A stretch of 64,000 nucleotides of DNA from Paenibacillus sp. FSL M7-0420 (GTDB taxonomy: Bacteria > Bacillota > Bacilli > Paenibacillales > Paenibacillaceae), in NCBI RefSeq assembly GCF_038002345.1, contig NZ_JBBOCJ010000001.1:1426001-1490000 (forward strand), written 5' to 3'. The notes below the pieces were generated by a model that searched no databases, was not told where the DNA came from, and saw nothing but the letters and a program-made list of their open reading frames with translations. The translations under genes were made by a program, and so were the position numbers. Below are positions 1-64,000 of the stretch, piece by piece; positions within the stretch are counted from its first letter, which is position 1, and each line of letters starts with the position of its first letter.

Positions 1-1
1 G

Positions 2-484
2 GTGGTCCGCCGGGGACTGCATGCGCTTGGGGTTGACTTTGGCCCCACACATACAGAGGTTGCTCTCACTCCTGAAGGTCCCAAGATTATCGAATTCAAT
101 CCGCGGATGGTAGGCGGGCCTGTTCCGGAGATGATTAAATACGCAACCGGCATTGACCTGCCGCGTGAAGTGCTTCGTATGCATATGGGGGAGGCCCCGG
201 AGTTGACGCCGAGCGTCACGCGTGGTGCTGCTTCACGGGAATTCTGTTCCCCGGTTGACGGGAGGCTGATCGAGGTTACGGGGCTTAAGGAATTAGAGGG
301 GCGTGCGGACATTCTGCGATCGCATTTCATTGCTGCCGGGCGCGAGGTGTCCTTTCCGAGATCTAATTTTGACTGGATTGGCAGAGTGATGGTTGGAGGG
401 GACGATGCAGAGCAGGCTGAGCAGAAGTGCAGTGAAATCCAGAATACGATCGGCTTGCATATTGCAGCCAGACCTATAAGCTGA
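2..484 (+). CDS. ATP-grasp ligase, C-terminal part (cut by window edge)
   Basis: This is the C-terminal 160 residues of an ATP-grasp family carboxylate-amine ligase; the start lies left of the window. The visible segment has the family's metal-binding core: G-(P)-T-H-T-E-V near residues 14-20 and I-I-E-F-N-P-R near 29-35, where Glu and Asn bind Mg-ATP, followed by the usual GGPVPEMI. Such enzymes join a carboxylate to an amine through an acyl phosphate. The stop is 12-15 nt before the SbnB-like gene, so the two are almost surely one operon. That pairing suggests condensation of a diaminopropionate-containing metabolite, by inference. The exact substrate cannot be read from this fragment. Confidence 0.85.
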   Translation: MVRRGLHALGVDFGPTHTEVALTPEGPKIIEFNPRMVGGPVPEMIKYATGIDLPREVLRMHMGEAPELTPSVTRGAASREFCSPVDGRLIEVTGLKELEGRADILRSHFIAAGREVSFPRSNFDWIGRVMVGGDDAEQAEQKCSEIQNTIGLHIAARPIS

Positions 485-498
485 GGAGGCCTTTGAGC

Positions 499-1473
499 AT
501 GTTATATCTGAATACCACAAACCTGGAGCAGATGAATCTTCCCTGGGCACTGTGCATGGATACGATACGGAGTACTGTCCAAGTGATGGCAGCGCATGAA
601 TTCTCCCAGCCGATTAAACCTTATCTGCTCTTTGATAAAGATCCAAGCAGCCGGATTATTGCCATGCCCGCTTATGTGGGCGGAGAGATCGGGATGGCAG
701 GCATCAAGTGGATCGCCAGTTTTCCCGGTAACCATGGCAGGCAGCTTCCCCGTGCCCACTCGGTTACGATACTGAATGATTCCGGCAGCGGGAAGCCGGT
801 GGCTATCATCAACAGTCCGCTTATCTCCGGGATTCGCACAGCTTCAGTCAGTGGACTGATGATCCAGGAATACGAGAAGGTACACCCTTTTGCCGGTAAA
901 ATGATTGCCGGTATTGTCGGGTTCGGACCGATCGGTCAGCTCCATCTGTCGATGCTGAATCAGCTGCTCGGGGACCGGCTGGAGGAGGTTCGGATCTTTG
1001 ATCAGAATCCGGGTGCTCTGGAGCATATCCCGGAAGAGCTTGGGACAAGGGTGCGTCCCGTGAATTCCTGGGAGGAAGCCTACGAAGGGGCTGATCTGTT
1101 CATCACCTGTACAATTTCCAGCTCCGGTTATATTGACCGTAAACCCAAAGACCAGAGTCTGCTGCTGAACGTGTCACTGCGCGATTTCACCCCGGCTATC
1201 TTAAGCTACACCTCTGCCATTATTGTCGATGACTGGGATGAAGTGTGCCGTGCGAATACGGATATTGAACATATGCATCATCAAAGAGGGCTGCGGAAGG
1301 AAGACACGGCGTCCATCGTCGAGGTGGTCTGCGGCAACGCGCTGGCCAAATTCCCGAAGGAGGAAGCGGTCATGTTCAATCCGATGGGAATGGCTGCCTT
1401 TGATATTGCCATAGGATCACTATATTATCGTGAAGCGCTGAATCGCGGGTATGGTAAGGAGTTAGAGGAGTAG
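499..1473 (+). CDS. sbnB: SbnB-like 2,3-diaminopropionate biosynthesis dehydrogenase
   Basis: This is an ornithine cyclodeaminase/mu-crystallin superfamily enzyme most like SbnB, which oxidatively cleaves N-(1-amino-1-carboxyethyl)-glutamate to give L-2,3-diaminopropionate, 2-oxoglutarate and NADH. Supporting motifs are the N-terminal MLYLN, QPIKPYL, RIIAMPAYVGG, GIKWIASFPGN, the Rossmann motif GFGPIGQLHLS (about residues 135-145), VVDDW-type IVDDWDEVCR and the C-terminal NPMGMA. An earlier in-frame TTG lies at 493, but GGAGG at 485-489 is only 3 nt from it and 9 nt from the ATG at 499, so I start at 499. In staphyloferrin B clusters SbnB works with the synthase SbnA; no sbnA is visible here and would be expected upstream, outside the window. 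Confidence 0.85.
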   Translation: MLYLNTTNLEQMNLPWALCMDTIRSTVQVMAAHEFSQPIKPYLLFDKDPSSRIIAMPAYVGGEIGMAGIKWIASFPGNHGRQLPRAHSVTILNDSGSGKPVAIINSPLISGIRTASVSGLMIQEYEKVHPFAGKMIAGIVGFGPIGQLHLSMLNQLLGDRLEEVRIFDQNPGALEHIPEELGTRVRPVNSWEEAYEGADLFITCTISSSGYIDRKPKDQSLLLNVSLRDFTPAILSYTSAIIVDDWDEVCRANTDIEHMHHQRGLRKEDTASIVEVVCGNALAKFPKEEAVMFNPMGMAAFDIAIGSLYYREALNRGYGKELEE

Positions 1474-1498
1474 GGGGCAGGATCAGCATATAAAATAA

Positions 1499-1533
1499 CC
1501 GGGCCGGATAAGAGATACTCTTGTCCGGCCCGG
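1499..1533. terminator. Hairpin terminator between convergent genes
   Basis: The arms CCGGGCCGGA (1499-1508) and TCCGGCCCGG (1524-1533) pair perfectly and extend inward to a 3-nt loop with one G-T wobble. On the minus strand the stem is followed by TTATTTT, so it best fits the end of the small minus-strand gene; it probably also stops the sbnB transcript. Confidence 0.7.
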
Positions 1534-1556
1534 CTGTGTACTGCCTCGTCACAAGG

Positions 1557-1763
1557 CTACGGATTCTTGCGGTTCTTCTTCTCTTCCGGGTCTGGTGCAA
1601 GGCCGGGAGCCGCTACCTCCGGGTCATTCCCCAGCACGGCGCCTACGAGCTCATCCAGCTTGTCTGTTTCCGATTGACCGTCCGCCGGACTGGATTCGCC
1701 CTCCGGGATCGGGTGGACACCTGCGGTGCGTCCGTCAAGCGGAGCTTTTGTATCATCCTTCAT
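1557..1763 (-). CDS. Small acidic hypothetical protein (68 aa)
   Basis: I do not recognise a family. The protein is short, hydrophilic, rich in Asp, Glu, Pro and Gly and probably disordered, with a Lys/Arg/Asn-rich end (EEKKNRKNP). There is no signal peptide, membrane segment or cysteine. I accept it as a gene because AAGGGAG lies about 9 nt before the ATG at 1763 and because well-formed hairpins flank it on both sides (1499-1533 and 1874-1914). It is monocistronic between convergent or unrelated genes. Its amino-acid composition resembles the many small uncharacterised proteins of spore formers, but that is only an impression. Confidence 0.55.
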   Translation of the reverse strand: MKDDTKAPLDGRTAGVHPIPEGESSPADGQSETDKLDELVGAVLGNDPEVAAPGLAPDPEEKKNRKNP

Positions 1764-1873
1764 CTGTATGTCTCCCTTCTAAGTGCAGGTTCTGTCTTAG
1801 GATGTGTCTGCGATAACCGTTCTATGTAACGATAACCGCTGCGGGGGCTGATGAAACCATGCGGGGAGCAAAT

Positions 1874-1914
1874 AAAAGCCGGGAGTCCTGATCATGCGGG
1901 ACTCCCGGCTTTTT
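1874..1914. terminator. Bidirectional intrinsic terminator
   Basis: The 15-bp arms at 1874-1888 and 1899-1913 form a stem that begins with AAAA and ends with TTTTT, so it terminates on either strand. It lies just past the stop codon of the minus-strand alpha-galactosidase gene. Confidence 0.85.
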
Positions 1915-1925
1915 CCTGGCTTCTA

Positions 1926-3209
1926 CTATAAAAGGCTATACAGCCGCACCCCGTGCGGAGGCACGGTGGTCTGCAGCACGCCGCCGCCGCTAAGCTCAGC
2001 AGGCGTCTGGCTCCACAGCTCCGTACCTGCGGCTGCGCCGCCGAGGCCGATCTCTTCGAGGCTCAGGTCAACCGGCAGCGGACTGTTGCTGGTGTTGAAG
2101 ACGGCTGCATAGCGGGTACCGTCGTCATGAGCTGCGGTCCAGACGATCAGCTCATCGCGGTACAGGGCTTCCCTGGCGCCATGGCTCTCGCGCTGCATGC
2201 GCAGCACCTCGCGGTTGGTGAGCAGCGACAGGGTCCAGTCGTCATTGTCCCGCAGCTCGCCGCCGAAGATCAGCGGCGAACGGAAAATACTCCAGAGCGA
2301 CATCATCGTCAGCTGCTCGTCCCGGGTGAAGCGGGTCCAGCGGTCATCCCCGCCGCCGTCAACGGAGCGGACGCCGATGTGGCCGAGCGGCAGCATGTCG
2401 CAATCCGGCCAGGAGCCGGCCTGCGGGATGCCCTGCCAGCTGCGGCAGCGGCTGAACATGTCCAGCAGCAGCTCCCAGCGGTCCCAGAAATCATCCGTGA
2501 TGCGCCACATGTTGGCGTGTTCGGTGAAATGTTGTGCGTATTCTACCGGAGCCGGGCCGGGGGAGAGACTCAGGACCATGGGGCGGCCGCAGTTCTCGAT
2601 TGCCCGGGAGATCAGGGCAATCTCCGGCTGATGGGTATCGTATAGTCTGGAAGCGGCGATGTCATCCACCTTGACCAGATCGACGCCCCACTGCGCGTAC
2701 AGTTCAAAGAGTGAATTATAGTAGGCCTGAGCGCCTTCCTTGGAAGCATCGACACCGTACATATCTGTATTCCACGGACAGATGGAGTTCGTGTGCGCGA
2801 TCTCGCGGGCAGTTGCTTCCGTACCGAGAATAGCGGTGCCTGCATGAGCGGCCTGGCGCGGGATACCGCGCATAATATGAATGCCGAACTTCAGTCCCAG
2901 GCTGTGGACATAGTCGGCCAGCGGCTTGAAGCCCTGACCGCCTGCTGCGGAAGGGAAGCGGTTCTCGGCAGGCATCAGCCGGGAGTATTCATCCATGACC
3001 AGCGGGACAAAGGGGCGGTACAGGGAGGACACGGCACCAGGCTCATACCACTGAATGTCAACGGTAATGTAGCTCCAACCGAAGTCTTTGAGATGCTCGG
3101 CCATATATTCCGCATTGCCGCGGATTTCCGCTTCGGTTACGGCTGCGCCGTAGCAATCCCAGCTGTTCCAGCCCAGCGGGGGGACAGGTGCTGCAAGCTT
3201 ATGATTCAT
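1926..3209 (-). CDS. GH27 alpha-galactosidase-type glycosidase
   Basis: This 427-residue glycoside hydrolase of family 27 (clan GH-D) is a retaining enzyme expected to release terminal alpha-galactose or a related alpha-linked sugar. It opens with the family signature PPLGWNSWDCYG (10-21). The predicted nucleophile lies in DLVKVDD (Asp182 or Asp183) and the acid/base in MWRITDDFWDRW (Asp239 or Asp240). The region after about residue 340 fits the usual C-terminal beta-sandwich. No signal peptide is visible, so it acts in the cytoplasm on imported oligosaccharides. AAGGAG lies 8 nt before the ATG. An AraC-type regulator is encoded immediately upstream on the same strand and probably controls it. 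Bacterial GH27 members include other activities, so the substrate is tentative. Confidence 0.88.
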   Translation of the reverse strand: MNHKLAAPVPPLGWNSWDCYGAAVTEAEIRGNAEYMAEHLKDFGWSYITVDIQWYEPGAVSSLYRPFVPLVMDEYSRLMPAENRFPSAAGGQGFKPLADYVHSLGLKFGIHIMRGIPRQAAHAGTAILGTEATAREIAHTNSICPWNTDMYGVDASKEGAQAYYNSLFELYAQWGVDLVKVDDIAASRLYDTHQPEIALISRAIENCGRPMVLSLSPGPAPVEYAQHFTEHANMWRITDDFWDRWELLLDMFSRCRSWQGIPQAGSWPDCDMLPLGHIGVRSVDGGGDDRWTRFTRDEQLTMMSLWSIFRSPLIFGGELRDNDDWTLSLLTNREVLRMQRESHGAREALYRDELIVWTAAHDDGTRYAAVFNTSNSPLPVDLSLEEIGLGGAAAGTELWSQTPAELSGGGVLQTTVPPHGVRLYSLL

Positions 3210-3318
3210 TGTGTAATCTCCTTATCAGATGGATTATTGCTCCTCATAAGTCCATCATAATCAAGGATAAATCCAATATCTATAGTAATCTTATAAGCCG
3301 GATAGCACTATATTGCGC

Positions 3319-4200
3319 TTAGTCAAAAAAGAGCTGGCGGTAAGTCAGGCTCTCGCCCCCACTGCGGAAATCGCCCGGGGTCAGCCCAGTCAGGCTGCGG
3401 AACGCCTTGATAAAGTAGCTTCCGCTGGAGTAGCCGATCTGCTGCGCAATAGCTTCAATGCTTAAGCTCGTCCCCCGGAGCAGTTCCATCGCCTTCTCCG
3501 TTCGGACCCGGGTCAGATAAGCGCCGGGCGTATGGCCGGTGCTGGCCGAGAAGCGGCGGATGAGATGATACTTGGACAGGGAGACATGCTCCGACAGCTG
3601 GTCGATGCTGATCATCTGCGAATAATGCTGCTCGATGTATGCGGCGGCGCGCTTGATATTCTCTGACCAGTTGTCCCTGTCGCGCAGCGTAGCCGCCTGC
3701 ATTCGGGTCAATTCGGTCATGAATTGATAGACGCTGGACGAGGCGATCAGCGGATCGGAGATTCTGCCCGCTCCGGCATCCATGACAATCATCCGCGCCA
3801 GCCGGACAGGGGCACAATCTGCGGGCAGCCGGGGCACCTCGCCCGCTTCGCGCAGGAATCTGCGCCAGTGGGGCAGGATCAGGCTTGGGCGCAGCAGGAG
3901 GAACAGGAACTCCCAGGGCTCTGCCGCATCCGGCGGATAGTAATACCGGTGAGATCCCGGGATTTCCGCCAGCAGAGCCTGTCCGGCCCGGACCCGGTAG
4001 GTCCGGTTCTCTGACTCGAATACGCCCTCACCGGAGAGCGTGTACTGGAACAGCAGCAGCGGGCCGTCGCTGCGCTCCATCCCGTCCCAGCGGTATGCGG
4101 GATCGGAGACGGAATCATAACCGGCTGCGAACAATACGCACAGCTGCAGCTCCTTATCTTCGGCAAAGCGAAAGCCATAGGTCCCTCTGGGGATGTCCAT
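3319..4200 (-). CDS. AraC-family transcriptional regulator
   Basis: This is a 293-residue sugar-type AraC regulator. The N-terminal half is a cupin-like sensor domain (LLFQYTLSGEGVFESENRTYRV... GQALLAEIPG about 50-85). The C-terminal 100 residues carry two helix-turn-helix motifs, ending with the classic IGYSSGSYFIKAFRSLTGLTPGDFR. AGGAGG lies 6 nt before the ATG at 4200, so an upstream in-frame TTG at 4224 is not needed. It is divergent from the SGNH esterase gene and codirectional with the GH27 gene, so both are likely targets. The inducer is unknown. Confidence 0.9.
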   Translation of the reverse strand: MDIPRGTYGFRFAEDKELQLCVLFAAGYDSVSDPAYRWDGMERSDGPLLLFQYTLSGEGVFESENRTYRVRAGQALLAEIPGSHRYYYPPDAAEPWEFLFLLLRPSLILPHWRRFLREAGEVPRLPADCAPVRLARMIVMDAGAGRISDPLIASSSVYQFMTELTRMQAATLRDRDNWSENIKRAAAYIEQHYSQMISIDQLSEHVSLSKYHLIRRFSASTGHTPGAYLTRVRTEKAMELLRGTSLSIEAIAQQIGYSSGSYFIKAFRSLTGLTPGDFRSGGESLTYRQLFFD

Positions 4201-4217
4201 GGATAGCCTCCTTTTTC

Positions 4218-4246
4218 TTGACAAGTACTTAATATCTTAACATATC
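4218..4246 (+). promoter_or_regulatory. Possible promoter of the SGNH esterase gene
   Basis: TTGACA at 4218-4223 is followed after 17 nt by CATATC at 4241-4246, a perfect -35 with a weak -10. It lies in the divergent gap between the AraC gene and the esterase gene, where an activator could compensate for the poor -10. Confidence 0.35.
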
Positions 4247-4309
4247 ATTGCTAATATAAAGCGCCTTTGCTACTGTTACGAATAGAAACGAGAGAAGGAA
4301 GGTTATGGA

Positions 4310-5377
4310 ATGTCCCAGATGCAAACGTACCAACCGGCAGCTAATCAGGTCAGACTCATCGGACGGACCCACTGGATGGGGGAGGTGCTGTGGCTGGCTC
4401 TTTCGGGGAGCGGAGTGGAATTCTCATTCTACGGCCGGGCGGCCCGGATCACTCTGCAAGGCGATGATATCGCTGTAACCGGCAACAATCTGGCCCGGAT
4501 CGGAATCAGCGTTAACGGCCAGCGGGTGATAGACGATCAGGTGGATCAGCTACGCAAAACGTATACAGTGTTCGAAAGCGACACCGGGCAAGAGGTTACT
4601 GTAAGAATTACGAAGCTGTCTGAAGCAGCCATGTCAACGGTTGGCATTGCGGAGATCGCGGTGCTGGCTGAGGAAGGGATTAAGCCGACTCCATCTCCGC
4701 AGCATACGATCGAATTCATCGGTGATTCCATTACCTGCGGGTATGGTGTGGATGATGAAGAAGCGCTGCATACCTTTTCTACGGCTACAGAAGATGTAAC
4801 GAAAGCTTATGCCTACCTGAGCGCAGAGCAGCTTGGTGCGGATTACAGTATGGTGTGTTACAGCGGATACGGCATTATTACCGGCTATACCGAAAATGAT
4901 CAGAAGCTCACCACGCATCTTCTGCCCGATTACTACGAGAAGGTAGGCAAGTCAGAAGGGAGGTTCGGCGGCAGTCTGCTGCCTCAGGAGATAGCTTGGG
5001 ATTTCAGCAGATTCACGCCGGAGCTGATCGTCATTAATCTGGGGACCAACGACGATTCGTACACGAAGGATGACCCTGCCAAGCAGGCGGATTATGCAGA
5101 GAACTATGTCGCTTTTCTACAAATGGTCAGACGGAATAATCCCGATTCGGCCATACTATGTACGCTGGGAATCATGGGGGACAGGCTGTATCCTGTTCTG
5201 GAGCAGGCGGTTGGCCGCTATACCAAGGAAACCGGCGACAGCAGGATCTCTGTGATGAAATTCGAGGTGCAGCTAGAGGCGGATGGCCACGCTGTTGATT
5301 ATCATCCTTCGCAGGTGACGCATCGCAAAGCGGCGGATAGACTGGCGTCAGAGATCAGGAAGCTGATGAAGTGGTGA
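4310..5377 (+). CDS. SGNH/GDSL esterase, CE2-like
   Basis: This 355-residue protein has the two-part layout of carbohydrate esterase family 2: an N-terminal jelly-roll of about 125 residues followed by an SGNH hydrolase domain. The nucleophile is Ser140 in EFIGDSITCGYG, block III is NLGTNDD, and the C-terminal Asp-His pair is Asp330/His332 in DYHPS. CE2 enzymes remove acetyl groups from plant polysaccharides or their oligomers. There is no signal peptide, so it should deacetylate imported oligosaccharides, which suits its place opposite an AraC regulator and a GH27 enzyme. A purine-rich GAAGGAAGG precedes the ATG at 4310. Specificity is inferred from architecture only. Confidence 0.82.
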   Translation: MSQMQTYQPAANQVRLIGRTHWMGEVLWLALSGSGVEFSFYGRAARITLQGDDIAVTGNNLARIGISVNGQRVIDDQVDQLRKTYTVFESDTGQEVTVRITKLSEAAMSTVGIAEIAVLAEEGIKPTPSPQHTIEFIGDSITCGYGVDDEEALHTFSTATEDVTKAYAYLSAEQLGADYSMVCYSGYGIITGYTENDQKLTTHLLPDYYEKVGKSEGRFGGSLLPQEIAWDFSRFTPELIVINLGTNDDSYTKDDPAKQADYAENYVAFLQMVRRNNPDSAILCTLGIMGDRLYPVLEQAVGRYTKETGDSRISVMKFEVQLEADGHAVDYHPSQVTHRKAADRLASEIRKLMKW

Positions 5378-5384
5378 TTGACGG

Positions 5385-7430
5385 TCACCGGTGAATTCCC
5401 TTCTCGCGCACAAACCTCTCCAGCACCCCGAACTCCTCCGTCACCTTGGTGAACGGCAGCGCGGCAAGGACCTGCTCCCGGTACGGGTTGCGGGCTCCAG
5501 CCGACAGGCGCGAATCCAGGATGCTGAGCACGCCGAGGTCTGTCTCGCTGCGGATCAGGCGCCCGGTGCCTTGCCGCAGGCGGAGCAGCATGTCCGGCAC
5601 ATAGACCTCCATGAGCGGATTCGCCGCCTGCTCCGCCTTGTATTCGTAGACAGGATCCGCCGGAACCGGAAACGGCAGCCGGAAGACGATCAGATGCGAC
5701 AGATCTGCACCCTCGATATTCACGCCTTCCCAGAATACACCGGTACTCAGCAGCACGCCCTTACTCGCCCGGAACTCAGCGATCACCCCGTCTTGGGACG
5801 AGCCTTCCCGCTGCATATGCAGCGCCCATTTCAGCTTCTCCCCACTCAGCTTCTTGTGAATGTATTTCATATCCTCTTTGGCCGAAAAAAGCACCAGCGT
5901 CCGCCCGTCCGTTACATTGCACAGCCGCAGCAGCTCCTTATACGCCGCTTCCAGATAAGCTTCCCGGTTATGGTGGTTATAGTAAGGAACGTTTTTGGCA
6001 ATATACATCATCGTGTGGTTGTCATAATCGAACGGTGAAGCCTGACGCTCCATATACTCCCCCCTGTAGCCCAGCGAGCGGGACAGATAAGCGTATTGCT
6101 CCTCCAGCGTGTCACCGGACTGGCTGAGGGTTGCGGAGGTCAGGATGACAGAGGTTTTGCCGCTAAACAGACTGTATTTCAGGAATCGGCTGATCCCCTT
6201 GGGGCAGATGCTGACGGCAGCTTCTCCCCGGGGCTGGCTGGCCCAGAGCAGATAGTTGTCCTCCGTCCCGGCAAGCACCTGGAAGAGGCCGATCATTCCG
6301 TTCACCGCTTCGAAGGTATTGTCAATCTCCCGTTCATGCCGGGAAGTCAGCACCGAGAGACTGAGGCGGAAATCCTGCAGAAGCTGCACGGCCTGCTGCA
6401 GCGGGACTCCTGTAATCTCCGATACTTTAATCCGGTCAGTGTCCTGCTTCGCCGTGTGCAGCAGGTCTGCTTCAATCTGTCTGAATACCTCTTTGGCACA
6501 GCGACGGACAAACTGGAAGGACTTCATCAGGCTGCGGTCTGCGGATTGCTTAAAGAGCAGCTGCATAGCATCCTCCAGCACCCGGGAGATCTGCCGGAAG
6601 GTGAATTCGAGCGTCTGGGCATCTCTAACCTTGGCTTCCAGATTATGCGCTTCATCTATAATGATCAGCGCGGGGCGTTCTGCGATCAGGCCCTTGGTCC
6701 CTTCCTTTTTCTTGATCAGGTCACGGATCAGCAGGTCCTGGTTCACGATGATGAAGTCCATCTCGCCCGGGCCGGCGTTGATCTTGGCCCGCATGTCGTA
6801 GAAGGTGCAGGTATGCTTGTAGTGGCAGTGCTCGAACTTGCAATCCGTCACACACACGTTAGACCATAAGGCATCACTGACCCCGCCCTTCAGGTCTGCC
6901 CGTTCGTTGATTTCTGCATTCAGGATACGTTCTGCCATTACCGTGAGCGGGGAGCCGGACTCCCCGGACGGGAACAGGTCCGCTGCCCGGTACCGGCAGG
7001 CATATTGCCCCATGCCCTTGCCGACTACAGAGCGGACCATGGAGAAGCCGAGCCGGCTGCCGATGAACCGCAGATCCTTATGGATCTGTTCGGAGAGCTG
7101 GATGGACGAGGTGGCGATAATGACCGGCTGCCGGGAGAACTGGTTGATGAGCAGGCCGGGAATCAGGTAGGCGAAGGATTTGCCGATGCCGACACCGGCT
7201 TCAATCATGGCATTCCGGCCATGGATATAAGCGTCGGCAATATCCAGCGACATATCCTGCTGGCCGAGCCGTTCGGTGAGACCGAGCCGTTTGAACCGGT
7301 CATACATGCGGAAGATCGCATTGACTAGAGCAGGCTCGGCGTCTTTGGCCGGCTCCTTCTTCTGTAATTTGTAGAGATCATTTAACCAGCTGATGACGAC
7401 CGCCCCTTTTCCTGTCAATTGTCCTGTCAA
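5385..7430 (-). CDS. DinG/XPD-like ATP-dependent DNA helicase
   Basis: This is a 681-residue superfamily 2 helicase of the DinG/Rad3 type, a 5'-3' helicase acting on forked DNA, D-loops or R-loops during repair. Walker A is EAGVGIGKSF (77-86), the DEAH box is IIIDEAHNLE, and motif VI is QGTGRLIRSETD near the C-terminus. The Cys residues in QYACRY and the NVCVTDCKFEHCHYKHTC segment sit where Rad3/DinG enzymes bind a 4Fe-4S cluster. It lacks the N-terminal exonuclease domain of the long Bacillus DinG, so it resembles the shorter YoaA-like type. The start is uncertain: TTG at 7430 has no clear ribosome site, and TTG at 7418 is preceded closely by AGGA. It is transcribed toward the esterase gene, with only 7 nt between stops. 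Confidence 0.85.
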   Translation of the reverse strand: MTGQLTGKGAVVISWLNDLYKLQKKEPAKDAEPALVNAIFRMYDRFKRLGLTERLGQQDMSLDIADAYIHGRNAMIEAGVGIGKSFAYLIPGLLINQFSRQPVIIATSSIQLSEQIHKDLRFIGSRLGFSMVRSVVGKGMGQYACRYRAADLFPSGESGSPLTVMAERILNAEINERADLKGGVSDALWSNVCVTDCKFEHCHYKHTCTFYDMRAKINAGPGEMDFIIVNQDLLIRDLIKKKEGTKGLIAERPALIIIDEAHNLEAKVRDAQTLEFTFRQISRVLEDAMQLLFKQSADRSLMKSFQFVRRCAKEVFRQIEADLLHTAKQDTDRIKVSEITGVPLQQAVQLLQDFRLSLSVLTSRHEREIDNTFEAVNGMIGLFQVLAGTEDNYLLWASQPRGEAAVSICPKGISRFLKYSLFSGKTSVILTSATLSQSGDTLEEQYAYLSRSLGYRGEYMERQASPFDYDNHTMMYIAKNVPYYNHHNREAYLEAAYKELLRLCNVTDGRTLVLFSAKEDMKYIHKKLSGEKLKWALHMQREGSSQDGVIAEFRASKGVLLSTGVFWEGVNIEGADLSHLIVFRLPFPVPADPVYEYKAEQAANPLMEVYVPDMLLRLRQGTGRLIRSETDLGVLSILDSRLSAGARNPYREQVLAALPFTKVTEEFGVLERFVREKGIHR

Positions 7431-7565
7431 TGTTAGTCTTGTCCTGCATGGATTACGGCAGAGGTTGTTATTATCTTAGATGGCGGGCGAAGAGTCAAGG
7501 GTTAAGGCTGAATTTGTAATCTAGATTCTGGAAGTTCGTCCCTTGCAGGCGGGAGCGGGGCTACA

Positions 7566-7595
7566 TTCGATCGGAAGGTCCGTATCTATTATAAT
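7566..7595 (+). promoter_or_regulatory. Possible SigA promoter
   Basis: TTCGAT (7566-7571) and a perfect TATAAT (7590-7595) are 18 nt apart, 44 nt before the gene at 7639. The -35 is weak. Confidence 0.4.
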
Positions 7596-7638
7596 GAGGG
7601 CATAATCTGCGTACTGATCATGAAGGGAGAGAGAGGAT

Positions 7639-8928
7639 ATGAGCGAACGTCTGCCTTGTCAGACCCCCGGCTGCACGGGAAAGATTCTTCCAGCAACCGC
7701 ACTGAAGACCGGAGGCATCTGTATGCCCTGCTACCAGCAGAAGAAAGCGATGGAAAGACAGGCTTATATTGAACAGAACCGCAAAGAGGTGAACAGGTAT
7801 GCGGGTATCCATGATCCGGTTGAAATTCTCACCATTATGCACAGCCCCCGGAAGCCTGACCCGCTGATCAAGGAAGTTCCTTACCCCCGGACTGCACAGG
7901 AGCTGTATCATGATCTGACAGAGGAAGAGAGAGAACGGATGGAGAGCTATGCCGTTCATTTATTGGAAGAAGAGGATATAGACCAGGCAGAGATGGTTCT
8001 GGTGTCCCTCCTCTGCTTCACGGATACACAGCTTGGGCCGGGTCTGGAAATGCTCCTCCGCACAGGGAATTATGCACCCGCGATTCTTTTCAAGGATGCT
8101 GACGCGAAGGTCCGGGACCGGCTCATTGCCCAGGTGGAGTCGGATCCGGTTAACCGTAATCTGCTGCTGCTGGGGCTGGCCTGGATTGGCGATGAAGAGG
8201 TGGTCAGGCTGTTCGCGGCATGGCGGCAGTCCCCGCCGGAGTGGGCAGCAGCGTTATATCAGGCGCCCGAGACATATGCCCTTGAAGCAGGCTGGGAGCT
8301 GGATGCCGGAGGCGGCAAAAGGCAGCTGTACCATTCCGAATGTTACCCCTTCCTGGTAAGCAGGGAAGACACTCCGCAAGCCCCCGGCGCTCCGGCGGCA
8401 GTTCAAATGCTCCAGACAGGAACGGACGCCTGTCCTTGGTGCGGAGGTGCGCTAACTGTCTTATTCGATTATGATTTGCAGCATCCGCAGGTTAGGTTCA
8501 TGGAGCTGCCCGGCAAGCGTCTGAGGATTGCAGCCTGTATGCACTGCAACTGTTATGGCACTATATATATGAAGGCCGACCTGGAGGGCGGGTATTCATG
8601 GAGTGAATATAATGCTGTTCCCGGATATCTGCCTGACAATACAGGAGGAGCATTGGCGTTCAACACATGGCATGTCATGCAGCTGTCGGAACAGCCGGCA
8701 GGCACATATGAGAGTGCATACTGGGTTCTGGAGGCACCGGCCTCGCAGATCGGAGGTCATCCGGCCTGGATTCAGGATGCGGACTATCCGCCCTGTCCCT
8801 GCTGCGCACAGACGATGACTTTTGCGGCGCAGGCGGATATGGGCCAGGTGGCGGAGGACGAGGGGATTTATTATGCTTTTCTGTGCCGGAAGTGCCTGAT
8901 TACAGCGGTGAATTACCAGCAGACCTGA
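7639..8928 (+). CDS. Zinc-ribbon protein with YwqG/DUF1963-like C-terminus
   Basis: No enzyme function can be assigned to this 429-residue soluble protein. It starts with a likely zinc ribbon (CQTPGC...CMPCYQQ, residues 7-32), followed by a helical stretch that looks HEAT-like (about 85-215, with paired [18 protein letters not shown] and [20 protein letters not shown]). A second cysteine cluster is CPWCGG...CMHCNCYG. The end, [20 protein letters not shown]...[10 protein letters not shown], matches the signature part of the YwqG/DUF1963 family with an extra CPCC and CRKC pair. AAGGGAGAGAGG precedes the ATG. Cytoplasmic metal binding is likely; the role is unknown. Confidence 0.75.
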
Positions 8929-9016
8929 GTTTCGGGATTTGAAATTTTGGGTATATAAGCTATATTTTCGAAATATAAACGCAAGGCATGCCACAAGCTG
9001 GAAAGTGAGGGTTCTC

Positions 9017-10219
9017 ATGGATTTTCCGGTCAACATCCTGCTCGTAGACGATCATCCCGAGAATCTGCTTGCCCTTGAGGCCGTTCTCCGCGGAGAGCCT
9101 TACCGGTTGTTTCGGGCCTATTCCGGGATTGAAGCTTTACGTTGTCTGCTGGAGGAGGAATTCGCCGTCATTGTGATGGATGTGCAAATGCCGGGCATGG
9201 ACGGGCTGGAGACGGCGAGCCTTATCCGTACCCGGGAGAAGAATCATGTGGTGCCGATTATTTTCATGTCCGCGAACAGTACTACGATGGAGGATATCTT
9301 CGCCGGCTACTCTGTCGGTGCGATGGATTACATGACGAAGCCCTTCGTCCCGCAGCTGTTCAAGTCCAAAATTGAGGGTTACGTCAGCATGTATGAAGCG
9401 AATAAGAAGCTGCAGCTCCAGAGCGAGATGCTGAAGCAGCAGGCCCGGCAGCTGGAGAAGACGAATCAGGAGCTGAGGGAAGCCAAGGAAGCCGCAGAAA
9501 TTGCCTCCAAGGTGAAATCGGAGTTCCTGGCGATGATGAGCCATGAAATCCGCACGCCGCTGAACGGGATCATCGGGATGTCTGATCTGCTGCTCGCCTC
9601 GGATCTGCCGGAGGAATATTGTGAGATGGCGGGGATTATCCATACAAGCAGCAATGCCCTTCTGTCGGTGATCAATCCCATTCTCGATTATTCCAAGCTG
9701 GAATCCGGGAAGCTGGTGGTGGAAGCGGCGCCGTTCTCCCTGCAAGACTGCCTGAGCGAGACAGTTGCTCTATTCACCGCGAGGACCCGTGAGCGGAAGC
9801 TTGATATGGTGGTGGAGATTGATCCTGCTGTGCCGCCTGATCTGGTGGGAGATGTGAACCGCCTCCGCCAGGTACTGAATAATCTCGTAGGCAACGCCGT
9901 GAAGTTCACCCATGCAGGCAGTGTATACATAATGGTTAACAAGCAGGAGGGACCGGCGGAGAAGCTTACACTTGAATTCACAATCAGAGACACAGGGATC
10001 GGGATTCCCCCGGATAAAATCGGCGAGCTGTTCCAGCCCTTCTCCCAGCTCGACGCCTCTACCACACGCAGGTTCGAAGGTACGGGACTTGGCTTATCGA
10101 TCAGCAAAGCTCTGGTGGAGCTGATGGGCGGAAGTATCCGGGTGGAGCCGTCGGATGAACCCGGGGCTACGTTTGTTTTTACAATTGTCGTTCAGGAGTA
10201 TCATGGACCGGTGGCGTAG
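9017..10219 (+). CDS. Response receiver-histidine kinase hybrid, C-terminal receiver lost
   Basis: This 400-residue soluble signalling protein has an N-terminal receiver domain (Asp55 in [10 protein letters not shown]), a coiled-coil linker of about 130-165, HisKA with His176 in [16 protein letters not shown], and a HATPase domain ([39 protein letters not shown]). The ATG at 9017 is 6 nt after AGTGAGG; the open frame runs farther upstream but without a better start. It stops shortly after the ATPase domain, and a frameshifted stump of a second receiver follows (10213-10302), so the ancestral protein was probably REC-HisKA-HATPase-REC. It lies 87 nt before the poly-HAMP kinase and may be cotranscribed. 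The signal is unknown. Confidence 0.88.
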
Positions 10220-10302
10220 AAGATGTCATCGCCAGGCCGGTCAGGCTGGAGGCTATACAACAGGTCATGCAAAAATACGTGCTGAATAAGGGGCAGGGTT
10301 GA
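10213..10302 (+). pseudogene. Remnant of a receiver-domain C-terminus
   Basis: In the frame one base behind the upstream kinase, codons from 10213 to the TGA at 10300-10302 read [19 protein letters not shown] and onward to a stop. This matches the end of a CheY-like domain (G-x-x-D-x-I-x-K-P-V then helix 5), for example [10 protein letters not shown] in the neighbouring kinase. No start codon or ribosome site serves it. It appears to be what remains after a deletion removed most of the second receiver domain. Confidence 0.6.
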
Positions 10303-10306
10303 TACT

Positions 10307-13300
10307 ATGAGCGATGACAACCAAATTAAAGAAAACCAGGGCGATGGAATAGACGCCGGTGAACTGCTGAGCGCCTTGATGGCGATGAAGAAGGGCAATT
10401 TCTCCCACCGGATGCCGTATGACCGGACGGGAATCGCCGGTAAGGTAGCGGATACGTTCAACGAGATTATGGATATTCAGGAGAGCCTGGTGAACGAGGT
10501 TCAGACGGTGGCCAGAGTGGTCGGCAAGGAAGGGAATCTGTCCAGGCGGTTCGTGCAAAAGAATCTGGGCGGGTCCTGGGAGACGGTGACCGATTCCTTG
10601 AACGGACTGGTGATTGACCTGATTCAGCCGACCAGCGAGATGGTCCGGGTCATTAACGCCGTAGCCAAGGGCGATCTGTCCCAGCAGGTGGAGCTGGCGA
10701 TTGAAGGACGGCCGCTTACCGGCGAGTTCCAGCGAACGGCAAGCAATATCAATATGATGGTGAATCAGCTCAGCACGTTCGCCTCTGAAGTTACACGCGT
10801 AGCGCGTGAGGTGGGTACCGAAGGTATTTTGGGCGGACAGGCTGATGTGAAGGGGGTCTCCGGCACCTGGAAGGATCTGACCGATAGCGTCAATTATATG
10901 GCGACGAATCTTACGGATCAGGTGCGCAATATCGCGGCGGTGACCACGGCCGTAGCGAACGGCGATCTGTCGAAGCAGATTACGGTCAATGCACGGGGCG
11001 AAATCATGGAGCTGAAGAATACGATCAACACGATGGTGGACCAGCTCTCCATGTTTGCCTCTGAGGTGACCCGGGTGGCGCGCGAGGTCGGGACCGAAGG
11101 CAAGCTCGGCGGACAGGCCGATGTGAAGGATGTCTCAGGCACCTGGCGGGATTTGACCGAGAGCGTCAATTACATGGCGTCCAACCTGACGAACCAGGTG
11201 CGGAATATCGCGGTCGTGACCACGGCGGTAGCCAACGGCGATCTGTCGAAGAAGATTACCGCCGATGTGCAGGGTGAAATTCTGGAGCTGAAGAACACGA
11301 TCAATATCATGGTGGATCAGTTATCGACCTTTGCTTCCGAGGTGACCCGGATGGCGCGCGAGGTCGGTACGGAAGGCATTCTTGGCGGGCAGGCTGACGT
11401 TAAGGGCGTGTCCGGCACCTGGCGGGATTTAACCGAAAGCGTCAACTATATGGCGTCCAACTTAACGAATCAGGTGCGCAATATCGCGGAAGTGACCACG
11501 GCGGTAGCCAAGGGCGACTTGTCGAAGACGATTACCGTCGATGCGAAGGGCGAGATTCTGGAGCTGAAAAGCACCATTAACATCATGGTGGACCAGCTCA
11601 GCAACTTCGCCTCCGAGGTCACGCGTGTGGCGCGCGAGGTATCTACGGAAGGGATTCTCGGCGGACAGGCCGATGTGAAGGGGGTCTCCGGGACCTGGAA
11701 GGATCTGACCGACAGCGTGAACTTCATGGCGGGCACGCTGACGGATCAGGTGCGCAATATCGCCGAAGTAACGACAGCCGTGGCGAAGGGGGATCTGTCG
11801 AAGCAGATTACGGTGAATGCGACCGGCGAGATTCTGGAGCTGAAGAACACCATTAACACCATGGTGGAGCAGCTGTCGATCTTCGCCTCCGAGGTAACGC
11901 GCGTGGCGCGTGAGGTCGGCACTGAAGGGATGCTGGGCGGACAGGCGCAGGTGAAGGGCGTAGCCGGGACCTGGCGCGATTTGACCGAGAGCGTGAACTA
12001 TATGGCGTCTAACCTGACGAATCAGGTGCGCAACATCGCGGTGGTAACGACAGCGGTGGCGAACGGGGATCTGTCCAAGAAAATCACTGCGGATGTACAG
12101 GGTGAGATTCTGGAACTGAAGAACACGATCAATACGATGGTGGACCAGCTCTCCATGTTCTCCTCCGAGGTAACGCGTGTAGCGCGCGAGGTCGGTACAG
12201 ACGGCAAGCTCGGCGGCCAGGCGCAGGTGAAGGGAGTCGGCGGCACCTGGAAGGACTTGACCGAAGGCGTAAATAACATGGCCCGCAATCTGACGGACCA
12301 GGTGCGTAATATTGCAGATGTGACCACGGCGGTAGCCAAGGGCGACCTGTCCAAGAAGATCACCGTAGACGTCAAGGGCGAGATTCTGGAGCTGAAAAAT
12401 ACGATCAACACGATGGTGGACCAGCTCTCCATCTTCGCCTCCGAGGTGACGCGTGTAGCGCGCGAGGTAGGCACTGATGGCAAGCTTGGCGCGCAGGCCG
12501 AGGTGAAGGATGTCTCCGGCACCTGGAAGGATCTGACCGATACGGTGAACTTCATGGCGAGCAACCTGACGATTCAGATGCGCAATATTGCCGGTGTAAC
12601 GACGGCGGTCGCGAACGGGGATCTGTCCAAGAAGATTACGGTGGATGTCAAAGGCGAATTGCTGGAGCTGAAGAACACGATCAATACGATGGTGGATCAG
12701 CTGAATTCGTTCGCCTCCGAGGTGACGCGTGTAGCGAGCGAGGTCGGCACGGACGGGAAGCTGGGCGGACAGGCCCAGGTGCGCGGTGTCGGGGGCATCT
12801 GGAAGGATCTGACTGACAACGTGAATATCATGGCCACCAATCTGACCGATCAGGTGCGGGGAATCGCCAAGGTCGTGACGGCAGTGGCGAACGGTAACCT
12901 GAAGCAGAAGCTGACGGTTGAGGCTAAGGGCGAGATTGCCGAGCTGACGGATACGATAAATAACATGATCGAGACGCTGGCCACCTTCGCTGATCAGGTG
13001 ACTACCGTGGCCCGCGAGGTTGGAGCTGAAGGGAAGCTGGGCGGGCAGGCCAGCGTGCCGGGGGCTGCGGGCACCTGGCGTGATCTGACCGACAACGTCA
13101 ATTACATGGCGAGTACGCTGACCACACAGGTGCGGGCAATCACCAATGTGGCGACAGCAGTGACCAACGGCGATCTGTCACGGGCGATTGATGTGTCCGC
13201 CTCCGGGGAGGTTGCCACGCTCAAGGATAACATCAACGAGATGATCCGTAATCTGAAGGAGACGACCCGCATCAACACCGAGCAGGACTGGCTGAAGACC

Positions 13301-16015
13301 AATCTGGCCAAGTTCTCGCGGATGCTCCAGGGGCAGCGTGATCTGTATGCAGTCAGCCGGATGATCCTGTCCGAGCTGGCTCCGCTGGTATCGATGCAGC
13401 ATGGCGTCTTCTACATTAATGAACCCTCCGGCGGGGAAGCGGTGCTGAAGCTGTTCGCCAGCTATGCGTATCAGAACCGCAAGCATCTGGCGAATGAATT
13501 CCGGGCGGGGCAGGGGCTGGTCGGCCAGTGCCTGATTGAGAAGCAGCGGATTCTATTAACCAACGTTCCGGGCGACTATGTCATGATCTCGTCCGCACTG
13601 GGAGAAGCGACGCCGCTTAATATCATTCTGCTGCCGATCATCTTCGAGGATCAGGTGTTGGCGATTCTGGAACTGGCGACCTTCCGGCCTTATAGCGATA
13701 TCGACATCGCCTTCCTGGATCAGCTTACTGAATCCATCGGCAGTGTAATTAACACGATGCAGGCGAACCAGCGTACGGAGGAGCTGCTGATCCAGTCCCA
13801 GTCGCTCACCGAGGAGCTGCAGAAGCAGCAGCTGGAGCTGCGGAGCACGAATGACGAGCTGGAGGATAAGGCGAAGCTGCTCGTACTCCAGAAGGCAGAG
13901 GTGGAGAGCAAGAACCATGAGGTGGAGGTGGCCAAGCGTTACCTGGAGGAGAAGGCGGAGCAGCTTGCCCTGACCTCCAAGTACAAATCCGAATTCCTGG
14001 CCAACATGTCCCATGAGCTGCGCACTCCGCTCAATTCCTTGCTGCTCCTGGCAGAACAGCTGGCCGAGAATCCGGATGAGAATCTGCATGAGCTGCAGGT
14101 GAAGTTCGCCAAGACGATTCAGGATTCCGGGCTGGAGCTGCTGAACCTGATTAATGATATCCTCGATCTGTCCAAAATCGAATCCGGCACAATCACGCCG
14201 GATTTCAGCGAAGTCTCGCTGGCGGAGCTGACGGACGGGCTGGACCGTTCTTTCCGCCATATGGTGGATGCCAAGAAGCTCGACTACCGGATCAAGATTG
14301 ATCCCGGTGTACCGGCCAGCATCGCTACGGATTCCAAGCGTCTGCTGCAAATCCTGAAGAACCTCCTGTCGAACGCCTTCAAGTTCACCGAGCAGGGACA
14401 GATTATGCTGCAGATCCGCAAAGCGGCCGACGGGTGGCACCCGGATAAGGAGTCGCTTGAGCGGGCGGCAACGGTCATCTGCTTCTCGGTAAGTGATACG
14501 GGAATCGGCATTCCGGCGGAGAAGCAGCAGATTATCTTCGAAGCGTTCCAGCAGGCGGACGGCAGTACGAACCGGGAATATGGCGGAACGGGTCTCGGTC
14601 TGGCCATCTCCCGCGAGATCGCCGAGATGCTCGGCGGAGAGATTAGCCTGTACAGCGAAGTGGGCAAGGGAAGCGTATTTAACCTGTACCTGCCGACAGA
14701 TGCGGAATTCACTGAACCGGAGCCTCCGAAGGCTCATGTTCCGGAGGTCATTGACATTACCCCGGCCAAACGCAGAAGCAGCCTTGTCAAGCCGGAAGAG
14801 GAGCCCTTCGCGGATGACCGCGATGGGATTGAACCGGGAGACCGGGTGTTCCTGATCGTTGAGGATGACCAGAAGTTCAACGAGATCATTCTGGGGATGC
14901 TCCACAAAAAAGGAATTAAAGCGGTTATCGCCACCAGCGGCTGGGATGTCCTGGAGCTGGTTCAGAAATACCAGCCGTCGGCCATCACGCTGGATCTGCA
15001 TCTTGGCGGAGATACGGACGGCTGGCTGGTGCTTCAGCAGCTCAAGAACGATATCGGGGTAAGGCATATTCCGGTCTGCGTAATGACCGTGGATGAAGAC
15101 GAGGTGCAGCTGCTGCAGAAGGGGGCTTACGACTATTTCCGCAAGCCCGTGACCAATGAGGAGCTGGAGAATGCGCTGGACCGGCTGAACCGGTTCGCGG
15201 ATCACACCACGGCTAATCTGCTGGTCGCCGTCCAGGATGAACAGGAGCGCAAGCATATAGCCGAGCTGCTGGACAATCCGGATCTTACACTCACTCTTGT
15301 AGAGACCGGGCGCAAAGCCTTGAACCAGTTGAACAGCAAGACGTTCGATGCGATCGTGCTGGACAGCAGCCTGGCAGATATGAATCTGATCCGCTTCCTC
15401 CGGGAGATGTACAAGAACGCCAGGAACAAGAGAATTCCCGTGCTGGTGCAGATGAACCGGAAGCTGACGCCGGAGGAAGAAACCGAATGGGATGAGCTGG
15501 CCAAGATGGCGGTGCTCAAAGAGGTGAAATCAGATGCCCAGCTGATTGATGAATCGACGCTCGCCCTGCACCGCAAGGCAGAGAATCTGCCGCCGCTCTC
15601 CAGAGAGAAGCTGGTGAAGCTGTATCAATCGGATGAGATGATCGAGTATAAAAAGGTGCTTGTCGTGGATGATGATATCCGCAACATCTTTGCGCTTACC
15701 TCTATTCTGGAGCGTCATCAGATGAAGGTGATCCCTGCGGAGAATGGCCAGGATGCGATCACGCTGCTGGAGCAGACGCCGGATATCGGAATTGTCCTGA
15801 TGGACATCATGATGCCGGGAATGGACGGCTACGAAACAACCCGGGCGATCCGGGAGAAGCCGGAATGGAGGGACCTCCCGATTCTTGCGCTTACCGCCAA
15901 GGCGATGAAGGGGGACCGGGAGCTGTGCCTGGAAGCAGGCTGCTCCGATTATATTACCAAGCCGGTGAACAGCGGACAGCTGTTATCGATGATGCGTACC
16001 TGGCTGGACAAATAG
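10307..16015 (+). CDS. Giant soluble poly-HAMP hybrid histidine kinase with GAF and three receivers
   Basis: This 1,902-residue cytosolic kinase has no membrane segment. Residues of about 10-985 are a tandem array of HAMP modules in roughly 92-residue units, each containing a canonical and a divergent HAMP (for example QVRNIAxVTTAVAxGDLSK and [19 protein letters not shown]). A GAF domain (about 1020-1150) and a coiled coil follow. HisKA has His1236 in [16 protein letters not shown], then comes a HATPase domain ([28 protein letters not shown]). Receiver 1 has Asp1563, receiver 2 is degenerate (Asp1686 but no clear KP motif), and receiver 3 is canonical (Asp1833). The layout resembles fungal group III osmosensing kinases, which are also soluble poly-HAMP proteins, but with more repeats. 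The input signal is unknown. It follows the truncated kinase and ends at a strong terminator. Confidence 0.92.
10643..13260 (+). repeat. Tandem 276-bp coding repeats (HAMP array)
   Basis: About nine copies of a 276-bp unit (92 codons) can be aligned in phase, with QVRNIA-type codons recurring at about 10918, 11194 and so on to about 13126; two more divergent copies precede them. Several units are nearly identical in protein sequence, so unequal recombination could change copy number. Confidence 0.85.
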
Positions 16016-16050
16016 GACAGAACGTATAGGACAGGACTATGCAGACAGGA

Positions 16051-16105
16051 ACAGGAGCCAACCCCTTAGCCGCGATCAGGCGGTTAGGGCTGGCTCCTGT
16101 TTTTT
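16051..16105 (+). terminator. Intrinsic terminator after the poly-HAMP kinase
   Basis: ACAGGAGCCA (16051-16060) pairs with TGGCTCCTGT (16091-16100), with further imperfect inner pairing, followed by a run of six T. It lies between the convergent kinase and LacI genes. Confidence 0.85.
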
Positions 16106-16127
16106 GCGTATAAGCGGTTAATGCAGC

Positions 16128-17174
16128 TTACTGATCCGCAGAGGGTTCGAGCCGCCGGCAGGAAGCTCTCTCAATCAAGAGGGTGTCGACTTTGACCTTG
16201 GTGCTGACTGTAGACTGCCGGTGAAGAGAAGCGGTGAACAGCTCCACGGCCCATGCAGCCATCTGTTCTTTCTCCACATGAACGGTGGTCAGCTCCGGGG
16301 TTACAATCTGTGATTCATTGATATTATCGAAGCCGATGACGGATACATCCTCGGGGATGGAGAAGCCCAGCTCGCTGAGCGCCTTGATCGCGCTGATGGC
16401 GATGTAGTCACATTCACAGAAGAAGGCGGTGGGAAAAGGCTGTCCGCTGTCCTTCAGCCGCTGCAGCTTGTCCCGTAACGGTCCCTGGGAGGAAAATAAA
16501 GTCGGCGGCACCGCCAGCAGGCTGCTCCGGGGGATCTCCACCTGCGCCTCTGCCATGGCGTCCATGAACCCGCGCTGCCGTTCCCCGAAGTTATGAATCC
16601 GCTCCTCGGATGCGATATAACCGATGCTCCGGTGCCCGTGGCCGGTCAGATAGGTGCCTGCCTGATAAGCCCCCATATAATTATTGATCTCGACAAAATG
16701 GACAGGCAGCGCATCGAAGCAGGTGTCCAGCACGATCAAGCCGGGCAGCTTGTCCGCGATATCGGCTATTCTGGCCGCATCCAGGCTGGTGCCGAGCAGA
16801 ATCACGCCGCTGGCGGGCTCCTCCATCACGGATTGAATGCCCTGCTCATAGTGCTTTTCTTCAATCGCGGAGAACATCAGACTGTAGCCCCCCATCCGGC
16901 AGCGCTCCTCGATATGATGAATCAGCTCCCGGAAGAAGGGCTGCTGATAGTACTCCTGATGGACCAGTCCGGCATTGGTGAACACCAGGAACCGCAGGGT
17001 GGTGGGGTTCGCCTCAGCGGCTGCTGCTCTTCCCCTGCCTGTATATCCGTAGGTCTCCGCCAGGCGCAGGATTCGCCCGCGTGTCTCCGGCCCGACCCCC
17101 GGCTTCCCGTTCAGCGCCAGCGAGACGGCCCCTTTGGAGACCCCGGCCAGCCGGGCAAGCTCCTCCATATTCAA
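16128..17174 (-). CDS. LacI-family transcriptional regulator
   Basis: This is a LacI/GalR-type repressor of about 348 residues. The N-terminal helix-turn-helix MEELARLAGVSKGAVSLALNGKPGV is intact, followed by a periplasmic-binding-protein-like sensor (GVILLGTSLD, VIGFDNINESQIVTPELTTVHV). GGAGGT is 7 nt before a TTG at 17174; an ATG at 17189 overlaps that ribosome site and an ATG at 17168 is farther away, so I favour the TTG. It is divergent from the glycosidase/oxidoreductase operon, its likely target. Repeated GTTTAG sequences in the intergenic gap are candidate operators. The effector sugar is unknown. Confidence 0.88.
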   Translation of the reverse strand: MNMEELARLAGVSKGAVSLALNGKPGVGPETRGRILRLAETYGYTGRGRAAAAEANPTTLRFLVFTNAGLVHQEYYQQPFFRELIHHIEERCRMGGYSLMFSAIEEKHYEQGIQSVMEEPASGVILLGTSLDAARIADIADKLPGLIVLDTCFDALPVHFVEINNYMGAYQAGTYLTGHGHRSIGYIASEERIHNFGERQRGFMDAMAEAQVEIPRSSLLAVPPTLFSSQGPLRDKLQRLKDSGQPFPTAFFCECDYIAISAIKALSELGFSIPEDVSVIGFDNINESQIVTPELTTVHVEKEQMAAWAVELFTASLHRQSTVSTKVKVDTLLIERASCRRLEPSADQ

Positions 17175-17210
17175 TGACAAGACCTCCATTCAGCATCGTA
17201 GCTTAAGTAT

Positions 17211-17381
17211 GTTTAGTGTAAGGGAAGGTGGTGAATTTAGCAATGAAGCAGGGATTGAGTGTATCTGTTTAGTTTTGTTTAGCAATTAATAATAACATTG
17301 ACGATAATTATAAGGTGATGTAGGATGGTTTTATCATGGTCGTATAGTTATTTAATCTTATTTTGTTTAGTTATTGTTTAG
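17211..17381. promoter_or_regulatory. Promoter with repeated GTTTAG boxes
   Basis: Five exact GTTTAG hexamers lie at 17211, 17267, 17277, 17365 and 17376. The last four form two pairs with starts 10 and 11 bp apart (17267-17282 and 17365-17381). Between the pairs is a good SigA-like promoter, TTGACG (17298-17303), 17 nt, TAGGAT (17321-17326). Pairs above and below a promoter are a plausible looping-repressor arrangement for the adjacent LacI-type protein, by inference. Confidence 0.45.
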
Positions 17382-17434
17382 TTCAGTGTTACTTATTGTA
17401 TATCTTAGGATTCATACAGAAGGGAGCAGGACTT

Positions 17435-18967
17435 ATGGCTAATCCGAAGGAAGCCGGGCGGGCTGAAGCATTTCAGGGGAGGGCCTCCGTATCGGTGCCT
17501 GACCAGACTTCACAGTGGGGCGTATGTGAAATTGTATTGCACGGAGGCCCTGCCGGGGGCAATCCGTTTACGGAGGTAGCGCTGCAGGCGGAATTTTCGA
17601 TGGGAGAATGTTCGGTTCTTGTTCTGGGCTTCTATGATGGAGACGGGGTATACCGCATCCGCTTCATGCCGGAGCAGCAGGGGAAGTGGACGTTCCGGAC
17701 CAGCAGCAATGAGCCTGCGCTGCATGAGCTTGAAGGGGAACTGGAATGCACGGCTGCGGCAGGCGGGAATCACGGTCCGGTCCGGGTGCGGAATACCTTT
17801 CATTTTGCTTATGCGGACGGAACGCCCTATCTTCCTGTCGGCACGACCTGCTACGCCTGGACCCATCAGGGGGACGAAATGGAGCGCCAGACGCTGGATA
17901 CGCTGAAAGCGTCTTCTTTTAACAAAATAAGAATGTGTGTGTTCCCGAAATCCTACTCCTATAACGAGAATGAACCGGAGTACTATCCCTATGAAGGCTC
18001 GGCCCAAGCAGGCTGGGATTACAGCCGGTTCAACCCGGCATTCTTCCGGCATCTGGAGGAGCGGATTGCAGACCTTGGGGAGCTGGGCATCGAGGCTGAC
18101 CTGATTCTGTTCCACCCTTATGACCGTTGGGGCTTCGCGGATATGGGCAAGGAGGCGGATGACCGCTATCTCCGGTACCTTGTAGCCAGGCTCTCGGCTT
18201 ACCGCCATATCTGGTGGTCGCTGGCCAATGAATATGATTTTATGAGAAACAAGATGCCGGCTGATTGGGAGCGGTATGCCCACATTGTAACGTCGTATGA
18301 TCCTTACGGGCACCTGATCTCTAATCATAATGGCATTGCCTTCTATGATTTCAACCAGCCCTGGGTTACGCATTGCAGCATTCAGCGTGTAGATGCTTAC
18401 AAGACCTCCGAGAATACGGACGAATGGAGACGGCGCTGGAATAAGCCTGTCGTGATCGATGAATGTGCCTACGAGGGCAATGTCGAGCATGGCTGGGGAA
18501 ATATTACCGGGGAAGAGATGGTCCGCCGTTTCTGGGAAGGCGCGGTCCGTGGAGGATATGTCGGACATGGGGAAACCTATCTGCACCCGGAAGATAAGCT
18601 CTGGTGGGCCAAGGGCGGCCGGCTGTATGGCACGAGCCCTGAGCGGATTGCTTTTCTGCGCCGCGTGCTGGAGGAGGGGCCTTCAGAGGGGCTGAATCCG
18701 CTGCCTTCGGAGTGGGATCTGCCCAGAGCCGGGGTGGAGGATGAATATGTTCTCTATTATTTCGGGTTTAACCGGCCGCAGTTCCGCCAGTTCACGATGA
18801 ACCCGGAGATCCGCTATAAGGTGGAGCTGCTGGATACCTGGAATATGACGGTGGAGGAGCTTGCGGGCAGCTATCAGGGAACCTTCAGGGTCGATCTTCC
18901 GGGACGGACTTATATGGCGGTGAGAATGACGCGCCTGCGCGATGAGTATGACCTGGAGGCGAAATAA
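17435..18967 (+). CDS. DUF5060/DUF4038-type glycoside hydrolase
   Basis: This 510-residue enzyme has the order seen in DUF5060-DUF4038-DUF5605 proteins: an N-terminal beta-sandwich (to about 100, WGVCEIVLHGG, FTEVALQAEF), a TIM barrel beginning FAYADGTPYLPVGTTCYAW, and a C-terminal beta domain. The DUF4038 barrel is related to the GH140 apiosidase group. Candidate catalytic acids are in WWSLANEYDF and PVVIDECAYEG. There is no signal peptide, so it acts inside the cell. AGAAGGGAG precedes the ATG at 17435; the open frame extends upstream through promoter sequence, which I exclude. It heads an operon with an oxidoreductase gene 1 nt away. The substrate is unknown. Confidence 0.82.
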   Translation: MANPKEAGRAEAFQGRASVSVPDQTSQWGVCEIVLHGGPAGGNPFTEVALQAEFSMGECSVLVLGFYDGDGVYRIRFMPEQQGKWTFRTSSNEPALHELEGELECTAAAGGNHGPVRVRNTFHFAYADGTPYLPVGTTCYAWTHQGDEMERQTLDTLKASSFNKIRMCVFPKSYSYNENEPEYYPYEGSAQAGWDYSRFNPAFFRHLEERIADLGELGIEADLILFHPYDRWGFADMGKEADDRYLRYLVARLSAYRHIWWSLANEYDFMRNKMPADWERYAHIVTSYDPYGHLISNHNGIAFYDFNQPWVTHCSIQRVDAYKTSENTDEWRRRWNKPVVIDECAYEGNVEHGWGNITGEEMVRRFWEGAVRGGYVGHGETYLHPEDKLWWAKGGRLYGTSPERIAFLRRVLEEGPSEGLNPLPSEWDLPRAGVEDEYVLYYFGFNRPQFRQFTMNPEIRYKVELLDTWNMTVEELAGSYQGTFRVDLPGRTYMAVRMTRLRDEYDLEAK

Positions 18968-18968
18968 G

Positions 18969-20006
18969 ATGTGGAAGGTTGGTGTTGTGGGCGCCGGGTA
19001 TTGGTCGGATAAGCATTTGCAGGCATGGCAGCGTATCCCCGGCGTTCAGCTTCAAGGCCTGTGCGACCTGGATTCGGACAAGATGCGCAGGAAAGCGGAA
19101 GCATACGGGATTCCCGGGGACATGCTGTACTCCACGCTGGAAGACATGCTGACTTCCGCAGACATCGATATCGTCGATATCATTACTGCGCCGGATACTC
19201 ACCCTGAGCTGGTCGGACTGGCCGCACGGGCCGGGAAGCACATCCTGTGCCAAAAGCCTTTTGCCCGCTCCATGGAGGAAGCCTGTGAGATGGTGGAAAC
19301 AGCCCGTGCTGCGGGCGTCCGGCTGATGGTTACAGAGAACTGGCGCTGGCTGCAGCCGATTCAGGCCATCCGCAAGCTGCTGGATCAGGGAACGGCAGGA
19401 CGGCTCCAGACGATCCGTTATATCCACACGGATTATTATTCACCGCGGTTTGCCCCGGAGAATGAGCTTCCGCAGCCATTCTTCCGGGAGATGCCGAAGC
19501 TGCTGTTCTATGAGATGGGGGTTCACTGGTACGATACGTGGCGCTTTCTGTTCGGGGAGCCGAAACGGCTGTATGCCGAGACCCGGAAGGTCAGTCCGTA
19601 TATTGCCGGAGAGGACGCCGGGCTGATCACCCTTGGCTATGAGGATTATATGGGCCTTATGGATATGAGCTGGGCCACCCGGCAGAATCTGCCCGGCCCG
19701 CTAATCCTGCCGGTGCTGCCGGACCATAAGGAGCAGTTGATTATCGAAGGCGATCAGGCAACGATCAAGCTGTACAGCAGCGGCAGGCTCAGCCTGATTG
19801 ATAATAACGGGCTGGAGACGGCGATTTCGGAGGATAACGGCCTTGATTTTGAAGAGAGCCATTACCGGCTGCAGTCGCATTTCATTGAATGCCTGGACAC
19901 TGGAAGGGAATTCCAGACGAGCGGCGAAGATAATCTGAAGACGCTTGAGCTTGTATTCGGGACCTACCGAAGTGCGGAGGAGCATGAGGTCATTCATTTA
20001 GCTTAA
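18969..20006 (+). CDS. Gfo/Idh/MocA-family NAD(P)-dependent oxidoreductase
   Basis: This 345-residue sugar or polyol dehydrogenase-like protein starts with a Rossmann fold (VGVVGAGYWSDKHLQAW) and contains ILCQKPFARS, where the lysine of the E/Q-K-P motif is catalytic in the family. Other marks are TENWRWLQPI and EMGVHWYDTWR. The ATG at 18969 is one base after the glycosidase stop codon and 8 nt after GGAGG inside that gene, so translation is coupled. It probably oxidises or epimerises the sugar freed by the upstream enzyme. Confidence 0.88.
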   Translation: MWKVGVVGAGYWSDKHLQAWQRIPGVQLQGLCDLDSDKMRRKAEAYGIPGDMLYSTLEDMLTSADIDIVDIITAPDTHPELVGLAARAGKHILCQKPFARSMEEACEMVETARAAGVRLMVTENWRWLQPIQAIRKLLDQGTAGRLQTIRYIHTDYYSPRFAPENELPQPFFREMPKLLFYEMGVHWYDTWRFLFGEPKRLYAETRKVSPYIAGEDAGLITLGYEDYMGLMDMSWATRQNLPGPLILPVLPDHKEQLIIEGDQATIKLYSSGRLSLIDNNGLETAISEDNGLDFEESHYRLQSHFIECLDTGREFQTSGEDNLKTLELVFGTYRSAEEHEVIHLA

Positions 20007-20060
20007 CTCCAAGGTGGCGGCGTGGGATGATGGGCGAGTGTACCTATACGTTCAAATATA

Positions 20061-20093
20061 CGAAGAGCCGGAGAGCCGTTGTCCGGTTCTTCG
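20061..20093. other. Intergenic hairpin
   Basis: CGAAGAGCCGGA (20061-20072) pairs with TCCGGTTCTTCG (20082-20093) with one G-U pair. No T tract follows, so it may slow or stabilise the upstream operon's transcript rather than terminate it efficiently. Confidence 0.45.
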
Positions 20094-20186
20094 CCATGCT
20101 TACCGGCAAGATTGGCTGATCGCCGGGGAATAGCGTACACTGGGTGGATAGAGTCATTACTGAACTTAAGCTGCGGGGTGAGAAGG

Positions 20187-20852
20187 ATGGACAAGCTGCT
20201 GGAGCAGATCACGGGCGAGCTGCTGGGACAGGTTAGTATTGAGAGCGTGAATCCGCTGGAGCCGGTGAAGGTCAGCGGTGTACCAAAGCCCTGGAGTGTG
20301 CTCGGAACCGGAAATTATGCAGCTGTCTTCTGCCGACAGGGAGCTGAGGAATTCGCAGTGAAGATCTACGCGCCGGGCAGGCCGGGCATTGAGGAAGAAG
20401 CAGAGGTATACCGCCGCCTCGGGTACCATCCAGCCTTCTCGGAGTGCTATTATGCCGGAGCGGATTTCCTGGTTCTCAAAAGGCTGGGCGGAGTCACCTT
20501 CTACGATTCCATGCAACGCGGCATTCTCATTACCGGACAGGCTATTGAAGACATTGACAACGCGCTTCAATATGCAAGGTCCCGCGGGCTGCGTCCGCAT
20601 GATATCCATGCCAAGAATGTGATGCTCCGGGACGGACGGGGACTGATTGTAGATGTCTCTGATTTCCTGAAGGATGACGACTGCAGCATGTGGGAGGATT
20701 ACAAGCGGCTGTATTACCGGTTGTACCAGCCGGTGGCTTCCCGCCGGGTATTTCCGGTTCCCCGTCTGATTCTGGAGACGGTCCGCAGAGGGTACCGGTT
20801 ATGGCGTCGGCGGAAGCAGAGGCGGAGCGGCTTCAATCATTTGAAAAGGTAA
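20187..20852 (+). CDS. Small protein-kinase-like protein
   Basis: This 221-residue protein has the minimal core of a eukaryotic-like kinase, similar in size to the YrzF-type proteins of Bacilli. LGTGNYAAVF (about 37-46) is a glycine loop, FAVKIYAPG holds the ATP-binding lysine, and LRPHDIHAKNVMLRD with LIVDVSDF are the catalytic and metal-binding loops (H-D-I-H-x-x-N and D-V-S replacing HRD and DFG). The end is strongly basic (RRGYRLWRRRKQRRS). There is no membrane segment. GGTGAGAAGG precedes the ATG at 20187. The substrate is unknown and activity is uncertain because the DFG motif is altered. Confidence 0.7.
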   Translation: MDKLLEQITGELLGQVSIESVNPLEPVKVSGVPKPWSVLGTGNYAAVFCRQGAEEFAVKIYAPGRPGIEEEAEVYRRLGYHPAFSECYYAGADFLVLKRLGGVTFYDSMQRGILITGQAIEDIDNALQYARSRGLRPHDIHAKNVMLRDGRGLIVDVSDFLKDDDCSMWEDYKRLYYRLYQPVASRRVFPVPRLILETVRRGYRLWRRRKQRRSGFNHLKR

Positions 20853-20909
20853 CTATATAACATCTGCACGGAACTAAGCGCGGCCATGTCTGGATTTTGC
20901 TATTCCCGT

Positions 20910-20951
20910 GACTTGAAAGTGAAGGTTTGGCAGAGCGATTCCATTTATAAT
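20910..20951 (+). promoter_or_regulatory. Activator element and -10 box of the GH43 gene
   Basis: GACTTGAAAGTGAAGGTT (20910-20927) is followed after 18 nt by TATAAT (20946-20951). The same element occurs at 23509-23526 before the binding-protein gene with the same 18-nt gap to its -10. It covers the -35 region, as AraC-type activator sites often do. Confidence 0.6.
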
Positions 20952-20999
20952 CGATATAGAACCTAGAATTCAATTGAAAATGGACAGGAGCGCCTCTTC

Positions 21000-22523
21000 A
21001 TGCATTATACCAATCCCATCATATCCGGTTTCCATCCCGATCCCAGCATCTGCAGGGTAGGGGATGATTATTATCTGGTGACCAGCACATTTGAATATTA
21101 TCCGGGCGTCCCTGTCTTTCACAGCAGGGATCTTGTTCATTGGCGGCAGATCGGCCATTGCCTTACCACACCCAGCCAGTTGCCGCTGGAGAATTCGTGG
21201 AGCTCAGGCGGAATATTCGCGCCGACCCTCCGTTACCATAACGGCTGGTTCTATATGGTGACCACGAATGTAAGCGGGATGGGCAATTTCTTCGTCAAAA
21301 CACAGCATCCCGAGGGACCCTGGTCGGAGCCTTACCTGATTGCACAGGGCGGCATTGATCCTTCCCTGTACTTCGATGAGGACGGGCGCGTATATTTCCA
21401 GTCCGCCATGGACGGCGGACAGGGGAACGGTATCTACCAGTGCGAGATTGATATCGGGACCGGGGAAATGCTGACCGGGAGCGTGCTGATCTGGACAGGA
21501 ACGGGCGGCGCTCATCCCGAGGCTCCGCATCTGTACCGGAAGAACGGCTGGTATTATCTGATGATCGCCGAAGGCGGAACGGAGTACGGACATATGGAGA
21601 CCATCGCCAGAAGCCGCCAGCCTTATGGCCCGTATGCTGCTTGTCCCCATAATCCGATTCTGTCCAACCGCAGTACGGCAATCAGCATACAAGCTACAGG
21701 CCATGCCGATCTGGTTGAGGCGCAGGACGGGAGCTGGTGGGCGGTGTGCTTAGGTATCCGTCCGGTCTCCTATCCGATGGGCCATCATCTGGGCAGAGAG
21801 AGCTTCCTGGCTCCCGTAAGCTGGACATCCGAGGGCTGGCCGGTTATCGGGAACGGCGGCCGCATCGAGCCGGTTATGGACTCCCCGCTGCTGCCGGAGG
21901 TCCGCTGGCCGGCGAAGCCCGTAAGAGACCATTTCGATGATACCCAGCTGGGGCTGGACTGGACTTGTCTGCGTAATCCGGCAGAAGGAAGCTGGTCGCT
22001 CGAAGAACGGCCGGGCCATCTCGTTCTGCATGGCTACGAGGCTACGCTGAATGAAGCCGCGGCACCTGCCTTTGTAGGCCGCCGCCTCAGCCACTTCACG
22101 ACCAATATAGCAGCAGAGCTGGATTATGAGCCGCAGCATGAAGGGGAAGAAGCCGGAATTGCAGTGTACAAGAACGAGAAGCATCATTATGAGCTGGTGA
22201 TCCGCTCTGTCAGCGGGCGGAGAGCCGCCGTATTCCGGCGGACGGTCGGTTCACTCCGGGTGGAGCATGTGGAGGAGTGTCCTGACGGGCCGGTCATCCT
22301 GAGAATCAAGGCGCTGCCCGGCAGCATAGAAGCCTCGGTTGAGGCACCGGATTCCCGGGTGATCGGGCTGGGGTCTGGAGAGACACATTATCTCAGCACA
22401 GAAATCTCAGGAGGGTTCACCGGGGTATTCGTTGCCATGTATGCAACGTCCGTGACGGGACAGGCCGCTCCGGCAGCGTATGACTGGTTCGATTATGAGC
22501 CGCTGGATCAGCCGGCGGTATAA
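21000..22523 (+). CDS. GH43 beta-xylosidase/arabinofuranosidase
   Basis: This is a 507-residue family 43 inverting glycosidase with a five-bladed propeller and a C-terminal beta-sandwich of about 200 residues (RDHFDDTQLGLDWTCLRNP onward), typical of intracellular xylosidases of the XynB type. The general base is Asp14 in GFHPDPSIC, the pKa-modulating Asp is Asp120 in GGIDPSLYF, and the acid is Glu174 in HPEAPHLY. There is no signal peptide, so it cleaves imported xylo- or arabino-oligosaccharides. AGGAG lies 9 nt before the ATG. It is monocistronic, with an activator element upstream and a terminator downstream. Confidence 0.92.
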   Translation: MHYTNPIISGFHPDPSICRVGDDYYLVTSTFEYYPGVPVFHSRDLVHWRQIGHCLTTPSQLPLENSWSSGGIFAPTLRYHNGWFYMVTTNVSGMGNFFVKTQHPEGPWSEPYLIAQGGIDPSLYFDEDGRVYFQSAMDGGQGNGIYQCEIDIGTGEMLTGSVLIWTGTGGAHPEAPHLYRKNGWYYLMIAEGGTEYGHMETIARSRQPYGPYAACPHNPILSNRSTAISIQATGHADLVEAQDGSWWAVCLGIRPVSYPMGHHLGRESFLAPVSWTSEGWPVIGNGGRIEPVMDSPLLPEVRWPAKPVRDHFDDTQLGLDWTCLRNPAEGSWSLEERPGHLVLHGYEATLNEAAAPAFVGRRLSHFTTNIAAELDYEPQHEGEEAGIAVYKNEKHHYELVIRSVSGRRAAVFRRTVGSLRVEHVEECPDGPVILRIKALPGSIEASVEAPDSRVIGLGSGETHYLSTEISGGFTGVFVAMYATSVTGQAAPAAYDWFDYEPLDQPAV

Positions 22524-22528
22524 GGTGT

Positions 22529-22563
22529 GAGCAGCAGTTCCTTGGGACATGCTGCTCTTTTTT
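22529..22563 (+). terminator. Intrinsic terminator after GH43
   Basis: GAGCAGCA (22529-22536) pairs with TGCTGCTC (22550-22557), followed by six T. Confidence 0.85.
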
Positions 22564-22598
22564 GCGTTAAACGGCGTATGGACCTGGCTGCTGCACAA

Positions 22599-23459
22599 CT
22601 ACTGCTGATTGCGGTAGGCCTTCGGGGACTTGCCGTACGTTTTTTTGAAGAGACGGGCGAAGTAGTTACTGTCATTAAATCCGCATCTATAGGAGATGTC
22701 TGTAATAGGGTGTCTGGTGTGCTTGAGCAGTGAGCAGGCATGTTCCAGCCGCAGACGCTGAATATAAGCAATCGGTGTAGTCAGATAATACGCCTGGAAT
22801 ATTCTGTTCAAATGACGGACGGAAATATCCGATTTGGCGGCAATGGCATCAAGAGTAACCGGTTCATGATAGTGATCCTCAATATAGGAGATCGCACTGG
22901 CGAGGTGCATCAGGCTGTGGTCCACGCCCTTCTCCTGAATGTCATAATGTCTGGACAGATACACGACCAGCTCCATGAATTTGGAGGCGAGCATGGTCTG
23001 ATAGCCGTGCTGCTTCTGTTCATATTCGGTAATCATGCCGGCCACAAGCGATGAGACAGCCTCCAGGCTGACGATGGGGAGGTTCATTTTGCTTTTATAG
23101 GCGTTAATGCTGCGGTAAAAGGGTTCTAAGACAAACAGCGCCTGATAGCCGTTCAGCGTTCTTAAGTCCGGTCCGGCCAGCTTAAGCATGCCTGACTTGT
23201 ACATAATGTTGCAAATTCTGAAATCATAAGGGTCCTTATAAGCATGGGGAGTGCCGCCGTTAATCACGAATACATTGCCTTTCTTGATAAAAGCCTCTTC
23301 GTCGTTGACGATATGCGCAGCATGTCCGTTCAGCACAATGACAAGCTCGGAGAAGTCTGCATGCTGATGGAGGGAGGTGTCTTCTTCGTGCCCGCCATAT
23401 TGGATAAAGAAAGGAAAATGCTCGTCAGTCGTGAACCAGTTCAAATATACATTGCTCAC
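22599..23459 (-). CDS. AraC-family transcriptional regulator
   Basis: This is a 286-residue AraC regulator with an N-terminal cupin sensor (YGGHEEDTSLHQHADFSELVIVLNG, metal-type histidines) and a C-terminal double helix-turn-helix ending CGFNDSNYFARLFKKTYGKSPKAYR. The start is GTG at 23459, 5 nt after GGTGGGAG. It lies between the GH43 gene (convergent) and the sugar-binding lipoprotein gene (divergent). Both of those carry the same 18-bp element next to their -10 boxes, so this protein is the best candidate to bind it. The likely inducer is an oligosaccharide or pentose, by inference from GH43. Confidence 0.9.
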   Translation of the reverse strand: MSNVYLNWFTTDEHFPFFIQYGGHEEDTSLHQHADFSELVIVLNGHAAHIVNDEEAFIKKGNVFVINGGTPHAYKDPYDFRICNIMYKSGMLKLAGPDLRTLNGYQALFVLEPFYRSINAYKSKMNLPIVSLEAVSSLVAGMITEYEQKQHGYQTMLASKFMELVVYLSRHYDIQEKGVDHSLMHLASAISYIEDHYHEPVTLDAIAAKSDISVRHLNRIFQAYYLTTPIAYIQRLRLEHACSLLKHTRHPITDISYRCGFNDSNYFARLFKKTYGKSPKAYRNQQ

Positions 23460-23508
23460 AAAGCTCCCACCTCAGAAATACGTATTTGTCTATATAATGC
23501 TAGTCTGC

Positions 23509-23550
23509 GACTTGAAAATCAAGGTTATCCGCCAAAGGTGACGCTAAAAT
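23509..23550 (+). promoter_or_regulatory. Activator element and -10 box of the binding-protein gene
   Basis: GACTTGAAAATCAAGGTT (23509-23526) is followed after 18 nt by TAAAAT (23545-23550), matching the arrangement before the GH43 gene at 20910-20951 (16 of 18 bases identical). Confidence 0.6.
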
Positions 23551-23588
23551 ATAACTGTAAACGCATTCAACCAAAGGGGATGAGACGG

Positions 23589-25304
23589 ATGAAAAAACAA
23601 ATGCCAAGAAGATTAGGGATGGGTCTGCTGGCAAGTATGCTGCTCATTTCGGCAGGCTGCAGCAACGGCAGCAGTGCCGGAAATAACACAAAGAATATAA
23701 CGGACGGAAATAACAGCGCAAATGATACAGCTCCCGTAACGTTTACCTTCTTCGGCGCCGATGCCAGTCCGAATTGGAACAGGATGGAGGATGATATCGG
23801 CAAGGAGATTGTTGCCAAAACAGGTGTTACCCTGAACGCGGAATATGATGTGGGCAGCGGAGGGGGACAGGACAAAATCTCAATGATGGCAGCCAGCGGA
23901 GAGTATCCTGATATGATTTATGCCAAGGGAGAGCTGGGCAAGCTGGTGGATGCGGAAGCCATTATCGACCTGACCGAGCTGATTGATAAATATGCCCCGA
24001 ATATAAAGAAGGTCATGGGCGGGAACATGAACCGGATGAAATACAGCAACGATAATCAGGCGATCTATTCGATCCCGACGAATGTCGGCATTGATCAGCA
24101 GAGCTTCGATGCGACGAACGGATTTCAGATTCAGCACCGCGTATTGAAAGAGCTTGGATATCCCGAAGTCCGGACGGTGAAGGATTTCGAGAATGTCCTC
24201 AAGGCGTATGTGGCTAAGCATCCAACGACGGACGGGCAGCCGACCATACCGCTGACCGTCAATGCTGACGGCTGGAAGATCATGATTACGGTGACCAACC
24301 AGGGCGATATCACTACCGGAGGAACCAATGACGGCGAATATTATGTGAACCCTGAGACGTACGAGACGATGCTGCATTATAAGAAGCCTGAAGAGAAGGA
24401 GTACTTCCGCTGGCTGAACCATATGTACAATGAAGGGCTGCTCGACAAGGAATCCTTTGTTCAAAAGGATGACCAGTACAAATCCAAAATCTCCAGCGGC
24501 CGGGTGTTGGGGCTTACCTCAGTGGAATGGGAGTATCAGGATGCGGAGAACGCCCTGAAGGCTGCGGGCAAAGACGAATATACGTACGCCCACTTCCCGG
24601 TTACGCTGAGTGAGGAGTACAAGGATCACGCCATGCAGTCTGTCGGAGTGGACGGCTACGGGATCAGTATCACCGCGGCTTGTAAAGATCCGGTCCGCGC
24701 GATTAAATTCCTGGACTGGCTGTCCTCGGAAGAAGGCCAGGTGCTGAGAAACTGGGGGATCGAAGGCAAGCATTATAATGTAGAGAACGGGAAGCGCGTC
24801 ATCCCTGCCGACATTCTGGATCAGAAGGTCAACGATGCAGCAAGTTTCACCAAGGCGACAGGGGTGGGGTTGTATTCCACGCTGGGAGTCCGCTACGGGG
24901 ACGGTGTGAAGGATTCTACAGGCAATTACTATACAACGAACTTCCCGGAACAGATTCTGGCCGAATATTCGGGTGCGGAGAAAGCGAGCCTGGCTGCGTA
25001 TAACGCAACAACCTGGAAAGACCTGTTCCCGGCGGAGGATGAATTCCCGGTCAAGGAATGGGGCGCGCTGTACAATATGCCGGTGCCGACAGATGGGGAT
25101 TATCAGGTAATCTATCAAAAGACGCAGGATATCGTCCACAAACGGATTCCCGAAGCCATCCTCTCCAGCACAGCCGATTTCGATAAAATCTACGACGATT
25201 TTATTGCGGAGCTGAATAAAGCGGGTGCAGAGAAAATGGAGAAGGAATATACAGAGCTGGTTAAAGCGAGAGTCTCGCTGTTTACCGGGAAGGAGATTGA
25301 GTAG
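23589..25304 (+). CDS. Sugar ABC transporter substrate-binding lipoprotein (orphan)
   Basis: This 571-residue extracellular solute-binding protein is of the large type paired with LplB/YtcP-like permeases in Paenibacillus. It has a lipoprotein signal: charged MKKQMPRRLG, a hydrophobic stretch, then lipobox ISAGC, followed by a Ser/Gly/Asn-rich linker. AAAGGGG ends 9 nt before the ATG at 23589; an ATG at 23580 abuts the ribosome site and is rejected. It should bind an oligosaccharide at the membrane surface. No permease or ATPase gene adjoins it, so it must work with a transporter encoded elsewhere. A shared promoter element ties it to the GH43 gene. Confidence 0.88.
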   Translation: MKKQMPRRLGMGLLASMLLISAGCSNGSSAGNNTKNITDGNNSANDTAPVTFTFFGADASPNWNRMEDDIGKEIVAKTGVTLNAEYDVGSGGGQDKISMMAASGEYPDMIYAKGELGKLVDAEAIIDLTELIDKYAPNIKKVMGGNMNRMKYSNDNQAIYSIPTNVGIDQQSFDATNGFQIQHRVLKELGYPEVRTVKDFENVLKAYVAKHPTTDGQPTIPLTVNADGWKIMITVTNQGDITTGGTNDGEYYVNPETYETMLHYKKPEEKEYFRWLNHMYNEGLLDKESFVQKDDQYKSKISSGRVLGLTSVEWEYQDAENALKAAGKDEYTYAHFPVTLSEEYKDHAMQSVGVDGYGISITAACKDPVRAIKFLDWLSSEEGQVLRNWGIEGKHYNVENGKRVIPADILDQKVNDAASFTKATGVGLYSTLGVRYGDGVKDSTGNYYTTNFPEQILAEYSGAEKASLAAYNATTWKDLFPAEDEFPVKEWGALYNMPVPTDGDYQVIYQKTQDIVHKRIPEAILSSTADFDKIYDDFIAELNKAGAEKMEKEYTELVKARVSLFTGKEIE

Positions 25305-25327
25305 CAGAGCCGCTTAGCTTACGCGGC

Positions 25328-25367
25328 AGAGATATTCAGAGATATTCAGAGATATTCAAAGATATTC
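25328..25367. repeat. 10-bp tandem repeat, four copies
   Basis: AGAGATATTC is repeated at 25328, 25338 and 25348, with a one-base variant (AAAGATATTC) at 25358. It lies between a stop codon and a terminator, so it belongs to the 3' untranslated region of the binding-protein transcript. Confidence 0.9.
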
Positions 25368-25413
25368 AAAAGGGCCTTCCTGCAGCTGAGAAATTAGCCT
25401 GGAAGGCCCTTTT
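25368..25413. terminator. Bidirectional intrinsic terminator
   Basis: AAAAGGGCCTTCC (25368-25380) and GGAAGGCCCTTTT (25401-25413) form a perfect 13-bp stem with a 20-nt loop. It serves the convergent binding-protein and AraC genes. Confidence 0.88.
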
Positions 25414-25428
25414 CGTTCGAGTACAGAT

Positions 25429-26325
25429 TCAGCCCTTCGGGATCTTCCGGTAGCTTGAAGGAGAGAACCCCGAAATCTTCTTGAACAGCCTGGAGAAGTA
25501 ATAAGGGTCGTTGATCCCTATAGCGGAGCCGACCTCCTTAATGCTGAGTTCGGTAAGATCGAGTAGATGGCCTGCGCGCTGGATTTTGAGCCGCAAGAAA
25601 TACCCGATCGGGGAGACCCCGGTCTCGGCGTTGAAGATATAGATCAGATGCTGCTTCGACACGCCGACCTGCTTAGCCAGCTCAGGCAGGGTGAGGTTGC
25701 TGCCCAGCCGTCCGTTCATATACTGGATCGCCTGTTCCAGATAGGTCCCGCGTTTCTTCTCCTGCGCGGACGGGCCTGCCGTAATGCCGATGCCGGAGAG
25801 CAGCTGTCTGGCCGTCTGGGCGATGTGCACATGGGTAGCCAGGGCGTAGGTCCGCTCAGCCAGCAGCTCATAGGCAGGGACGAACCATTCAATGAGCCGG
25901 GCCTTGCCGCTCGGGGCCAGGGCGAGGGGAGCGCCCGACAATCCGAACAGCTTCACCAGCCGGTCCGCATGATTTCCTTTGAAATGGAACCAGTAAATGC
26001 TCCATGGCTCTTCCTGCATGGCCCCGTACCGGTGTGGGGTGTGTGGAGGAATAATCACCATGTCCCCCGGCTGCATGGTCATCTGCTCTCCATGATTCAG
26101 CTCCACCCAGCCCTCCCCCGCTTCACACAAGATCAAGATATGCGACGGGCTGCCTTCCAGGCGTTCCCTGAAATGATAACGGGCATTCGGGAAATAACCA
26201 ATGTCCGTAATGAACAAGGAGGCGGTCAGCTCCTCCTGCTCCAATTCCTTCATCCAGTACTCCGGCAGCACATACAGCTTCTCCTCCACAAACCCTTCCG
26301 GCTTGCGGATATTGCCATCATTCAT
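25429..26325 (-). CDS. AraC-family transcriptional regulator
   Basis: This is a 298-residue AraC regulator with a cupin sensor (GEGWVELNHGEQMTMQPGDMVIIPPHTPHRY) and a C-terminal double helix-turn-helix (LPELAKQVGVSKQHLIYIFNAETG, IGINDPYYFSRLFKKISGFSPSSYR). AGGAGGGG is 7 nt before the ATG at 26325; the upstream in-frame codons up to 26361 include that ribosome site and are excluded. It is divergent, across a 660-bp repeat-rich gap, from the DUF5107/GH2/cellulase-like operon, its most likely target. Confidence 0.9.
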   Translation of the reverse strand: MNDGNIRKPEGFVEEKLYVLPEYWMKELEQEELTASLFITDIGYFPNARYHFRERLEGSPSHILILCEAGEGWVELNHGEQMTMQPGDMVIIPPHTPHRYGAMQEEPWSIYWFHFKGNHADRLVKLFGLSGAPLALAPSGKARLIEWFVPAYELLAERTYALATHVHIAQTARQLLSGIGITAGPSAQEKKRGTYLEQAIQYMNGRLGSNLTLPELAKQVGVSKQHLIYIFNAETGVSPIGYFLRLKIQRAGHLLDLTELSIKEVGSAIGINDPYYFSRLFKKISGFSPSSYRKIPKG

Positions 26326-26535
26326 GCCGCTTCCCCTCCTGACAGATCGTATATAAACCAAACGTTAGACACCCTGGCCCAACAAGTAACTTCCCAATCT
26401 CTTCTCGCAGGCATCAGCGTATTCATCCGAAGGCTTAGAACGGAATAGCCCCTTCCAAAAGAAGTGCAATGAGTTTGTTGGGAGCTGTAGAGGCTGAATA
26501 TAGGGAATGCGAGATGCTTGGGTGCTGGAATGCTA

Positions 26536-26571
26536 CGGTGCTTCGGTGCTCGGTGCTCGGTGCTCGGTGCT
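26536..26571. repeat. CGGTGCT tandem repeat
   Basis: The heptamer CGGTGCT occurs five times at 26536, 26544, 26551, 26558 and 26565; the last four are perfectly tandem. Confidence 0.9.
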
Positions 26572-26642
26572 GGGATGCTGAGATGATGAAAATGTTGCAC
26601 ATTTTGCAATTTTGATTCTCTGGTACAGTGGTGCCGGGGCGG

Positions 26643-26717
26643 ATTGTTGCACAAAATGCAGGAATTTCCCCGTTTGGCCTCAGGAAGGAGGACAGATGTT
26701 GATTTTTGTGCAACAAT
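26643..26717. repeat. Inverted repeat with 14-bp arms
   Basis: ATTGTTGCACAAAA (26643-26656) and TTTTGTGCAACAAT (26704-26717) are perfect inverted copies 47 nt apart. Related direct copies (TGTTGCACATTTTGCA at about 26594 and TGTTGCATTATG at about 26748) flank them. This may be a dispersed intergenic repeat family. Confidence 0.8.
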
Positions 26718-26771
26718 TCCGGTTTAAGGCTGAATTCAGGAGCGGAATGTTGCATTATGGGCAGGATTTAT

Positions 26772-26831
26772 CCCAACCCCAACCCAACCCAACCCAACCC
26801 AACCCAACCCAACCCAACCCCAACCCCAACC
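26772..26831. repeat. CCCAA microsatellite, G-quadruplex-capable on the minus strand
   Basis: A run of CCCAA units flanked by CCCCAA variants covers about 60 bp. The minus strand is therefore about eleven GGG or GGGG tracts separated by TT, far more than the four needed for a G-quadruplex. It lies about 155 bp before the start of the DUF5107 gene. Confidence 0.92.
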
Positions 26832-26987
26832 ATCGGTCGGGAAATCGTATCCTCATCGCAGTGACGCCGGGAATCCAAGCTTGCACAGAATAAGAATATA
26901 ATCCATCACTTCCCGCATTTCGTCAATTGGAAACTCCCCGGCCAGAGGCTAGAGTAGAAGTATCAAGTTAAGGGGGGCCGTGAAGTC

Positions 26988-29900
26988 ATGAAGCGAGCAG
27001 CTAGTGGTTATACACCGGAGCTGGCCGGGAGTAACGCGAACAACACGCACAGCGCAGACAACGCAGACAACGCGGACAACGCGAACAACACGCACAACGC
27101 TGACTACGGTGGCAATGGGGACAATGCGGACAACACGCACAACGCAGACCGGGTACAGGTACGGGAGACCAGTGTGATCATACCAACCTATGAGGCGGGC
27201 GCCGCTGATCCGAACCCCATGTTTCTGGAGAAAAGAGTCTATCAGGGAAGCTCAGGGCGTGTATACCCGCATCCCGTGATTGAGAGCATCTCGGATGTGA
27301 AGCAGGATAGACAGTACAAGCTGATTACTCTGGAGAACGAATATCTGCGGATAGAGATCCTGCCGGAGCTTGGAGGACGGATCTACCGGGCGCTCGACAA
27401 GACGAATCATTATGATTTTGTCTATTATAACCGCGTCATCAAGCCTGCGCTGGTCGGCCTTGCAGGTCCCTGGATCTCTGGGGGCATTGAGTTCAACTGG
27501 CCGCAGCATCACCGCCCGAATACGTTCGGCCCTGTTGAATATAAGCTTGAGGCTGCTGCGGATGGAAGCGCTGCCGTATGGGTGAGCGAGATTGACCGGA
27601 TGTACGGGACGAAGGTTACGGCTGCGTTCAGACTCTATCCCGGGAGAGCCTATCTGGAGGTCTATGCGCAGTGTTATAACCGGACGCCCCAGGCGCAGAC
27701 CTTCCTCTGGTGGGCCAACCCGGCGGTTGCGGTGAATGATCAGACGCAGTCTGTTTTTCCGCCCGATGTCACAGCCGTCTTCGATCATGGTAAAAGGGAT
27801 GTATCGCGGTTCCCCATTGCGACCGGTACCTACTACAAACAGGATTATTCGGAAGGCGTGGACATCTCCCGCTATAAGAATATTCCGGTTCCGACCTCCT
27901 ATATGGTCTATAAGTCGGATTATAATTTCGTCGGCGGATATGATCACGGCGTCCAGGCGGGGCTGCTGCATGTGGCTGATCATCACATCTCACCGGGGAA
28001 GAAGCAATGGACCTGGGGGAACGGGGAATTCGGGCAGGCCTGGGACCGCCAGCTGACCGATGAAGACGGACCTTATATTGAACTCATGACAGGCGTGTAC
28101 ACCGATAATCAGCCTGACTTCACCTGGCTGCAGCCGTATGAGGAGAAGAGCTTCACCCAGTATTTCATGCCGTATAAGGGCATCGGTCTGGTGAAAAATG
28201 CCTCGGTAGACGCTGCGGTCAATCTGGAGGCGGATGCAGTATCGGCTCAGGCGGTGGTGAAGGTATACGTGACCTCACGGCTGGAGCAGGCTGTTATCCG
28301 CTTAAGCGGAGCCGCAGGCGAATATCTGCGGGAGACTGCAGATCTGTCTCCGGCAGAGGCTATAGAGCGTGCGGTTATGCTGAACCATGGAGAGCAGGAG
28401 CATGACCTCAAGCTGACGGTTCATAGTGCAGAGGGCAGGCTGCTGGTCGCCTATCAGCCGAAGCGGCGGGAGATTGAGCGCATCCCTGGGGCGGCGAAGC
28501 CGCTGGCAGTCCCGGAAGAGCTGCGCTCAGCAGAGGAGCTGTACCTGGCAGGCCTGCATCTGGAGCAGTACCGGCATGCCACCTTTGAGCCGGAGGCCTA
28601 TTATATGGAAGGGCTTAAGCGGGACAGCGGGGATATCCGGCTGAATGTAGCATATGGAACGCTGCTGCTCCGCCGCGGGCAATACGCGCAGAGTGAGCCG
28701 TTGTTCCGCCGCGCCATTGAACGTCTAACCTCGCGTAATCCTAACCCGTATGACAGCGAAGCCTATTATCAGCTGGGGGTTGCTCTGCGCGGCCAGAACC
28801 GATTGGATGAGGCTTTTGCCGCTTATTACAAAGCGGTATGGTCGGCAGCCTGGCAGGCTGCGGGGTATTTCTCGCTCGCTCAGATAGCCTGCCAGCAAGG
28901 CCATTATGCCGAAGCGCTGGAGCTGGCGGAGCGTTCGCTGACCCGCAATACGCGTAATTATAGGGCAAGGAATCTCCAGTCTGCTCTGCTGCGCAGGCTT
29001 GGCCGGCTGCAGCAGGCGAGGAGATTCGCCAGTGAGACTATGCAGATTGATCCTGCTGATTTTGGCGCATACAACGAACTGGCCCTGGCCCTTGCAGCAC
29101 TGGAGGATCCTGCTGCGGCCGAAGATGCGCTGACAGAATTAGAACGTCTTATGCGTGGTGACGCACACAACTACCTTAATCTTATGGCGGATTATATGGA
29201 CTGCGGGCTGTATGCGGAAGCTCTTGCTGTAGGGCGGAGGGCAGTCAAATGCGGAACATCCGAATCTGAAATCGACACCGACACCGACACCGACTCCGTC
29301 TACCCGATGCTGCATTATGCCCTTGGCGAATGTTATGAGCGTACGGGACAAGATGAGCAGGCACGGGAGGCCCGCCGCCAGGGGCAAGCAGCCTGTCCGT
29401 TGTACTGCTTCCCGAACACCCTGTCCGAGCTTGAATGGCTGTTAAGCGCCATCCGGGCGAATCCCCTGGATGATAAGGCCTATTACTATCTCGGCAATCT
29501 CTATTATGACAAGAAGCGGCCGGAGGAAGCGGCGGCAAGCTGGGAACGTTCACGTGATCTGAGAGGGGATTTCGCCATCGTTCACCGCAATCTGGCTCTG
29601 GCCTATTACAATAAGCAGAACAATCCTGAGGCGGCGCTCGCTTCACTGGAGCAGGCATTTGCCTGTGCGCCGCAGGATGCGCGGATTCTGTATGAACTGG
29701 ATCAGCTGCGCAAGAAGCTGGCCTGGTCCCCGGAGGAACGCCTTCAGATTCTGCAAGAGCGGCGGGCGCTGGTCGGGAAGCGGGATGATCTGTATGTGGA
29801 ATATGTGACCCTTCTTAACAATCTTGGACGCTATCAGGATGCTATTGCTTCACTGTCTCAGCGTAACTTCCATCCCTGGGAAGGCGGAGAGGGTAAGGTG

Positions 29901-30575
29901 ACCGGACAATATAAATTCGCTCATACCGAGCTTGGCAAGCAGGCACTGCAAAAGGGCAACTATAAGTCAGCAGCTGAGCACTTGGAGCAAGCGCTGGTCT
30001 ATCCGCTGAATCTGGGCGAAGGCAGGCTGGAAGGCGCCCAGGAGAATAATATCTATTATTATTTGGGCGCAGCCTATGAAGGTCTTCAGCGGGAACAAGA
30101 AGCCGTCACCAGCTACACCATAGCTTCACAAGGACTGGCCGAGCCGGCAAGTGCGATGTTCTACAATGACCAGCCGCCGGAGATGATCTACTACCAGGGG
30201 CTGGCCTGGTTGAAGCTCCGTAACGGGAAGGAGGCCAAGCGCCGCTTCAATATATTGATCGATTATGCCGAGCGTCATCTTTTCGATGATATCAAGCTGG
30301 ACTATTTCGCCGTATCGCTGCCGGATTTCCTGGTGTTTGAGGATGACCTCAACCGGCGTAATGTCATACATTGCCGCTACATGCGGGGGCTCGGGCTTCT
30401 CGGGCTGGGCCGGTATGAAGCAGCGGTAGCGGAGCTTGATTCCGCTCTTGCCCTGGACCCCAATCATCAGGGAGCCGGAGTTCACAGACGGATGGCCGAT
30501 CATGCCTTGAACCGGGACATCTCTAAGCAGAAGGAGGACAACAGAGTATGCATACAACAGGACGGCATAATATAA
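26988..30575 (+). CDS. DUF5107-TPR protein, first gene of glycosidase operon
   Basis: This 1,195-residue cytoplasmic protein has a DUF5107 region (about residues 60-390, EKRVYQGSSGRVYPHPV..., YLRIEILPELGGRIYRALDK), a mutarotase-like beta-sandwich seen in carbohydrate loci. Many tetratricopeptide repeats follow (about 540-1190). Before the conserved domain is an unusual Asn/Asp/Ala-rich repeated tail (about residues 16-54), and a second repeat, DTDTDTD, lies near residue 763. AAGGGGGG precedes the ATG at 26988; a GTG near 27174 with GGGAG 6 nt upstream could start a version without the repeat tail. The gene overlaps the GH2 gene by 28 nt. The biochemical role is unknown; sugar recognition is likely. 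Confidence 0.8.
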   Translation: MKRAASGYTPELAGSNANNTHSADNADNADNANNTHNADYGGNGDNADNTHNADRVQVRETSVIIPTYEAGAADPNPMFLEKRVYQGSSGRVYPHPVIESISDVKQDRQYKLITLENEYLRIEILPELGGRIYRALDKTNHYDFVYYNRVIKPALVGLAGPWISGGIEFNWPQHHRPNTFGPVEYKLEAAADGSAAVWVSEIDRMYGTKVTAAFRLYPGRAYLEVYAQCYNRTPQAQTFLWWANPAVAVNDQTQSVFPPDVTAVFDHGKRDVSRFPIATGTYYKQDYSEGVDISRYKNIPVPTSYMVYKSDYNFVGGYDHGVQAGLLHVADHHISPGKKQWTWGNGEFGQAWDRQLTDEDGPYIELMTGVYTDNQPDFTWLQPYEEKSFTQYFMPYKGIGLVKNASVDAAVNLEADAVSAQAVVKVYVTSRLEQAVIRLSGAAGEYLRETADLSPAEAIERAVMLNHGEQEHDLKLTVHSAEGRLLVAYQPKRREIERIPGAAKPLAVPEELRSAEELYLAGLHLEQYRHATFEPEAYYMEGLKRDSGDIRLNVAYGTLLLRRGQYAQSEPLFRRAIERLTSRNPNPYDSEAYYQLGVALRGQNRLDEAFAAYYKAVWSAAWQAAGYFSLAQIACQQGHYAEALELAERSLTRNTRNYRARNLQSALLRRLGRLQQARRFASETMQIDPADFGAYNELALALAALEDPAAAEDALTELERLMRGDAHNYLNLMADYMDCGLYAEALAVGRRAVKCGTSESEIDTDTDTDSVYPMLHYALGECYERTGQDEQAREARRQGQAACPLYCFPNTLSELEWLLSAIRANPLDDKAYYYLGNLYYDKKRPEEAAASWERSRDLRGDFAIVHRNLALAYYNKQNNPEAALASLEQAFACAPQDARILYELDQLRKKLAWSPEERLQILQERRALVGKRDDLYVEYVTLLNNLGRYQDAIASLSQRNFHPWEGGEGKVTGQYKFAHTELGKQALQKGNYKSAAEHLEQALVYPLNLGEGRLEGAQENNIYYYLGAAYEGLQREQEAVTSYTIASQGLAEPASAMFYNDQPPEMIYYQGLAWLKLRNGKEAKRRFNILIDYAERHLFDDIKLDYFAVSLPDFLVFEDDLNRRNVIHCRYMRGLGLLGLGRYEAAVAELDSALALDPNHQGAGVHRRMADHALNRDISKQKEDNRVCIQQDGII
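27032..27149 (+). repeat. In-frame repeats coding Asn/Asp/Ala-rich tail
   Basis: Short units such as GCAGACAAC and AACACGCACAAC recur imperfectly over about 118 bp, encoding repeated N-A-D, D-N-A and N-T-H-N-A-D. Units are multiples of 3 bp, so length changes would keep the frame. Confidence 0.85.
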
Positions 30576-32509
30576 GCCTGGACGAAGACTGGTGTTATCA
30601 GGCAGATACAGCAGGCATAGGAGAGCGAGAGGAATGGCAGATTACAGGCTTGCCTGCTCCAAGGGAGGCTGCGGTTCCGCATACCTGGAATGTGGAGGAA
30701 GGTCTGGAGGAACACCGGGGGGCCGGGTGGTATGAGTATACTCTCAGCATTCCTGAGGAGTGGAGCGGCAGCCGGTTCCGTCTGCATTTTGAAGCCGTCT
30801 ACCGTGATGCGGTGGTCTGGGTCAACGGCCGGAAGGCCGGTTCGCATGTCAACTCCGGGTATACTGCCTTTGAGCTGGAGGTGACCGCGCATATTCTGCA
30901 TGGCAAGGAGAACCGGATTACGGTAAAAGCGGATAATTCCCCGGCCGCTCAGGCGCTCCCGCAAGGCCGCAGCTTCGACTGGGCGGACGACGGGGGGATC
31001 ATCCGGCCCGTACAGCTTATAGTAACCGGGCAAACGGCCGTCAAGCATATCCGCGTCTCCCCGGAGGTCCGGTTCGGACCAGCGGGCCAGCAGGCGTCCG
31101 GCCGGTTACTGGCAGACGTACAGCTATGCGGACCCTCTGCTTCAGCAACAATAGGGGCCGCTATTTTCAAGAATGGTACACAAATATGGGAGGATCACCG
31201 CCCCCTGCCCCCGCAATCCGGGACCTGGCAGCTTGCAGGGATGGAGTGGCTCCCGGTGGACTTATGGCATTTCGATCATCCGCATCTCTATCAGCTTCAG
31301 ATCACCATCCGTGAGGGCGGACAGCTTCATGATGAGGTAACCGTCAATTTCGGGTTCCGTGAGATTGTGGTCAGAGGGCAGGAGCTATGGCTGAACCGTG
31401 AGCCGGTCCGCCTGATGGGTGTCGAATGGATGCCGGGTTCGAATCCGGCGGTTGGCATGGCCGAGAAGCGGGAGGATCTTGGCGCGATGCTGGAACGGCT
31501 CAAGGAGGCGAACGCTGTGATCACCCGTTTTCACTGGCAACAGGGGAATGAGCTGCTGGACTGGTGTGACCGCAACGGCATTCTTGTCCAGGAGGAAATT
31601 CCGCATTGGCAGCAGCCGGAGGAGCCGGATCAGCACACCTTCGCGGTAGCCTTGTCCCAGGCGAAGGAGATGATCCGCGATCATTCCCATCATCCGTGTA
31701 TCTTCGCTTGGGGGATGGGGAATGAGCTGAACGGGCAGTCGGAGACCACCCTCCGGTACATGAAGCAGCTGAAGCAGGAGATCCATACGCTGGATTCACA
31801 GCGATTGATTAACTATGTGAGCAACACGGTCCACCTGAATCCGCGTAGTGATGCTACGGGAGCCGGGGACCTGCTGATGTGGAATGACTATATCGGAACC
31901 TGGCATGGCGAGCTGGATGAGGAAGAGGTCATCCGGCAGATGCTGGCCGATTACCCGGATAAGCCGGTGGTGGTGGCTGAATATGGCCTCTGCGAGCCGG
32001 TGTACGAAGGCGGAGATCCCAGAAGAACAGCGATTCTTCTGCACAAAACAGAGCTCTACCGCAAGTATCCCCAGTTTGCTGCGCTGATCTTTTTCAGTCT
32101 GAATGATTACCGCACGCAAATGGGAGAAGACGGGCAGGGGAGATGGAAGCAGCGGGTGCACGGTTCGGTGGATGTACATAACCGGGTGAAGCCTTCGTTT
32201 GCAGACTTGCGTGAGGTGGCTTCACCGCTCCTCCTCGCAGATGCCCCTGTGCGGCGGAACGGACGGGAGCTTGAGGTCACCCTGAAATGCCGGAAGGATA
32301 TTCCCGGCTATGCCGTCCGGGGCTATTATGTAAGGGTGTCAATAGATGGCGCAGAGGAAGCAGCGCAGGTACAGGTGATTCCTGATATGCAGCCCGGAGA
32401 GGTCCGTACGCTGAGCCTCAAGTTGCCTGCTGCTCCTGGATCGGAGCTGACCCTAACGGTCTATCGTCCGAACGGCTTCAGCGTGCTGGAGCTGGAAATG
32501 GGCCAGTAG
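30548..32509 (+). CDS. GH2 beta-glycosidase (beta-galactosidase/glucuronidase type)
   Basis: This 653-residue family 2 enzyme has a jelly-roll sugar-binding domain (PHTWNVEEGLEEHRGAGWYEY, about 42-62), an immunoglobulin-like domain, a TIM barrel beginning near 285, and a short C-terminal beta domain. The acid/base is Glu393 in WGMGNELNG and the nucleophile Glu478 in VVVAEYGL. There is no signal peptide. AAGGAGG lies inside the 3' end of the DUF5107 gene, which overlaps this gene by 28 nt, so translation is coupled. It should hydrolyse a beta-linked oligosaccharide in the cytoplasm; which sugar cannot be decided from sequence. Confidence 0.9.
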   Translation: MHTTGRHNISLDEDWCYQADTAGIGEREEWQITGLPAPREAAVPHTWNVEEGLEEHRGAGWYEYTLSIPEEWSGSRFRLHFEAVYRDAVVWVNGRKAGSHVNSGYTAFELEVTAHILHGKENRITVKADNSPAAQALPQGRSFDWADDGGIIRPVQLIVTGQTAVKHIRVSPEVRFGPAGQQASGRLLADVQLCGPSASATIGAAIFKNGTQIWEDHRPLPPQSGTWQLAGMEWLPVDLWHFDHPHLYQLQITIREGGQLHDEVTVNFGFREIVVRGQELWLNREPVRLMGVEWMPGSNPAVGMAEKREDLGAMLERLKEANAVITRFHWQQGNELLDWCDRNGILVQEEIPHWQQPEEPDQHTFAVALSQAKEMIRDHSHHPCIFAWGMGNELNGQSETTLRYMKQLKQEIHTLDSQRLINYVSNTVHLNPRSDATGAGDLLMWNDYIGTWHGELDEEEVIRQMLADYPDKPVVVAEYGLCEPVYEGGDPRRTAILLHKTELYRKYPQFAALIFFSLNDYRTQMGEDGQGRWKQRVHGSVDVHNRVKPSFADLREVASPLLLADAPVRRNGRELEVTLKCRKDIPGYAVRGYYVRVSIDGAEEAAQVQVIPDMQPGEVRTLSLKLPAAPGSELTLTVYRPNGFSVLELEMGQ

Positions 32510-32548
32510 TTGACCCGGTAATTCAACTAATCCTAAGGAGTGAAAAGA

Positions 32549-33835
32549 ATGGATGCAGTGCTGAGCAGATTGCCCCGCAAGCTTACCCTCACCATGTGGG
32601 ATTTCTCCTGGTACACAATGACCTTGCCGGACGAGCCTTATCATGATCTGGCGGCAAGATGCAAGGAGGCAGCCGACAGAGGATACAACAGCATCCGGAT
32701 CTGTGCCATGCCGTTCCTGTTATTCACAGCGGAAGGCAAACGCCCCGGACCGCTGCACTTCGGCAGTCTGGGGGAAGTGGGACAGCGTACCCGCTGGTAT
32801 AACTGCCGCGGCGGTGCCGAGCTGGACGGACATGCGCATCTGCTGGAGCTGTTCAGACAGGCCAAGGCGCACGGACTCTACATTATGCTGTCTTCCTGGG
32901 AATATCAGCAGAGCCCCAGCTTCCTGGCCTACCCCGCACTGCGTGATGAGCTGGCTGCAATTGCTCCCGCAGAGCGGTTCATGACCCTGGCCCGGTCGAT
33001 GGACCAGCTCATCCGGTATATCAAGGGGGAAGGCTTCGCTGATCGAATTGTTTATGCCGAGCTGCATAATGAAGTGGAATTCGGGCAGCTTACCGCCGTG
33101 GGTACCGTGCAGGGAATCGGCCCAGCGGATACGCCAAGGCTGGTGGCGGCCATGCAGCCTTATATCGAGGAAGCGGTGGGCTATCTCCGGGGGCAGCATC
33201 CCGATGTTCTGATCACGGCCAGCTATACGCTGAACGAAGCTTATCCGAAGGCATATGTAGCCCGTAATCTGCAGGTGGCCCACTATCATCTCTATATCAA
33301 GGGCGTACTGAATGAGCTTATGGACGCGGCGGGGTTGAATGATGAGGGGGTGTCTTTTCCGAATGCTTTTGTCCGGTCTATGCTGAGGGAAGATGCTCCG
33401 CCCTTCGGGGAATGGACCCTGCCCGCAGGGCAGGAGTGGCGGATGGAGGGCAATCCGGTCGGGATGAAGCTGATCTATCTGCATGATTGGGCCGACCCTG
33501 ATCTATGGGATCTCTACCTGTATGACCGCTATGGAGCCCACAAGCTGGCGATGCTGCAAAAAGCGGCCATGCGCCTGGAAGAAGCGCAGGAATGGGCTAT
33601 ACATTCGGGCCTGCCGGTGGTGATCGGCGAAGGCTATGTCGGCTATACCCCGCTGCTTGCGGGCTTCGAGGAGGGCCCGGTCGGGAAATTCATTGCCGAG
33701 TATGCGCTGCGTAAGGGGATGGCGCTGGGCTTCTGGGGCATGACGCTGTGCTCCAACTGTGCGCCGCATCATCCGTTTTGGCAGGATGTAGACTGGCAGC
33801 AGCGGTGGAACCGGTACATTCTTGACGCGGAGTAG
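32549..33835 (+). CDS. Cellulase-like TIM-barrel glycosidase
   Basis: This 428-residue protein resembles the cellulase-like (sugar-binding cellulase-like) family, a clan-A-type TIM barrel. Candidate catalytic residues are Glu175 in ELHNEVEF (acid/base position after strand 4) and Glu361 in VVIGEGYVG (nucleophile position). There is no signal peptide, so despite the family name it should not act on cellulose outside the cell. TAAGGAGT is 7 nt before the ATG at 32549; a GTG at 32540 overlaps the ribosome site and is rejected. It is the third gene of the operon, 39 nt after the GH2 stop. Confidence 0.8.
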   Translation: MDAVLSRLPRKLTLTMWDFSWYTMTLPDEPYHDLAARCKEAADRGYNSIRICAMPFLLFTAEGKRPGPLHFGSLGEVGQRTRWYNCRGGAELDGHAHLLELFRQAKAHGLYIMLSSWEYQQSPSFLAYPALRDELAAIAPAERFMTLARSMDQLIRYIKGEGFADRIVYAELHNEVEFGQLTAVGTVQGIGPADTPRLVAAMQPYIEEAVGYLRGQHPDVLITASYTLNEAYPKAYVARNLQVAHYHLYIKGVLNELMDAAGLNDEGVSFPNAFVRSMLREDAPPFGEWTLPAGQEWRMEGNPVGMKLIYLHDWADPDLWDLYLYDRYGAHKLAMLQKAAMRLEEAQEWAIHSGLPVVIGEGYVGYTPLLAGFEEGPVGKFIAEYALRKGMALGFWGMTLCSNCAPHHPFWQDVDWQQRWNRYILDAE

Positions 33836-33952
33836 CATAGCTGTGAAGCGGCATAGTCAGCGCGGCAGACCGGCAGCTTGTCATGCCGCTGGAAGCAGAA
33901 TAGACCCCGTGGTATATTGGGTGTATTTAGTGGTGAGCAGGAGGGATGCAGC

Positions 33953-34348
33953 ATGGGAGAGCCATCCGGCGGGAAAGCCGAAGATGCTCCGTACTCTATT
34001 GGCCTGAAGCGAATCTATGAACCTGCGGACCCCGGGGACGGATACCGGATTCTGGTGGACCGGCTGTGGGCGCGCGGAGTGACGAAGGAGCAGGCAGCCA
34101 TTGACGAGTGGATGAAGGAGATCGCGCCCAGCCCGGCGCTGCGCAAGTGGTTCGGACATCTGCCGGAGCGGTTCACGGCATTCAAGGAACGGTATACCCT
34201 GGAGCTGGAGGAGAATCCGGAATGCGCGGGGCATGCGGAAGTGATCCGGGAGCGGGCGCTTAATCAGAGGGTCACACTGGTCTATGCCGCGAAGGACCCG
34301 GTCCATAACCATGCGAAGGTACTCTATGAATGGCTGATTTCACGTTGA
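33953..34348 (+). CDS. DUF488 family protein (YeaO-like)
   Basis: This is a 131-residue DUF488 protein. The family signature is clear: LKRIYEPADPGDGYRILVDRLWARGVTKEQAAIDEWMKEIAPSPALRKWFGH (about 17-68) and TLVYAAKDPVHNHAKVL near the end. The function of the family is not established. AGGAGGG is 7 nt before the ATG at 33953. It looks monocistronic and ends at a long hairpin shared with hmp. Confidence 0.88.
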   Translation: MGEPSGGKAEDAPYSIGLKRIYEPADPGDGYRILVDRLWARGVTKEQAAIDEWMKEIAPSPALRKWFGHLPERFTAFKERYTLELEENPECAGHAEVIRERALNQRVTLVYAAKDPVHNHAKVLYEWLISR

Positions 34349-34349
34349 A

Positions 34350-34404
34350 GAAAGCGGGCTTCCTCCGAACCGGTAAGGGTTCGGCAGGCGGCCCCTTTGC
34401 TTTT
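34350..34404. terminator. Long imperfect hairpin between convergent genes
   Basis: CCGAACC and GGTTCGG form the core stem, extended outward by partly paired AAAGCGGGC and GCCCCTTTGC, with TTTT following on the plus strand. It lies between the DUF488 gene and hmp. Confidence 0.65.
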
Positions 34405-34415
34405 AGATGAACAAT

Positions 34416-35606
34416 CTACGCGTTGCTTAGCTGCAGTGCCGGTCCGAAGAACTCATAATGAATCTGGGTCTCAGTCATTCCCAGCTTCCGCAGTTCGCCA
34501 ATCATGGCTTCCATAAAAGGAACAGGCCCGCACACGTAAGCATCTCCGGTAACATCTACATAGCTCTTCAGAATTTCGCCTGTAATCACGCCATCCGGTC
34601 CGCCGGAGTAGAAGGTTCTGGTCTTGACGTTGCTCAGCGCGGCCGCATGCTTCTCAATATCTGTACCGAAGGCAGCAAGCGATTCGTTCCGTGCAGAGTG
34701 CAGGAAGACGACCGGCCGGTCCGGTGTTACATTAGCTACTGTCTCGAGCATGCTCATCATAGGGGTGATGCCGACACCGCCTGAGATGAAGGCTACAGGG
34801 GTAGTTAAGGAAGTATCCAGCAGGAACTCGCCGGCAGGGGCGCTCGCCTCAACGGTATCGCCCTCATTCACCCCGTTATGAAGATAGACGGATACCACGC
34901 CATTCGGGTCATTCGTCTCCTCGCGTTTCACCGAAATGCGGAATTCATCCGGCTTCGGTGCTTGGGACAGGCTATACTGGCGGATCATGGTGTATTGCTC
35001 TCCAGGGATCAGCACACGGACAGAAATATACTGGCCCGGCTTATAGTCTGGTACATTCGAGCCGTCTGCCGGCTTCAGATAGAACGATGTAATGCTGCCG
35101 CTCTCCTGAACCTTACGCACCACGGTAAATGGCTTGAAGAAGTTCCAGCCGTGCTCCTGCTCCCGCGCTTCCTTGTACATGCTGTCTTCCACGCCGATGA
35201 ATGCACCCGCAATCACTCCGTACGCTGCTTCCCAGGCACTCAGGATCTCATCCGTAGCAGCATCGCCCAGCACCTCCTTGATGGCCTTCAGCAGGAATTC
35301 TCCGACGATCGGGTAATGCTCCGGCTTGATGCCGAGGCTGACATGCTTGTGGGCGATCTGGACCACCGCAGGGAGTATATTCTCAAGGTTGTCTATGTGG
35401 ACTGCCGCTGCGTAGACCGCATTGGCCAGTGCCGCCTGCTGGCGGCCTTGCGCCTGGTTGGCGTGGTTGAACACATTCAGCAGTTCCGGGTGGGCCTCGA
35501 ACAGGTTACGGTAGAATACCGTTGTAATGGTGGTGCCGTGTTCCGCCAATACTGGCGCTGTGGATTTGACAATGTCACGAGTCTCTTGTGTTAAAATATG
35601 AATCAT
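34416..35606 (-). CDS. hmp: Flavohemoglobin, nitric oxide dioxygenase
   Basis: This 396-residue protein converts NO and O2 to nitrate using NAD(P)H. The globin domain (1-135) has Tyr32 at the distal position (VFYRNLF) and proximal His88 in IAHKHVSLGIKPEHYPIVGEFL. A ferredoxin-reductase-like FAD domain follows (YKPGQYISVRV, RQYSLSQAP), then an NAD domain (FISGGVGITPMMSML, YVCGPVPFM). It is divergent from nsrR, whose product represses hmp in other Bacilli until NO destroys its cluster. It lies at the edge of the nitrate-respiration genes, where NO would arise from nitrite. Confidence 0.96.
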   Translation of the reverse strand: MIHILTQETRDIVKSTAPVLAEHGTTITTVFYRNLFEAHPELLNVFNHANQAQGRQQAALANAVYAAAVHIDNLENILPAVVQIAHKHVSLGIKPEHYPIVGEFLLKAIKEVLGDAATDEILSAWEAAYGVIAGAFIGVEDSMYKEAREQEHGWNFFKPFTVVRKVQESGSITSFYLKPADGSNVPDYKPGQYISVRVLIPGEQYTMIRQYSLSQAPKPDEFRISVKREETNDPNGVVSVYLHNGVNEGDTVEASAPAGEFLLDTSLTTPVAFISGGVGITPMMSMLETVANVTPDRPVVFLHSARNESLAAFGTDIEKHAAALSNVKTRTFYSGGPDGVITGEILKSYVDVTGDAYVCGPVPFMEAMIGELRKLGMTETQIHYEFFGPALQLSNA

Positions 35607-35654
35607 CCCCTCTCCATATAGTACAAAATTAATATATACGGTTTTGAAGATAAA

Positions 35655-35672
35655 AGATATATTTAAAATACC
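35655..35672. promoter_or_regulatory. Candidate NsrR operator
   Basis: AGATATATTTAAAATACC is an imperfect AT-rich dyad resembling the NsrR sites known upstream of Bacillus hmp. It lies about 50 bp before the hmp start in the hmp-nsrR divergent gap. Confidence 0.45.
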
Positions 35673-35760
35673 ACTTTAACAAATTAGACAAAGAATATGA
35701 TAAACTTTGTAATAAATATCACTTACGTGAAGCTAAGTTAATATAGAACGGAGCATGACT

Positions 35761-36300
35761 ATGCGGCTGACCTTATATACCGATTACTCCCTGCGAATCC
35801 TCATGTATCTGGGAGCCAAGCAGAGGGAGGAGTTGACTACAATCCAGGATATCTCCAGTGCCTACGGCATCTCCAAGAATCATCTGATGAAGGTCTCGCA
35901 TGAACTCGGCAAGGCGGGCTATCTCGAAACGGTGAGAGGTCGCGGGGGAGGGATCAGGCTTGCGCTTGCGCCGGAGAGGATCAATATCGGGGAGGTTGTG
36001 CGCCGGATGGAGGATGATTTCTATCTCGTTGAGTGCTTCAATCCCTCAGGCGGAAGCTGTCCGATCTCACCGGTGTGCAGACTCAAAGGCGTGCTGGGCA
36101 AGGCCCTGCACGCCTATCTGAAGGTGCTTGAAGAGTATACACTTGAGGATCTGCTGATGAATAGAGATGATCTGCGTGCTATTCTGCAGGAGAGCGGCAG
36201 CAGTCATGCTACTCCCCGAACAGCAGCCGTTCCTCATCCCGGCTATGAATCGCATTCACAACCAGCAGGGCATGGAACTGGTGCAGCACCTCAGGGGTGA
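35761..36300 (+). CDS. nsrR: NsrR, Rrf2-family NO-sensing repressor
   Basis: This Rrf2 regulator binds a 4Fe-4S cluster that NO disrupts, relieving repression of hmp and other NO-defence genes. The winged helix starts MRLTLYTDYSLRILMYLG, and the three cluster cysteines fall exactly at Cys92, Cys100 and Cys106 (ECFNPSGGSCPISPVC), with Asp8 also present. GGAG is 7 nt before the ATG at 35761; an ATG at 35755 abuts the ribosome site. At 179 residues it is about 30 longer than usual. The extra tail (GSSHATPRTAAVPHPG onward) is low-complexity and is encoded antisense to the hemerythrin gene. Confidence 0.93.
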   Translation: MRLTLYTDYSLRILMYLGAKQREELTTIQDISSAYGISKNHLMKVSHELGKAGYLETVRGRGGGIRLALAPERINIGEVVRRMEDDFYLVECFNPSGGSCPISPVCRLKGVLGKALHAYLKVLEEYTLEDLLMNRDDLRAILQESGSSHATPRTAAVPHPGYESHSQPAGHGTGAAPQG

Positions 36301-36625
36301 GGCCGTCTTCGGCAAGCATGCTTTTGACATCCTGCACGATGATCCGCAGCAGCTCATGATCCCGCTTCAGCCGGATAACGGGTTCTTCCAGGTTCGGATT
36401 CTTCACAATCATCTCCTGATAGAATCCGTCTTCCTCCGCATCGGCATGGCTGAGTATCCGCGTCTCCCAGTACTCAATCAAGTGGTCAGCCGCCTGGCGG
36501 GCCACCTCCACTTCCTTAAGCGCCAGCAGCTCTTCCACTTCTTCTGTCTTGGCTACAGCGCCGGAGAGCCCGCCCTGATGTATGGCATGATGGGCATGCA
36601 GCTGGCGCAGTGAGGATCCTGACAT
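36209..36625 (-). CDS. Hemerythrin-like HHE-domain protein
   Basis: This 138-residue helical protein carries histidine and acidic residues in hemerythrin-like spacing: LHAHHAIHQGG, ILSHADAEEDGFYQEM, LKRDHELLRII, and HALLVVNAIHSRDEERLLF at the end. Such proteins bind a di-iron centre and deal with NO, oxygen or iron-sulfur repair. GGAGG lies 10 nt before the ATG at 36625. Its last 92 nt overlap nsrR on the opposite strand. Its placement between nsrR and narG suggests an NO- or O2-related role. Metal binding is inferred from the pattern alone. Confidence 0.75.
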   Translation of the reverse strand: MSGSSLRQLHAHHAIHQGGLSGAVAKTEEVEELLALKEVEVARQAADHLIEYWETRILSHADAEEDGFYQEMIVKNPNLEEPVIRLKRDHELLRIIVQDVKSMLAEDGLTPEVLHQFHALLVVNAIHSRDEERLLFGE

Positions 36626-36731
36626 TCTTCTTCATCCTCCCGTACTATAACTATCACAGACGTATCTACTGGTCAGTATAGCATACAGAGCTGCCATGGA
36701 ATTCCCGCTAAGAGCTTCCCCTGGGCATAAA

Positions 36732-36745
36732 GAGGGAACTCCCTA
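36732..36745. promoter_or_regulatory. NreC-like palindrome, distal site of nar operon
   Basis: GAGGGAACTCCCTA fits the NreC consensus TAGGG-N4-CCCTA at nine of ten fixed positions. It is centred about 200 bp before narG. Confidence 0.5.
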
Positions 36746-36784
36746 ATGGGGACCCCTGTCCGGCAGTACACATGCAGAATCAGA

Positions 36785-36814
36785 GCTTTTCTCCTCAAGG
36801 GGGAAGGCTTTTTT
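36785..36814 (+). terminator. Terminator-like hairpin in the nar leader
   Basis: GCTTTTCTCC (36785-36794) can pair with GGGGGAAGGC (36799-36808) using several G-U pairs across a TCAA loop, followed by six T. It points toward narG and lies between the two NreC-like sites, so it would stop a transcript from farther upstream or act as an attenuator. Confidence 0.5.
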
Positions 36815-36851
36815 GCTGCGGGGTGAGATCAAGGGAATTCCCGAGGTTCAA

Positions 36852-36895
36852 TAGGTGTTTCCCTAATGGGAAGCGCGGCCGGGGAGATCCATAAT
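36852..36895 (+). promoter_or_regulatory. NreC-like palindrome and -10 box of narG
   Basis: TAGGTGTTTCCCTA (36852-36865) fits TAGGG-N4-CCCTA with one mismatch. CATAAT at 36890-36895 is a plausible -10, placing the palindrome centre about 43 bp before the likely start site, typical for NarL-family activators. TTCCCTAATGGGAA at 36859-36872 is an overlapping perfect palindrome. Confidence 0.55.
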
Positions 36896-36938
36896 GAGAT
36901 TAATTGAATAGATTCGTACAAAGGAGTGTTCTGGACAG

Positions 36939-39900
36939 ATGAAGAAGAAATTCGGCCTTAACTTTTTTAAGCCGGTGGAGAGCTATTCCGGGAACTGGTC
37001 CATTCTTGAAGAGAAAAATAGAGATTGGGAGAACATGTACCGCCAGCGCTGGTCTCACGATAAAGTAGTCCGCACCACCCACGGCGTGAACTGTACAGGC
37101 TCCTGCAGCTGGAAGGTGTTCGTGAAGAACGGGATCATCACCTGGGAGAACCAGCAGATCGATTACCCGTCCTGCGGACCGGATATGCCGGAGTTCGAGC
37201 CGCGCGGCTGTCCGCGCGGAGCTACCTTCTCCTGGTACGAATACAGCCCGCTGCGCGTGAAGTATCCGTATATCAGAGGGAAGCTGTGGCGGCTGTGGCA
37301 GACGGCGCTCCAGGAGCATGACAATTATGTCGATGCCTGGGCCAGCATTGTGGAAGATCCCGAGAAGGCCAGCCAGTATAAGAAGGCACGCGGCAAGGGC
37401 GGCCATGTCCGGGTAGCCTGGGATGATGCCCTGCGGCTGATCGCAGCGCAGCTGATCTATACGATCCGCAAATACGGCCCTGACCGGATCGCCGGGTTCA
37501 CCCCGATTCCGGCCATGTCGATGGTCAGCTACGCTTCAGGAGCGCGGTTCATCTCGCTGCTGGGCGGTCAGATGCTGAGCTTCTATGACTGGTATGCCGA
37601 TCTTCCTCCGGCTTCGCCGCAGATCTGGGGCGAGCAGACGGATGTCCCGGAATCCTCGGACTGGTACAACGCCGGTTACCTGATGATGTGGGGCTCGAAC
37701 GTGCCGCTGACCCGGACGCCGGACGCCCACTTCATGACCGAAGTGCGCTACAAAGGCACCAAGGTCGTATCGGTCGCCCCGGATCTCGCCGAGAACGTGA
37801 AGTTCGCCGACAATTGGCTGGCTCCGAATCCCGGCTCGGATGCAGCGCTTGCCCAGGCGATGACGCATGTTATCCTGCAGGAATTCTACCAGGAACGCCA
37901 GGAGCCGATGTTCCTGAATTATGCCAAGCAATATACCGACATGCCGTTCCTGATTCTGCTCGATCCGCATGAGGACAGCCTGAAGGGCGGACGCTTCCTG
38001 CGGGCCAGTGATCTGGGCGATGCTTCTCCGCACTCGGACTGGAAGCCGGTGATCTTCGATGAAGCCACAGGCGAGATGATTGTGCCGAACGGGACGATGG
38101 GGCAGCGCTGGGAGGAAGGCAAGAAGTGGAACCTGATTCTTGAGCGGGAGGACGGCAGCAAGGTGGAGCCGGCCCTGACCATTGAAGGCCATGGGGAAGA
38201 GTGGACGGAGATCGTATTCCCGTACTTCGATAATGCCGGTAACGGCACCTTCAGCAGAATCATCCCGGCCCGGAAGATGAAGCTTGCGGACGGCACGGAA
38301 CGTTATGTCGCTACCGTATACGACCTGATGATGAGCCAGTACGGCATTAAGCGCAGAGACAGTCTGCTGAACGCCAAGGGATATGAGGATGAAATGTCTC
38401 ATTACACTCCGGCCTGGCAAGAGAAGATTACTACAGTAAAAGCAAGCGTCGTTGTGCAGATTGCCCGCGAGTTCGCCCAGAACTCCATTGAGACCGGCGG
38501 ACGCTCCATGATTATCATGGGCGCAGGTATCAACCACTGGTTCAACAGTGATACCATCTATCGTTCCATCCTGAATCTGGTGGTGCTGACCGCATCTCAG
38601 GGAGTCAACGGCGGCGGCTGGGCGCATTATGTCGGCCAGGAGAAATGCCGTCCGATTGAAGGCTGGTCCACCGTTGCCTTCGCGAAGGATTGGCAGGGTC
38701 CAGCGCGGCAGCAGAATGCAACCTCGTTCTTCTATTTTGCCACCGAGCAGTGGCGGTATGAGGAGAGTGGCACCGATTCCCTGAAATCGCCGACCGGCGG
38801 GGATGTTGCTTACCAGCACCCGGCAGATTACAACGTGCTGGCTGCGCGGCTAGGCTGGCTGCCGTCCTTCCCGCAATTCAACAAGAACAGCCTGCTGTTC
38901 GCCGAGGAAGCGGCGCAGCAAGGCAAGAAGACGAATGCGGAGATTATCGGCCATGCCGTAGAAGAGATTACATCGCGGAAGACGCGCTTTGCTGTAGAAG
39001 ATCCCGGCGCACCGGAGAACTTCCCGCGCTCCCTGTTCATCTGGCGCTCGAACCTGATCTCAAGCTCCGCCAAGGGACAGGAATACTTCATGAAGCATCT
39101 GCTCGGAGCCTCGGATGGTCTGCTGGCCGAGCCGAATGAGGAGCAGAAGCCGGAGGAGATCGTCTGGCGGGAGGATGTGGAAGGCAAGCTGGATCTGATG
39201 GTCGCCCTGGATTTCCGGATGACCACGACGCCGCTGTATGCCGATATTGTCCTGCCGGCCGCAACCTGGTATGAGAAAACAGATCTGTCGTCCACCGACA
39301 TGCATCCGTTCGTCCATCCGTTCAATCCGGCCGTGAATCCGCTATGGGAATCCCGTTCCGACTGGGATATCTACCGCCAGCTCTCGGAGGTATTCTCCGA
39401 AATGGCGAAATCGCAGCTGCCCGGCGTCTATAAAGATGTGGTAATGTCTCCGCTGGGCCATGACTCCATCAGCGAAATCTCACAGCCGATGGGTCTGGTC
39501 AAGGATTGGGCCAAGGGCGAGGTGCCGGCCATTCCGGGTAAAACCATGCCGAACTTCACCATTGTCGAGCGGGATTACACGCAAATTCACCATAAATACA
39601 GCTCGCTCGGACCGAATCTGGCTACCGGCAAAGCAGGCGCACACGGCGTCAGCTTCTCGGTTGCCGAAGAATACGAAGAGCTGAAGAAGATCAGCGGTGT
39701 GCATTACGACGAAACGATCCGGCACGGACTGCCGAAGCTGCAGACGGCCCGCCAGGCGGCGGATGCCATTCTGCATCTGTCTTCCGCCACCAACGGCCGC
39801 GTCTCCCAGAAGGCTTATGAGTCGGCCGAGAAGGATCACGGGGTCGAGCTGCGGGATATTTCGGCAGACCGGGCCGCCGAGAAAATTACGTTCCAGAGCA

Positions 39901-40613
39901 TTACCGCACAGCCGCGAGAGGTGATTCCGACACCGGTATTCAGCGGCTCGAATAAGCAAGGCCGCCGGTATTCGCCGTTCACTACGAACATCGAACGTCT
40001 CGTGCCGTTCCGTACCCTGACCGGGAGACAACATTTCTATATTGACCATGAGATCTTCCAGCAGTTCGGCGAAGCGCTGCCGGTCTACAAGCCGACCCTG
40101 CCTCCAATAGTCTTCGGGCCGCGCGACAAGGCCGTGAAGGGCGGAACCGATGCGCTGGTTCTGAGATACCTGACGCCGCACGGCAAATGGAATATCCACT
40201 CGACCTACCAGGATAACCAGCACATGCTGACCTTGTTCCGGGGAGGTCCGACGGTGTGGATCAATAACGAGGATGCGGCGGCTCATGACATTGCGGATAA
40301 CGACTGGCTTGAGGTCTATAACCGTAACGGGGTCGTCACTGCGCGCGCCGTGGTCAGCCACCGGATGCCGAGAGGCACCATGTTCATGTACCACGCCCAG
40401 GATAAGCATATTCAGGTGCCGGGCTCCGAGATTACGGATACGCGCGGCGGAAGCCATAATGCGCCAACCCGGATTCACCTGAAGCCTACCCAGATGGTCG
40501 GCGGATATGCACAGCTCAGCTACGGCTTCAACTACTACGGTCCGATCGGCAACCAGCGTGATGTCTACGTAGCCGTCCGCAAAATGAAGGAGGTCAACTG
40601 GCTTGAAAATTAA
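36939..40613 (+). CDS. narG: Respiratory nitrate reductase, alpha subunit
   Basis: This is the 1,224-residue catalytic subunit that reduces nitrate to nitrite at a molybdenum bis-MGD centre. The N-terminal cluster ligands His48, Cys52, Cys56 and Cys91 are present (THGVNCTGSCSW, PRGCPRGATFSW). Asp221 in DLPPASPQIWGEQTDVPESSDWYN aligns with the molybdenum ligand of E. coli NarG. There is no twin-arginine signal, as expected for a cytoplasm-facing enzyme. AAGGAGTG precedes the ATG at 36939. It heads narGHJI and depends on the cofactor genes moeA, moaA, mobB and mobA-moaE downstream. Confidence 0.97.
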   Translation: MKKKFGLNFFKPVESYSGNWSILEEKNRDWENMYRQRWSHDKVVRTTHGVNCTGSCSWKVFVKNGIITWENQQIDYPSCGPDMPEFEPRGCPRGATFSWYEYSPLRVKYPYIRGKLWRLWQTALQEHDNYVDAWASIVEDPEKASQYKKARGKGGHVRVAWDDALRLIAAQLIYTIRKYGPDRIAGFTPIPAMSMVSYASGARFISLLGGQMLSFYDWYADLPPASPQIWGEQTDVPESSDWYNAGYLMMWGSNVPLTRTPDAHFMTEVRYKGTKVVSVAPDLAENVKFADNWLAPNPGSDAALAQAMTHVILQEFYQERQEPMFLNYAKQYTDMPFLILLDPHEDSLKGGRFLRASDLGDASPHSDWKPVIFDEATGEMIVPNGTMGQRWEEGKKWNLILEREDGSKVEPALTIEGHGEEWTEIVFPYFDNAGNGTFSRIIPARKMKLADGTERYVATVYDLMMSQYGIKRRDSLLNAKGYEDEMSHYTPAWQEKITTVKASVVVQIAREFAQNSIETGGRSMIIMGAGINHWFNSDTIYRSILNLVVLTASQGVNGGGWAHYVGQEKCRPIEGWSTVAFAKDWQGPARQQNATSFFYFATEQWRYEESGTDSLKSPTGGDVAYQHPADYNVLAARLGWLPSFPQFNKNSLLFAEEAAQQGKKTNAEIIGHAVEEITSRKTRFAVEDPGAPENFPRSLFIWRSNLISSSAKGQEYFMKHLLGASDGLLAEPNEEQKPEEIVWREDVEGKLDLMVALDFRMTTTPLYADIVLPAATWYEKTDLSSTDMHPFVHPFNPAVNPLWESRSDWDIYRQLSEVFSEMAKSQLPGVYKDVVMSPLGHDSISEISQPMGLVKDWAKGEVPAIPGKTMPNFTIVERDYTQIHHKYSSLGPNLATGKAGAHGVSFSVAEEYEELKKISGVHYDETIRHGLPKLQTARQAADAILHLSSATNGRVSQKAYESAEKDHGVELRDISADRAAEKITFQSITAQPREVIPTPVFSGSNKQGRRYSPFTTNIERLVPFRTLTGRQHFYIDHEIFQQFGEALPVYKPTLPPIVFGPRDKAVKGGTDALVLRYLTPHGKWNIHSTYQDNQHMLTLFRGGPTVWINNEDAAAHDIADNDWLEVYNRNGVVTARAVVSHRMPRGTMFMYHAQDKHIQVPGSEITDTRGGSHNAPTRIHLKPTQMVGGYAQLSYGFNYYGPIGNQRDVYVAVRKMKEVNWLEN

Positions 40614-42174
40614 AGCGCAAGTGGCAATGGTAATGAATCTGGATAAATGCATCGGCTGCCACACCTGCAGCGTGACCTGTAAGACCACCTGGACAAACCG
40701 CAAGGGTGCGGAATATATGTGGTTCAACAACGTGGAAACGAAGCCGGGTATCGGCTATCCGAAGCGCTGGGAGGACCAGGAGCTGTACAAGGGCGGCTGG
40801 CAGCTGCGCAAGGGCCGGCTTGAGCTGAAATCCGGCAACAAGCTGTCCAAGATCGCGCTCGGCAAAATCTTCTACAACCCTGATATGCCGGAAATGAAGG
40901 ATTATTATGAGCCTTGGACCTATAACTATGAGCATCTGACGAGTGCCGGGGAGCAGAAGCATTCCCCGGTCGCCCGGGCCCACTCTGCTGTCACCGGCGA
41001 GAAGATGGATCTGGAATGGGGACCGAACTGGGAGGATGATCTGGCGGGCGCGCATGTGACCGGCCCGCTGGACCCGAACATTCAGAAGATCGAGGAAGAG
41101 ATCAAGTTCAACTTCGAGAAATCCTTCATGATCTATCTGCCCCGTCTGTGCGAGCACTGCCTGAACCCGAGCTGTGTGGCTTCCTGTCCGTCGGGAGCGA
41201 TGTACAAACGCGATGAGGACGGCATCGTTCTCGTGGACCAGGAAGCCTGCCGCGGCTGGAGATATTGCATGACCGGCTGTCCGTACAAGAAGGTGTACTT
41301 CAACTGGCAGACCAACAAGGCGGAGAAATGCACCTTCTGCTTCCCGCGTGTGGAGGCAGGCCTGCCAACGGTATGCTCCGAGACCTGTACGGGCCGTATC
41401 CGCTACCTTGGCGTTCTGCTGTATGATGCCGACAAGGTGCTGGATGCCGCATCCACCCCGAATGAGAAGGATCTGTACCAGGCCCAGTGTGATCTGTTCC
41501 TGAATCCGCATGATCCGGAAGTCAGAGCGCAGGCGAGAAAAGACGGCATCTCCGAGGACTGGCTGGAGGCTGCGCAGAACTCGCCGGTCTACAAGCTGGC
41601 GATTGAGCATAAGCTGGCCTTCCCGCTGCACCCGGAGTACCGGACGCTGCCGATGGTATGGTACGTACCGCCGCTTAGCCCGATCATGAACTACTTTGAG
41701 GGCAAGGATTCACTGAAGAACCCGGATATGATTTTCCCTGCGATCGAAGAGATGCGTACACCTATTCAATATCTGGCGAATATGCTGACGGCTGGCGACA
41801 CGGAGACCGTGAAGGAAGCTCTGCAGCGGATGGCGATGATGCGCTCTTACATGCGCGCCCAGTCTACCGGCCAGGAGTTCGATCTTAGCCGTCTGGAACG
41901 TGTCGGCATGACGGCGCAGCAGACCGAGGAAATGTACCGCCTGCTGGCCATTGCCAAATATGAGGACCGCTTCGTGATCCCGACCTCCCACAAGGAGCAG
42001 CACATGAACCCTTACCGTGCCCAAGGCTCTGCCGGTTACGGCAGCGGAATGGGCGATATGGGCTCCGGATCCGGCTGTGACGGCTGCGGACCGGCGAGCC
42101 CTTCCGGCGACACCTTGAAGACCGGCAAGGAGATGTATGAAGAGAATTTCTACGGGGGGATCTGGCGTGATTGA
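40603..42174 (+). CDS. narH: Respiratory nitrate reductase, beta subunit
   Basis: This 523-residue electron-transfer subunit carries three 4Fe-4S clusters and one 3Fe-4S cluster. Cysteine sets are CIGCHTCSVTCKTTW (near the start), CEHCLNPSCVASCPSGA, CRGWRYCMTGCPYKK and CTFCFP...CSETCTGR; the Trp in CRGWRYC marks the 3Fe-4S site. The start is TTG at 40603, 8 nt after GGAGGT and overlapping narG by 11 nt. The end is Gly/Ser-rich with CDGCGP, an addition of unknown meaning. It passes electrons from NarI heme to NarG. Confidence 0.96.
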   Translation: MKIKAQVAMVMNLDKCIGCHTCSVTCKTTWTNRKGAEYMWFNNVETKPGIGYPKRWEDQELYKGGWQLRKGRLELKSGNKLSKIALGKIFYNPDMPEMKDYYEPWTYNYEHLTSAGEQKHSPVARAHSAVTGEKMDLEWGPNWEDDLAGAHVTGPLDPNIQKIEEEIKFNFEKSFMIYLPRLCEHCLNPSCVASCPSGAMYKRDEDGIVLVDQEACRGWRYCMTGCPYKKVYFNWQTNKAEKCTFCFPRVEAGLPTVCSETCTGRIRYLGVLLYDADKVLDAASTPNEKDLYQAQCDLFLNPHDPEVRAQARKDGISEDWLEAAQNSPVYKLAIEHKLAFPLHPEYRTLPMVWYVPPLSPIMNYFEGKDSLKNPDMIFPAIEEMRTPIQYLANMLTAGDTETVKEALQRMAMMRSYMRAQSTGQEFDLSRLERVGMTAQQTEEMYRLLAIAKYEDRFVIPTSHKEQHMNPYRAQGSAGYGSGMGDMGSGSGCDGCGPASPSGDTLKTGKEMYEENFYGGIWRD

Positions 42175-42733
42175 TCTGAGCAAACTGCATCATTACAAGC
42201 AATCCTTCGGTTATTTCGCCCTGCAGCTCATGTACCCGGAGAAGCTGGATTTCCATCCGGCTTTTCTGGAAGAGGCGTTTGACCCCGGCCACCCGGCATA
42301 TTCCCATGTCCAGACCTACTGGAAGCTCATGCAGAGCTTCAGCCTGGAAGAGATCCAGGAGAATTATGCGGCTACGTTTGATTTTCATAAGGACTGCGCA
42401 CTCTATATGACCTACTTCAAATTCGAGGATGCCAAGGAACGCGGGCAAATGCTCGCCAAGCTGAAGCTGCTGTACGAAATGTTCGGCCTTGAAATGCCGG
42501 AGAATGAGCTGCCGGATTACCTGCCGCTGATGTGTGAGTTCATCTATGCCGCGCAGTGGCTGGACGTCCCCGGCGCGCCGGAGAACTTCCGGATGCTGAT
42601 GGCGATTCTGGAGGATGGCTCGTATCATCTGGTGAAGGCGCTGGAGCAGCGGGAGAGTCCTTATTATCACCTGGTTAAAGGATTGCGAGAAACCTTCAAA
42701 GCTTGTGCGGAACAGGAGGCCCTAAGTCAATGA
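42167..42733 (+). CDS. narJ: Nitrate reductase assembly chaperone
   Basis: This 188-residue helical protein of the NarJ/TorD group binds apo-NarG and allows cofactor insertion before membrane attachment. The start GTG at 42167 lies 8 nt after a G-rich ribosome site and overlaps the narH stop by 8 nt. Typical features are FHPAFLEEAFD, DFHKDCALYMTYFKFEDAKERGQML and LYEMFGLEMPENELPDYLPLMCEF. It is not part of the mature enzyme. Confidence 0.93.
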   Translation: MIDLSKLHHYKQSFGYFALQLMYPEKLDFHPAFLEEAFDPGHPAYSHVQTYWKLMQSFSLEEIQENYAATFDFHKDCALYMTYFKFEDAKERGQMLAKLKLLYEMFGLEMPENELPDYLPLMCEFIYAAQWLDVPGAPENFRMLMAILEDGSYHLVKALEQRESPYYHLVKGLRETFKACAEQEALSQ

Positions 42734-43416
42734 ATATGCTGGGTCAGTTTTTATGGGTTATTTTCCCGTATATGTGTATGGTCGTATTTATCGGCGGGCA
42801 TATTGCCCGCTACCGCAAGGATCAATTCAATTGGACCGCCAAATCCAGTGAATTCATTGAGAAAAAACAGCTGAAATTCGGCAGCATTCTGTTCCACCTC
42901 GGCATCATGCCGGTCATTCTGGGTCACATCGGCGGTCTCGCCGTGCCCAAGTCCTGGCTGGAGGCTGTCGGCGTCAGCGATCATATGTACCACATTGGCG
43001 CCGTATACATCGGAGGGATCTTCGGTGCGGCCACCCTGGCTGGAATGCTGATCCTGACCTCACGGCGCTTCACCCTGAAGAACGTCCGCCGGCTCAGCAG
43101 CGCCTCCGATCTGATCGTCAACTCGCTCCTGCTGTTCATTGTGTTCATGGGGATGTACTCCACTATTGTCACGAATGCCGTACAGCCTGAGTTCGATTAC
43201 CGGGATACAATCTCCGTGTGGTTCCGCGGCTTGTTCATGTTCCGCCCGGACCCGTCGCTGATGAGCGGAGTGCCGTTCTCCTTCAAGCTTCACATCCTGT
43301 CAGGGTTCGCGATCTTTGCCTTCTGGCCGTTCACCCGGCTGGTTCACGTATGGAGTGTTCCGTTGAATTATGTAGGCAGAAGTTATATCCTATACAGAAG
43401 AAATAAATCAAATTAA
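42730..43416 (+). CDS. narI: Respiratory nitrate reductase, gamma subunit
   Basis: This is a 228-residue membrane cytochrome b that oxidises menaquinol and feeds electrons to NarH. Five hydrophobic segments are visible. The four heme ligands sit at His56 and His66 (FHLGIMPVILGH) and His188 and His206 (FKLHILSGFAIFAFWPFTRLVH), essentially the same positions as in E. coli NarI. The ATG at 42730 overlaps the narJ stop codon (ATGA) with AGGAGG upstream; the longer open frame before it is ignored. Confidence 0.95.
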   Translation: MNMLGQFLWVIFPYMCMVVFIGGHIARYRKDQFNWTAKSSEFIEKKQLKFGSILFHLGIMPVILGHIGGLAVPKSWLEAVGVSDHMYHIGAVYIGGIFGAATLAGMLILTSRRFTLKNVRRLSSASDLIVNSLLLFIVFMGMYSTIVTNAVQPEFDYRDTISVWFRGLFMFRPDPSLMSGVPFSFKLHILSGFAIFAFWPFTRLVHVWSVPLNYVGRSYILYRRNKSN

Positions 43417-43467
43417 CGGAAGAGCAGCGTGGACTTCTTTCCCTGTTCAATCCGAGGAGAGAAAGCG

Positions 43468-43926
43468 ATGATGAATAAGGTGGATTACCAGACCCGGCTT
43501 GACCAGATCCGTAAGTGCCTGGGATATGACTTCATGTCGCTGGCGTTCGCCGAACCGGCGGAGTATGACTATGCGATCCGCTGGAAATACGCCTCAGGCA
43601 ATATAAGTGACCGATACAAACGGATTGTGCTGCAATCCGGCAGAGGGATTGCCGGCATCGTGTTCAAGACCGGCAAGCCGTTCCTGATCCCTTCGGTGAA
43701 GCTTATGGTGAAGCCCGACAGCCTGTTCAATTATCCCATCACCAAGATGGAGAATCTGAACAGCATCGGGGCGGTGCCGATGTGGAATGATGCCCGCGTG
43801 GCAGGCGTGCTTCTCGGCGGCTTCAGAGGGGACCGGCAGGTGACCGCTGAGATGCTGGGTGACCTGGAAGCGACGGCGCGGGGCGGCATTGGAGACTTGG
43901 ACGGGAAGGAATTGTTGCTCAGTTGA
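43468..43926 (+). CDS. nreA: NreA, GAF-domain nitrate sensor
   Basis: This 152-residue single GAF domain matches NreA of the staphylococcal NreABC system, which binds nitrate and controls autophosphorylation of NreB. Visible marks are YDFMSLAFAEPAEYDYAIRWKYASGN, RGIAGIVFKTGKPFLIPSV and SIGAVPMWNDARVAGVLLGGFR. GAGGAGAG is 6 nt before the ATG at 43468. Its stop overlaps the nreB start by one base. It directly follows narI, so sensor and enzyme genes may share transcripts. Confidence 0.9.
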   Translation: MMNKVDYQTRLDQIRKCLGYDFMSLAFAEPAEYDYAIRWKYASGNISDRYKRIVLQSGRGIAGIVFKTGKPFLIPSVKLMVKPDSLFNYPITKMENLNSIGAVPMWNDARVAGVLLGGFRGDRQVTAEMLGDLEATARGGIGDLDGKELLLS

Positions 43927-44969
43927 TGAACCCCGCTACGGATTTGCGCAGTGAGCTAATGACGAAGCTGTTCGAGAACAGCTCGGAGGCGATGTTCTTT
44001 TTTGACCGGCAAGGGAAAGCCCTGGCGATGAATCCGGCTGCCGAGACGATCGTCGACAAGGATATTCTGAGGCAGCTGTATCAGGGGAATCCTGAAGCGC
44101 TCTGCGGAACCTGCCGGGGATATACCAGCGAGACGGAGCTGCGGACCTGCCTGAATTGTTATTTTCACACCCCGGACTCGGAGGAGTTCACCTCTTATCA
44201 GGTCTATCTGGAGACCAGAGACAAGGGGATTGTCCCGTATGCGGCAACCTTTCACACTATAGATGAAGAGAACGGAATCCGGGTGTTCATGCTCAGGGAT
44301 CTATCGAGACAGTTCAAGACGCAGGAGAAGTTCTACCAGAACAAAATGATGAAGCATATTATTGAAGCCCAGGAGAATGAACGCAAGCGGATCTCCCGTG
44401 AACTGCACGACAGCGTTGCGCAAGAGCTGATGAGTGCCGTGATTGATCTGCGTGTGCTGAAATATATGACAGCCGATGACGGCCTGTTGAAGAAAGTGAA
44501 GCAAACCGAAGTGTCGATGACCCGCCTGCTGAGTGATATCCGCAACCTGTCGGTGGAGCTTAGGCCGGCTGCCCTGGATGATTTCGGTCTGGAGGCGGCT
44601 TTCCGCTCCCACTTCAAGCGGGTGGAGCAAACGTATGGCCTCGTGATTGAGTATGAATCCCGGCTGCCCGAGAAGCGGTACGGGAGTGAGATTGAGACGG
44701 TCATGTACCGGGTATGCCAGGAAGCGGTGCTGAATGCCCTGAAGTACGCCCAGGTAGACAGCGTCAAGGTCTCGCTTACCGAGAACGGCGGCATGCTGCA
44801 GCTTCTGGTTCAGGATGACGGCATCGGCTTCCAGCTGGGAGATGAGCCTGCCGGAACCGGACTCGGCCTGTTCGGGATGCAGGAGCGGGCGGAGCTGGTG
44901 GGTGGAACTTTCAGCGTAGATTCAGAGACCGGCAAGGGGACCCGGATTATGCTGCAGGTTCCTGTATGA
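43926..44969 (+). CDS. nreB: NreB, oxygen-sensing histidine kinase
   Basis: This 347-residue cytoplasmic kinase has a PAS-like N-terminal domain holding an oxygen-labile 4Fe-4S cluster. Cys60, Cys63, Cys75 and Cys78 (CGTC, 11 residues, CLNC) have the same spacing as in Staphylococcus carnosus NreB. The HisKA_3 box [18 protein letters not shown] contains His161, and the ATPase end reads [18 protein letters not shown]. Without oxygen the intact cluster promotes phosphorylation and transfer to NreC. The ATG at 43926 overlaps the nreA stop; a TTG three bases earlier is possible. Confidence 0.94.
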
Positions 44970-44997
44970 TGGGCCGAAGGAAAGGAATGAGCTTCTG

Positions 44998-45645
44998 ATG
45001 AAGATCGTCATTGCGGACGACCATGCGATCGTGCGCAGCGGGTTCTCCATGATTCTTAATTTTCAGGATGATATTGAAGTGATCGGAGCAGCGGCGGACG
45101 GCAGGGAAGCCTACACCATGGTCGCCAAGCTCCGGCCGGATATCCTGATCATGGATTTAAGCATGCCTCCGGGAGAAAGCGGTCTGACCGCAACCGGCAA
45201 GATCAAAGAGGATTATCCCGACACCCGGATCCTGATTCTGACGATGCATGACGATGATGAATATCTCTTCCATGTCTTGAAGAACGGGGCCTCCGGGTAT
45301 GTGCTCAAGAGTGCGCCGGACGAGGAGCTGCTGCTGGCGATCCGGACGATTTACGAAGGCGGTACTTATATTCATCCCAAGATGGCTACCTCGCTGGTCC
45401 GTGAGTTCATTAAGCAAGACAAGACCGGCGGGACGGAAGATCTGTTCGAGCTGCTGTCCAAGCGGGAGCTGGAGATTCTGCCGCTCATTGCCAAGGGATA
45501 CGGGAATAAGGAGATTGCAGAGAAGCTCTTTATTTCCGTTAAGACCGTGGAAGCCCACAAGGCCAAAATTATGGAGAAGCTTAACCTTAAAAGCCGGCCC
45601 GAGCTGGTCGAATACGCTTTGAGGAAAAAAATGCTGGATTTCTGA
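44998..45645 (+). CDS. nreC: NreC, NarL/FixJ-type response regulator
   Basis: This 215-residue regulator has a receiver domain with Asp53 ([13 protein letters not shown]), acidic pocket Asp7/Asp8 (IADDHA), and a C-terminal LuxR-type helix-turn-helix ([43 protein letters not shown]). Phosphorylated by NreB, it activates nitrate-respiration promoters. Palindromes like its TAGGG-N4-CCCTA consensus occur before narG and narK in this window. The ATG at 44998 is 28 nt after nreB. Confidence 0.94.
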
Positions 45646-45668
45646 CCGGCCACTGGAGGGTTAGCTGT

Positions 45669-46196
45669 ATGCCGGAACATACAGACCTTAAGTTTACGCT
45701 GCCCGCGATGCGCATCCTTGAGAATGAACACCGCTATCTATCTTTTCTGATGGAGGAATGGCATGCCATTGTCCTCTGGTTTGAGCAGGAGCAGATTACG
45801 CTGGAAGAGGCTAAGGCCCAGCTTGAGAAGCTGCGTAAGGCAGTGCTTGCGTTCAGCGTTCCGCTGAAGCGGCACACGGAGAAGGAAGAGACGTATTTCT
45901 TTCCGCTGCTGGGCCAGTATATCGGCTTCGACCAGGGTCCGCTGGCCGGCATCCAGGAGGAGCACCGTGAGATTGACGGGTACATCGGGCATTTCCTGCA
46001 TCACTCCGAGGGAGATATCAGCCAGATGACACTCGCGGGAATCCGCTCAGCCGTACAGGATGCGGGAGAGGCCTTTGAGGTGCTGACGGTCCATTTTGTC
46101 AAAGAAGAGACCGTGATCTTCCCGATGGGCGAGAACCAGCTGAGTCCGAAGGACAAGGAGCGCCTAGGCGGACAGTTGAATACGCTGATTACGTGA
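45669..46196 (+). CDS. Hemerythrin-domain protein
   Basis: This 175-residue four-helix protein has di-iron ligand candidates in ILENEHRYLSFL, RHTEKEETYFFPLL, IQEEHREIDGYIGHFLHH and HFVKEETVIFPMGE. Hemerythrin-type proteins of this size carry oxygen or repair NO-damaged iron-sulfur centres. It is 23 nt after nreC, making it the last gene of the nar-nre stretch before a terminator. It is distinct in sequence from the hemerythrin-like gene upstream of narG, so it is not a recent duplicate. Confidence 0.85.
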   Translation: MPEHTDLKFTLPAMRILENEHRYLSFLMEEWHAIVLWFEQEQITLEEAKAQLEKLRKAVLAFSVPLKRHTEKEETYFFPLLGQYIGFDQGPLAGIQEEHREIDGYIGHFLHHSEGDISQMTLAGIRSAVQDAGEAFEVLTVHFVKEETVIFPMGENQLSPKDKERLGGQLNTLIT

Positions 46197-46206
46197 CAAA
46201 AAACAG

Positions 46207-46237
46207 GCCGCTCCATTCTAACTGGGGCGGCTTTTTT
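46207..46237 (+). terminator. Intrinsic terminator after the nar-nre genes
   Basis: GCCGCTCC (46207-46214) pairs with GGGGCGGC (46224-46231) with one G-U, then six T. Confidence 0.85.
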
Positions 46238-46291
46238 GATACTTTTGATATTTGATAATAGAGGAATTTATACTTTTCAACAGGGGTTCGG

Positions 46292-46711
46292 TCAGTGCTT
46301 CCCCATCTGTGCTTTCAACCTTAGGATTTGTTGTTCTGTGAGACCTGAAGCTTTAAGAATAACTGAGGTCTCTACTCCAAGCGCAAGAAGTTCAAGTACT
46401 ATAGCCTCTGCCCTTTTTTGTTCACCCTTAGCAATTCCCTCCGCAATTCCTTCCGCACGTCCTTCCGCACGTCCTTCTGCTTTAGCACCATTCATCCGTG
46501 AAGCCTCATCACGCAAATACTTCATCCGGGCATCATACTCCATACGTGTAGCGGCATCCTGGCTCAGAAATTCAAGTGTATCCATTGCTTTTTTTAACAT
46601 GGGTTCATTCATGGTCAGCACCTCCCAGTTTGGTTGTTCAACACCCTTCAGGAATAATAACCAGTTGATTAAACCGCCTGTTAACGGTATGGCCTGATCC
46701 TCAAGCTCGGC
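46292..46711 (-). pseudogene. Remnant of an Rpn-family (PD-(D/E)XK) nuclease/transposase
   Basis: Only the C-terminal part remains. From 46711 the frame reads E-L-E-D-Q-A-I-P-L-T-G-G-L-I-N-W-L-L-F-L-K-G-V-E-Q-P-N-W-E, then M-N-E-P-M-L-K-K-A-M-D-T-L-E-F-L-S-Q-D, and a repeated GRAEGRAEGIAEGIAKGEQK linker, all typical of the ends of Rpn or PD-(D/E)XK family transposase proteins of about 300 residues. Stop codons lie immediately upstream, and the nuclease domain is missing. It sits between the hemerythrin terminator and the narK promoter region. An ATG at 46612 or GTG nearby could still start a short peptide. Confidence 0.75.
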
Positions 46712-46891
46712 TTATTATATCATGGCAGAATTACGCGTTGTAGACAAAATCAGCCTTTTTGGATACATATAATGCTATTCTGTCCCTAAAACTCTGTAAC
46801 GCATACACTCAATTAGGCGGCGTTATTTTTTACAAGAATGTATATGTTTTAGGGTCCCCGCAAAGTACCTGAGTCATCACCTACACTAAAG

Positions 46892-46913
46892 CCCCACTTT
46901 GTGGGGTTATTTT
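46892..46913. other. Hairpin upstream of narK
   Basis: CCCCAC (46892-46897) and GTGGGG (46901-46906) form a tight hairpin with a TTT loop, followed by TTATTTT. It resembles a weak terminator that would insulate narK from upstream transcription. Confidence 0.45.
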
Positions 46914-46977
46914 AGGGTTTACCCTGTCAGGGAAAGGGGACTCCCCTATATCTGAGCCGGGGAACGGCGGATACAAT
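46913..46977 (+). promoter_or_regulatory. NreC-like palindromes and -10 box of narK
   Basis: TAGGGTTTACCCTG (46913-46926) matches TAGGG-N4-CCCTA at nine of ten fixed positions. A second palindrome, AGGGGACTCCCCT, lies at 46935-46947. TACAAT at 46972-46977 is a plausible -10, with its first base 31 bp from the centre of the second palindrome, the same geometry as before narG. Confidence 0.55.
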
Positions 46978-47040
46978 GAGTACAGGAAGTATCAATAACA
47001 GGAAATCATCACAAGAAAAAACGGCGGAAAGGTGAAACGA

Positions 47041-48531
47041 ATGATTAAAAAAATGCAATTGCCGCTGCAAACCTTAAACTTGATTACCGGATTCATGGTG
47101 TGGGTGATTATCTCTTCGCTGATGCCCTTTATCTCGGAGGATATCAGCATTCCTTCCGGACGGCTGGCGATGGTCACGGCGATTCCGGTAGTGCTTGGCT
47201 CGATTCTGAGAATTCCGCTGGGCTATTATGCGAATATTCTGGGGGCGCGGATTATTTTTATGTCGAGCTTCGTGCTGCTGCTGTTCCCGGTCTACTTCAT
47301 CAGTGAAGCGTCCACAGTCACACATCTTATTATCGGAGGCCTGTTTTTGGGGGTAGGAGGAGCTGTATTTTCAGTAGGCGTAACCTCATTGCCGAAGTAC
47401 TATGCGAAGGAGAAGCATGGTCTGGTTAACGGTATCTATGGAATCGGGAATCTCGGTACAGCGGTTACGACCTTCTCAGCGCCAATCCTGGCAGCACAGT
47501 TCGGCTGGCAGACTGCGGTCAAAATGTATCTGATTCTGCTGCTGGTATTCATCGTTCTTAACTTCTTCTTCGGTGACCGTCAGGAGCCCAAGCTCCGCAC
47601 TCCGATTATTGAACAGATCAAGAGCGTGTCCAGGAACGAGAAGCTTTGGCTGTTCTCCCTGTTCTATTTCATTACCTTTGGCTCCTTCGTAGCCTTTACC
47701 ATTTATCTGCCTAATTTTCTGGTATCCAGTTTTGGTCTGGAAAAGGTAGATGCCGGGATGCGCACCGCCGGCTTCATCGCGGTAGCGACCTTCTTCCGTC
47801 CGATTGGCGGCTGGCTGGCTGACAAGTTCCAGCCTTTATTCTTACTTATCTTCACCTTCAGTGTATATACGGTGGCTGCTATTATTCTGGCCTTCATGCC
47901 GGACATGGGCCTGTATACGGCAGGCTGCCTGGCGATTGCGGTAAGTGCCGGAATCGGCAACGGTGTTATTTTCAAGCTGGTACCTCTGTACTTCAATAAG
48001 CAGGCGGGGATTGCCAACGGGATTGTGTCGATGATGGGCGGTCTGGGCGGATTCTTCCCTCCGATTATGCTATCTGTGATTCATGCGGCAACCGGACAAT
48101 ATTCCATCGGCTTCATGCTGCTGTCCCAGGTAGCGTTGGCCAGTCTGGTGCTTGTGGTGTGGCTGTACTTCCAGGACCGGCTTGCTCTTACCTCTGAGGT
48201 GTTCAATTCGACCGGCCAGGGGATTCTGGTTACGGATGTGTCCGGCCACATCAAGACGGTCAATCCGGCCTTCACGAGGCTTACCGGCTACACCGAAGAA
48301 GAGGTGCTGGGCAAACAGCCGAGCCTGCTGAAATCCGGCCGCCAGCCGAAGGACTTTTACCGCGTGATGTGGGGTGAGGTCAAGTCAAAGGGCATGTGGC
48401 AGGGCGAGATCTGGAACAAGCGCAAGAACGGGGAAGAATACCTGCAGTGGCTGAATATTAGCGCCGTGAAGGATGAGACCGGTGAAGATGTCCGGTATGT
48501 AGGCACCTTCAGCGATATTACGCAGAAATAA
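47041..48531 (+). CDS. narK: NarK-type nitrate/nitrite transporter fused to a PAS domain
   Basis: This 496-residue protein has two parts. Residues of about 1-375 are a 12-helix major facilitator of the nitrate/nitrite porter family, with the signature GLFLGVGGAVFSVGVTSLPKYY and a second one near GIGNGVIFKLVPLYFNKQAG. Residues of about 378-496 are a full PAS plus PAC domain (VFNSTGQGILVTDVSGHIKTVNPAFTRLTGYTEEEVLGKQP, then RYVGTFSDITQK), presumably cytoplasmic, with no output domain after it. AAAGGTG is 7 nt before the ATG at 47041. It probably imports nitrate or exchanges it for nitrite, and the PAS domain may gate transport or signal. No stop codon or repeat marks the junction. Confidence 0.9.
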   Translation: MIKKMQLPLQTLNLITGFMVWVIISSLMPFISEDISIPSGRLAMVTAIPVVLGSILRIPLGYYANILGARIIFMSSFVLLLFPVYFISEASTVTHLIIGGLFLGVGGAVFSVGVTSLPKYYAKEKHGLVNGIYGIGNLGTAVTTFSAPILAAQFGWQTAVKMYLILLLVFIVLNFFFGDRQEPKLRTPIIEQIKSVSRNEKLWLFSLFYFITFGSFVAFTIYLPNFLVSSFGLEKVDAGMRTAGFIAVATFFRPIGGWLADKFQPLFLLIFTFSVYTVAAIILAFMPDMGLYTAGCLAIAVSAGIGNGVIFKLVPLYFNKQAGIANGIVSMMGGLGGFFPPIMLSVIHAATGQYSIGFMLLSQVALASLVLVVWLYFQDRLALTSEVFNSTGQGILVTDVSGHIKTVNPAFTRLTGYTEEEVLGKQPSLLKSGRQPKDFYRVMWGEVKSKGMWQGEIWNKRKNGEEYLQWLNISAVKDETGEDVRYVGTFSDITQK

Positions 48532-48573
48532 ACGGATGTACGGATGCTCAGTCCGGTACCCGCTGAGGAGCAG

Positions 48574-49824
48574 ATGAGGGTGGAGATGAACAGAATCTCG
48601 GTTACTGTAGCGGAAGCTGTGCTGCGGGTAACCGGAAGAGTATGCCGCACAGGTACAGAGAACGTTCCGCTTCATGCAAGCTATGGACGTATTCTGGCCG
48701 GGCCGCTCACCGCAACCCATGATGTACCGCATTTCACCCGGTCCCCGTATGACGGCTATGCCATCGCTTCCAGAGATTCGGCCGGTGCTTCCGGCAGTAA
48801 CCGGGTAAGCTTCACCGTGGTGGATCATATCGGCGCAGGGGAAGTGTCGCAGGCTGTAATCGGCCCTGGTGAAGCGGTACGGCTGATGACAGGGGCAGCG
48901 CTCCCGGCCGGGGCAGATGCGGTAGTTATGTTTGAACAAGCAGTCTCCGCAGGGCGGACATTTACGATCCGCAAGGCGTTTGCGCCGCAGGAGAATCTCT
49001 CTCTGCAAGGGGAGGATATGCAGGCGGGGGAGACAGTCATTCCGGCCGGGAGCTTCATTCATCCCGGGGTTGTGGCGCTGCTGGCTACATTCGGTTACGG
49101 GGAGGTTAAGGCAGGGAAGCGGCCGGTGGTGGGGATTCTGTCTACAGGCACCGAGCTGCTGGCAGTGACAGACCCGCTCGTACCCGGCAAAATCCGTAAC
49201 AGCAACGGGCCGATGATTGCCGCCCAGCTCGCGCGGATGGGCATTCCTTACCGGATCTATGATACAGCAGCGGACCGGCTGGAGGAATGCCTGCAGACCG
49301 TCCGTCAGGCGCTCGCTGAGACCGACTGTCTGATCACAACGGGCGGAGTGTCAGTGGGCGATTATGACTACCTGCCGGAGATCTACAAGCGCCTTGGAGC
49401 TGAGGTGTTGTTCAACAAGGTAGCGATGCGTCCCGGCAGTGTGACTACAGTGGCAGTAGCCGGGGATCAATTCCTGTTCGGACTGTCCGGCAATCCGTCG
49501 GCTTGCTTCACCGGCTTCGAGCTGTTCGTAAGACCTGCGCTGCTTAAGATGATGGGGGCGGAACAATTATATCTCCCGCGTACCACAGCCGCTCTGGCGG
49601 AGGATTTCACCAAGGCGAGCCCGTTCACCCGGTTCATCCGGGCGGTATATGACGGCACTGCGGTCCGGCCGGCCGGCTTCAACAAATCGAACGCCGTCTC
49701 CTCCATCGCACGCGGTAATTCCCTAATAGTACTGCCGGGCGGAACAAGAGGCTTCGCCGCAGGAGATCAGGTGGATGTCCTGCTGCTCGGGGTGGAAGAG
49801 GGCATGAATGATTGGGTACTGTAA
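48574..49824 (+). CDS. moeA: Molybdopterin molybdenumtransferase
   Basis: This is a MoeA of about 416 residues, which inserts molybdate into adenylylated molybdopterin. Motifs include HFTRSPYDGYAI (about 50-61), MTGAALPAGADAVVMFE, the domain-III P-loop-like segment ILSTGTELL...GKIRNSNGPMI, TTGGVSVGDYDYLPEI and GLSGNPSACFTGFE. The start is uncertain: ATGs at 48544, 48574 and 48586 are in frame; GAGGAG just before 48574 favours it, though the spacing is short. It follows narK by about 40 nt and precedes moaA. Confidence 0.94.
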   Translation: MRVEMNRISVTVAEAVLRVTGRVCRTGTENVPLHASYGRILAGPLTATHDVPHFTRSPYDGYAIASRDSAGASGSNRVSFTVVDHIGAGEVSQAVIGPGEAVRLMTGAALPAGADAVVMFEQAVSAGRTFTIRKAFAPQENLSLQGEDMQAGETVIPAGSFIHPGVVALLATFGYGEVKAGKRPVVGILSTGTELLAVTDPLVPGKIRNSNGPMIAAQLARMGIPYRIYDTAADRLEECLQTVRQALAETDCLITTGGVSVGDYDYLPEIYKRLGAEVLFNKVAMRPGSVTTVAVAGDQFLFGLSGNPSACFTGFELFVRPALLKMMGAEQLYLPRTTAALAEDFTKASPFTRFIRAVYDGTAVRPAGFNKSNAVSSIARGNSLIVLPGGTRGFAAGDQVDVLLLGVEEGMNDWVL

Positions 49825-49856
49825 GGTTAAGTGTACGGGAAGGGAGATAGACGCAT

Positions 49857-50873
49857 ATGAATTATCATCCACTACAAGATCAGCTGCGGCGGCCTATCCA
49901 CGATTTGCGGATTTCGGTCACGGACCGGTGTAATTTCCGCTGCTCCTACTGCATGCCAAAGGAGATATTCGGTGACGACTATGCTTTTCTTCCATCCGGT
50001 GAGCTGCTCACCTTCGAAGAGATTGGCCGGCTGGCGGGGCTGTTCGTCTCGCTTGGCGTAAGCAAGATCCGCCTGACCGGAGGCGAGCCGCTAATGCGCC
50101 GCCATCTGCCGGAGCTGGTTGCCTGCCTCTCTGCCATTCCCGGTGTCGGGGATATGGGACTGACGACGAACGGGGCTCTGCTGGGCGGACAGGCTGCGCC
50201 GCTGTATGCTGCGGGCCTGCGCAGGCTGAATGTCAGCCTGGATGCGCTGGACCCGGAGCTGTTCGGCAGAATGAACGGGCGCGGCTTCAGTCCGGGAATG
50301 ATTCTGGACGCTATAGATCAGGCGGCGGCCGCCGGGTTCGAGGTCAAGGTGAATATGGTTGTCCAGCGGGGCGTGAACGAATCAGAGATTCTTCCGATGG
50401 CCGCCTACTTCAAGAAGCGGAAGATCACGCTGCGCTTCATCGAGTTCATGGATGCCGGCAACGATAACGGCTGGAGCTATGATAAGGTCGTCACCAAGCA
50501 AGAAATCCTGCAGCAGTTGCACAGCGTCTATACGCTGGAAGCTCTTGAGCAGAATTACAGCGGCGAGGTCGCGCAGCGCTACGGCTATCTTGGCAGTCCG
50601 GCCCAGATCGGCTTCATCACTTCCGTGTCCGAATCGTTCTGTTCCACCTGCTCGCGTGCCCGGCTGTCTTCTGACGGCAAGCTGTATAGCTGCCTGTTTG
50701 CCTCCAAGGGCTTTGACCTTAGGGCCATGCTGCGCGGAGGGGCTGGCGATGAAGAGCTGCTGGCAGCGATTAAGCAGGTATGGGAGCAGCGCAGCGACCG
50801 TTATTCCGATGAGCGGACGGAAGAGACCCGCAGAAGCAAGGCCAAGATTGGCATGTCCTATATTGGAGGATAA
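49857..50873 (+). CDS. moaA: GTP 3',8-cyclase MoaA
   Basis: This is a 338-residue radical SAM enzyme that starts molybdopterin synthesis from GTP. The SAM cluster is Cys25, Cys29 and Cys32 (TDRCNFRCSYCMP), followed by RLTGGEPLMRRH. The second cluster uses FCSTCSRARLSSDGKLYSC. The C-terminal di-glycine (MSYIGG), needed for activity in MoaA, is intact. AAGGGAG precedes the ATG. Its partner MoaC is not encoded in the window. Confidence 0.96.
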   Translation: MNYHPLQDQLRRPIHDLRISVTDRCNFRCSYCMPKEIFGDDYAFLPSGELLTFEEIGRLAGLFVSLGVSKIRLTGGEPLMRRHLPELVACLSAIPGVGDMGLTTNGALLGGQAAPLYAAGLRRLNVSLDALDPELFGRMNGRGFSPGMILDAIDQAAAAGFEVKVNMVVQRGVNESEILPMAAYFKKRKITLRFIEFMDAGNDNGWSYDKVVTKQEILQQLHSVYTLEALEQNYSGEVAQRYGYLGSPAQIGFITSVSESFCSTCSRARLSSDGKLYSCLFASKGFDLRAMLRGGAGDEELLAAIKQVWEQRSDRYSDERTEETRRSKAKIGMSYIGG

Positions 50874-50941
50874 TGTCTATCCCATTGTGCCGCCGGGCTC
50901 AAGCAATCAGGATATGATCGTAGAATAGGCTGCAGACCTGA

Positions 50942-50987
50942 AGGAAGCTCCTCACGCGCGGGTTGGCGAAGGAGCTTCCTGGTTTTT
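50942..50987 (+). terminator. Intrinsic terminator after moaA
   Basis: AGGAAGCTCC (50942-50951) and GGAGCTTCCT (50971-50980) form a perfect stem followed by GGTTTTTG. Confidence 0.8.
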
Positions 50988-51011
50988 GTCCAAATAAGTA
51001 TTGTGGTTCTC

Positions 51012-51725
51012 TTAGAAATAGAGCATCAGCACAGACACATACAGCATGACGGAGAAGCCGATCTCGATGATTCCCGTACGTTTGGCCGTAATTCCTGTCC
51101 TCGGCAGAATGGCTGCCCGCAGCAGCAGAACCAGCAGCGGGACCAGCAGTGAAGGGAACAGGTACAGCCCGGCTGCTGCGAACAGCAGATGATACAGCAC
51201 GGAGCCGTAATAGAAGCGGATATTATTCCGCTCACGGATGACGGTTTTGACATAGAAGGCAGTTCCTGTGAAGTACAGCACCGCCAGCACGAACAGCTCA
51301 TTCACGGCCCTCCAATTCTCCCCCTGCCCTACATAGAAGACCGGATAAATCACCAGACAGAACGCCACAATAGCGGAGATGTCATTAAGCAAGGCACGTT
51401 CATTCTTGGTCCGGGCATAATAGAGGTTAACAGCGAATAACGGCAAGAGCAGCAGCACGAATCCCAGCAGTACAGGCTGGACAATTACCAGATAGAGGGC
51501 GAACGGAAGCAGCAGCAGCCCATATAAACTTAGCGGCTGGGCATACCGTGCGAACTTCCGGGTCTTCACCCCCTGCAAGAGCGGGAAGCTGAACAGATAG
51601 ATCAGCAGCCAGCAGATAAACAGCGGAATATGTATGAACTGCCCCTTGGAAGCGGCGACGCCCAACAGAAACGGGAGAACGAGCATCGCCCAGGCGCCGT
51701 GCTGGTTGGGGATGTATTTTTTCAT
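51012..51725 (-). CDS. ywiC: YwiC-like membrane protein
   Basis: This 237-residue membrane protein has about seven to eight hydrophobic helices and the family start MKKYIPNQHGAWAMLVLPFLLGV. YwiC-like proteins are often encoded beside nitrate-respiration genes in Bacilli, including Bacillus subtilis, but their function is not established. Other marks are NERALLNDISAIVAFCLVI and a C-terminal GIIEIGFSVMLYVSVLM. It is transcribed opposite to moaA and divergent from mobB. Confidence 0.85.
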   Translation of the reverse strand: MKKYIPNQHGAWAMLVLPFLLGVAASKGQFIHIPLFICWLLIYLFSFPLLQGVKTRKFARYAQPLSLYGLLLLPFALYLVIVQPVLLGFVLLLLPLFAVNLYYARTKNERALLNDISAIVAFCLVIYPVFYVGQGENWRAVNELFVLAVLYFTGTAFYVKTVIRERNNIRFYYGSVLYHLLFAAAGLYLFPSLLVPLLVLLLRAAILPRTGITAKRTGIIEIGFSVMLYVSVLMLYF

Positions 51726-51920
51726 GCAGCCATAGACCTCCTTCGCGGATATATCATGGCATGTAAGCTGCCAGACTCTTTAACTATACTTGTATCCGGC
51801 GGAGAATGATGGTGATTTGAAGCACAGTGGCGCTGGCAGACGATTGGTCGGGGAATGGGAAGCGGGCAGAATGGAATAGTGTATAATCGGAATAGATCTT
51901 CAAGCGAAGGAGCAGACACA

Positions 51921-52493
51921 GTGACTATGGAATCCCAGCATGCGGCGGTACAGCGCCCAGTTCCTGTACTGCAAATCGTCGGATACAAGAACAGCGGCAA
52001 GACAACTCTCGCCTGCCGGTTAATCCACGCCCTGTCTGCGCAGGGACTGCGGGTTGGCTCTGCCAAGCATGATGCCCATCAGTTTCAGCTGGATGATCCG
52101 GGAACGGATAGCAGCAGGCATCTCCTGCACGGTGCAGTGGAGACGGTATTGACCTCGCCGGAGGCGACCAGGATCATGCGCAGATCTGCGGCTTCACTGC
52201 GGGAAATCGCCGAGTCGATGCGCGGCAGAGTAGATCTGGTAATTGCTGAAGGGTTCAAAGCTGCAGATTATCCCAAGATCGCCCTAATTCGCCGCACAGA
52301 GGACCAGATAACGCTGCAAAAGGAAGCGACGAACATACGCCTGTGGTTAAGCTGGGAAGAGGCTGCGGAATGGCAAAGTGCAGCGTTTGATTCCCGGATT
52401 AGCCAGGATACTCCTCCGGTATTGTCTCTGCGGGAGCAGGCGCTTGCGGATCAGGCGGTCATCGCGCTGGCGCTGGCGCTGCTTCAGTCCTAA
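51921..52493 (+). CDS. mobB: Molybdopterin-guanine dinucleotide biosynthesis protein MobB
   Basis: This is a 190-residue GTP-binding adapter of MobA. The P-loop is QIVGYKNSGKTTLACRLI near residue 18-35, with SAKHDAHQF and LVIAEGFKAADYPKI downstream. GAAGGAG is 8 nt before the GTG at 51921; an ATG at 51927 is farther away, and upstream codons in the same frame cross the ribosome site. It is 24 nt upstream of the mobA-moaE fusion. Confidence 0.92.
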   Translation: MTMESQHAAVQRPVPVLQIVGYKNSGKTTLACRLIHALSAQGLRVGSAKHDAHQFQLDDPGTDSSRHLLHGAVETVLTSPEATRIMRRSAASLREIAESMRGRVDLVIAEGFKAADYPKIALIRRTEDQITLQKEATNIRLWLSWEEAAEWQSAAFDSRISQDTPPVLSLREQALADQAVIALALALLQS

Positions 52494-52517
52494 ATTCTAC
52501 TACAGGAGGTGCCCTTG

Positions 52518-53615
52518 GTGCTGACAGGAATTATACTGGCGGGCGGACAGAACTCCCGGATGCAGGGCCGCAATAAAGCCCTCCTGACTTACCACGGGGA
52601 ACCGTTCATTGTCCGGCAGGTGAGGGAGCTGCAGACCCTGTGCTCCAGCGTGATTGTAGTCACGAACGATCCTTCCCCGTATCTGGAACATCTTCCATTG
52701 GATATTCAATATATACCGGATGTCTATGCCGGGCATGGGCCGCTGAGCGGATTTCATGCCGCTTTTGCCAGCGCGGAGACGGACTATGCCTGGGTGGTAA
52801 GCTGTGACAGCCCTGATATATCAGCTCCGGCCGCCTCATGGATGCTTGCCCGGCTGGAAGCAGGCGGTTATGATGCGGTTCTGCCGGTGATTGGCGGCAA
52901 GCATCAGATGCTGCATGGCGTATACCGGGCGCACCGGATCTTGCCGGACATTACAGCAAGACTTGCGAACCGTGAGTACCGGCTGGCTGGTTTATTAGAA
53001 TCAATGCACTGGCTAGGGGTGGGAAGGGATGAGCTGGCCGGTGCGGGGTTAGAGGAAGATTTCGCGGCAGATATAGATACACCCGAGCAATATGAGCAGC
53101 TGCTGCATCTATCGAAGGGAAGTGAGCGAATGGGCCATTCGTTATTTGAAATTACAGAGTCCGCGATTATACCCGCTGAGGTATCCGATAAAGTTCTGCG
53201 CAGAGAAGCCGGGGCGATTACCTTATTCATCGGGACGGTGCGTGAGTTCACGCAGGGGAAGAAAACCTTGTATCTTGAATATGAAGCATACCCGTCCATG
53301 GCTGTAACGCAGCTGAAGCGCATCGGGCAGGAAGTGCTGGAGCGCTGGCCGGATACGAAGGTTGCAGTCACCCACCGGATCGGCAGGCTGGAGATTACCG
53401 ATATTGCCGTGGTCATCGCAGTCTCCTCGCCCCACCGTAAGGCTGCCTATGAAGCGAATGAATACGTGATTGAGCGGATCAAGCAAATCGTCCCGATCTG
53501 GAAAAAAGAAACCGGCGAGGACGGCAAAGCGTGGATTGGCGACCAGCTCGGGCAGCAGACGTACCCCGAGGGACGGCCCGACTTGCCGGATATTCCGGCG
53601 GAGGACGAGAGGTAG
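52518..53615 (+). CDS. mobA: MobA-MoaE fusion protein
   Basis: This 365-residue protein joins two steps of molybdenum cofactor synthesis. Residues of about 1-200 are MobA, which adds GMP to Mo-molybdopterin (GIILAGGQNSRMQGRNKALL, DVYAGHGPLSG, VVSCDSPDIS, ADIDTPEQY). Residues of about 212-345 are MoaE, the catalytic subunit of molybdopterin synthase (LFIGTVREFTQGKKTLYLEYEAYPSMA, VTHRIGRLEITD, VSSPHRKAAYEA, IKQIVPIWKKE). The reading frame is continuous across the joint. AGGAGGT is 7 nt before the GTG at 52518; GTG 52509 overlaps it. The sulfur carrier MoaD is not encoded nearby. Confidence 0.9.
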   Translation: MLTGIILAGGQNSRMQGRNKALLTYHGEPFIVRQVRELQTLCSSVIVVTNDPSPYLEHLPLDIQYIPDVYAGHGPLSGFHAAFASAETDYAWVVSCDSPDISAPAASWMLARLEAGGYDAVLPVIGGKHQMLHGVYRAHRILPDITARLANREYRLAGLLESMHWLGVGRDELAGAGLEEDFAADIDTPEQYEQLLHLSKGSERMGHSLFEITESAIIPAEVSDKVLRREAGAITLFIGTVREFTQGKKTLYLEYEAYPSMAVTQLKRIGQEVLERWPDTKVAVTHRIGRLEITDIAVVIAVSSPHRKAAYEANEYVIERIKQIVPIWKKETGEDGKAWIGDQLGQQTYPEGRPDLPDIPAEDER

Positions 53616-53634
53616 CTAAAAGGAGGAACGTTCA

Positions 53635-54342
53635 ATGAATGCAGAACAGGTCATGCAGGAGCTTGAAGCGCTTGGCAAGGAACGGACCAAGAAGATATAT
53701 ACCGCAAACGGCGCACGGGAACCGCTATTTGGTGTGGCTACCGGTGCCATGAAACCGATCTTCAAGCAAACCGGAATCAATCAGGCGCTGGCTGAGGAGC
53801 TGTATGCCACAGGTAATTATGATGCGATGTATTTTGCCGGGATCATTGCCGACCCGAACGGGATGACAGAGGCGGACTATAACCGCTGGATGGACGGGGC
53901 TTATTTCTATATGCTGTCCGATTTCGTGGTGGCTGTCACCTTGGCTGAAGCAGATATTGCCCAGCAGGTGGCGGATGAGTGGATCAGGAGCGGAGAGGAT
54001 CTTAGAATGTCGGCAGGCTGGAGCTGTTACTGCTGGCTGCTGGGAAGCCGCCCGGATCAGGAGTTCCAGCGCGACAAGCTGGCCGGGATGCTGGAGCTTG
54101 TGGGTAAGACCATTCATGACTCCCCGGAGCGTACCCGGTACTCTATGAACAATTTTATGTATACCGTAGCCGTGTCCTATTCACCGCTGCATGATCTGGC
54201 ATGTGAGACGGCGGAGCGGGTGGGTCCGGTCGAGGTGGGCAAGGACAAGCCGAAGAGCAAGCTTATCAGCGCTTACGATAATATTATGAAGGCTGTGGAC
54301 AAAGGACGGACCGGCTTCAAACGCAAACATGTGAGATGTTAG
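53635..54342 (+). CDS. DNA alkylation repair-like HEAT protein
   Basis: This 235-residue helical protein resembles the AlkD/AlkC-type DNA alkylation repair family, a HEAT-like solenoid. Recognisable parts are EALGKERTKKIYTANGAREPLFGVATGAMKPI, YDAMYFAGIIADP, MLSDFVVAVTLAEAD and MNNFMYTVAVSY. Known members are glycosylases for 3- or 7-alkylpurines, but this divergent branch is not clearly assigned and the catalytic Asp/Trp set is uncertain. AAAGGAGG precedes the ATG. It is 19 nt after the mobA-moaE stop, so it may be cotranscribed without being related. Confidence 0.75.
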   Translation: MNAEQVMQELEALGKERTKKIYTANGAREPLFGVATGAMKPIFKQTGINQALAEELYATGNYDAMYFAGIIADPNGMTEADYNRWMDGAYFYMLSDFVVAVTLAEADIAQQVADEWIRSGEDLRMSAGWSCYCWLLGSRPDQEFQRDKLAGMLELVGKTIHDSPERTRYSMNNFMYTVAVSYSPLHDLACETAERVGPVEVGKDKPKSKLISAYDNIMKAVDKGRTGFKRKHVRC

Positions 54343-54449
54343 TCCGCAAGGATAGGTGAACATCCGGTAACGCTTCGTCTTTTCTGGTTAATAAATGCTA
54401 TGCATTTGGACAACCTATTCCCTATCCTGGAAGAAAAGAGGCGGTTAAG

Positions 54450-54941
54450 ATGTCAACTACACACCATAGTCACGAGGAAGCCGTTGAGACGGTCCGCAAG
54501 CTGATCAAGGGTATTGATATGGCTATGCTTACCACGATTTCGGAGGAAGGGCTGGTCTCCCGGCCCATGAAGACACAGGAGGTTGAATTCGACGGAGACT
54601 TGTGGTTCCTGACCAAGAAGGATACGAGCAAGTTCGGGGAGATTCTGTATGATCCCCGGGTGAACGTGGTCTATGCAGATAAGTCCTATGTCTCCATCCG
54701 TGGAACGGCTGAGATTGTAACCGACGTGAACAAGAAGAAAGAGCTCTGGAGTGCAGGGTACGATACGTTCCTGAAGACAAGCTATGATGACCCGGATGTG
54801 ATTCTGATTAAAGTCCATGCCGAAGCGGCGGAGTACTGGAAGAGCGGCAACCTGGCCGAGAAGGCGGTATACATGTTCAAGCGGATGACCGGCCAGGACA
54901 CGGACAAGCTGAATCTGAATCAGACGGTCGAGCTGGAATAG
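54450..54941 (+). CDS. General stress protein 26-like flavin-binding protein
   Basis: This 163-residue protein of the pyridoxamine-phosphate-oxidase fold is similar to general stress protein 26 of Bacillus. Marks are MAMLTTISEEGLVSRPMKTQEVEFDGDLWFLTKKDTSK and DPRVNVVYADKSYVSIRGTAEIV. Members bind FMN or related flavins; the reaction is unknown. AAGAAAAGAGG precedes the ATG. A 15-bp palindrome (54393-54407) lies upstream and a terminator downstream, so it is probably monocistronic. No convincing SigB promoter is visible. Confidence 0.85.
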   Translation: MSTTHHSHEEAVETVRKLIKGIDMAMLTTISEEGLVSRPMKTQEVEFDGDLWFLTKKDTSKFGEILYDPRVNVVYADKSYVSIRGTAEIVTDVNKKKELWSAGYDTFLKTSYDDPDVILIKVHAEAAEYWKSGNLAEKAVYMFKRMTGQDTDKLNLNQTVELE

Positions 54942-54994
54942 AGTAGACAGACAGACGGTTTTGGAAGCTTACAGGTTCATAGGTTCTGCAACGG

Positions 54995-55031
54995 AGAGAT
55001 CAACAGAGTTCATCTGGGGGTCTCTTTTTTT
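54995..55031 (+). terminator. Intrinsic terminator
   Basis: AGAGATC (54995-55001) pairs with GGTCTCT (55019-55025) with one G-U, followed by a run of seven T. Confidence 0.75.
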
Positions 55032-55055
55032 GCTGTGGAGCCGTAAATAAGATCA

Positions 55056-55085
55056 TTGTCACATTACATACTGCTCATGTGTTAT
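55056..55085 (+). promoter_or_regulatory. Possible promoter of the sigma factor gene
   Basis: TTGTCA (55056-55061) and TGTTAT (55080-55085) are 18 nt apart, shortly before the ECF sigma gene. This looks like a housekeeping rather than an ECF-type promoter. Confidence 0.4.
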
Positions 55086-55115
55086 ATCTATATGTTTCGC
55101 AGAAAGGAGACTATC

Positions 55116-55673
55116 GTGGACGCTATTGGAGACAAGATTAAGAGGATACAGGACGGGGAAGGAGGCCTTTACTCCGATGTGATCAGGCTATACCAGCAGC
55201 GGATTTACCTCTACTGCTATCGCTTGCTGAATAACAAGGAAGAGGCGGAAGATGCGGTACAGGACATCCTGATCAAGGCCTACCAGAATATCGGACAGTA
55301 CAAGCCGCAGGCAGATTTCGCATCATGGCTCTACAAAATTGCTTACCATCACTGTCTGAACCTGCTGCGGCGGCAGAAATTCCAGCAACAGGTGCGGAAG
55401 CTGCTCCTGCAGGAGGTTACGGTGAAGAGCGCCGAGCAGACGGCCCATAACCGGCTGTTCAGCGAGCCTGTCGCGGCCGCCCTGGCGAAGCTCGGTGTGG
55501 ACGACCGGAATTTGTTGATCCTGCGGATTTATGAAGATAAATCATTTGCGGAAATCAGTGAAATTCTGGGTGTGAGTACGGCTACCGTACGCAAAAGATA
55601 TGAACGGACGAGGGGAAAGCTGAAAAAAGCGATTGAGAGAAAGGAGAAACAATTATGGGCAAGCGTGAATTAA
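55116..55673 (+). CDS. ECF-type RNA polymerase sigma factor
   Basis: This is a 185-residue extracytoplasmic-function sigma factor. Region 2 is YQQRIYLYCYRLLNNKEEAEDAVQDILIKAYQNIGQYKPQADFASWLYKIAYHHCLN, and region 4 is LGVDDRNLLILRIYEDKSFAEISEILGVSTATVRKRYERTRGKLKK. AAAGGAGA is 5 nt before the GTG at 55116; upstream ATGs in the same frame lack ribosome sites. It overlaps the next gene by 19 nt, the usual arrangement of a sigma factor and its membrane anti-sigma partner. Confidence 0.92.
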   Translation: MDAIGDKIKRIQDGEGGLYSDVIRLYQQRIYLYCYRLLNNKEEAEDAVQDILIKAYQNIGQYKPQADFASWLYKIAYHHCLNLLRRQKFQQQVRKLLLQEVTVKSAEQTAHNRLFSEPVAAALAKLGVDDRNLLILRIYEDKSFAEISEILGVSTATVRKRYERTRGKLKKAIERKEKQLWASVN

Positions 55674-56839
55674 CGCCGGAGGAGCAGTTTCTGAAGGAGG
55701 GTGACCGTTCAGCACATTGGAACACCGTTGATGTTCATGAACCAGTCATGAAGGCGCTCGGGCTTGAGGGGGCCTTGTCTGCTGAAGAAGACGAGAACCT
55801 GCTGCAGACCCTTCCGCCAAGCGGAGAAGAACCAAAAGTAATGCGCAGAATGGAAACAAGAACCGGGCGGAGACAGAAGCGGATTCCGGTGAAGAGCTGG
55901 GCGGCGGCGGTCCTGGCATTGGTCTTGCTGGGCGGCGGCTACACCCAGTTCTCCGGCAAACTTCAGCAAGGGGCTGAAGCCCAGAGTTCGGATGAGGTCC
56001 GGCAAGGGGCCGGAGCCCGGTATAAGGTGCTGCCGTATCAGCCGCTTCCGGCGACGGCTTCCGGCGGAACGCTGATTGAGAAGGCGAAAGAACCCTTGAA
56101 GCCTTATATTCCAGAAGCACAGCCGGGTATAGAGGATGAAGCCAACCAGAAGCTAAGTATTCTCTATAACCAGAAGTATTCAAAAGGGGCAGAGCTTATG
56201 AAGGAGCTGCTGCTTCCTGGAGAGTATGCCACCTATGTAATTACGCGTGAAGACGAGGAGGGAGAGGGGAGTATGAACATGTACCGTCCGCCCCTCACGT
56301 TCAAGGACTATACCGCCTATAAGACCAGTGTAGAGAAGTACAACGCTCTGGTCCTGGAGCAGCCGGCGTATCTGCCGGAAGGGTATGCCCTGGACGAGGC
56401 AATCATCAAGCCTTCTTTCTTAAAAGTTCCGGATGTGCAGGAGCTGGAAGGCGGAAACGAGAGAGACCTGGGAGACAGCTTCCGGTTAACCTGGAGAGTG
56501 GAGAAGGCGGAGAACATTGCCTACCCGTATTCCTCACTGGTATACAAGAAGGGGGAGGTCCAGGTAAGAATCAGTGTCTCGCGTGTGGATGACAACCAAA
56601 ACCCGGCAGATCCGCTGTCGTGGAGTGAACATACAAAGATGGAAAATATTGAAATCGAAGGCAGACAAGCCGTTTTTTCGGATGACTCCGGCAACAAGGA
56701 ACTTGACTTGGGGTATAAGTATAAGCTGGTTTGGTCTGACCCCGGTGCAAAGGTTATCTATTCTGTGATCTCCGGCCAGGAGAATGCGGAGCTAACGAAG
56801 GATGAGCTTATCGGCATTGCTGCCAGTATGATGAAGTAA
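55655..56839 (+). CDS. Membrane-anchored anti-sigma factor-like protein (DUF4367-like end)
   Basis: This 394-residue protein has a cytoplasmic N-terminus of about 75 residues, one transmembrane helix (SWAAAVLALVLLGGGYTQF), and a large outer domain. The outer part has LPEGYALDEAIIKPSF and a final YKLVWSDPGAKVIYSVISG...ELTKDELIGIAASM, resembling DUF4367 ends of anti-sigma or sigma-regulating proteins. Overlap with the sigma gene and its topology indicate it holds the sigma factor at the membrane until an envelope signal arrives. The N-terminus has no obvious zinc anti-sigma HxxxCxxC motif, so binding would be of another type. Confidence 0.8.
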   Translation: MGKRELTPEEQFLKEGDRSAHWNTVDVHEPVMKALGLEGALSAEEDENLLQTLPPSGEEPKVMRRMETRTGRRQKRIPVKSWAAAVLALVLLGGGYTQFSGKLQQGAEAQSSDEVRQGAGARYKVLPYQPLPATASGGTLIEKAKEPLKPYIPEAQPGIEDEANQKLSILYNQKYSKGAELMKELLLPGEYATYVITREDEEGEGSMNMYRPPLTFKDYTAYKTSVEKYNALVLEQPAYLPEGYALDEAIIKPSFLKVPDVQELEGGNERDLGDSFRLTWRVEKAENIAYPYSSLVYKKGEVQVRISVSRVDDNQNPADPLSWSEHTKMENIEIEGRQAVFSDDSGNKELDLGYKYKLVWSDPGAKVIYSVISGQENAELTKDELIGIAASMMK

Positions 56840-56858
56840 GTAACGCAGAGTTGACACT

Positions 56859-56897
56859 CAGGGCTGTTTCGCTATCTTAGCATAGCGGAGCAGCCCT
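56859..56897. terminator. Hairpin after the anti-sigma gene
   Basis: CAGGGCTG followed by TTTCGCTAT pairs with ATAGCGGAG and CAGCCCTTG around a short loop. The following sequence has few T, so it may be a weak terminator. Confidence 0.5.
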
Positions 56898-56945
56898 TGA
56901 ATGTTTATGGCCTGTCTGCAGGACGGCATATTCGTAAGATTTTAT

Positions 56946-56996
56946 AAGAATTCGTGCATCGCTCTCCTATGAACTTCCAACCTGTCTTGTTACTAT
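56946..56996 (+). promoter_or_regulatory. Shared 23-bp element and -10 of the binding-protein gene
   Basis: The 23 bases at 56946-56968 begin AAGAATTCGTGCATCGC and end CTCCT. A -10-like TACTAT follows at 56991. The same element occurs at 58486-58508 before the permease operon (19 of 23 bases the same). Confidence 0.55.
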
Positions 56997-57040
56997 AGCA
57001 ATGTAGCAAGAGAATACAGATGTATACAGGAGGGTTAAAG

Positions 57041-58390
57041 ATGTTGAAATGGAAGCGTTCTCTTTCGGTCCTGGCGATGACAGCGATATTAGGTACACTG
57101 GCTGCCTGCGGCGGCGGAGGGAATAAAGTAAACAATGCAGGAGGGGCTACAGAAGCACCTGCCGGCACCAATGCTGCTGCGACGGCTGCTGCAACGGAAG
57201 CGCCAAGCACCAATGAGCCGGTCAAGCTGCGGATTATGTGGTGGGGCTCCCAGCCGCGTCACGAAGCTACCCTCGCCGCCCTGGAATTGTACACGAAGAA
57301 TAATCCGAACGTAACCTTTGAGCCGGAGTATTCCGGTATGGACGGTTATCTGGACAAATTATCCACGCAGGCTGCGGCCAACAATGCACCCGATGTGGTT
57401 CAGCTTGACCCGGGCTGGATGCCGGACTGGATGGCCCGCCAGCAATTGGCCGACCTGGCTCCTGAGGTGGATGTCAGCAAATTCGATACGAAGCTGCTGT
57501 CCGGCGGACAGCTTGACGGCAAGCAGTACGCTGTTCCGCTCGGTTCCGTAGCCTTCGGTATGGTATATGATAAAGCGGCTATGGATAAGCTGGGGATTGC
57601 GAATCCGGCCAACGGCTGGACCTGGGATGAGTTCTTCGCTTTAGCGAAGGAATCCAAGTCCAAGCTGCCGAAGGGTCAATATTTCACCCTCGACTATGCA
57701 GGTAACTATTTCATGTACTCGGCGTATCAGTATGCCAGAGGCAAAGGGCAGGTCATCACGGATGACGGTCACTTCAACGTGGATGAAGCCACCTATCTGG
57801 ACTGGACCCGCAAGTTCGAAGAGCTCCGCAAGGAAGGGCTTGTTCCTCCGGCGGATGTGAATGCCTCCGATAAGGAGAATGATCCGCAAATGGATCTGCT
57901 CGCAGCAGGCAAGGTGCTGTTCCGTTACAGCTTCTCCAACAATCTGGGAACCTGGGACAGCATTAAGCCAGGAGCCTACGCACTTGTAACCATGCCACGT
58001 GCCGAAGAGGCCGGAGGCTGGCTGAAGCCGTCGATGTACATGGCAGTCTCCAAGAACTCCAAGCATGCTGAAGAAGCCAAGAAATTCATCAACTGGTTCG
58101 TGAATGATGCTGAGGCTGCCCAAATCACCAAGACCTTCCGTGGCCTCCCGGCCAACAAGGATAACGCCGCTCTGCTGGAAGCGAATATGAGCGATCTGGA
58201 TAAGGTAGGCTTAGGCTTGCTCCGTGCTACGGAGCCGGATGGCCAGACCTGGTCGGCCGGAGCCGGCGGCTGGACGAACTTCGTGGATAAAGACTGGGTA
58301 CTGGTCCGTGACCAGCTCAGCTTCGGTAAATCCACACCGGAAGAGGCGTTCAAGCAGCTGAAGGAAGCCTCGCTATCCTACGAGAAATAA
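57041..58390 (+). CDS. Sugar ABC transporter substrate-binding lipoprotein
   Basis: This is a 449-residue family-1 sugar-binding protein. The signal is MLKWKRSLSVLAMTAILGTLAAC, with lipobox LAAC giving lipidated Cys23, then a Gly-rich and Ala/Thr-rich linker. The mature part has typical VKLRIMWWGSQPRHEATLAALELYTKNNP, QAAANNAPDVVQLDPGWM and YMAVSKNSKHAEEAKKFINWF. AGGAGGG precedes the ATG at 57041. It is the receptor for the two permeases downstream, from which it is separated by a terminator and a second promoter. A YesM/YesN system downstream probably induces it. Confidence 0.92.
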   Translation: MLKWKRSLSVLAMTAILGTLAACGGGGNKVNNAGGATEAPAGTNAAATAAATEAPSTNEPVKLRIMWWGSQPRHEATLAALELYTKNNPNVTFEPEYSGMDGYLDKLSTQAAANNAPDVVQLDPGWMPDWMARQQLADLAPEVDVSKFDTKLLSGGQLDGKQYAVPLGSVAFGMVYDKAAMDKLGIANPANGWTWDEFFALAKESKSKLPKGQYFTLDYAGNYFMYSAYQYARGKGQVITDDGHFNVDEATYLDWTRKFEELRKEGLVPPADVNASDKENDPQMDLLAAGKVLFRYSFSNNLGTWDSIKPGAYALVTMPRAEEAGGWLKPSMYMAVSKNSKHAEEAKKFINWFVNDAEAAQITKTFRGLPANKDNAALLEANMSDLDKVGLGLLRATEPDGQTWSAGAGGWTNFVDKDWVLVRDQLSFGKSTPEEAFKQLKEASLSYEK

Positions 58391-58402
58391 GGTATGAACT
58401 GT

Positions 58403-58438
58403 AAGCCCGGGACAGCAATGTTCCGGGCTTTATCTTTT
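58403..58438 (+). terminator. Intrinsic terminator after the binding-protein gene
   Basis: AAGCCCGG (58403-58410) pairs with CCGGGCTT (58423-58430), with two further inner pairs, followed by TATCTTTTT. It separates receptor and permease transcription and would leave the receptor message more abundant. Confidence 0.8.
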
Positions 58439-58485
58439 TATAACGCGGCTATACTCGTGTTTTCGAATTAATCGTTATATTTTGA

Positions 58486-58534
58486 AAGAATTCGAGCATT
58501 GCCCTCCTTTAGCCGGAGTGTGGGCCAATACTAT
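58486..58534 (+). promoter_or_regulatory. Shared 23-bp element and -10 of the permease operon
   Basis: The 23 bases at 58486-58508 (beginning AAGAATTCGAGCATTGC and ending CTCCT) match 56946-56968. TACTAT at 58529-58534 is the likely -10. The gap is 20 nt here and 22 nt at the other site. Confidence 0.55.
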
Positions 58535-58573
58535 ACTTAAGCTATACAAATTGACCACAAGAGGTGACCACAG

Positions 58574-59536
58574 ATGAACCGCTCCACAACCACTTTAGCC
58601 CAAGCCTCGCCAGCGCCGAAAAAAAGCTCCTATTTCAAAAGCCGGTGGAACGCTCCGCTTGCAGGCTATTTGTTTATTTCGCCCTGGCTGATCGGGTTCC
58701 TGGTACTGACGGCGTATCCGTTGTTCTTATCCCTGTACTATTCGTTTACCGACTACACCCTGATGCAGCCGATGAAATGGATCGGGTCCCGCAATTACGA
58801 ACGGATTTTCACCGCAGACCCCAAATTCATTCAATCCGCCAAAGTCACAGTCATGTATGTGCTGGCCTCCGTGCCCCTTAAGCTGATTGCGGCCCTGCTC
58901 GTGGCCATGATACTCAGCAGAGCGGTCAGAGGGATCAGCGTCTACCGCACAGCGATCTATTTCCCTTCTCTAATCGGAGGCAGTATCGGGGTATCGCTGC
59001 TCTGGCGCAACATCTTCGGGGTAGACGGGATTTTCAACAAGCTGATTGCTGTCTTCGGCATCGAGGGCAAAAGCTGGATTACCAATCCCGACACCGCGCT
59101 TAGCACACTGATTCTGCTGACCGTCTGGCAATTCGGCTCCACCATGGTTATTTTCCTGGCAGGGTTGAAGCAGATTCCCAATGACTTGTATGAAGCTTCC
59201 TCGGTAGACGGGGCGAACAGGTTCATTCAATTCTTCCGCATTACACTGCCTATGCTGTCGCCGATTCTATACTTCAACCTGATCATGGCCGTGATCAACG
59301 CCTTCCAGATGTTCACCTCGGCCTTCGTGATTACGAATGGCGGTCCGATGAACGCTACATATGTATATGCCATGTATTTGTATGAACGGGCCTTCAGCCG
59401 GTACGAGCTGGGCTACGCTTCTGCACTGGCCTGGATTATGCTGGTCGCGATCGTCGCTGCAACGCTGCTGATCTCCTACACCTCGAAGTACTGGGTATTC
59501 TATGAGACTGACACTGGAGGGAAAAAACGCAAATGA
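58574..59536 (+). CDS. Sugar ABC transporter permease (MalF/LacF type)
   Basis: This 320-residue membrane permease has six hydrophobic segments. The first is APLAGYLFISPWLIGFLVLTAYPLFLSLYYSF. The cytoplasmic EAA loop that docks the ATPase is LYEASSVDGANRFIQFFRITLPMLSP. AGAGGTGA precedes the ATG. Together with the next gene it forms the membrane channel for the sugar carried by the lipoprotein encoded upstream. No ATPase gene is nearby, so a shared MsmX-type ATPase encoded elsewhere is expected, as is common for Bacilli. Confidence 0.93.
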   Translation: MNRSTTTLAQASPAPKKSSYFKSRWNAPLAGYLFISPWLIGFLVLTAYPLFLSLYYSFTDYTLMQPMKWIGSRNYERIFTADPKFIQSAKVTVMYVLASVPLKLIAALLVAMILSRAVRGISVYRTAIYFPSLIGGSIGVSLLWRNIFGVDGIFNKLIAVFGIEGKSWITNPDTALSTLILLTVWQFGSTMVIFLAGLKQIPNDLYEASSVDGANRFIQFFRITLPMLSPILYFNLIMAVINAFQMFTSAFVITNGGPMNATYVYAMYLYERAFSRYELGYASALAWIMLVAIVAATLLISYTSKYWVFYETDTGGKKRK

Positions 59537-60378
59537 CAACTCTGAATTGGAAGCCTGCATTCCGGCATGTGTTCATGATTCTCTTCAGCTTCATCATGGT
59601 CTATCCGATTGTCTGGTGGATCGGAGCTTCGCTGAAGGACAGCACCGAGCTGAGTTCACCGGGAATCTTCCCGTCCGTTCCGCAGTGGGAGAACTTCACC
59701 AAAGGCTGGAACTCGGTGCCCGGACATACGTTCACTGATTTCTACCTCAACACCTTCTGGCTGGAAATTATGGTGCTGATCGCAACGCTGTTATCCTGCA
59801 CGCTGGTTGCCTTCGGGTTCGCCAGACTGGATTTTCCGCTGAAGAAATTCTGGTTCTCGATTCTGATGCTGACACTGATGATGCCGGGCCAGGTGCTGAT
59901 CATTCCCCAGTACGCCTTGTTCCATCAGCTGGGCTGGGTGAACACGTATTTGCCGTTTGTCGTTCCCCATCTGCTGGCGGGCGGGGCCGGCGGAAGCTTC
60001 TTCGTCTTCCTGCTGATCCAGTTCATCCGCGGTGTGCCCAAGGAGCTGGACGAATCGGCCAAAATCGACGGCTGCTCCTGGTTCGGAATTTTCTGGAGAG
60101 TGGTCATGCCGCTGGCCTTCCCGGCGGTCGTTACGGTGACGATCTTCTGCTTCCTGTGGAACTGGGATGACTTCCTGGGACACCTCCTGTACATCAACAC
60201 GGTAGACAAATACACGGTGGGCCTTGCGCTGCGTATGATTAATGACTCCCAGTCTGCAGCCGAGTGGGGCCAGCTTCTGGCCATGTCGCTTGTCTCTATT
60301 GTTCCGGCAACGCTTGTGTTCACCTTCCTGCAAAAGTATTTTGTGGACGGGATTGCGACAACAGGCATAAAGGGATAA
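59533..60378 (+). CDS. Sugar ABC transporter permease (MalG type)
   Basis: This 281-residue second permease has about six membrane helices, starting FRHVFMILFSFIMVYPIVWWIGASLKD. The EAA loop is PKELDESAKIDGCSWFGIFWRVVMPLAFPA. Its ATG overlaps the stop of the first permease by 4 nt (ATGA), so the two are translated together. It ends about 125 nt before a terminator. Confidence 0.93.
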   Translation: MTTLNWKPAFRHVFMILFSFIMVYPIVWWIGASLKDSTELSSPGIFPSVPQWENFTKGWNSVPGHTFTDFYLNTFWLEIMVLIATLLSCTLVAFGFARLDFPLKKFWFSILMLTLMMPGQVLIIPQYALFHQLGWVNTYLPFVVPHLLAGGAGGSFFVFLLIQFIRGVPKELDESAKIDGCSWFGIFWRVVMPLAFPAVVTVTIFCFLWNWDDFLGHLLYINTVDKYTVGLALRMINDSQSAAEWGQLLAMSLVSIVPATLVFTFLQKYFVDGIATTGIKG

Positions 60379-60501
60379 GATGCAAGTGGAAACGACTTTG
60401 CCGTCCTTTTAAAGGGCGGTACCGTTTCAGCGAGAAATAGAAGGATAAGTTATCGTGTGCAACATATAAATTCTTATATTTTTAAAAAACATCCGTCCGA
60501 T

Positions 60502-60548
60502 AACGGTAAAGCGCCTGAGCCTTATTCGACGCTTTACCGTTTATTTCT
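60502..60548 (+). terminator. Intrinsic terminator after the permease operon
   Basis: AACGGTAAAGCG (60502-60513) and CGCTTTACCGTT (60530-60541) pair perfectly, followed by TATTTCTT. The T tract is interrupted, so some readthrough into the kinase gene is possible. Confidence 0.75.
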
Positions 60549-60578
60549 TGTGAGCCGGAGGCGAAGGAAGGGGATCAC

Positions 60579-62342
60579 TTGACCAATCCTTTTAAAAAGT
60601 ACAGGATCGACCGTCTGTTTTTTCACAGCTTTGCCATTATAATTATTCTGGTGATAGCGGTTACGGCTTGGACCAGCTACAGCAATTCCTCCAAAGCCCT
60701 TGTGCAGACCACCTCCCACTATCAGCAGCGGCTGCTGGATGAGTTGAACAATGAGATTACCACCCGGCTGGATATGATCGAGCAGATCTCACTCTCCACC
60801 TCACGGGACAACGAGCTGACGACCTTTCTCTTGAACAGGCAGGATGATTTCGAACGGTACCGCAAGCGTATAAGCGTTGAGAGTGCGCTCGGCAATCTAA
60901 CCTATGCCATTCCGTTAATTCAGGGGATTGACCTCTATATGGATCAGCCGATGCCGAGCAGCGGGCAGAGCTATATTCAATTCCGCAATATTCTCGATCT
61001 GGATAAGCAGTCCTGGGCCAGGAATCTGGTGAAAAGCGATTTCGCCTGGTCGGGGGAACATTCCATTCCCAGTGTGCAGGGAGACATTCCAGTGCTTAGC
61101 TTCGCCCGGAAAATCATGAACGAGAACGACTATCTCGGTGTGCTTGTCGTTCATATCAAAGCCAGGGAAATCCGTGCGCTGCTGACCGGCAACTCCTCCG
61201 GGTCGAACCGGATCATGGCGGACAGCGCCGGCAAGCAGATTCTGAGCATCGGGGAGACGCTGGAGCAGAGCGAGTGGTCGAAATGGATCGACCTCAAGAG
61301 CAACAAATCCGGCTATGTCCACATTCCCGGCGATAAGGATACCGGCAATACGCTGCTGGTCTACTCCAGAATGGATAATTCCATCTGGACGCTGATTGAG
61401 TTCACCTCCTGGAAGCAGATTACGGCAAGCAGTCTGGAACTGGCGGAATGGATCGGGCTGATCGGGATTGGAGCGATTCTGCTGGTCCTGCTATTGACGC
61501 ATTATCTGAGCAGGCAATTCTCCAAGCCGATTAAGCAGCTTGTAAGCGCTATGAGAATATATTCAGTCGGCGGGCACAAGGAGGAGCTGCCAAGCGACTA
61601 CGAGAATGAATTCGGTTATTTATTCTCCGGCTACCGCAAGCAGACCGAGCGTATCGAGGAGCTGTACCTGTCGCTGGAGCGGCGGTATGAGCAGCAGCGC
61701 AAAGCGGAGATTGAGGCCTTGCAGGCCAATATCAATCCCCATTTTCTCTACAATATGCTGGACCAGCTTAACTGGATGGCCATTGAGGCCGGGCAGGATG
61801 AGCTGAGCCGGATTCTGGAGCTGATGGGCCAGATGTTCAGGATCGGCTTATCCAACGGGGCGAGCTTCATCATGGTATCGGAGGAATTGCAGCACATCCA
61901 GTGTTATCTCGAAATCCAGCAGCTCCGCTGGGGCGACGGTCTGGAGTACACCATCGAGGTGGAACCGGGGCTTCAGGAGGCTTATCTTCCCAAGCTCACC
62001 CTGCAGCCGTTCGTGGAGAATTCCATTGTACACGGCTTCAATAAGCAGCGCAGCGGCCATGTGTCGATCTCCTTAACTAAGGTAGAGGAGACGCTGCAGA
62101 TTATAATTGATGATAACGGGGCAGGCCTGAAGCAGCCGGAGGCGCGGCCGCACAGGCGGCATACCGGCGGCTATGGCATACGGAATGTGAGAGAGCGGAT
62201 TGCCGGATATTTCGGAAAAGACTACGGGGTTACGCTGCAGGAACGTGAAGAGGGAGGGACCCGGGTAGAGATTGTTCTGCCGCTGCTCACAGAGGCTCCG
62301 GCACAGATACTGACTGCTTCTCTCGCTGCGAAGGAAGGCTGA
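60579..62342 (+). CDS. YesM-type sensor histidine kinase
   Basis: This is a 587-residue membrane kinase. A first transmembrane helix (SFAIIIILVIAVTAWTSY, about 15-32) and a second (WIGLIGIGAILLVLLLTHYL, about 289-308) flank a large extracellular sensor domain. A HAMP region (SRQFSKPIKQLVSAMRIY) follows, then the His_kinase domain (EIEALQANINPHFLYNMLDQLNWM, phospho-acceptor His) and an ATPase end (YGIRNVRERIAGYFG). The start is TTG at 60579, 5 nt after GGAAGGGG. It senses a sugar or a loaded binding protein outside and phosphorylates the regulator encoded next. Confidence 0.92.
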   Translation: MTNPFKKYRIDRLFFHSFAIIIILVIAVTAWTSYSNSSKALVQTTSHYQQRLLDELNNEITTRLDMIEQISLSTSRDNELTTFLLNRQDDFERYRKRISVESALGNLTYAIPLIQGIDLYMDQPMPSSGQSYIQFRNILDLDKQSWARNLVKSDFAWSGEHSIPSVQGDIPVLSFARKIMNENDYLGVLVVHIKAREIRALLTGNSSGSNRIMADSAGKQILSIGETLEQSEWSKWIDLKSNKSGYVHIPGDKDTGNTLLVYSRMDNSIWTLIEFTSWKQITASSLELAEWIGLIGIGAILLVLLLTHYLSRQFSKPIKQLVSAMRIYSVGGHKEELPSDYENEFGYLFSGYRKQTERIEELYLSLERRYEQQRKAEIEALQANINPHFLYNMLDQLNWMAIEAGQDELSRILELMGQMFRIGLSNGASFIMVSEELQHIQCYLEIQQLRWGDGLEYTIEVEPGLQEAYLPKLTLQPFVENSIVHGFNKQRSGHVSISLTKVEETLQIIIDDNGAGLKQPEARPHRRHTGGYGIRNVRERIAGYFGKDYGVTLQEREEGGTRVEIVLPLLTEAPAQILTASLAAKEG

Positions 62343-62381
62343 TAAGGCTGCTGCGGGCCAGAGAAGCTTAAGGAGGCAGAC

Positions 62382-63989
62382 ATGATGTGGAAGATCGCTA
62401 TTATTGACGATGAGCGCCAGGTACTTCAAGGGATGAAACGGGCGATTCCATGGGAGGAGCTGGGGGCGGAATGGGCCGGTGAGGCGCTGAACGGGGAAGA
62501 TGGTCTGGCGATGATCCGGGCAACCAGCCCGGACATTGTAATCACGGATATCTATATGCCGGTAATGAGCGGCCTGGAGATGATGGAGCAATTAAGGAAC
62601 GAGGGCTTCAAGGGCAAAATCATTATTCTGAGCGGTTATTCAGACTTCGAGCATGCCAGACAAGCCCTTCGGCTTCAGGTCAGTGACTATGTCTCCAAGC
62701 CGATCAGCCTGCCTACGCTTAGAACGATCCTTCACAAGGTTATTGCAGAGCTGCTCAGAGAGCAGGAGAAGGTGATCAGACAAGGCGAGCTGGAGCTGAA
62801 AATGATGCTGTATGAGCCTTTTGTCGAGAAGGAATGGGTCCGGTCCGCTGCGGTCGGCACCCTGGAGCCTTCATACCGGAACAATTCCCATCTTCCGCCT
62901 TCGTATCATTATTGGCTGGAAGGCAGGCATGCAAGCATCGGGATCGAGCTGATCCGTGATGACCGGGCCAGTTCCTTCTCGGTCTCGGACTGGAATCTGC
63001 TGCGCTTCGCAGTCAGTAACATTGCCTGTGAGGTTACGCGCAAGCATTACGCTAATATGGAATACACCGAGCTGAACAGCTACCGGGCCTTGCTGATTAT
63101 TCATCCTGAGGCAGAATGCACGCAGCAGCTCGAGGAGCTGGGGACCCGGCTGGTCGACAGCATCCACTCGTATCTCAGGCTGGTAGTCCGCATAGGGATT
63201 GGAGGACTGAAGGATACCTGGACGAAGATTCCAGAATCGACGGAGGAGGCGTTCCGCGCTATGGATCACGGAGCCTTACGGATCAGTCCGGCCTATGAGG
63301 TGTACTGCTACCGGGAGAGCCACAGCAGCGGGCAGGACCGCGGGGTGCTCTTCCCGGTAAAGTTCTCCTACAAGCTGGCCGCCGCGATGAAGGCTTCACA
63401 GGAGGCGGAGGCGCAGCAGCTTGTATACGGATACATTACCGAGCTGCAAGCGCAGCAAGGGGTCTCCGCCAGCTACGTACAGATGCTCGGCAGCGAGCTA
63501 TGGGGCATTATCACCTACTCCCTGTATGAGTCCGGATTCGTGCTTGATGATCTGTTCACCAATGACCAGATTGCCCAGGAGATCGGCAACCTGGCCATAC
63601 CCGACCAGCTGGCAGGCTGGTTGTCCGCCAAAATCACAGCCATCTGTGCCAGCCGCCAATGGAAAGGCAGCAGCAAGCACCGGCAGGTCGTTGATTTCAT
63701 GACGAACTACATTCATGAGCATTATGCCGAGGAGCTTACGCTGGCTGATCTGTCGGATAAAGTGTTCATCTCCCGGAATCATTTGTCGATTATTTTCAAG
63801 AACATTACCGGGGAGACCTTCAACAACTATCTGACCCGGGTACGGATTGAGAAGGCCAGGGAGCTGCTCATGGAACGCAATATGCTGGTCTATGAAGTGG
63901 CGGAGCGGGTTGGCTACAAGAACATTCCTTATTTCAGCACGCTATTCAAGAAGATCACCGGGATGAATCCCACGGAGCTGATCAAATGA
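62382..63989 (+). CDS. YesN-type AraC response regulator
   Basis: This 535-residue regulator has a receiver domain (acidic IIDDE, Asp56 in VITDIYMPVMSGLEMM, Lys in YVSKPI), a middle domain of about 300 residues, and a C-terminal AraC double helix-turn-helix (LADLSDKVFISRNHLSIIFKNITGETFNNYL, VAERVGYKNIPYFSTLFKKITGMNPTELIK). GGAGG is 6 nt before the ATG at 62382; a second ATG follows directly. It is paired with the YesM-type kinase and probably activates the sugar importer genes upstream through the repeated 23-bp element. The gene is complete, ending 12 bases before the window edge. Confidence 0.93.
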   Translation: MMWKIAIIDDERQVLQGMKRAIPWEELGAEWAGEALNGEDGLAMIRATSPDIVITDIYMPVMSGLEMMEQLRNEGFKGKIIILSGYSDFEHARQALRLQVSDYVSKPISLPTLRTILHKVIAELLREQEKVIRQGELELKMMLYEPFVEKEWVRSAAVGTLEPSYRNNSHLPPSYHYWLEGRHASIGIELIRDDRASSFSVSDWNLLRFAVSNIACEVTRKHYANMEYTELNSYRALLIIHPEAECTQQLEELGTRLVDSIHSYLRLVVRIGIGGLKDTWTKIPESTEEAFRAMDHGALRISPAYEVYCYRESHSSGQDRGVLFPVKFSYKLAAAMKASQEAEAQQLVYGYITELQAQQGVSASYVQMLGSELWGIITYSLYESGFVLDDLFTNDQIAQEIGNLAIPDQLAGWLSAKITAICASRQWKGSSKHRQVVDFMTNYIHEHYAEELTLADLSDKVFISRNHLSIIFKNITGETFNNYLTRVRIEKARELLMERNMLVYEVAERVGYKNIPYFSTLFKKITGMNPTELIK

Positions 63990-64000
63990 TGACACATATA

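Follow-up and report, generated by a model that had tools for sequence, protein, structure and literature searches.

What a PAS domain does at the end of a nitrate transporter, with no output domain behind it, is the question raised by narK-PAS, a gene in the 64-kb stretch of Paenibacillus sp. FSL M7-0420 DNA analysed here (the window; Table 1). A sequence-only reading had described an unbroken frame leading from a NarK-like transporter into a PAS domain at about residues 378-496 with no output domain, and this description stands. The frame is open from the ATG at 47041 to the stop codon at 48529-48531, with no internal stops, and encodes 496 aa. There is an in-frame GTG upstream at 47032; an AAAGGTG-like ribosome site precedes the ATG at 47041, which is where the matches of relatives begin. 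Pfam recognises MFS_1 over residues 15-339 (E 3.5e-38) and several PAS models, the best being PAS_9 at residues 393-495 (E 6.5e-16), with no output domain after the PAS. The NCBIfam PAS S-box model matches residues 382-496, in agreement with the boundaries first proposed. Matches to the NifL and DibA models, in their PAS parts, fall in the same region. The protein ends one residue past the PAS match and has no C-terminal kinase of the sort found in SLC5/STAC-type transporter-kinases.

Table 1. Features of the narK-PAS region in the window.
Feature	Position	Strand	Basis or remark
NreC-like palindromes	36732 and 36852		upstream of narG
narGHJI, respiratory nitrate reductase	36939..43416	+	named from sequence and gene order
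narG	36939-40613	+	named from sequence and gene order
narH	40603-42174	+	named from sequence and gene order
narJ	42137-42733	+	named from sequence and gene order
narI	42703-43416	+	named from sequence and gene order
nreABC	43465..45645	+	model score, order, family
nreA	43465-43926	+	NreA model 141 bits, below 175 cut-off
nreB	43923-44969	+	order and family
nreC	44998-45645	+	order and family
hemerythrin-like protein	45669..46196	+	sequence reading; weak similarity to Fe-S repair RIC/YtfE
NreC-like palindrome TAGGG-N4-CCCTG	46913..46926	+	begins 128 bp upstream of narK-PAS
narK-PAS, nitrate/nitrite MFS transporter with C-terminal PAS	47041..48531	+	496 aa, no output domain
NarK/NarT-type transporter part, residues 10-375	47068..48165	+	Pfam, NCBIfam, Foldseek, alignment
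TM12 (355-378 in model) with linker and A'-alpha helix (379-392)	48103..48216	+	model, alignment
PAS domain, residues 393-495	48217..48525	+	Pfam, alignment, model
moeA and moaA, molybdenum-cofactor genes	48544..50873	+	sequence reading; begin 12 bp after narK-PAS
moeA	48544-49824	+	sequence reading
moaA	49857-50873	+	sequence reading

By sequence and predicted fold the transporter part is of the NarK/NNP nitrate-nitrite MFS type, and a function in transport is predicted. In an alignment of 121 transporter proteins, drawn from the near loci described below and from further chosen loci and including 101 that carry the PAS, R57 (47209-47211) is conserved in 119 and R253 (47797-47799) in all 121; these we take to be the two substrate-binding arginines. 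N137, G306, N307 and G308, presumably the N/GNG motif residues, are likewise present in 121/121. The top PDB match of the transporter model in Foldseek is 4u4w (TM 0.66 by query, 0.75 by target), and phmmer against solved structures finds 4u4t at 58 bits. The NarK subfamily model TIGR00886 scores 195.2 bits over residues 10-337, below its curated cut-off of 311.7. That cut-off is strict, since two PAS-less paralogues linked to nas genes fall short as well (292-294 bits), and by this score the NarK-PAS clade is the more divergent.

Could the fusion be an artefact of sequencing or assembly, or the PAS a decayed remnant of a neighbouring kinase? When a protein database was searched with NarK-PAS, 7999 candidates were scored and 5613 matched at E < 0.001. 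All of the best 120 of these 5613 carry MFS and PAS, so that the joint is not the sequencing error of one genome; they are 470-538 aa long, and their Pfam lists name no output domain. A second search, with a 55% identical copy as query, gave at least 120 matches; the 120 listed (one of them the query) all combine MFS with PAS and come from Paenibacillus, Bacillus swezeyi, haynesii and paralicheniformis, Mesobacillus, Neobacillus, Heyndrickxia, Aneurinibacillus and others. Among named genomes, 375 of 427 pattern-matching stretches encode a relative; in all of the best 80 of these 375, hereafter the near loci, the match extends to residue 493 or beyond. Full-length fusions occur in 15 of 40 related genomes (own genome included), one of which (G016) has two copies, and the remainder have PAS-less or partial matches only, or no match. 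Eight of 398 sampled genomes of the phylum have a match at E <= 1e-60 and seven (own included) a full-length fusion, all within the window's own class. Sampling of 398 genomes of that class gave 123 with such a match and 66 with the fusion, across 11 families; 64 of these are full-length (own included) and two (G624, G503) are without the N-terminal part but with the PAS present, while the other 57 genomes have PAS-less matches only. As no more than three candidates were scored per genome, the phylum and class counts are lower bounds.

The two parts also look to have been inherited together. No insertion or deletion falls within residues 360-400 in any of the 101 aligned fusions, and over residues 355-494 one protein has one inserted residue. 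Comparison of the window gene with ten relatives gave dN/dS values of 0.034-0.057 for the transporter (10/10 pairs) and 0.039-0.081 for the PAS (9/10 pairs, the tenth being saturated). Across 99 proteins the mean pairwise identity is 75% for the transporter and 63% for the PAS, with a correlation of r = 0.89 between the two over 4851 pairs, which are non-independent. In the 40 related genomes, a MASE3-PAS-GGDEF-EAL protein has the closest PAS outside a transporter; NreB fails to align at the PAS sites. Neither the frameshift at the junction nor the decayed kinase fragment that had been envisaged was thus found: given the architecture shared by relatives, the PAS dN/dS of 0.04-0.08 and the failure of NreB to align at the pocket sites, we reject both, and rate either as exceedingly improbable.

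The PAS is under purifying selection; what might it bind? A model of the PAS alone (mean pLDDT 86) covers residues 373-496 and was built from 38 sequences; its best PDB match is the FAD-PAS of NifL, 2gj3 (TM 0.88/0.92, rmsd 1.4), together with the NifL-NifA complex 9qq6; the CPS_1291 PAS and many LOV domains come next in the ranking, with Aer at rank 44. By sequence, 3ewk (MmoS) and 2gj3 come out as the nearest solved structures. MmoS, NifL and Aer are described as holding FAD (PMC10468136, PMC9668731), and the redox potentials given for Aer and MmoS are low, close to -290 mV (PMC9668731). According to a survey of flavin-PAS domains, a Trp at F-alpha is the primary determinant of FAD binding and an Asn the second pocket residue, and flavin-PAS clusters conserve at least two of three pocket residues, W and N in the NifL cluster (PMC10468136). 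In NarK-PAS the corresponding W444 (48370-48372), within model helix 439-450 (F-alpha), and N459 (48415-48417) are present in 101/101 fusions, as are N408, Y440, W453, G455 and F490, which bears out the earlier suggestion that the pocket be searched for flavin residues. The third pocket position, P427, is Pro in 98/101 fusions and aligns with Glu of NifL and His of Aer and MmoS.

This signature places the domain in the flavin-PAS class, yet it is not proof of flavin, because the pair is common among other PAS domains of related genomes: both residues occur in 15/34, W in 20/34 and N in 22/34. The control sample comprised 40 of 44 PAS-only rows, of which six were without one or both sites in the alignment; outside it were G030:C33, G030:C24 and G037:C34 (the latter two too short for the sites) and one G016 row, and G030:C33, tested apart, has both W and N. 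Moreover, a PA0285 construct with PAS2, where W and N are both present, is reported to have bound no FAD in MST (PMC10874727). On balance we consider that the PAS of NarK-PAS probably binds FAD as a member of the NifL-like flavin class. Over residues 378-496, Cys occurs at no position in more than 5/101 fusions, and His in more than 10/101 only at position 435 (Q 87, H 14). The Fe-S PAS of NreB has four cluster-binding Cys. The lack of a conserved Cys led us to reject a LOV photoreceptor and an Fe-S PAS of the NreB kind, and the lack of a conserved His a haem PAS of the FixL or DosP kind, so that haem, which had also been considered at first, is unlikely. It could instead be that the PAS binds a non-flavin small molecule such as nitrate, nitrite, a quinone or a metabolite and imposes product or feedback inhibition. 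The pocket is conserved and its cofactor only predicted, and the PAS would lie on the cytoplasmic side, where nitrite is made; however, the closest predicted fold and the pocket residues are those of flavin PAS domains, and we regard this alternative as quite unlikely.

A model for how a flavin-type PAS could act on the transporter starts from the junction. In the full-length AF2 model (pLDDT 77, 25 rows), TM12 (355-378) continues into a short A'-alpha helix (383-390) and then the PAS, whose placement against the membrane part is not readable. The C-terminus of 12-helix MFS carriers is cytoplasmic as a rule. With no output domain and with a fixed TM12-PAS spacing, TM12 is the sole covalent output of the PAS. 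According to the model, a NarK2/NarT-type respiratory nitrate/nitrite transporter would have its own cytoplasmic PAS, and the redox state of the PAS cofactor (FAD) would reflect that of the cytoplasm or the respiratory chain. A redox change at the cofactor would alter the A'-alpha helix, which as a fixed-length continuation of TM12 would shift the transporter between active and inactive states; the PAS signal path would then be reversed, towards the membrane domain rather than towards a C-terminal kinase or cyclase. The outcome would be a fast post-translational control of nitrate entry, added to the transcriptional control by NreABC.

Two precedents are relevant here. Substitutions in the A'-alpha/N-cap helix of NifL are reported to break its oxygen (redox) response (PMC3466315). 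Work on Mycobacterium tuberculosis located the oxygen inhibition of nitrate respiration at nitrate uptake and the redox control on the transporter NarK2 itself, NasA being exempt; as described there in 2012, none of 23 mutations, including both cysteines, relieved the inhibition, and the sensor was not found (PMC3445494). On the grounds of the TM12 output, the A'-alpha precedent in NifL and redox control at the level of NarK2, a redox-gated transporter is the best single reading, and we are evenly divided on whether a redox PAS, probably a flavin one, gates nitrate transport through TM12. The original suggestion of a transporter that is itself a redox sensor is in this sense plausible, with a flavin-type pocket and a conserved fusion behind it, but the W and N pair is not sufficient to prove it and the third pocket position is Pro. 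It should be noted that the PAS is not a general answer to redox control, as M. tuberculosis NarK2 is described as a plain 12-helix transporter.

The main rival is that the PAS is a cofactor-free assembly module, which senses nothing and either holds the transporter together as a dimer or ties it to nitrate reductase or some other partner, so as to deliver nitrate to NarGHI. PAS domains often merely dimerise. Such a module would be in keeping with the nar genes found within 10 kb of 79 of the near loci (best 80 of 375), with the Pro at the third pocket position and with PA0285 as a precedent for W and N without FAD. However, the invariance of W444, N459, N408, Y440 and F490 goes beyond the needs of a docking surface, and no nar genes lie within about 9 kb of 9/20 more distant fusion loci; we judge the assembly module to be unlikely, though it deserves to be taken seriously. 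These distant loci were chosen from related and class genomes, two of them from G016; L147 and L150 (the latter 3.8 kb) are shortened by contig ends. Eleven of the 20 have nar genes, and 16 have nar genes or moeA/moaA.

The gene neighbourhood also bears on whether the PAS works with the Nre system, either by contact with NreA or NreB, as the sequence-only reading suggested, or as part of a transceptor in which the transporter, by way of its PAS, signals nitrate flux to a partner, one of these two for instance. Matches to NreB and NreC lie within 10 kb of 78 of the near loci (best 80 of 375), which favours such a partnership; the two loci without them are L052, which a contig end cuts short, and L090, with narGHJI but without nreABC. 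At the distant fusion loci, in contrast, NreB plus NreC is found in 5/20, with no such match within about 9 kb in the other 15/20 (L150 offering only its 3.8 kb), and all seven loci of the staphylococcal family (f156) combine nreABC with a PAS-less NarT. The PAS and nreABC are uncoupled in both directions. The proposal that NarK-PAS is always accompanied by nreABC did not hold, and we reject an obligate partnership; because the uncoupling runs both ways, contact with NreA or NreB is not favoured. NreA is moreover reported to sense nitrate already (PMC8139620), and a transceptor seems to us decidedly improbable.

The link between NarK-PAS and Nre looks transcriptional instead, since NreC-like palindromes lie upstream of both narG and narK-PAS. 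A scan of the window for TAGGGN4CCCTA with at most one mismatch found three, a number not above chance (1.74 expected, and three or more in 28/100 shuffles); it is their placement, not their number, that is telling. With at most two mismatches, the palindrome occurs within 350 bp upstream of the gene at 66 of the best 80 of 375 loci, compared with 10 of the same 80 in an equal stretch inside the gene, and among the matches listed 16/20 lie at 96-136 bp upstream. As narT transcription is reported to be under NreC control (PMC8139620), this pattern fits NreC control of narK-PAS, the sites being putative. A scan of the window for FNR-type palindromes gave 21 matches against 21.2 expected, none of them upstream of narK-PAS.

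A hemerythrin-like gene is present near 49 of the near loci (best 80 of 375), often between nreC and narK-PAS. In the window a 109-aa ORF on the opposite strand (46292-46621, -) separates this gene from narK-PAS; it matches the C-terminal end of the PD-(D/E)XK transposase model PF12784 at 22.8 bits, below the 27.4 cut-off, and is perhaps a decayed piece of a mobile element. Further downstream, a 368-aa ORF (52509-53615) appears from its sequence to be a fusion protein, with MobA in front and MoaE behind, both enzymes of the molybdenum cofactor. Nar genes adjoin three of eight PAS-less NarKs used as an outgroup (see below), so that a respiratory NarK need not carry the PAS. Five sampled relatives have, in addition, a PAS-less paralogue (33-34% identical) beside large ORFs, and in the four whose neighbours were scanned these are nitrate/nitrite reductase genes of assimilatory type: L158 and L160 have a NasC-like/CysJ-like protein that falls short of the curated cut-offs of the NasC and CysJ models, and the cut-offs are passed by NirB and NasC in L161 and by NirB in L162. 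In the fifth, L159, the neighbour is a 1411-aa ORF of a size and order as in L158.

The history of the fusion was approached through trees of the transporter columns. The first, built by a quick method from 73 proteins (53 with and 20 without the PAS), was rooted with the eight PAS-less NarKs, which are 35-41% identical. It places six changes in PAS presence, of which the starred branches force at least five, and its deepest ingroup rows are PAS-bearing; the root is uncertain because the outgroup branch is long. A more careful tree of 63 ingroup rows, from which the outgroup and two short rows (L149 and L150) were excluded, gives five changes (bootstrap 5-95% range 5-5), and 0% of 200 bootstrap trees are satisfied by a single PAS change. 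The number of changes alone does not say which were gains and which were losses; once the outgroup is considered, the changes are most simply read as one old fusion in Bacilli followed by about five losses of the PAS. The staphylococcal NarT family accounts for one of these. The 120 relatives listed for its member L121 are all MFS only, with 383-392 aa and every named one from Staphylococcus, in a search whose length limit would have admitted PAS fusions, and the sister rows of the family, L136 and L137, retain both the PAS and nreABC. Another case is L114, which is 79% identical over the transporter and has an unrelated 25-residue tail in place of the PAS; an ORF that reads as ThiF/MoeB-like lies 95 bp downstream of it.

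The PAS is thus dispensable in some lineages, having been lost about five times, once in L114, with the transporter kept. If the transporter had possessed a contact surface for the PAS, its loss might have left a trace, but the ratio of change in cytoplasmic loops to that in TM segments, with loop boundaries taken from model helices, is no faster in PAS-less lineages than in distant PAS-bearing ones, and in the absence of loop relaxation we reject a lost contact surface. L114 stands apart in this comparison (3/33 versus 1/153), on tiny numbers.

As to the origin of the domain, the closest non-transporter PAS in the 40 related genomes, that of G030, is 50% identical over residues 371-495. Its protein has MASE3, three stretches of PAS, GGDEF and a partial EAL match, and the matching PAS is the last before GGDEF; nine of the ten sites compared have the same residues (T, N, P, Y, W, W, N, Y, F). 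With this PAS as the closest, it seems that the transporter acquired a PAS of the type found in front of cyclases, but not the cyclase itself.

Comparison with known systems underlines what is particular to NarK-PAS. It shares the MFS fold and substrate arginines with staphylococcal NarT and E. coli NarK (TIGR00886; 4u4w, 4jre, 4iu8), and staphylococcal loci have the gene order narGHJI-nreABC-narT as in the window, but neither NarT nor NarK has a PAS, the staphylococcal lineage descending, by the tree, from a PAS-bearing ancestor. The PAS shares its fold, F-alpha W and N with NifL PAS1 (2gj3), MmoS PAS-A (3ewk) and Aer PAS (8dik), which differ at the third pocket residue as noted above and which signal to NifA, a kinase and a chemoreceptor, respectively, whereas in NarK-PAS the transporter precedes the PAS and nothing follows. 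Transporter and sensor modules are likewise joined in one chain in the CbrA/CrbS-type SLC5-STAC-(PAS)-histidine kinases, which, as far as their descriptions go, belong to a different transporter family and have a kinase output. The KCNH (EAG/ERG) channels, too, are membrane transport proteins with a PAS that has no enzymatic output; these channels are eukaryotic, have an N-terminal rather than a C-terminal PAS, and the domain has a role in gating. The KCNH PAS pocket is described as hydrophobic, and a PAS ligand is reported to modulate EAG1 (PMC10468136).

Long narK genes have been on record for some time: 1500 nt in B. azotoformans, 1503 nt for narK3 of B. bataviensis and, from its coordinates, 1497 nt for narK2 of B. 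licheniformis, all described as NarK2-type antiporters (PMC3475470, PMC4719734). We liken these to the fusion by length alone; the excerpts of the two papers that we consulted make no mention of a PAS domain. Proteins of 498 aa from B. paralicheniformis and B. haynesii do carry MFS and PAS. Nor is the architecture unknown as data, since precomputed database Pfam lists show MFS plus PAS. No paper on a NarK-PAS fusion came up among the openly licensed PMC papers listed (subscription papers and preprints lying mostly outside this scope). NarK-PAS is a concrete and tractable candidate sensor for redox-controlled nitrate uptake in soil Bacilli, with its PAS-less sister proteins as natural controls, and may serve to admit nitrate only at times when the cell requires it for respiration. 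If so, it would represent an MFS carrier equipped with its own redox switch; we know of no other. The wider proposal, that an MFS transporter directly gated by its own flavin sensor is the missing sensor behind oxygen/redox control of respiratory nitrate uptake in Bacilli, acting through TM12 with a reversed PAS signal path, and that this arrangement preceded staphylococcal NarT, from which it was later lost, is more tentative, and we are inclined to doubt it slightly.

Three loci merit separate mention. At L140 (G557), two narK-PAS genes flank NreB-, NreC- and NreA-like matches at 7.0-14.4 kb; two further PAS matches precede another NreB-like match there, perhaps a PAS-PAS-kinase, and a third, PAS-less copy lies on another contig of the genome (L118). 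Two records may be mislabelled or contaminated: L111 (GC 0.436), an Arthrobacter beigongshangensis by its title, falls next to Sporosarcina in the tree, and L077, titled Bacillus subtilis DE0224 (GC 0.417) and not on the tree, has match identities in the cluster that resemble those of the Lederbergia locus L070.
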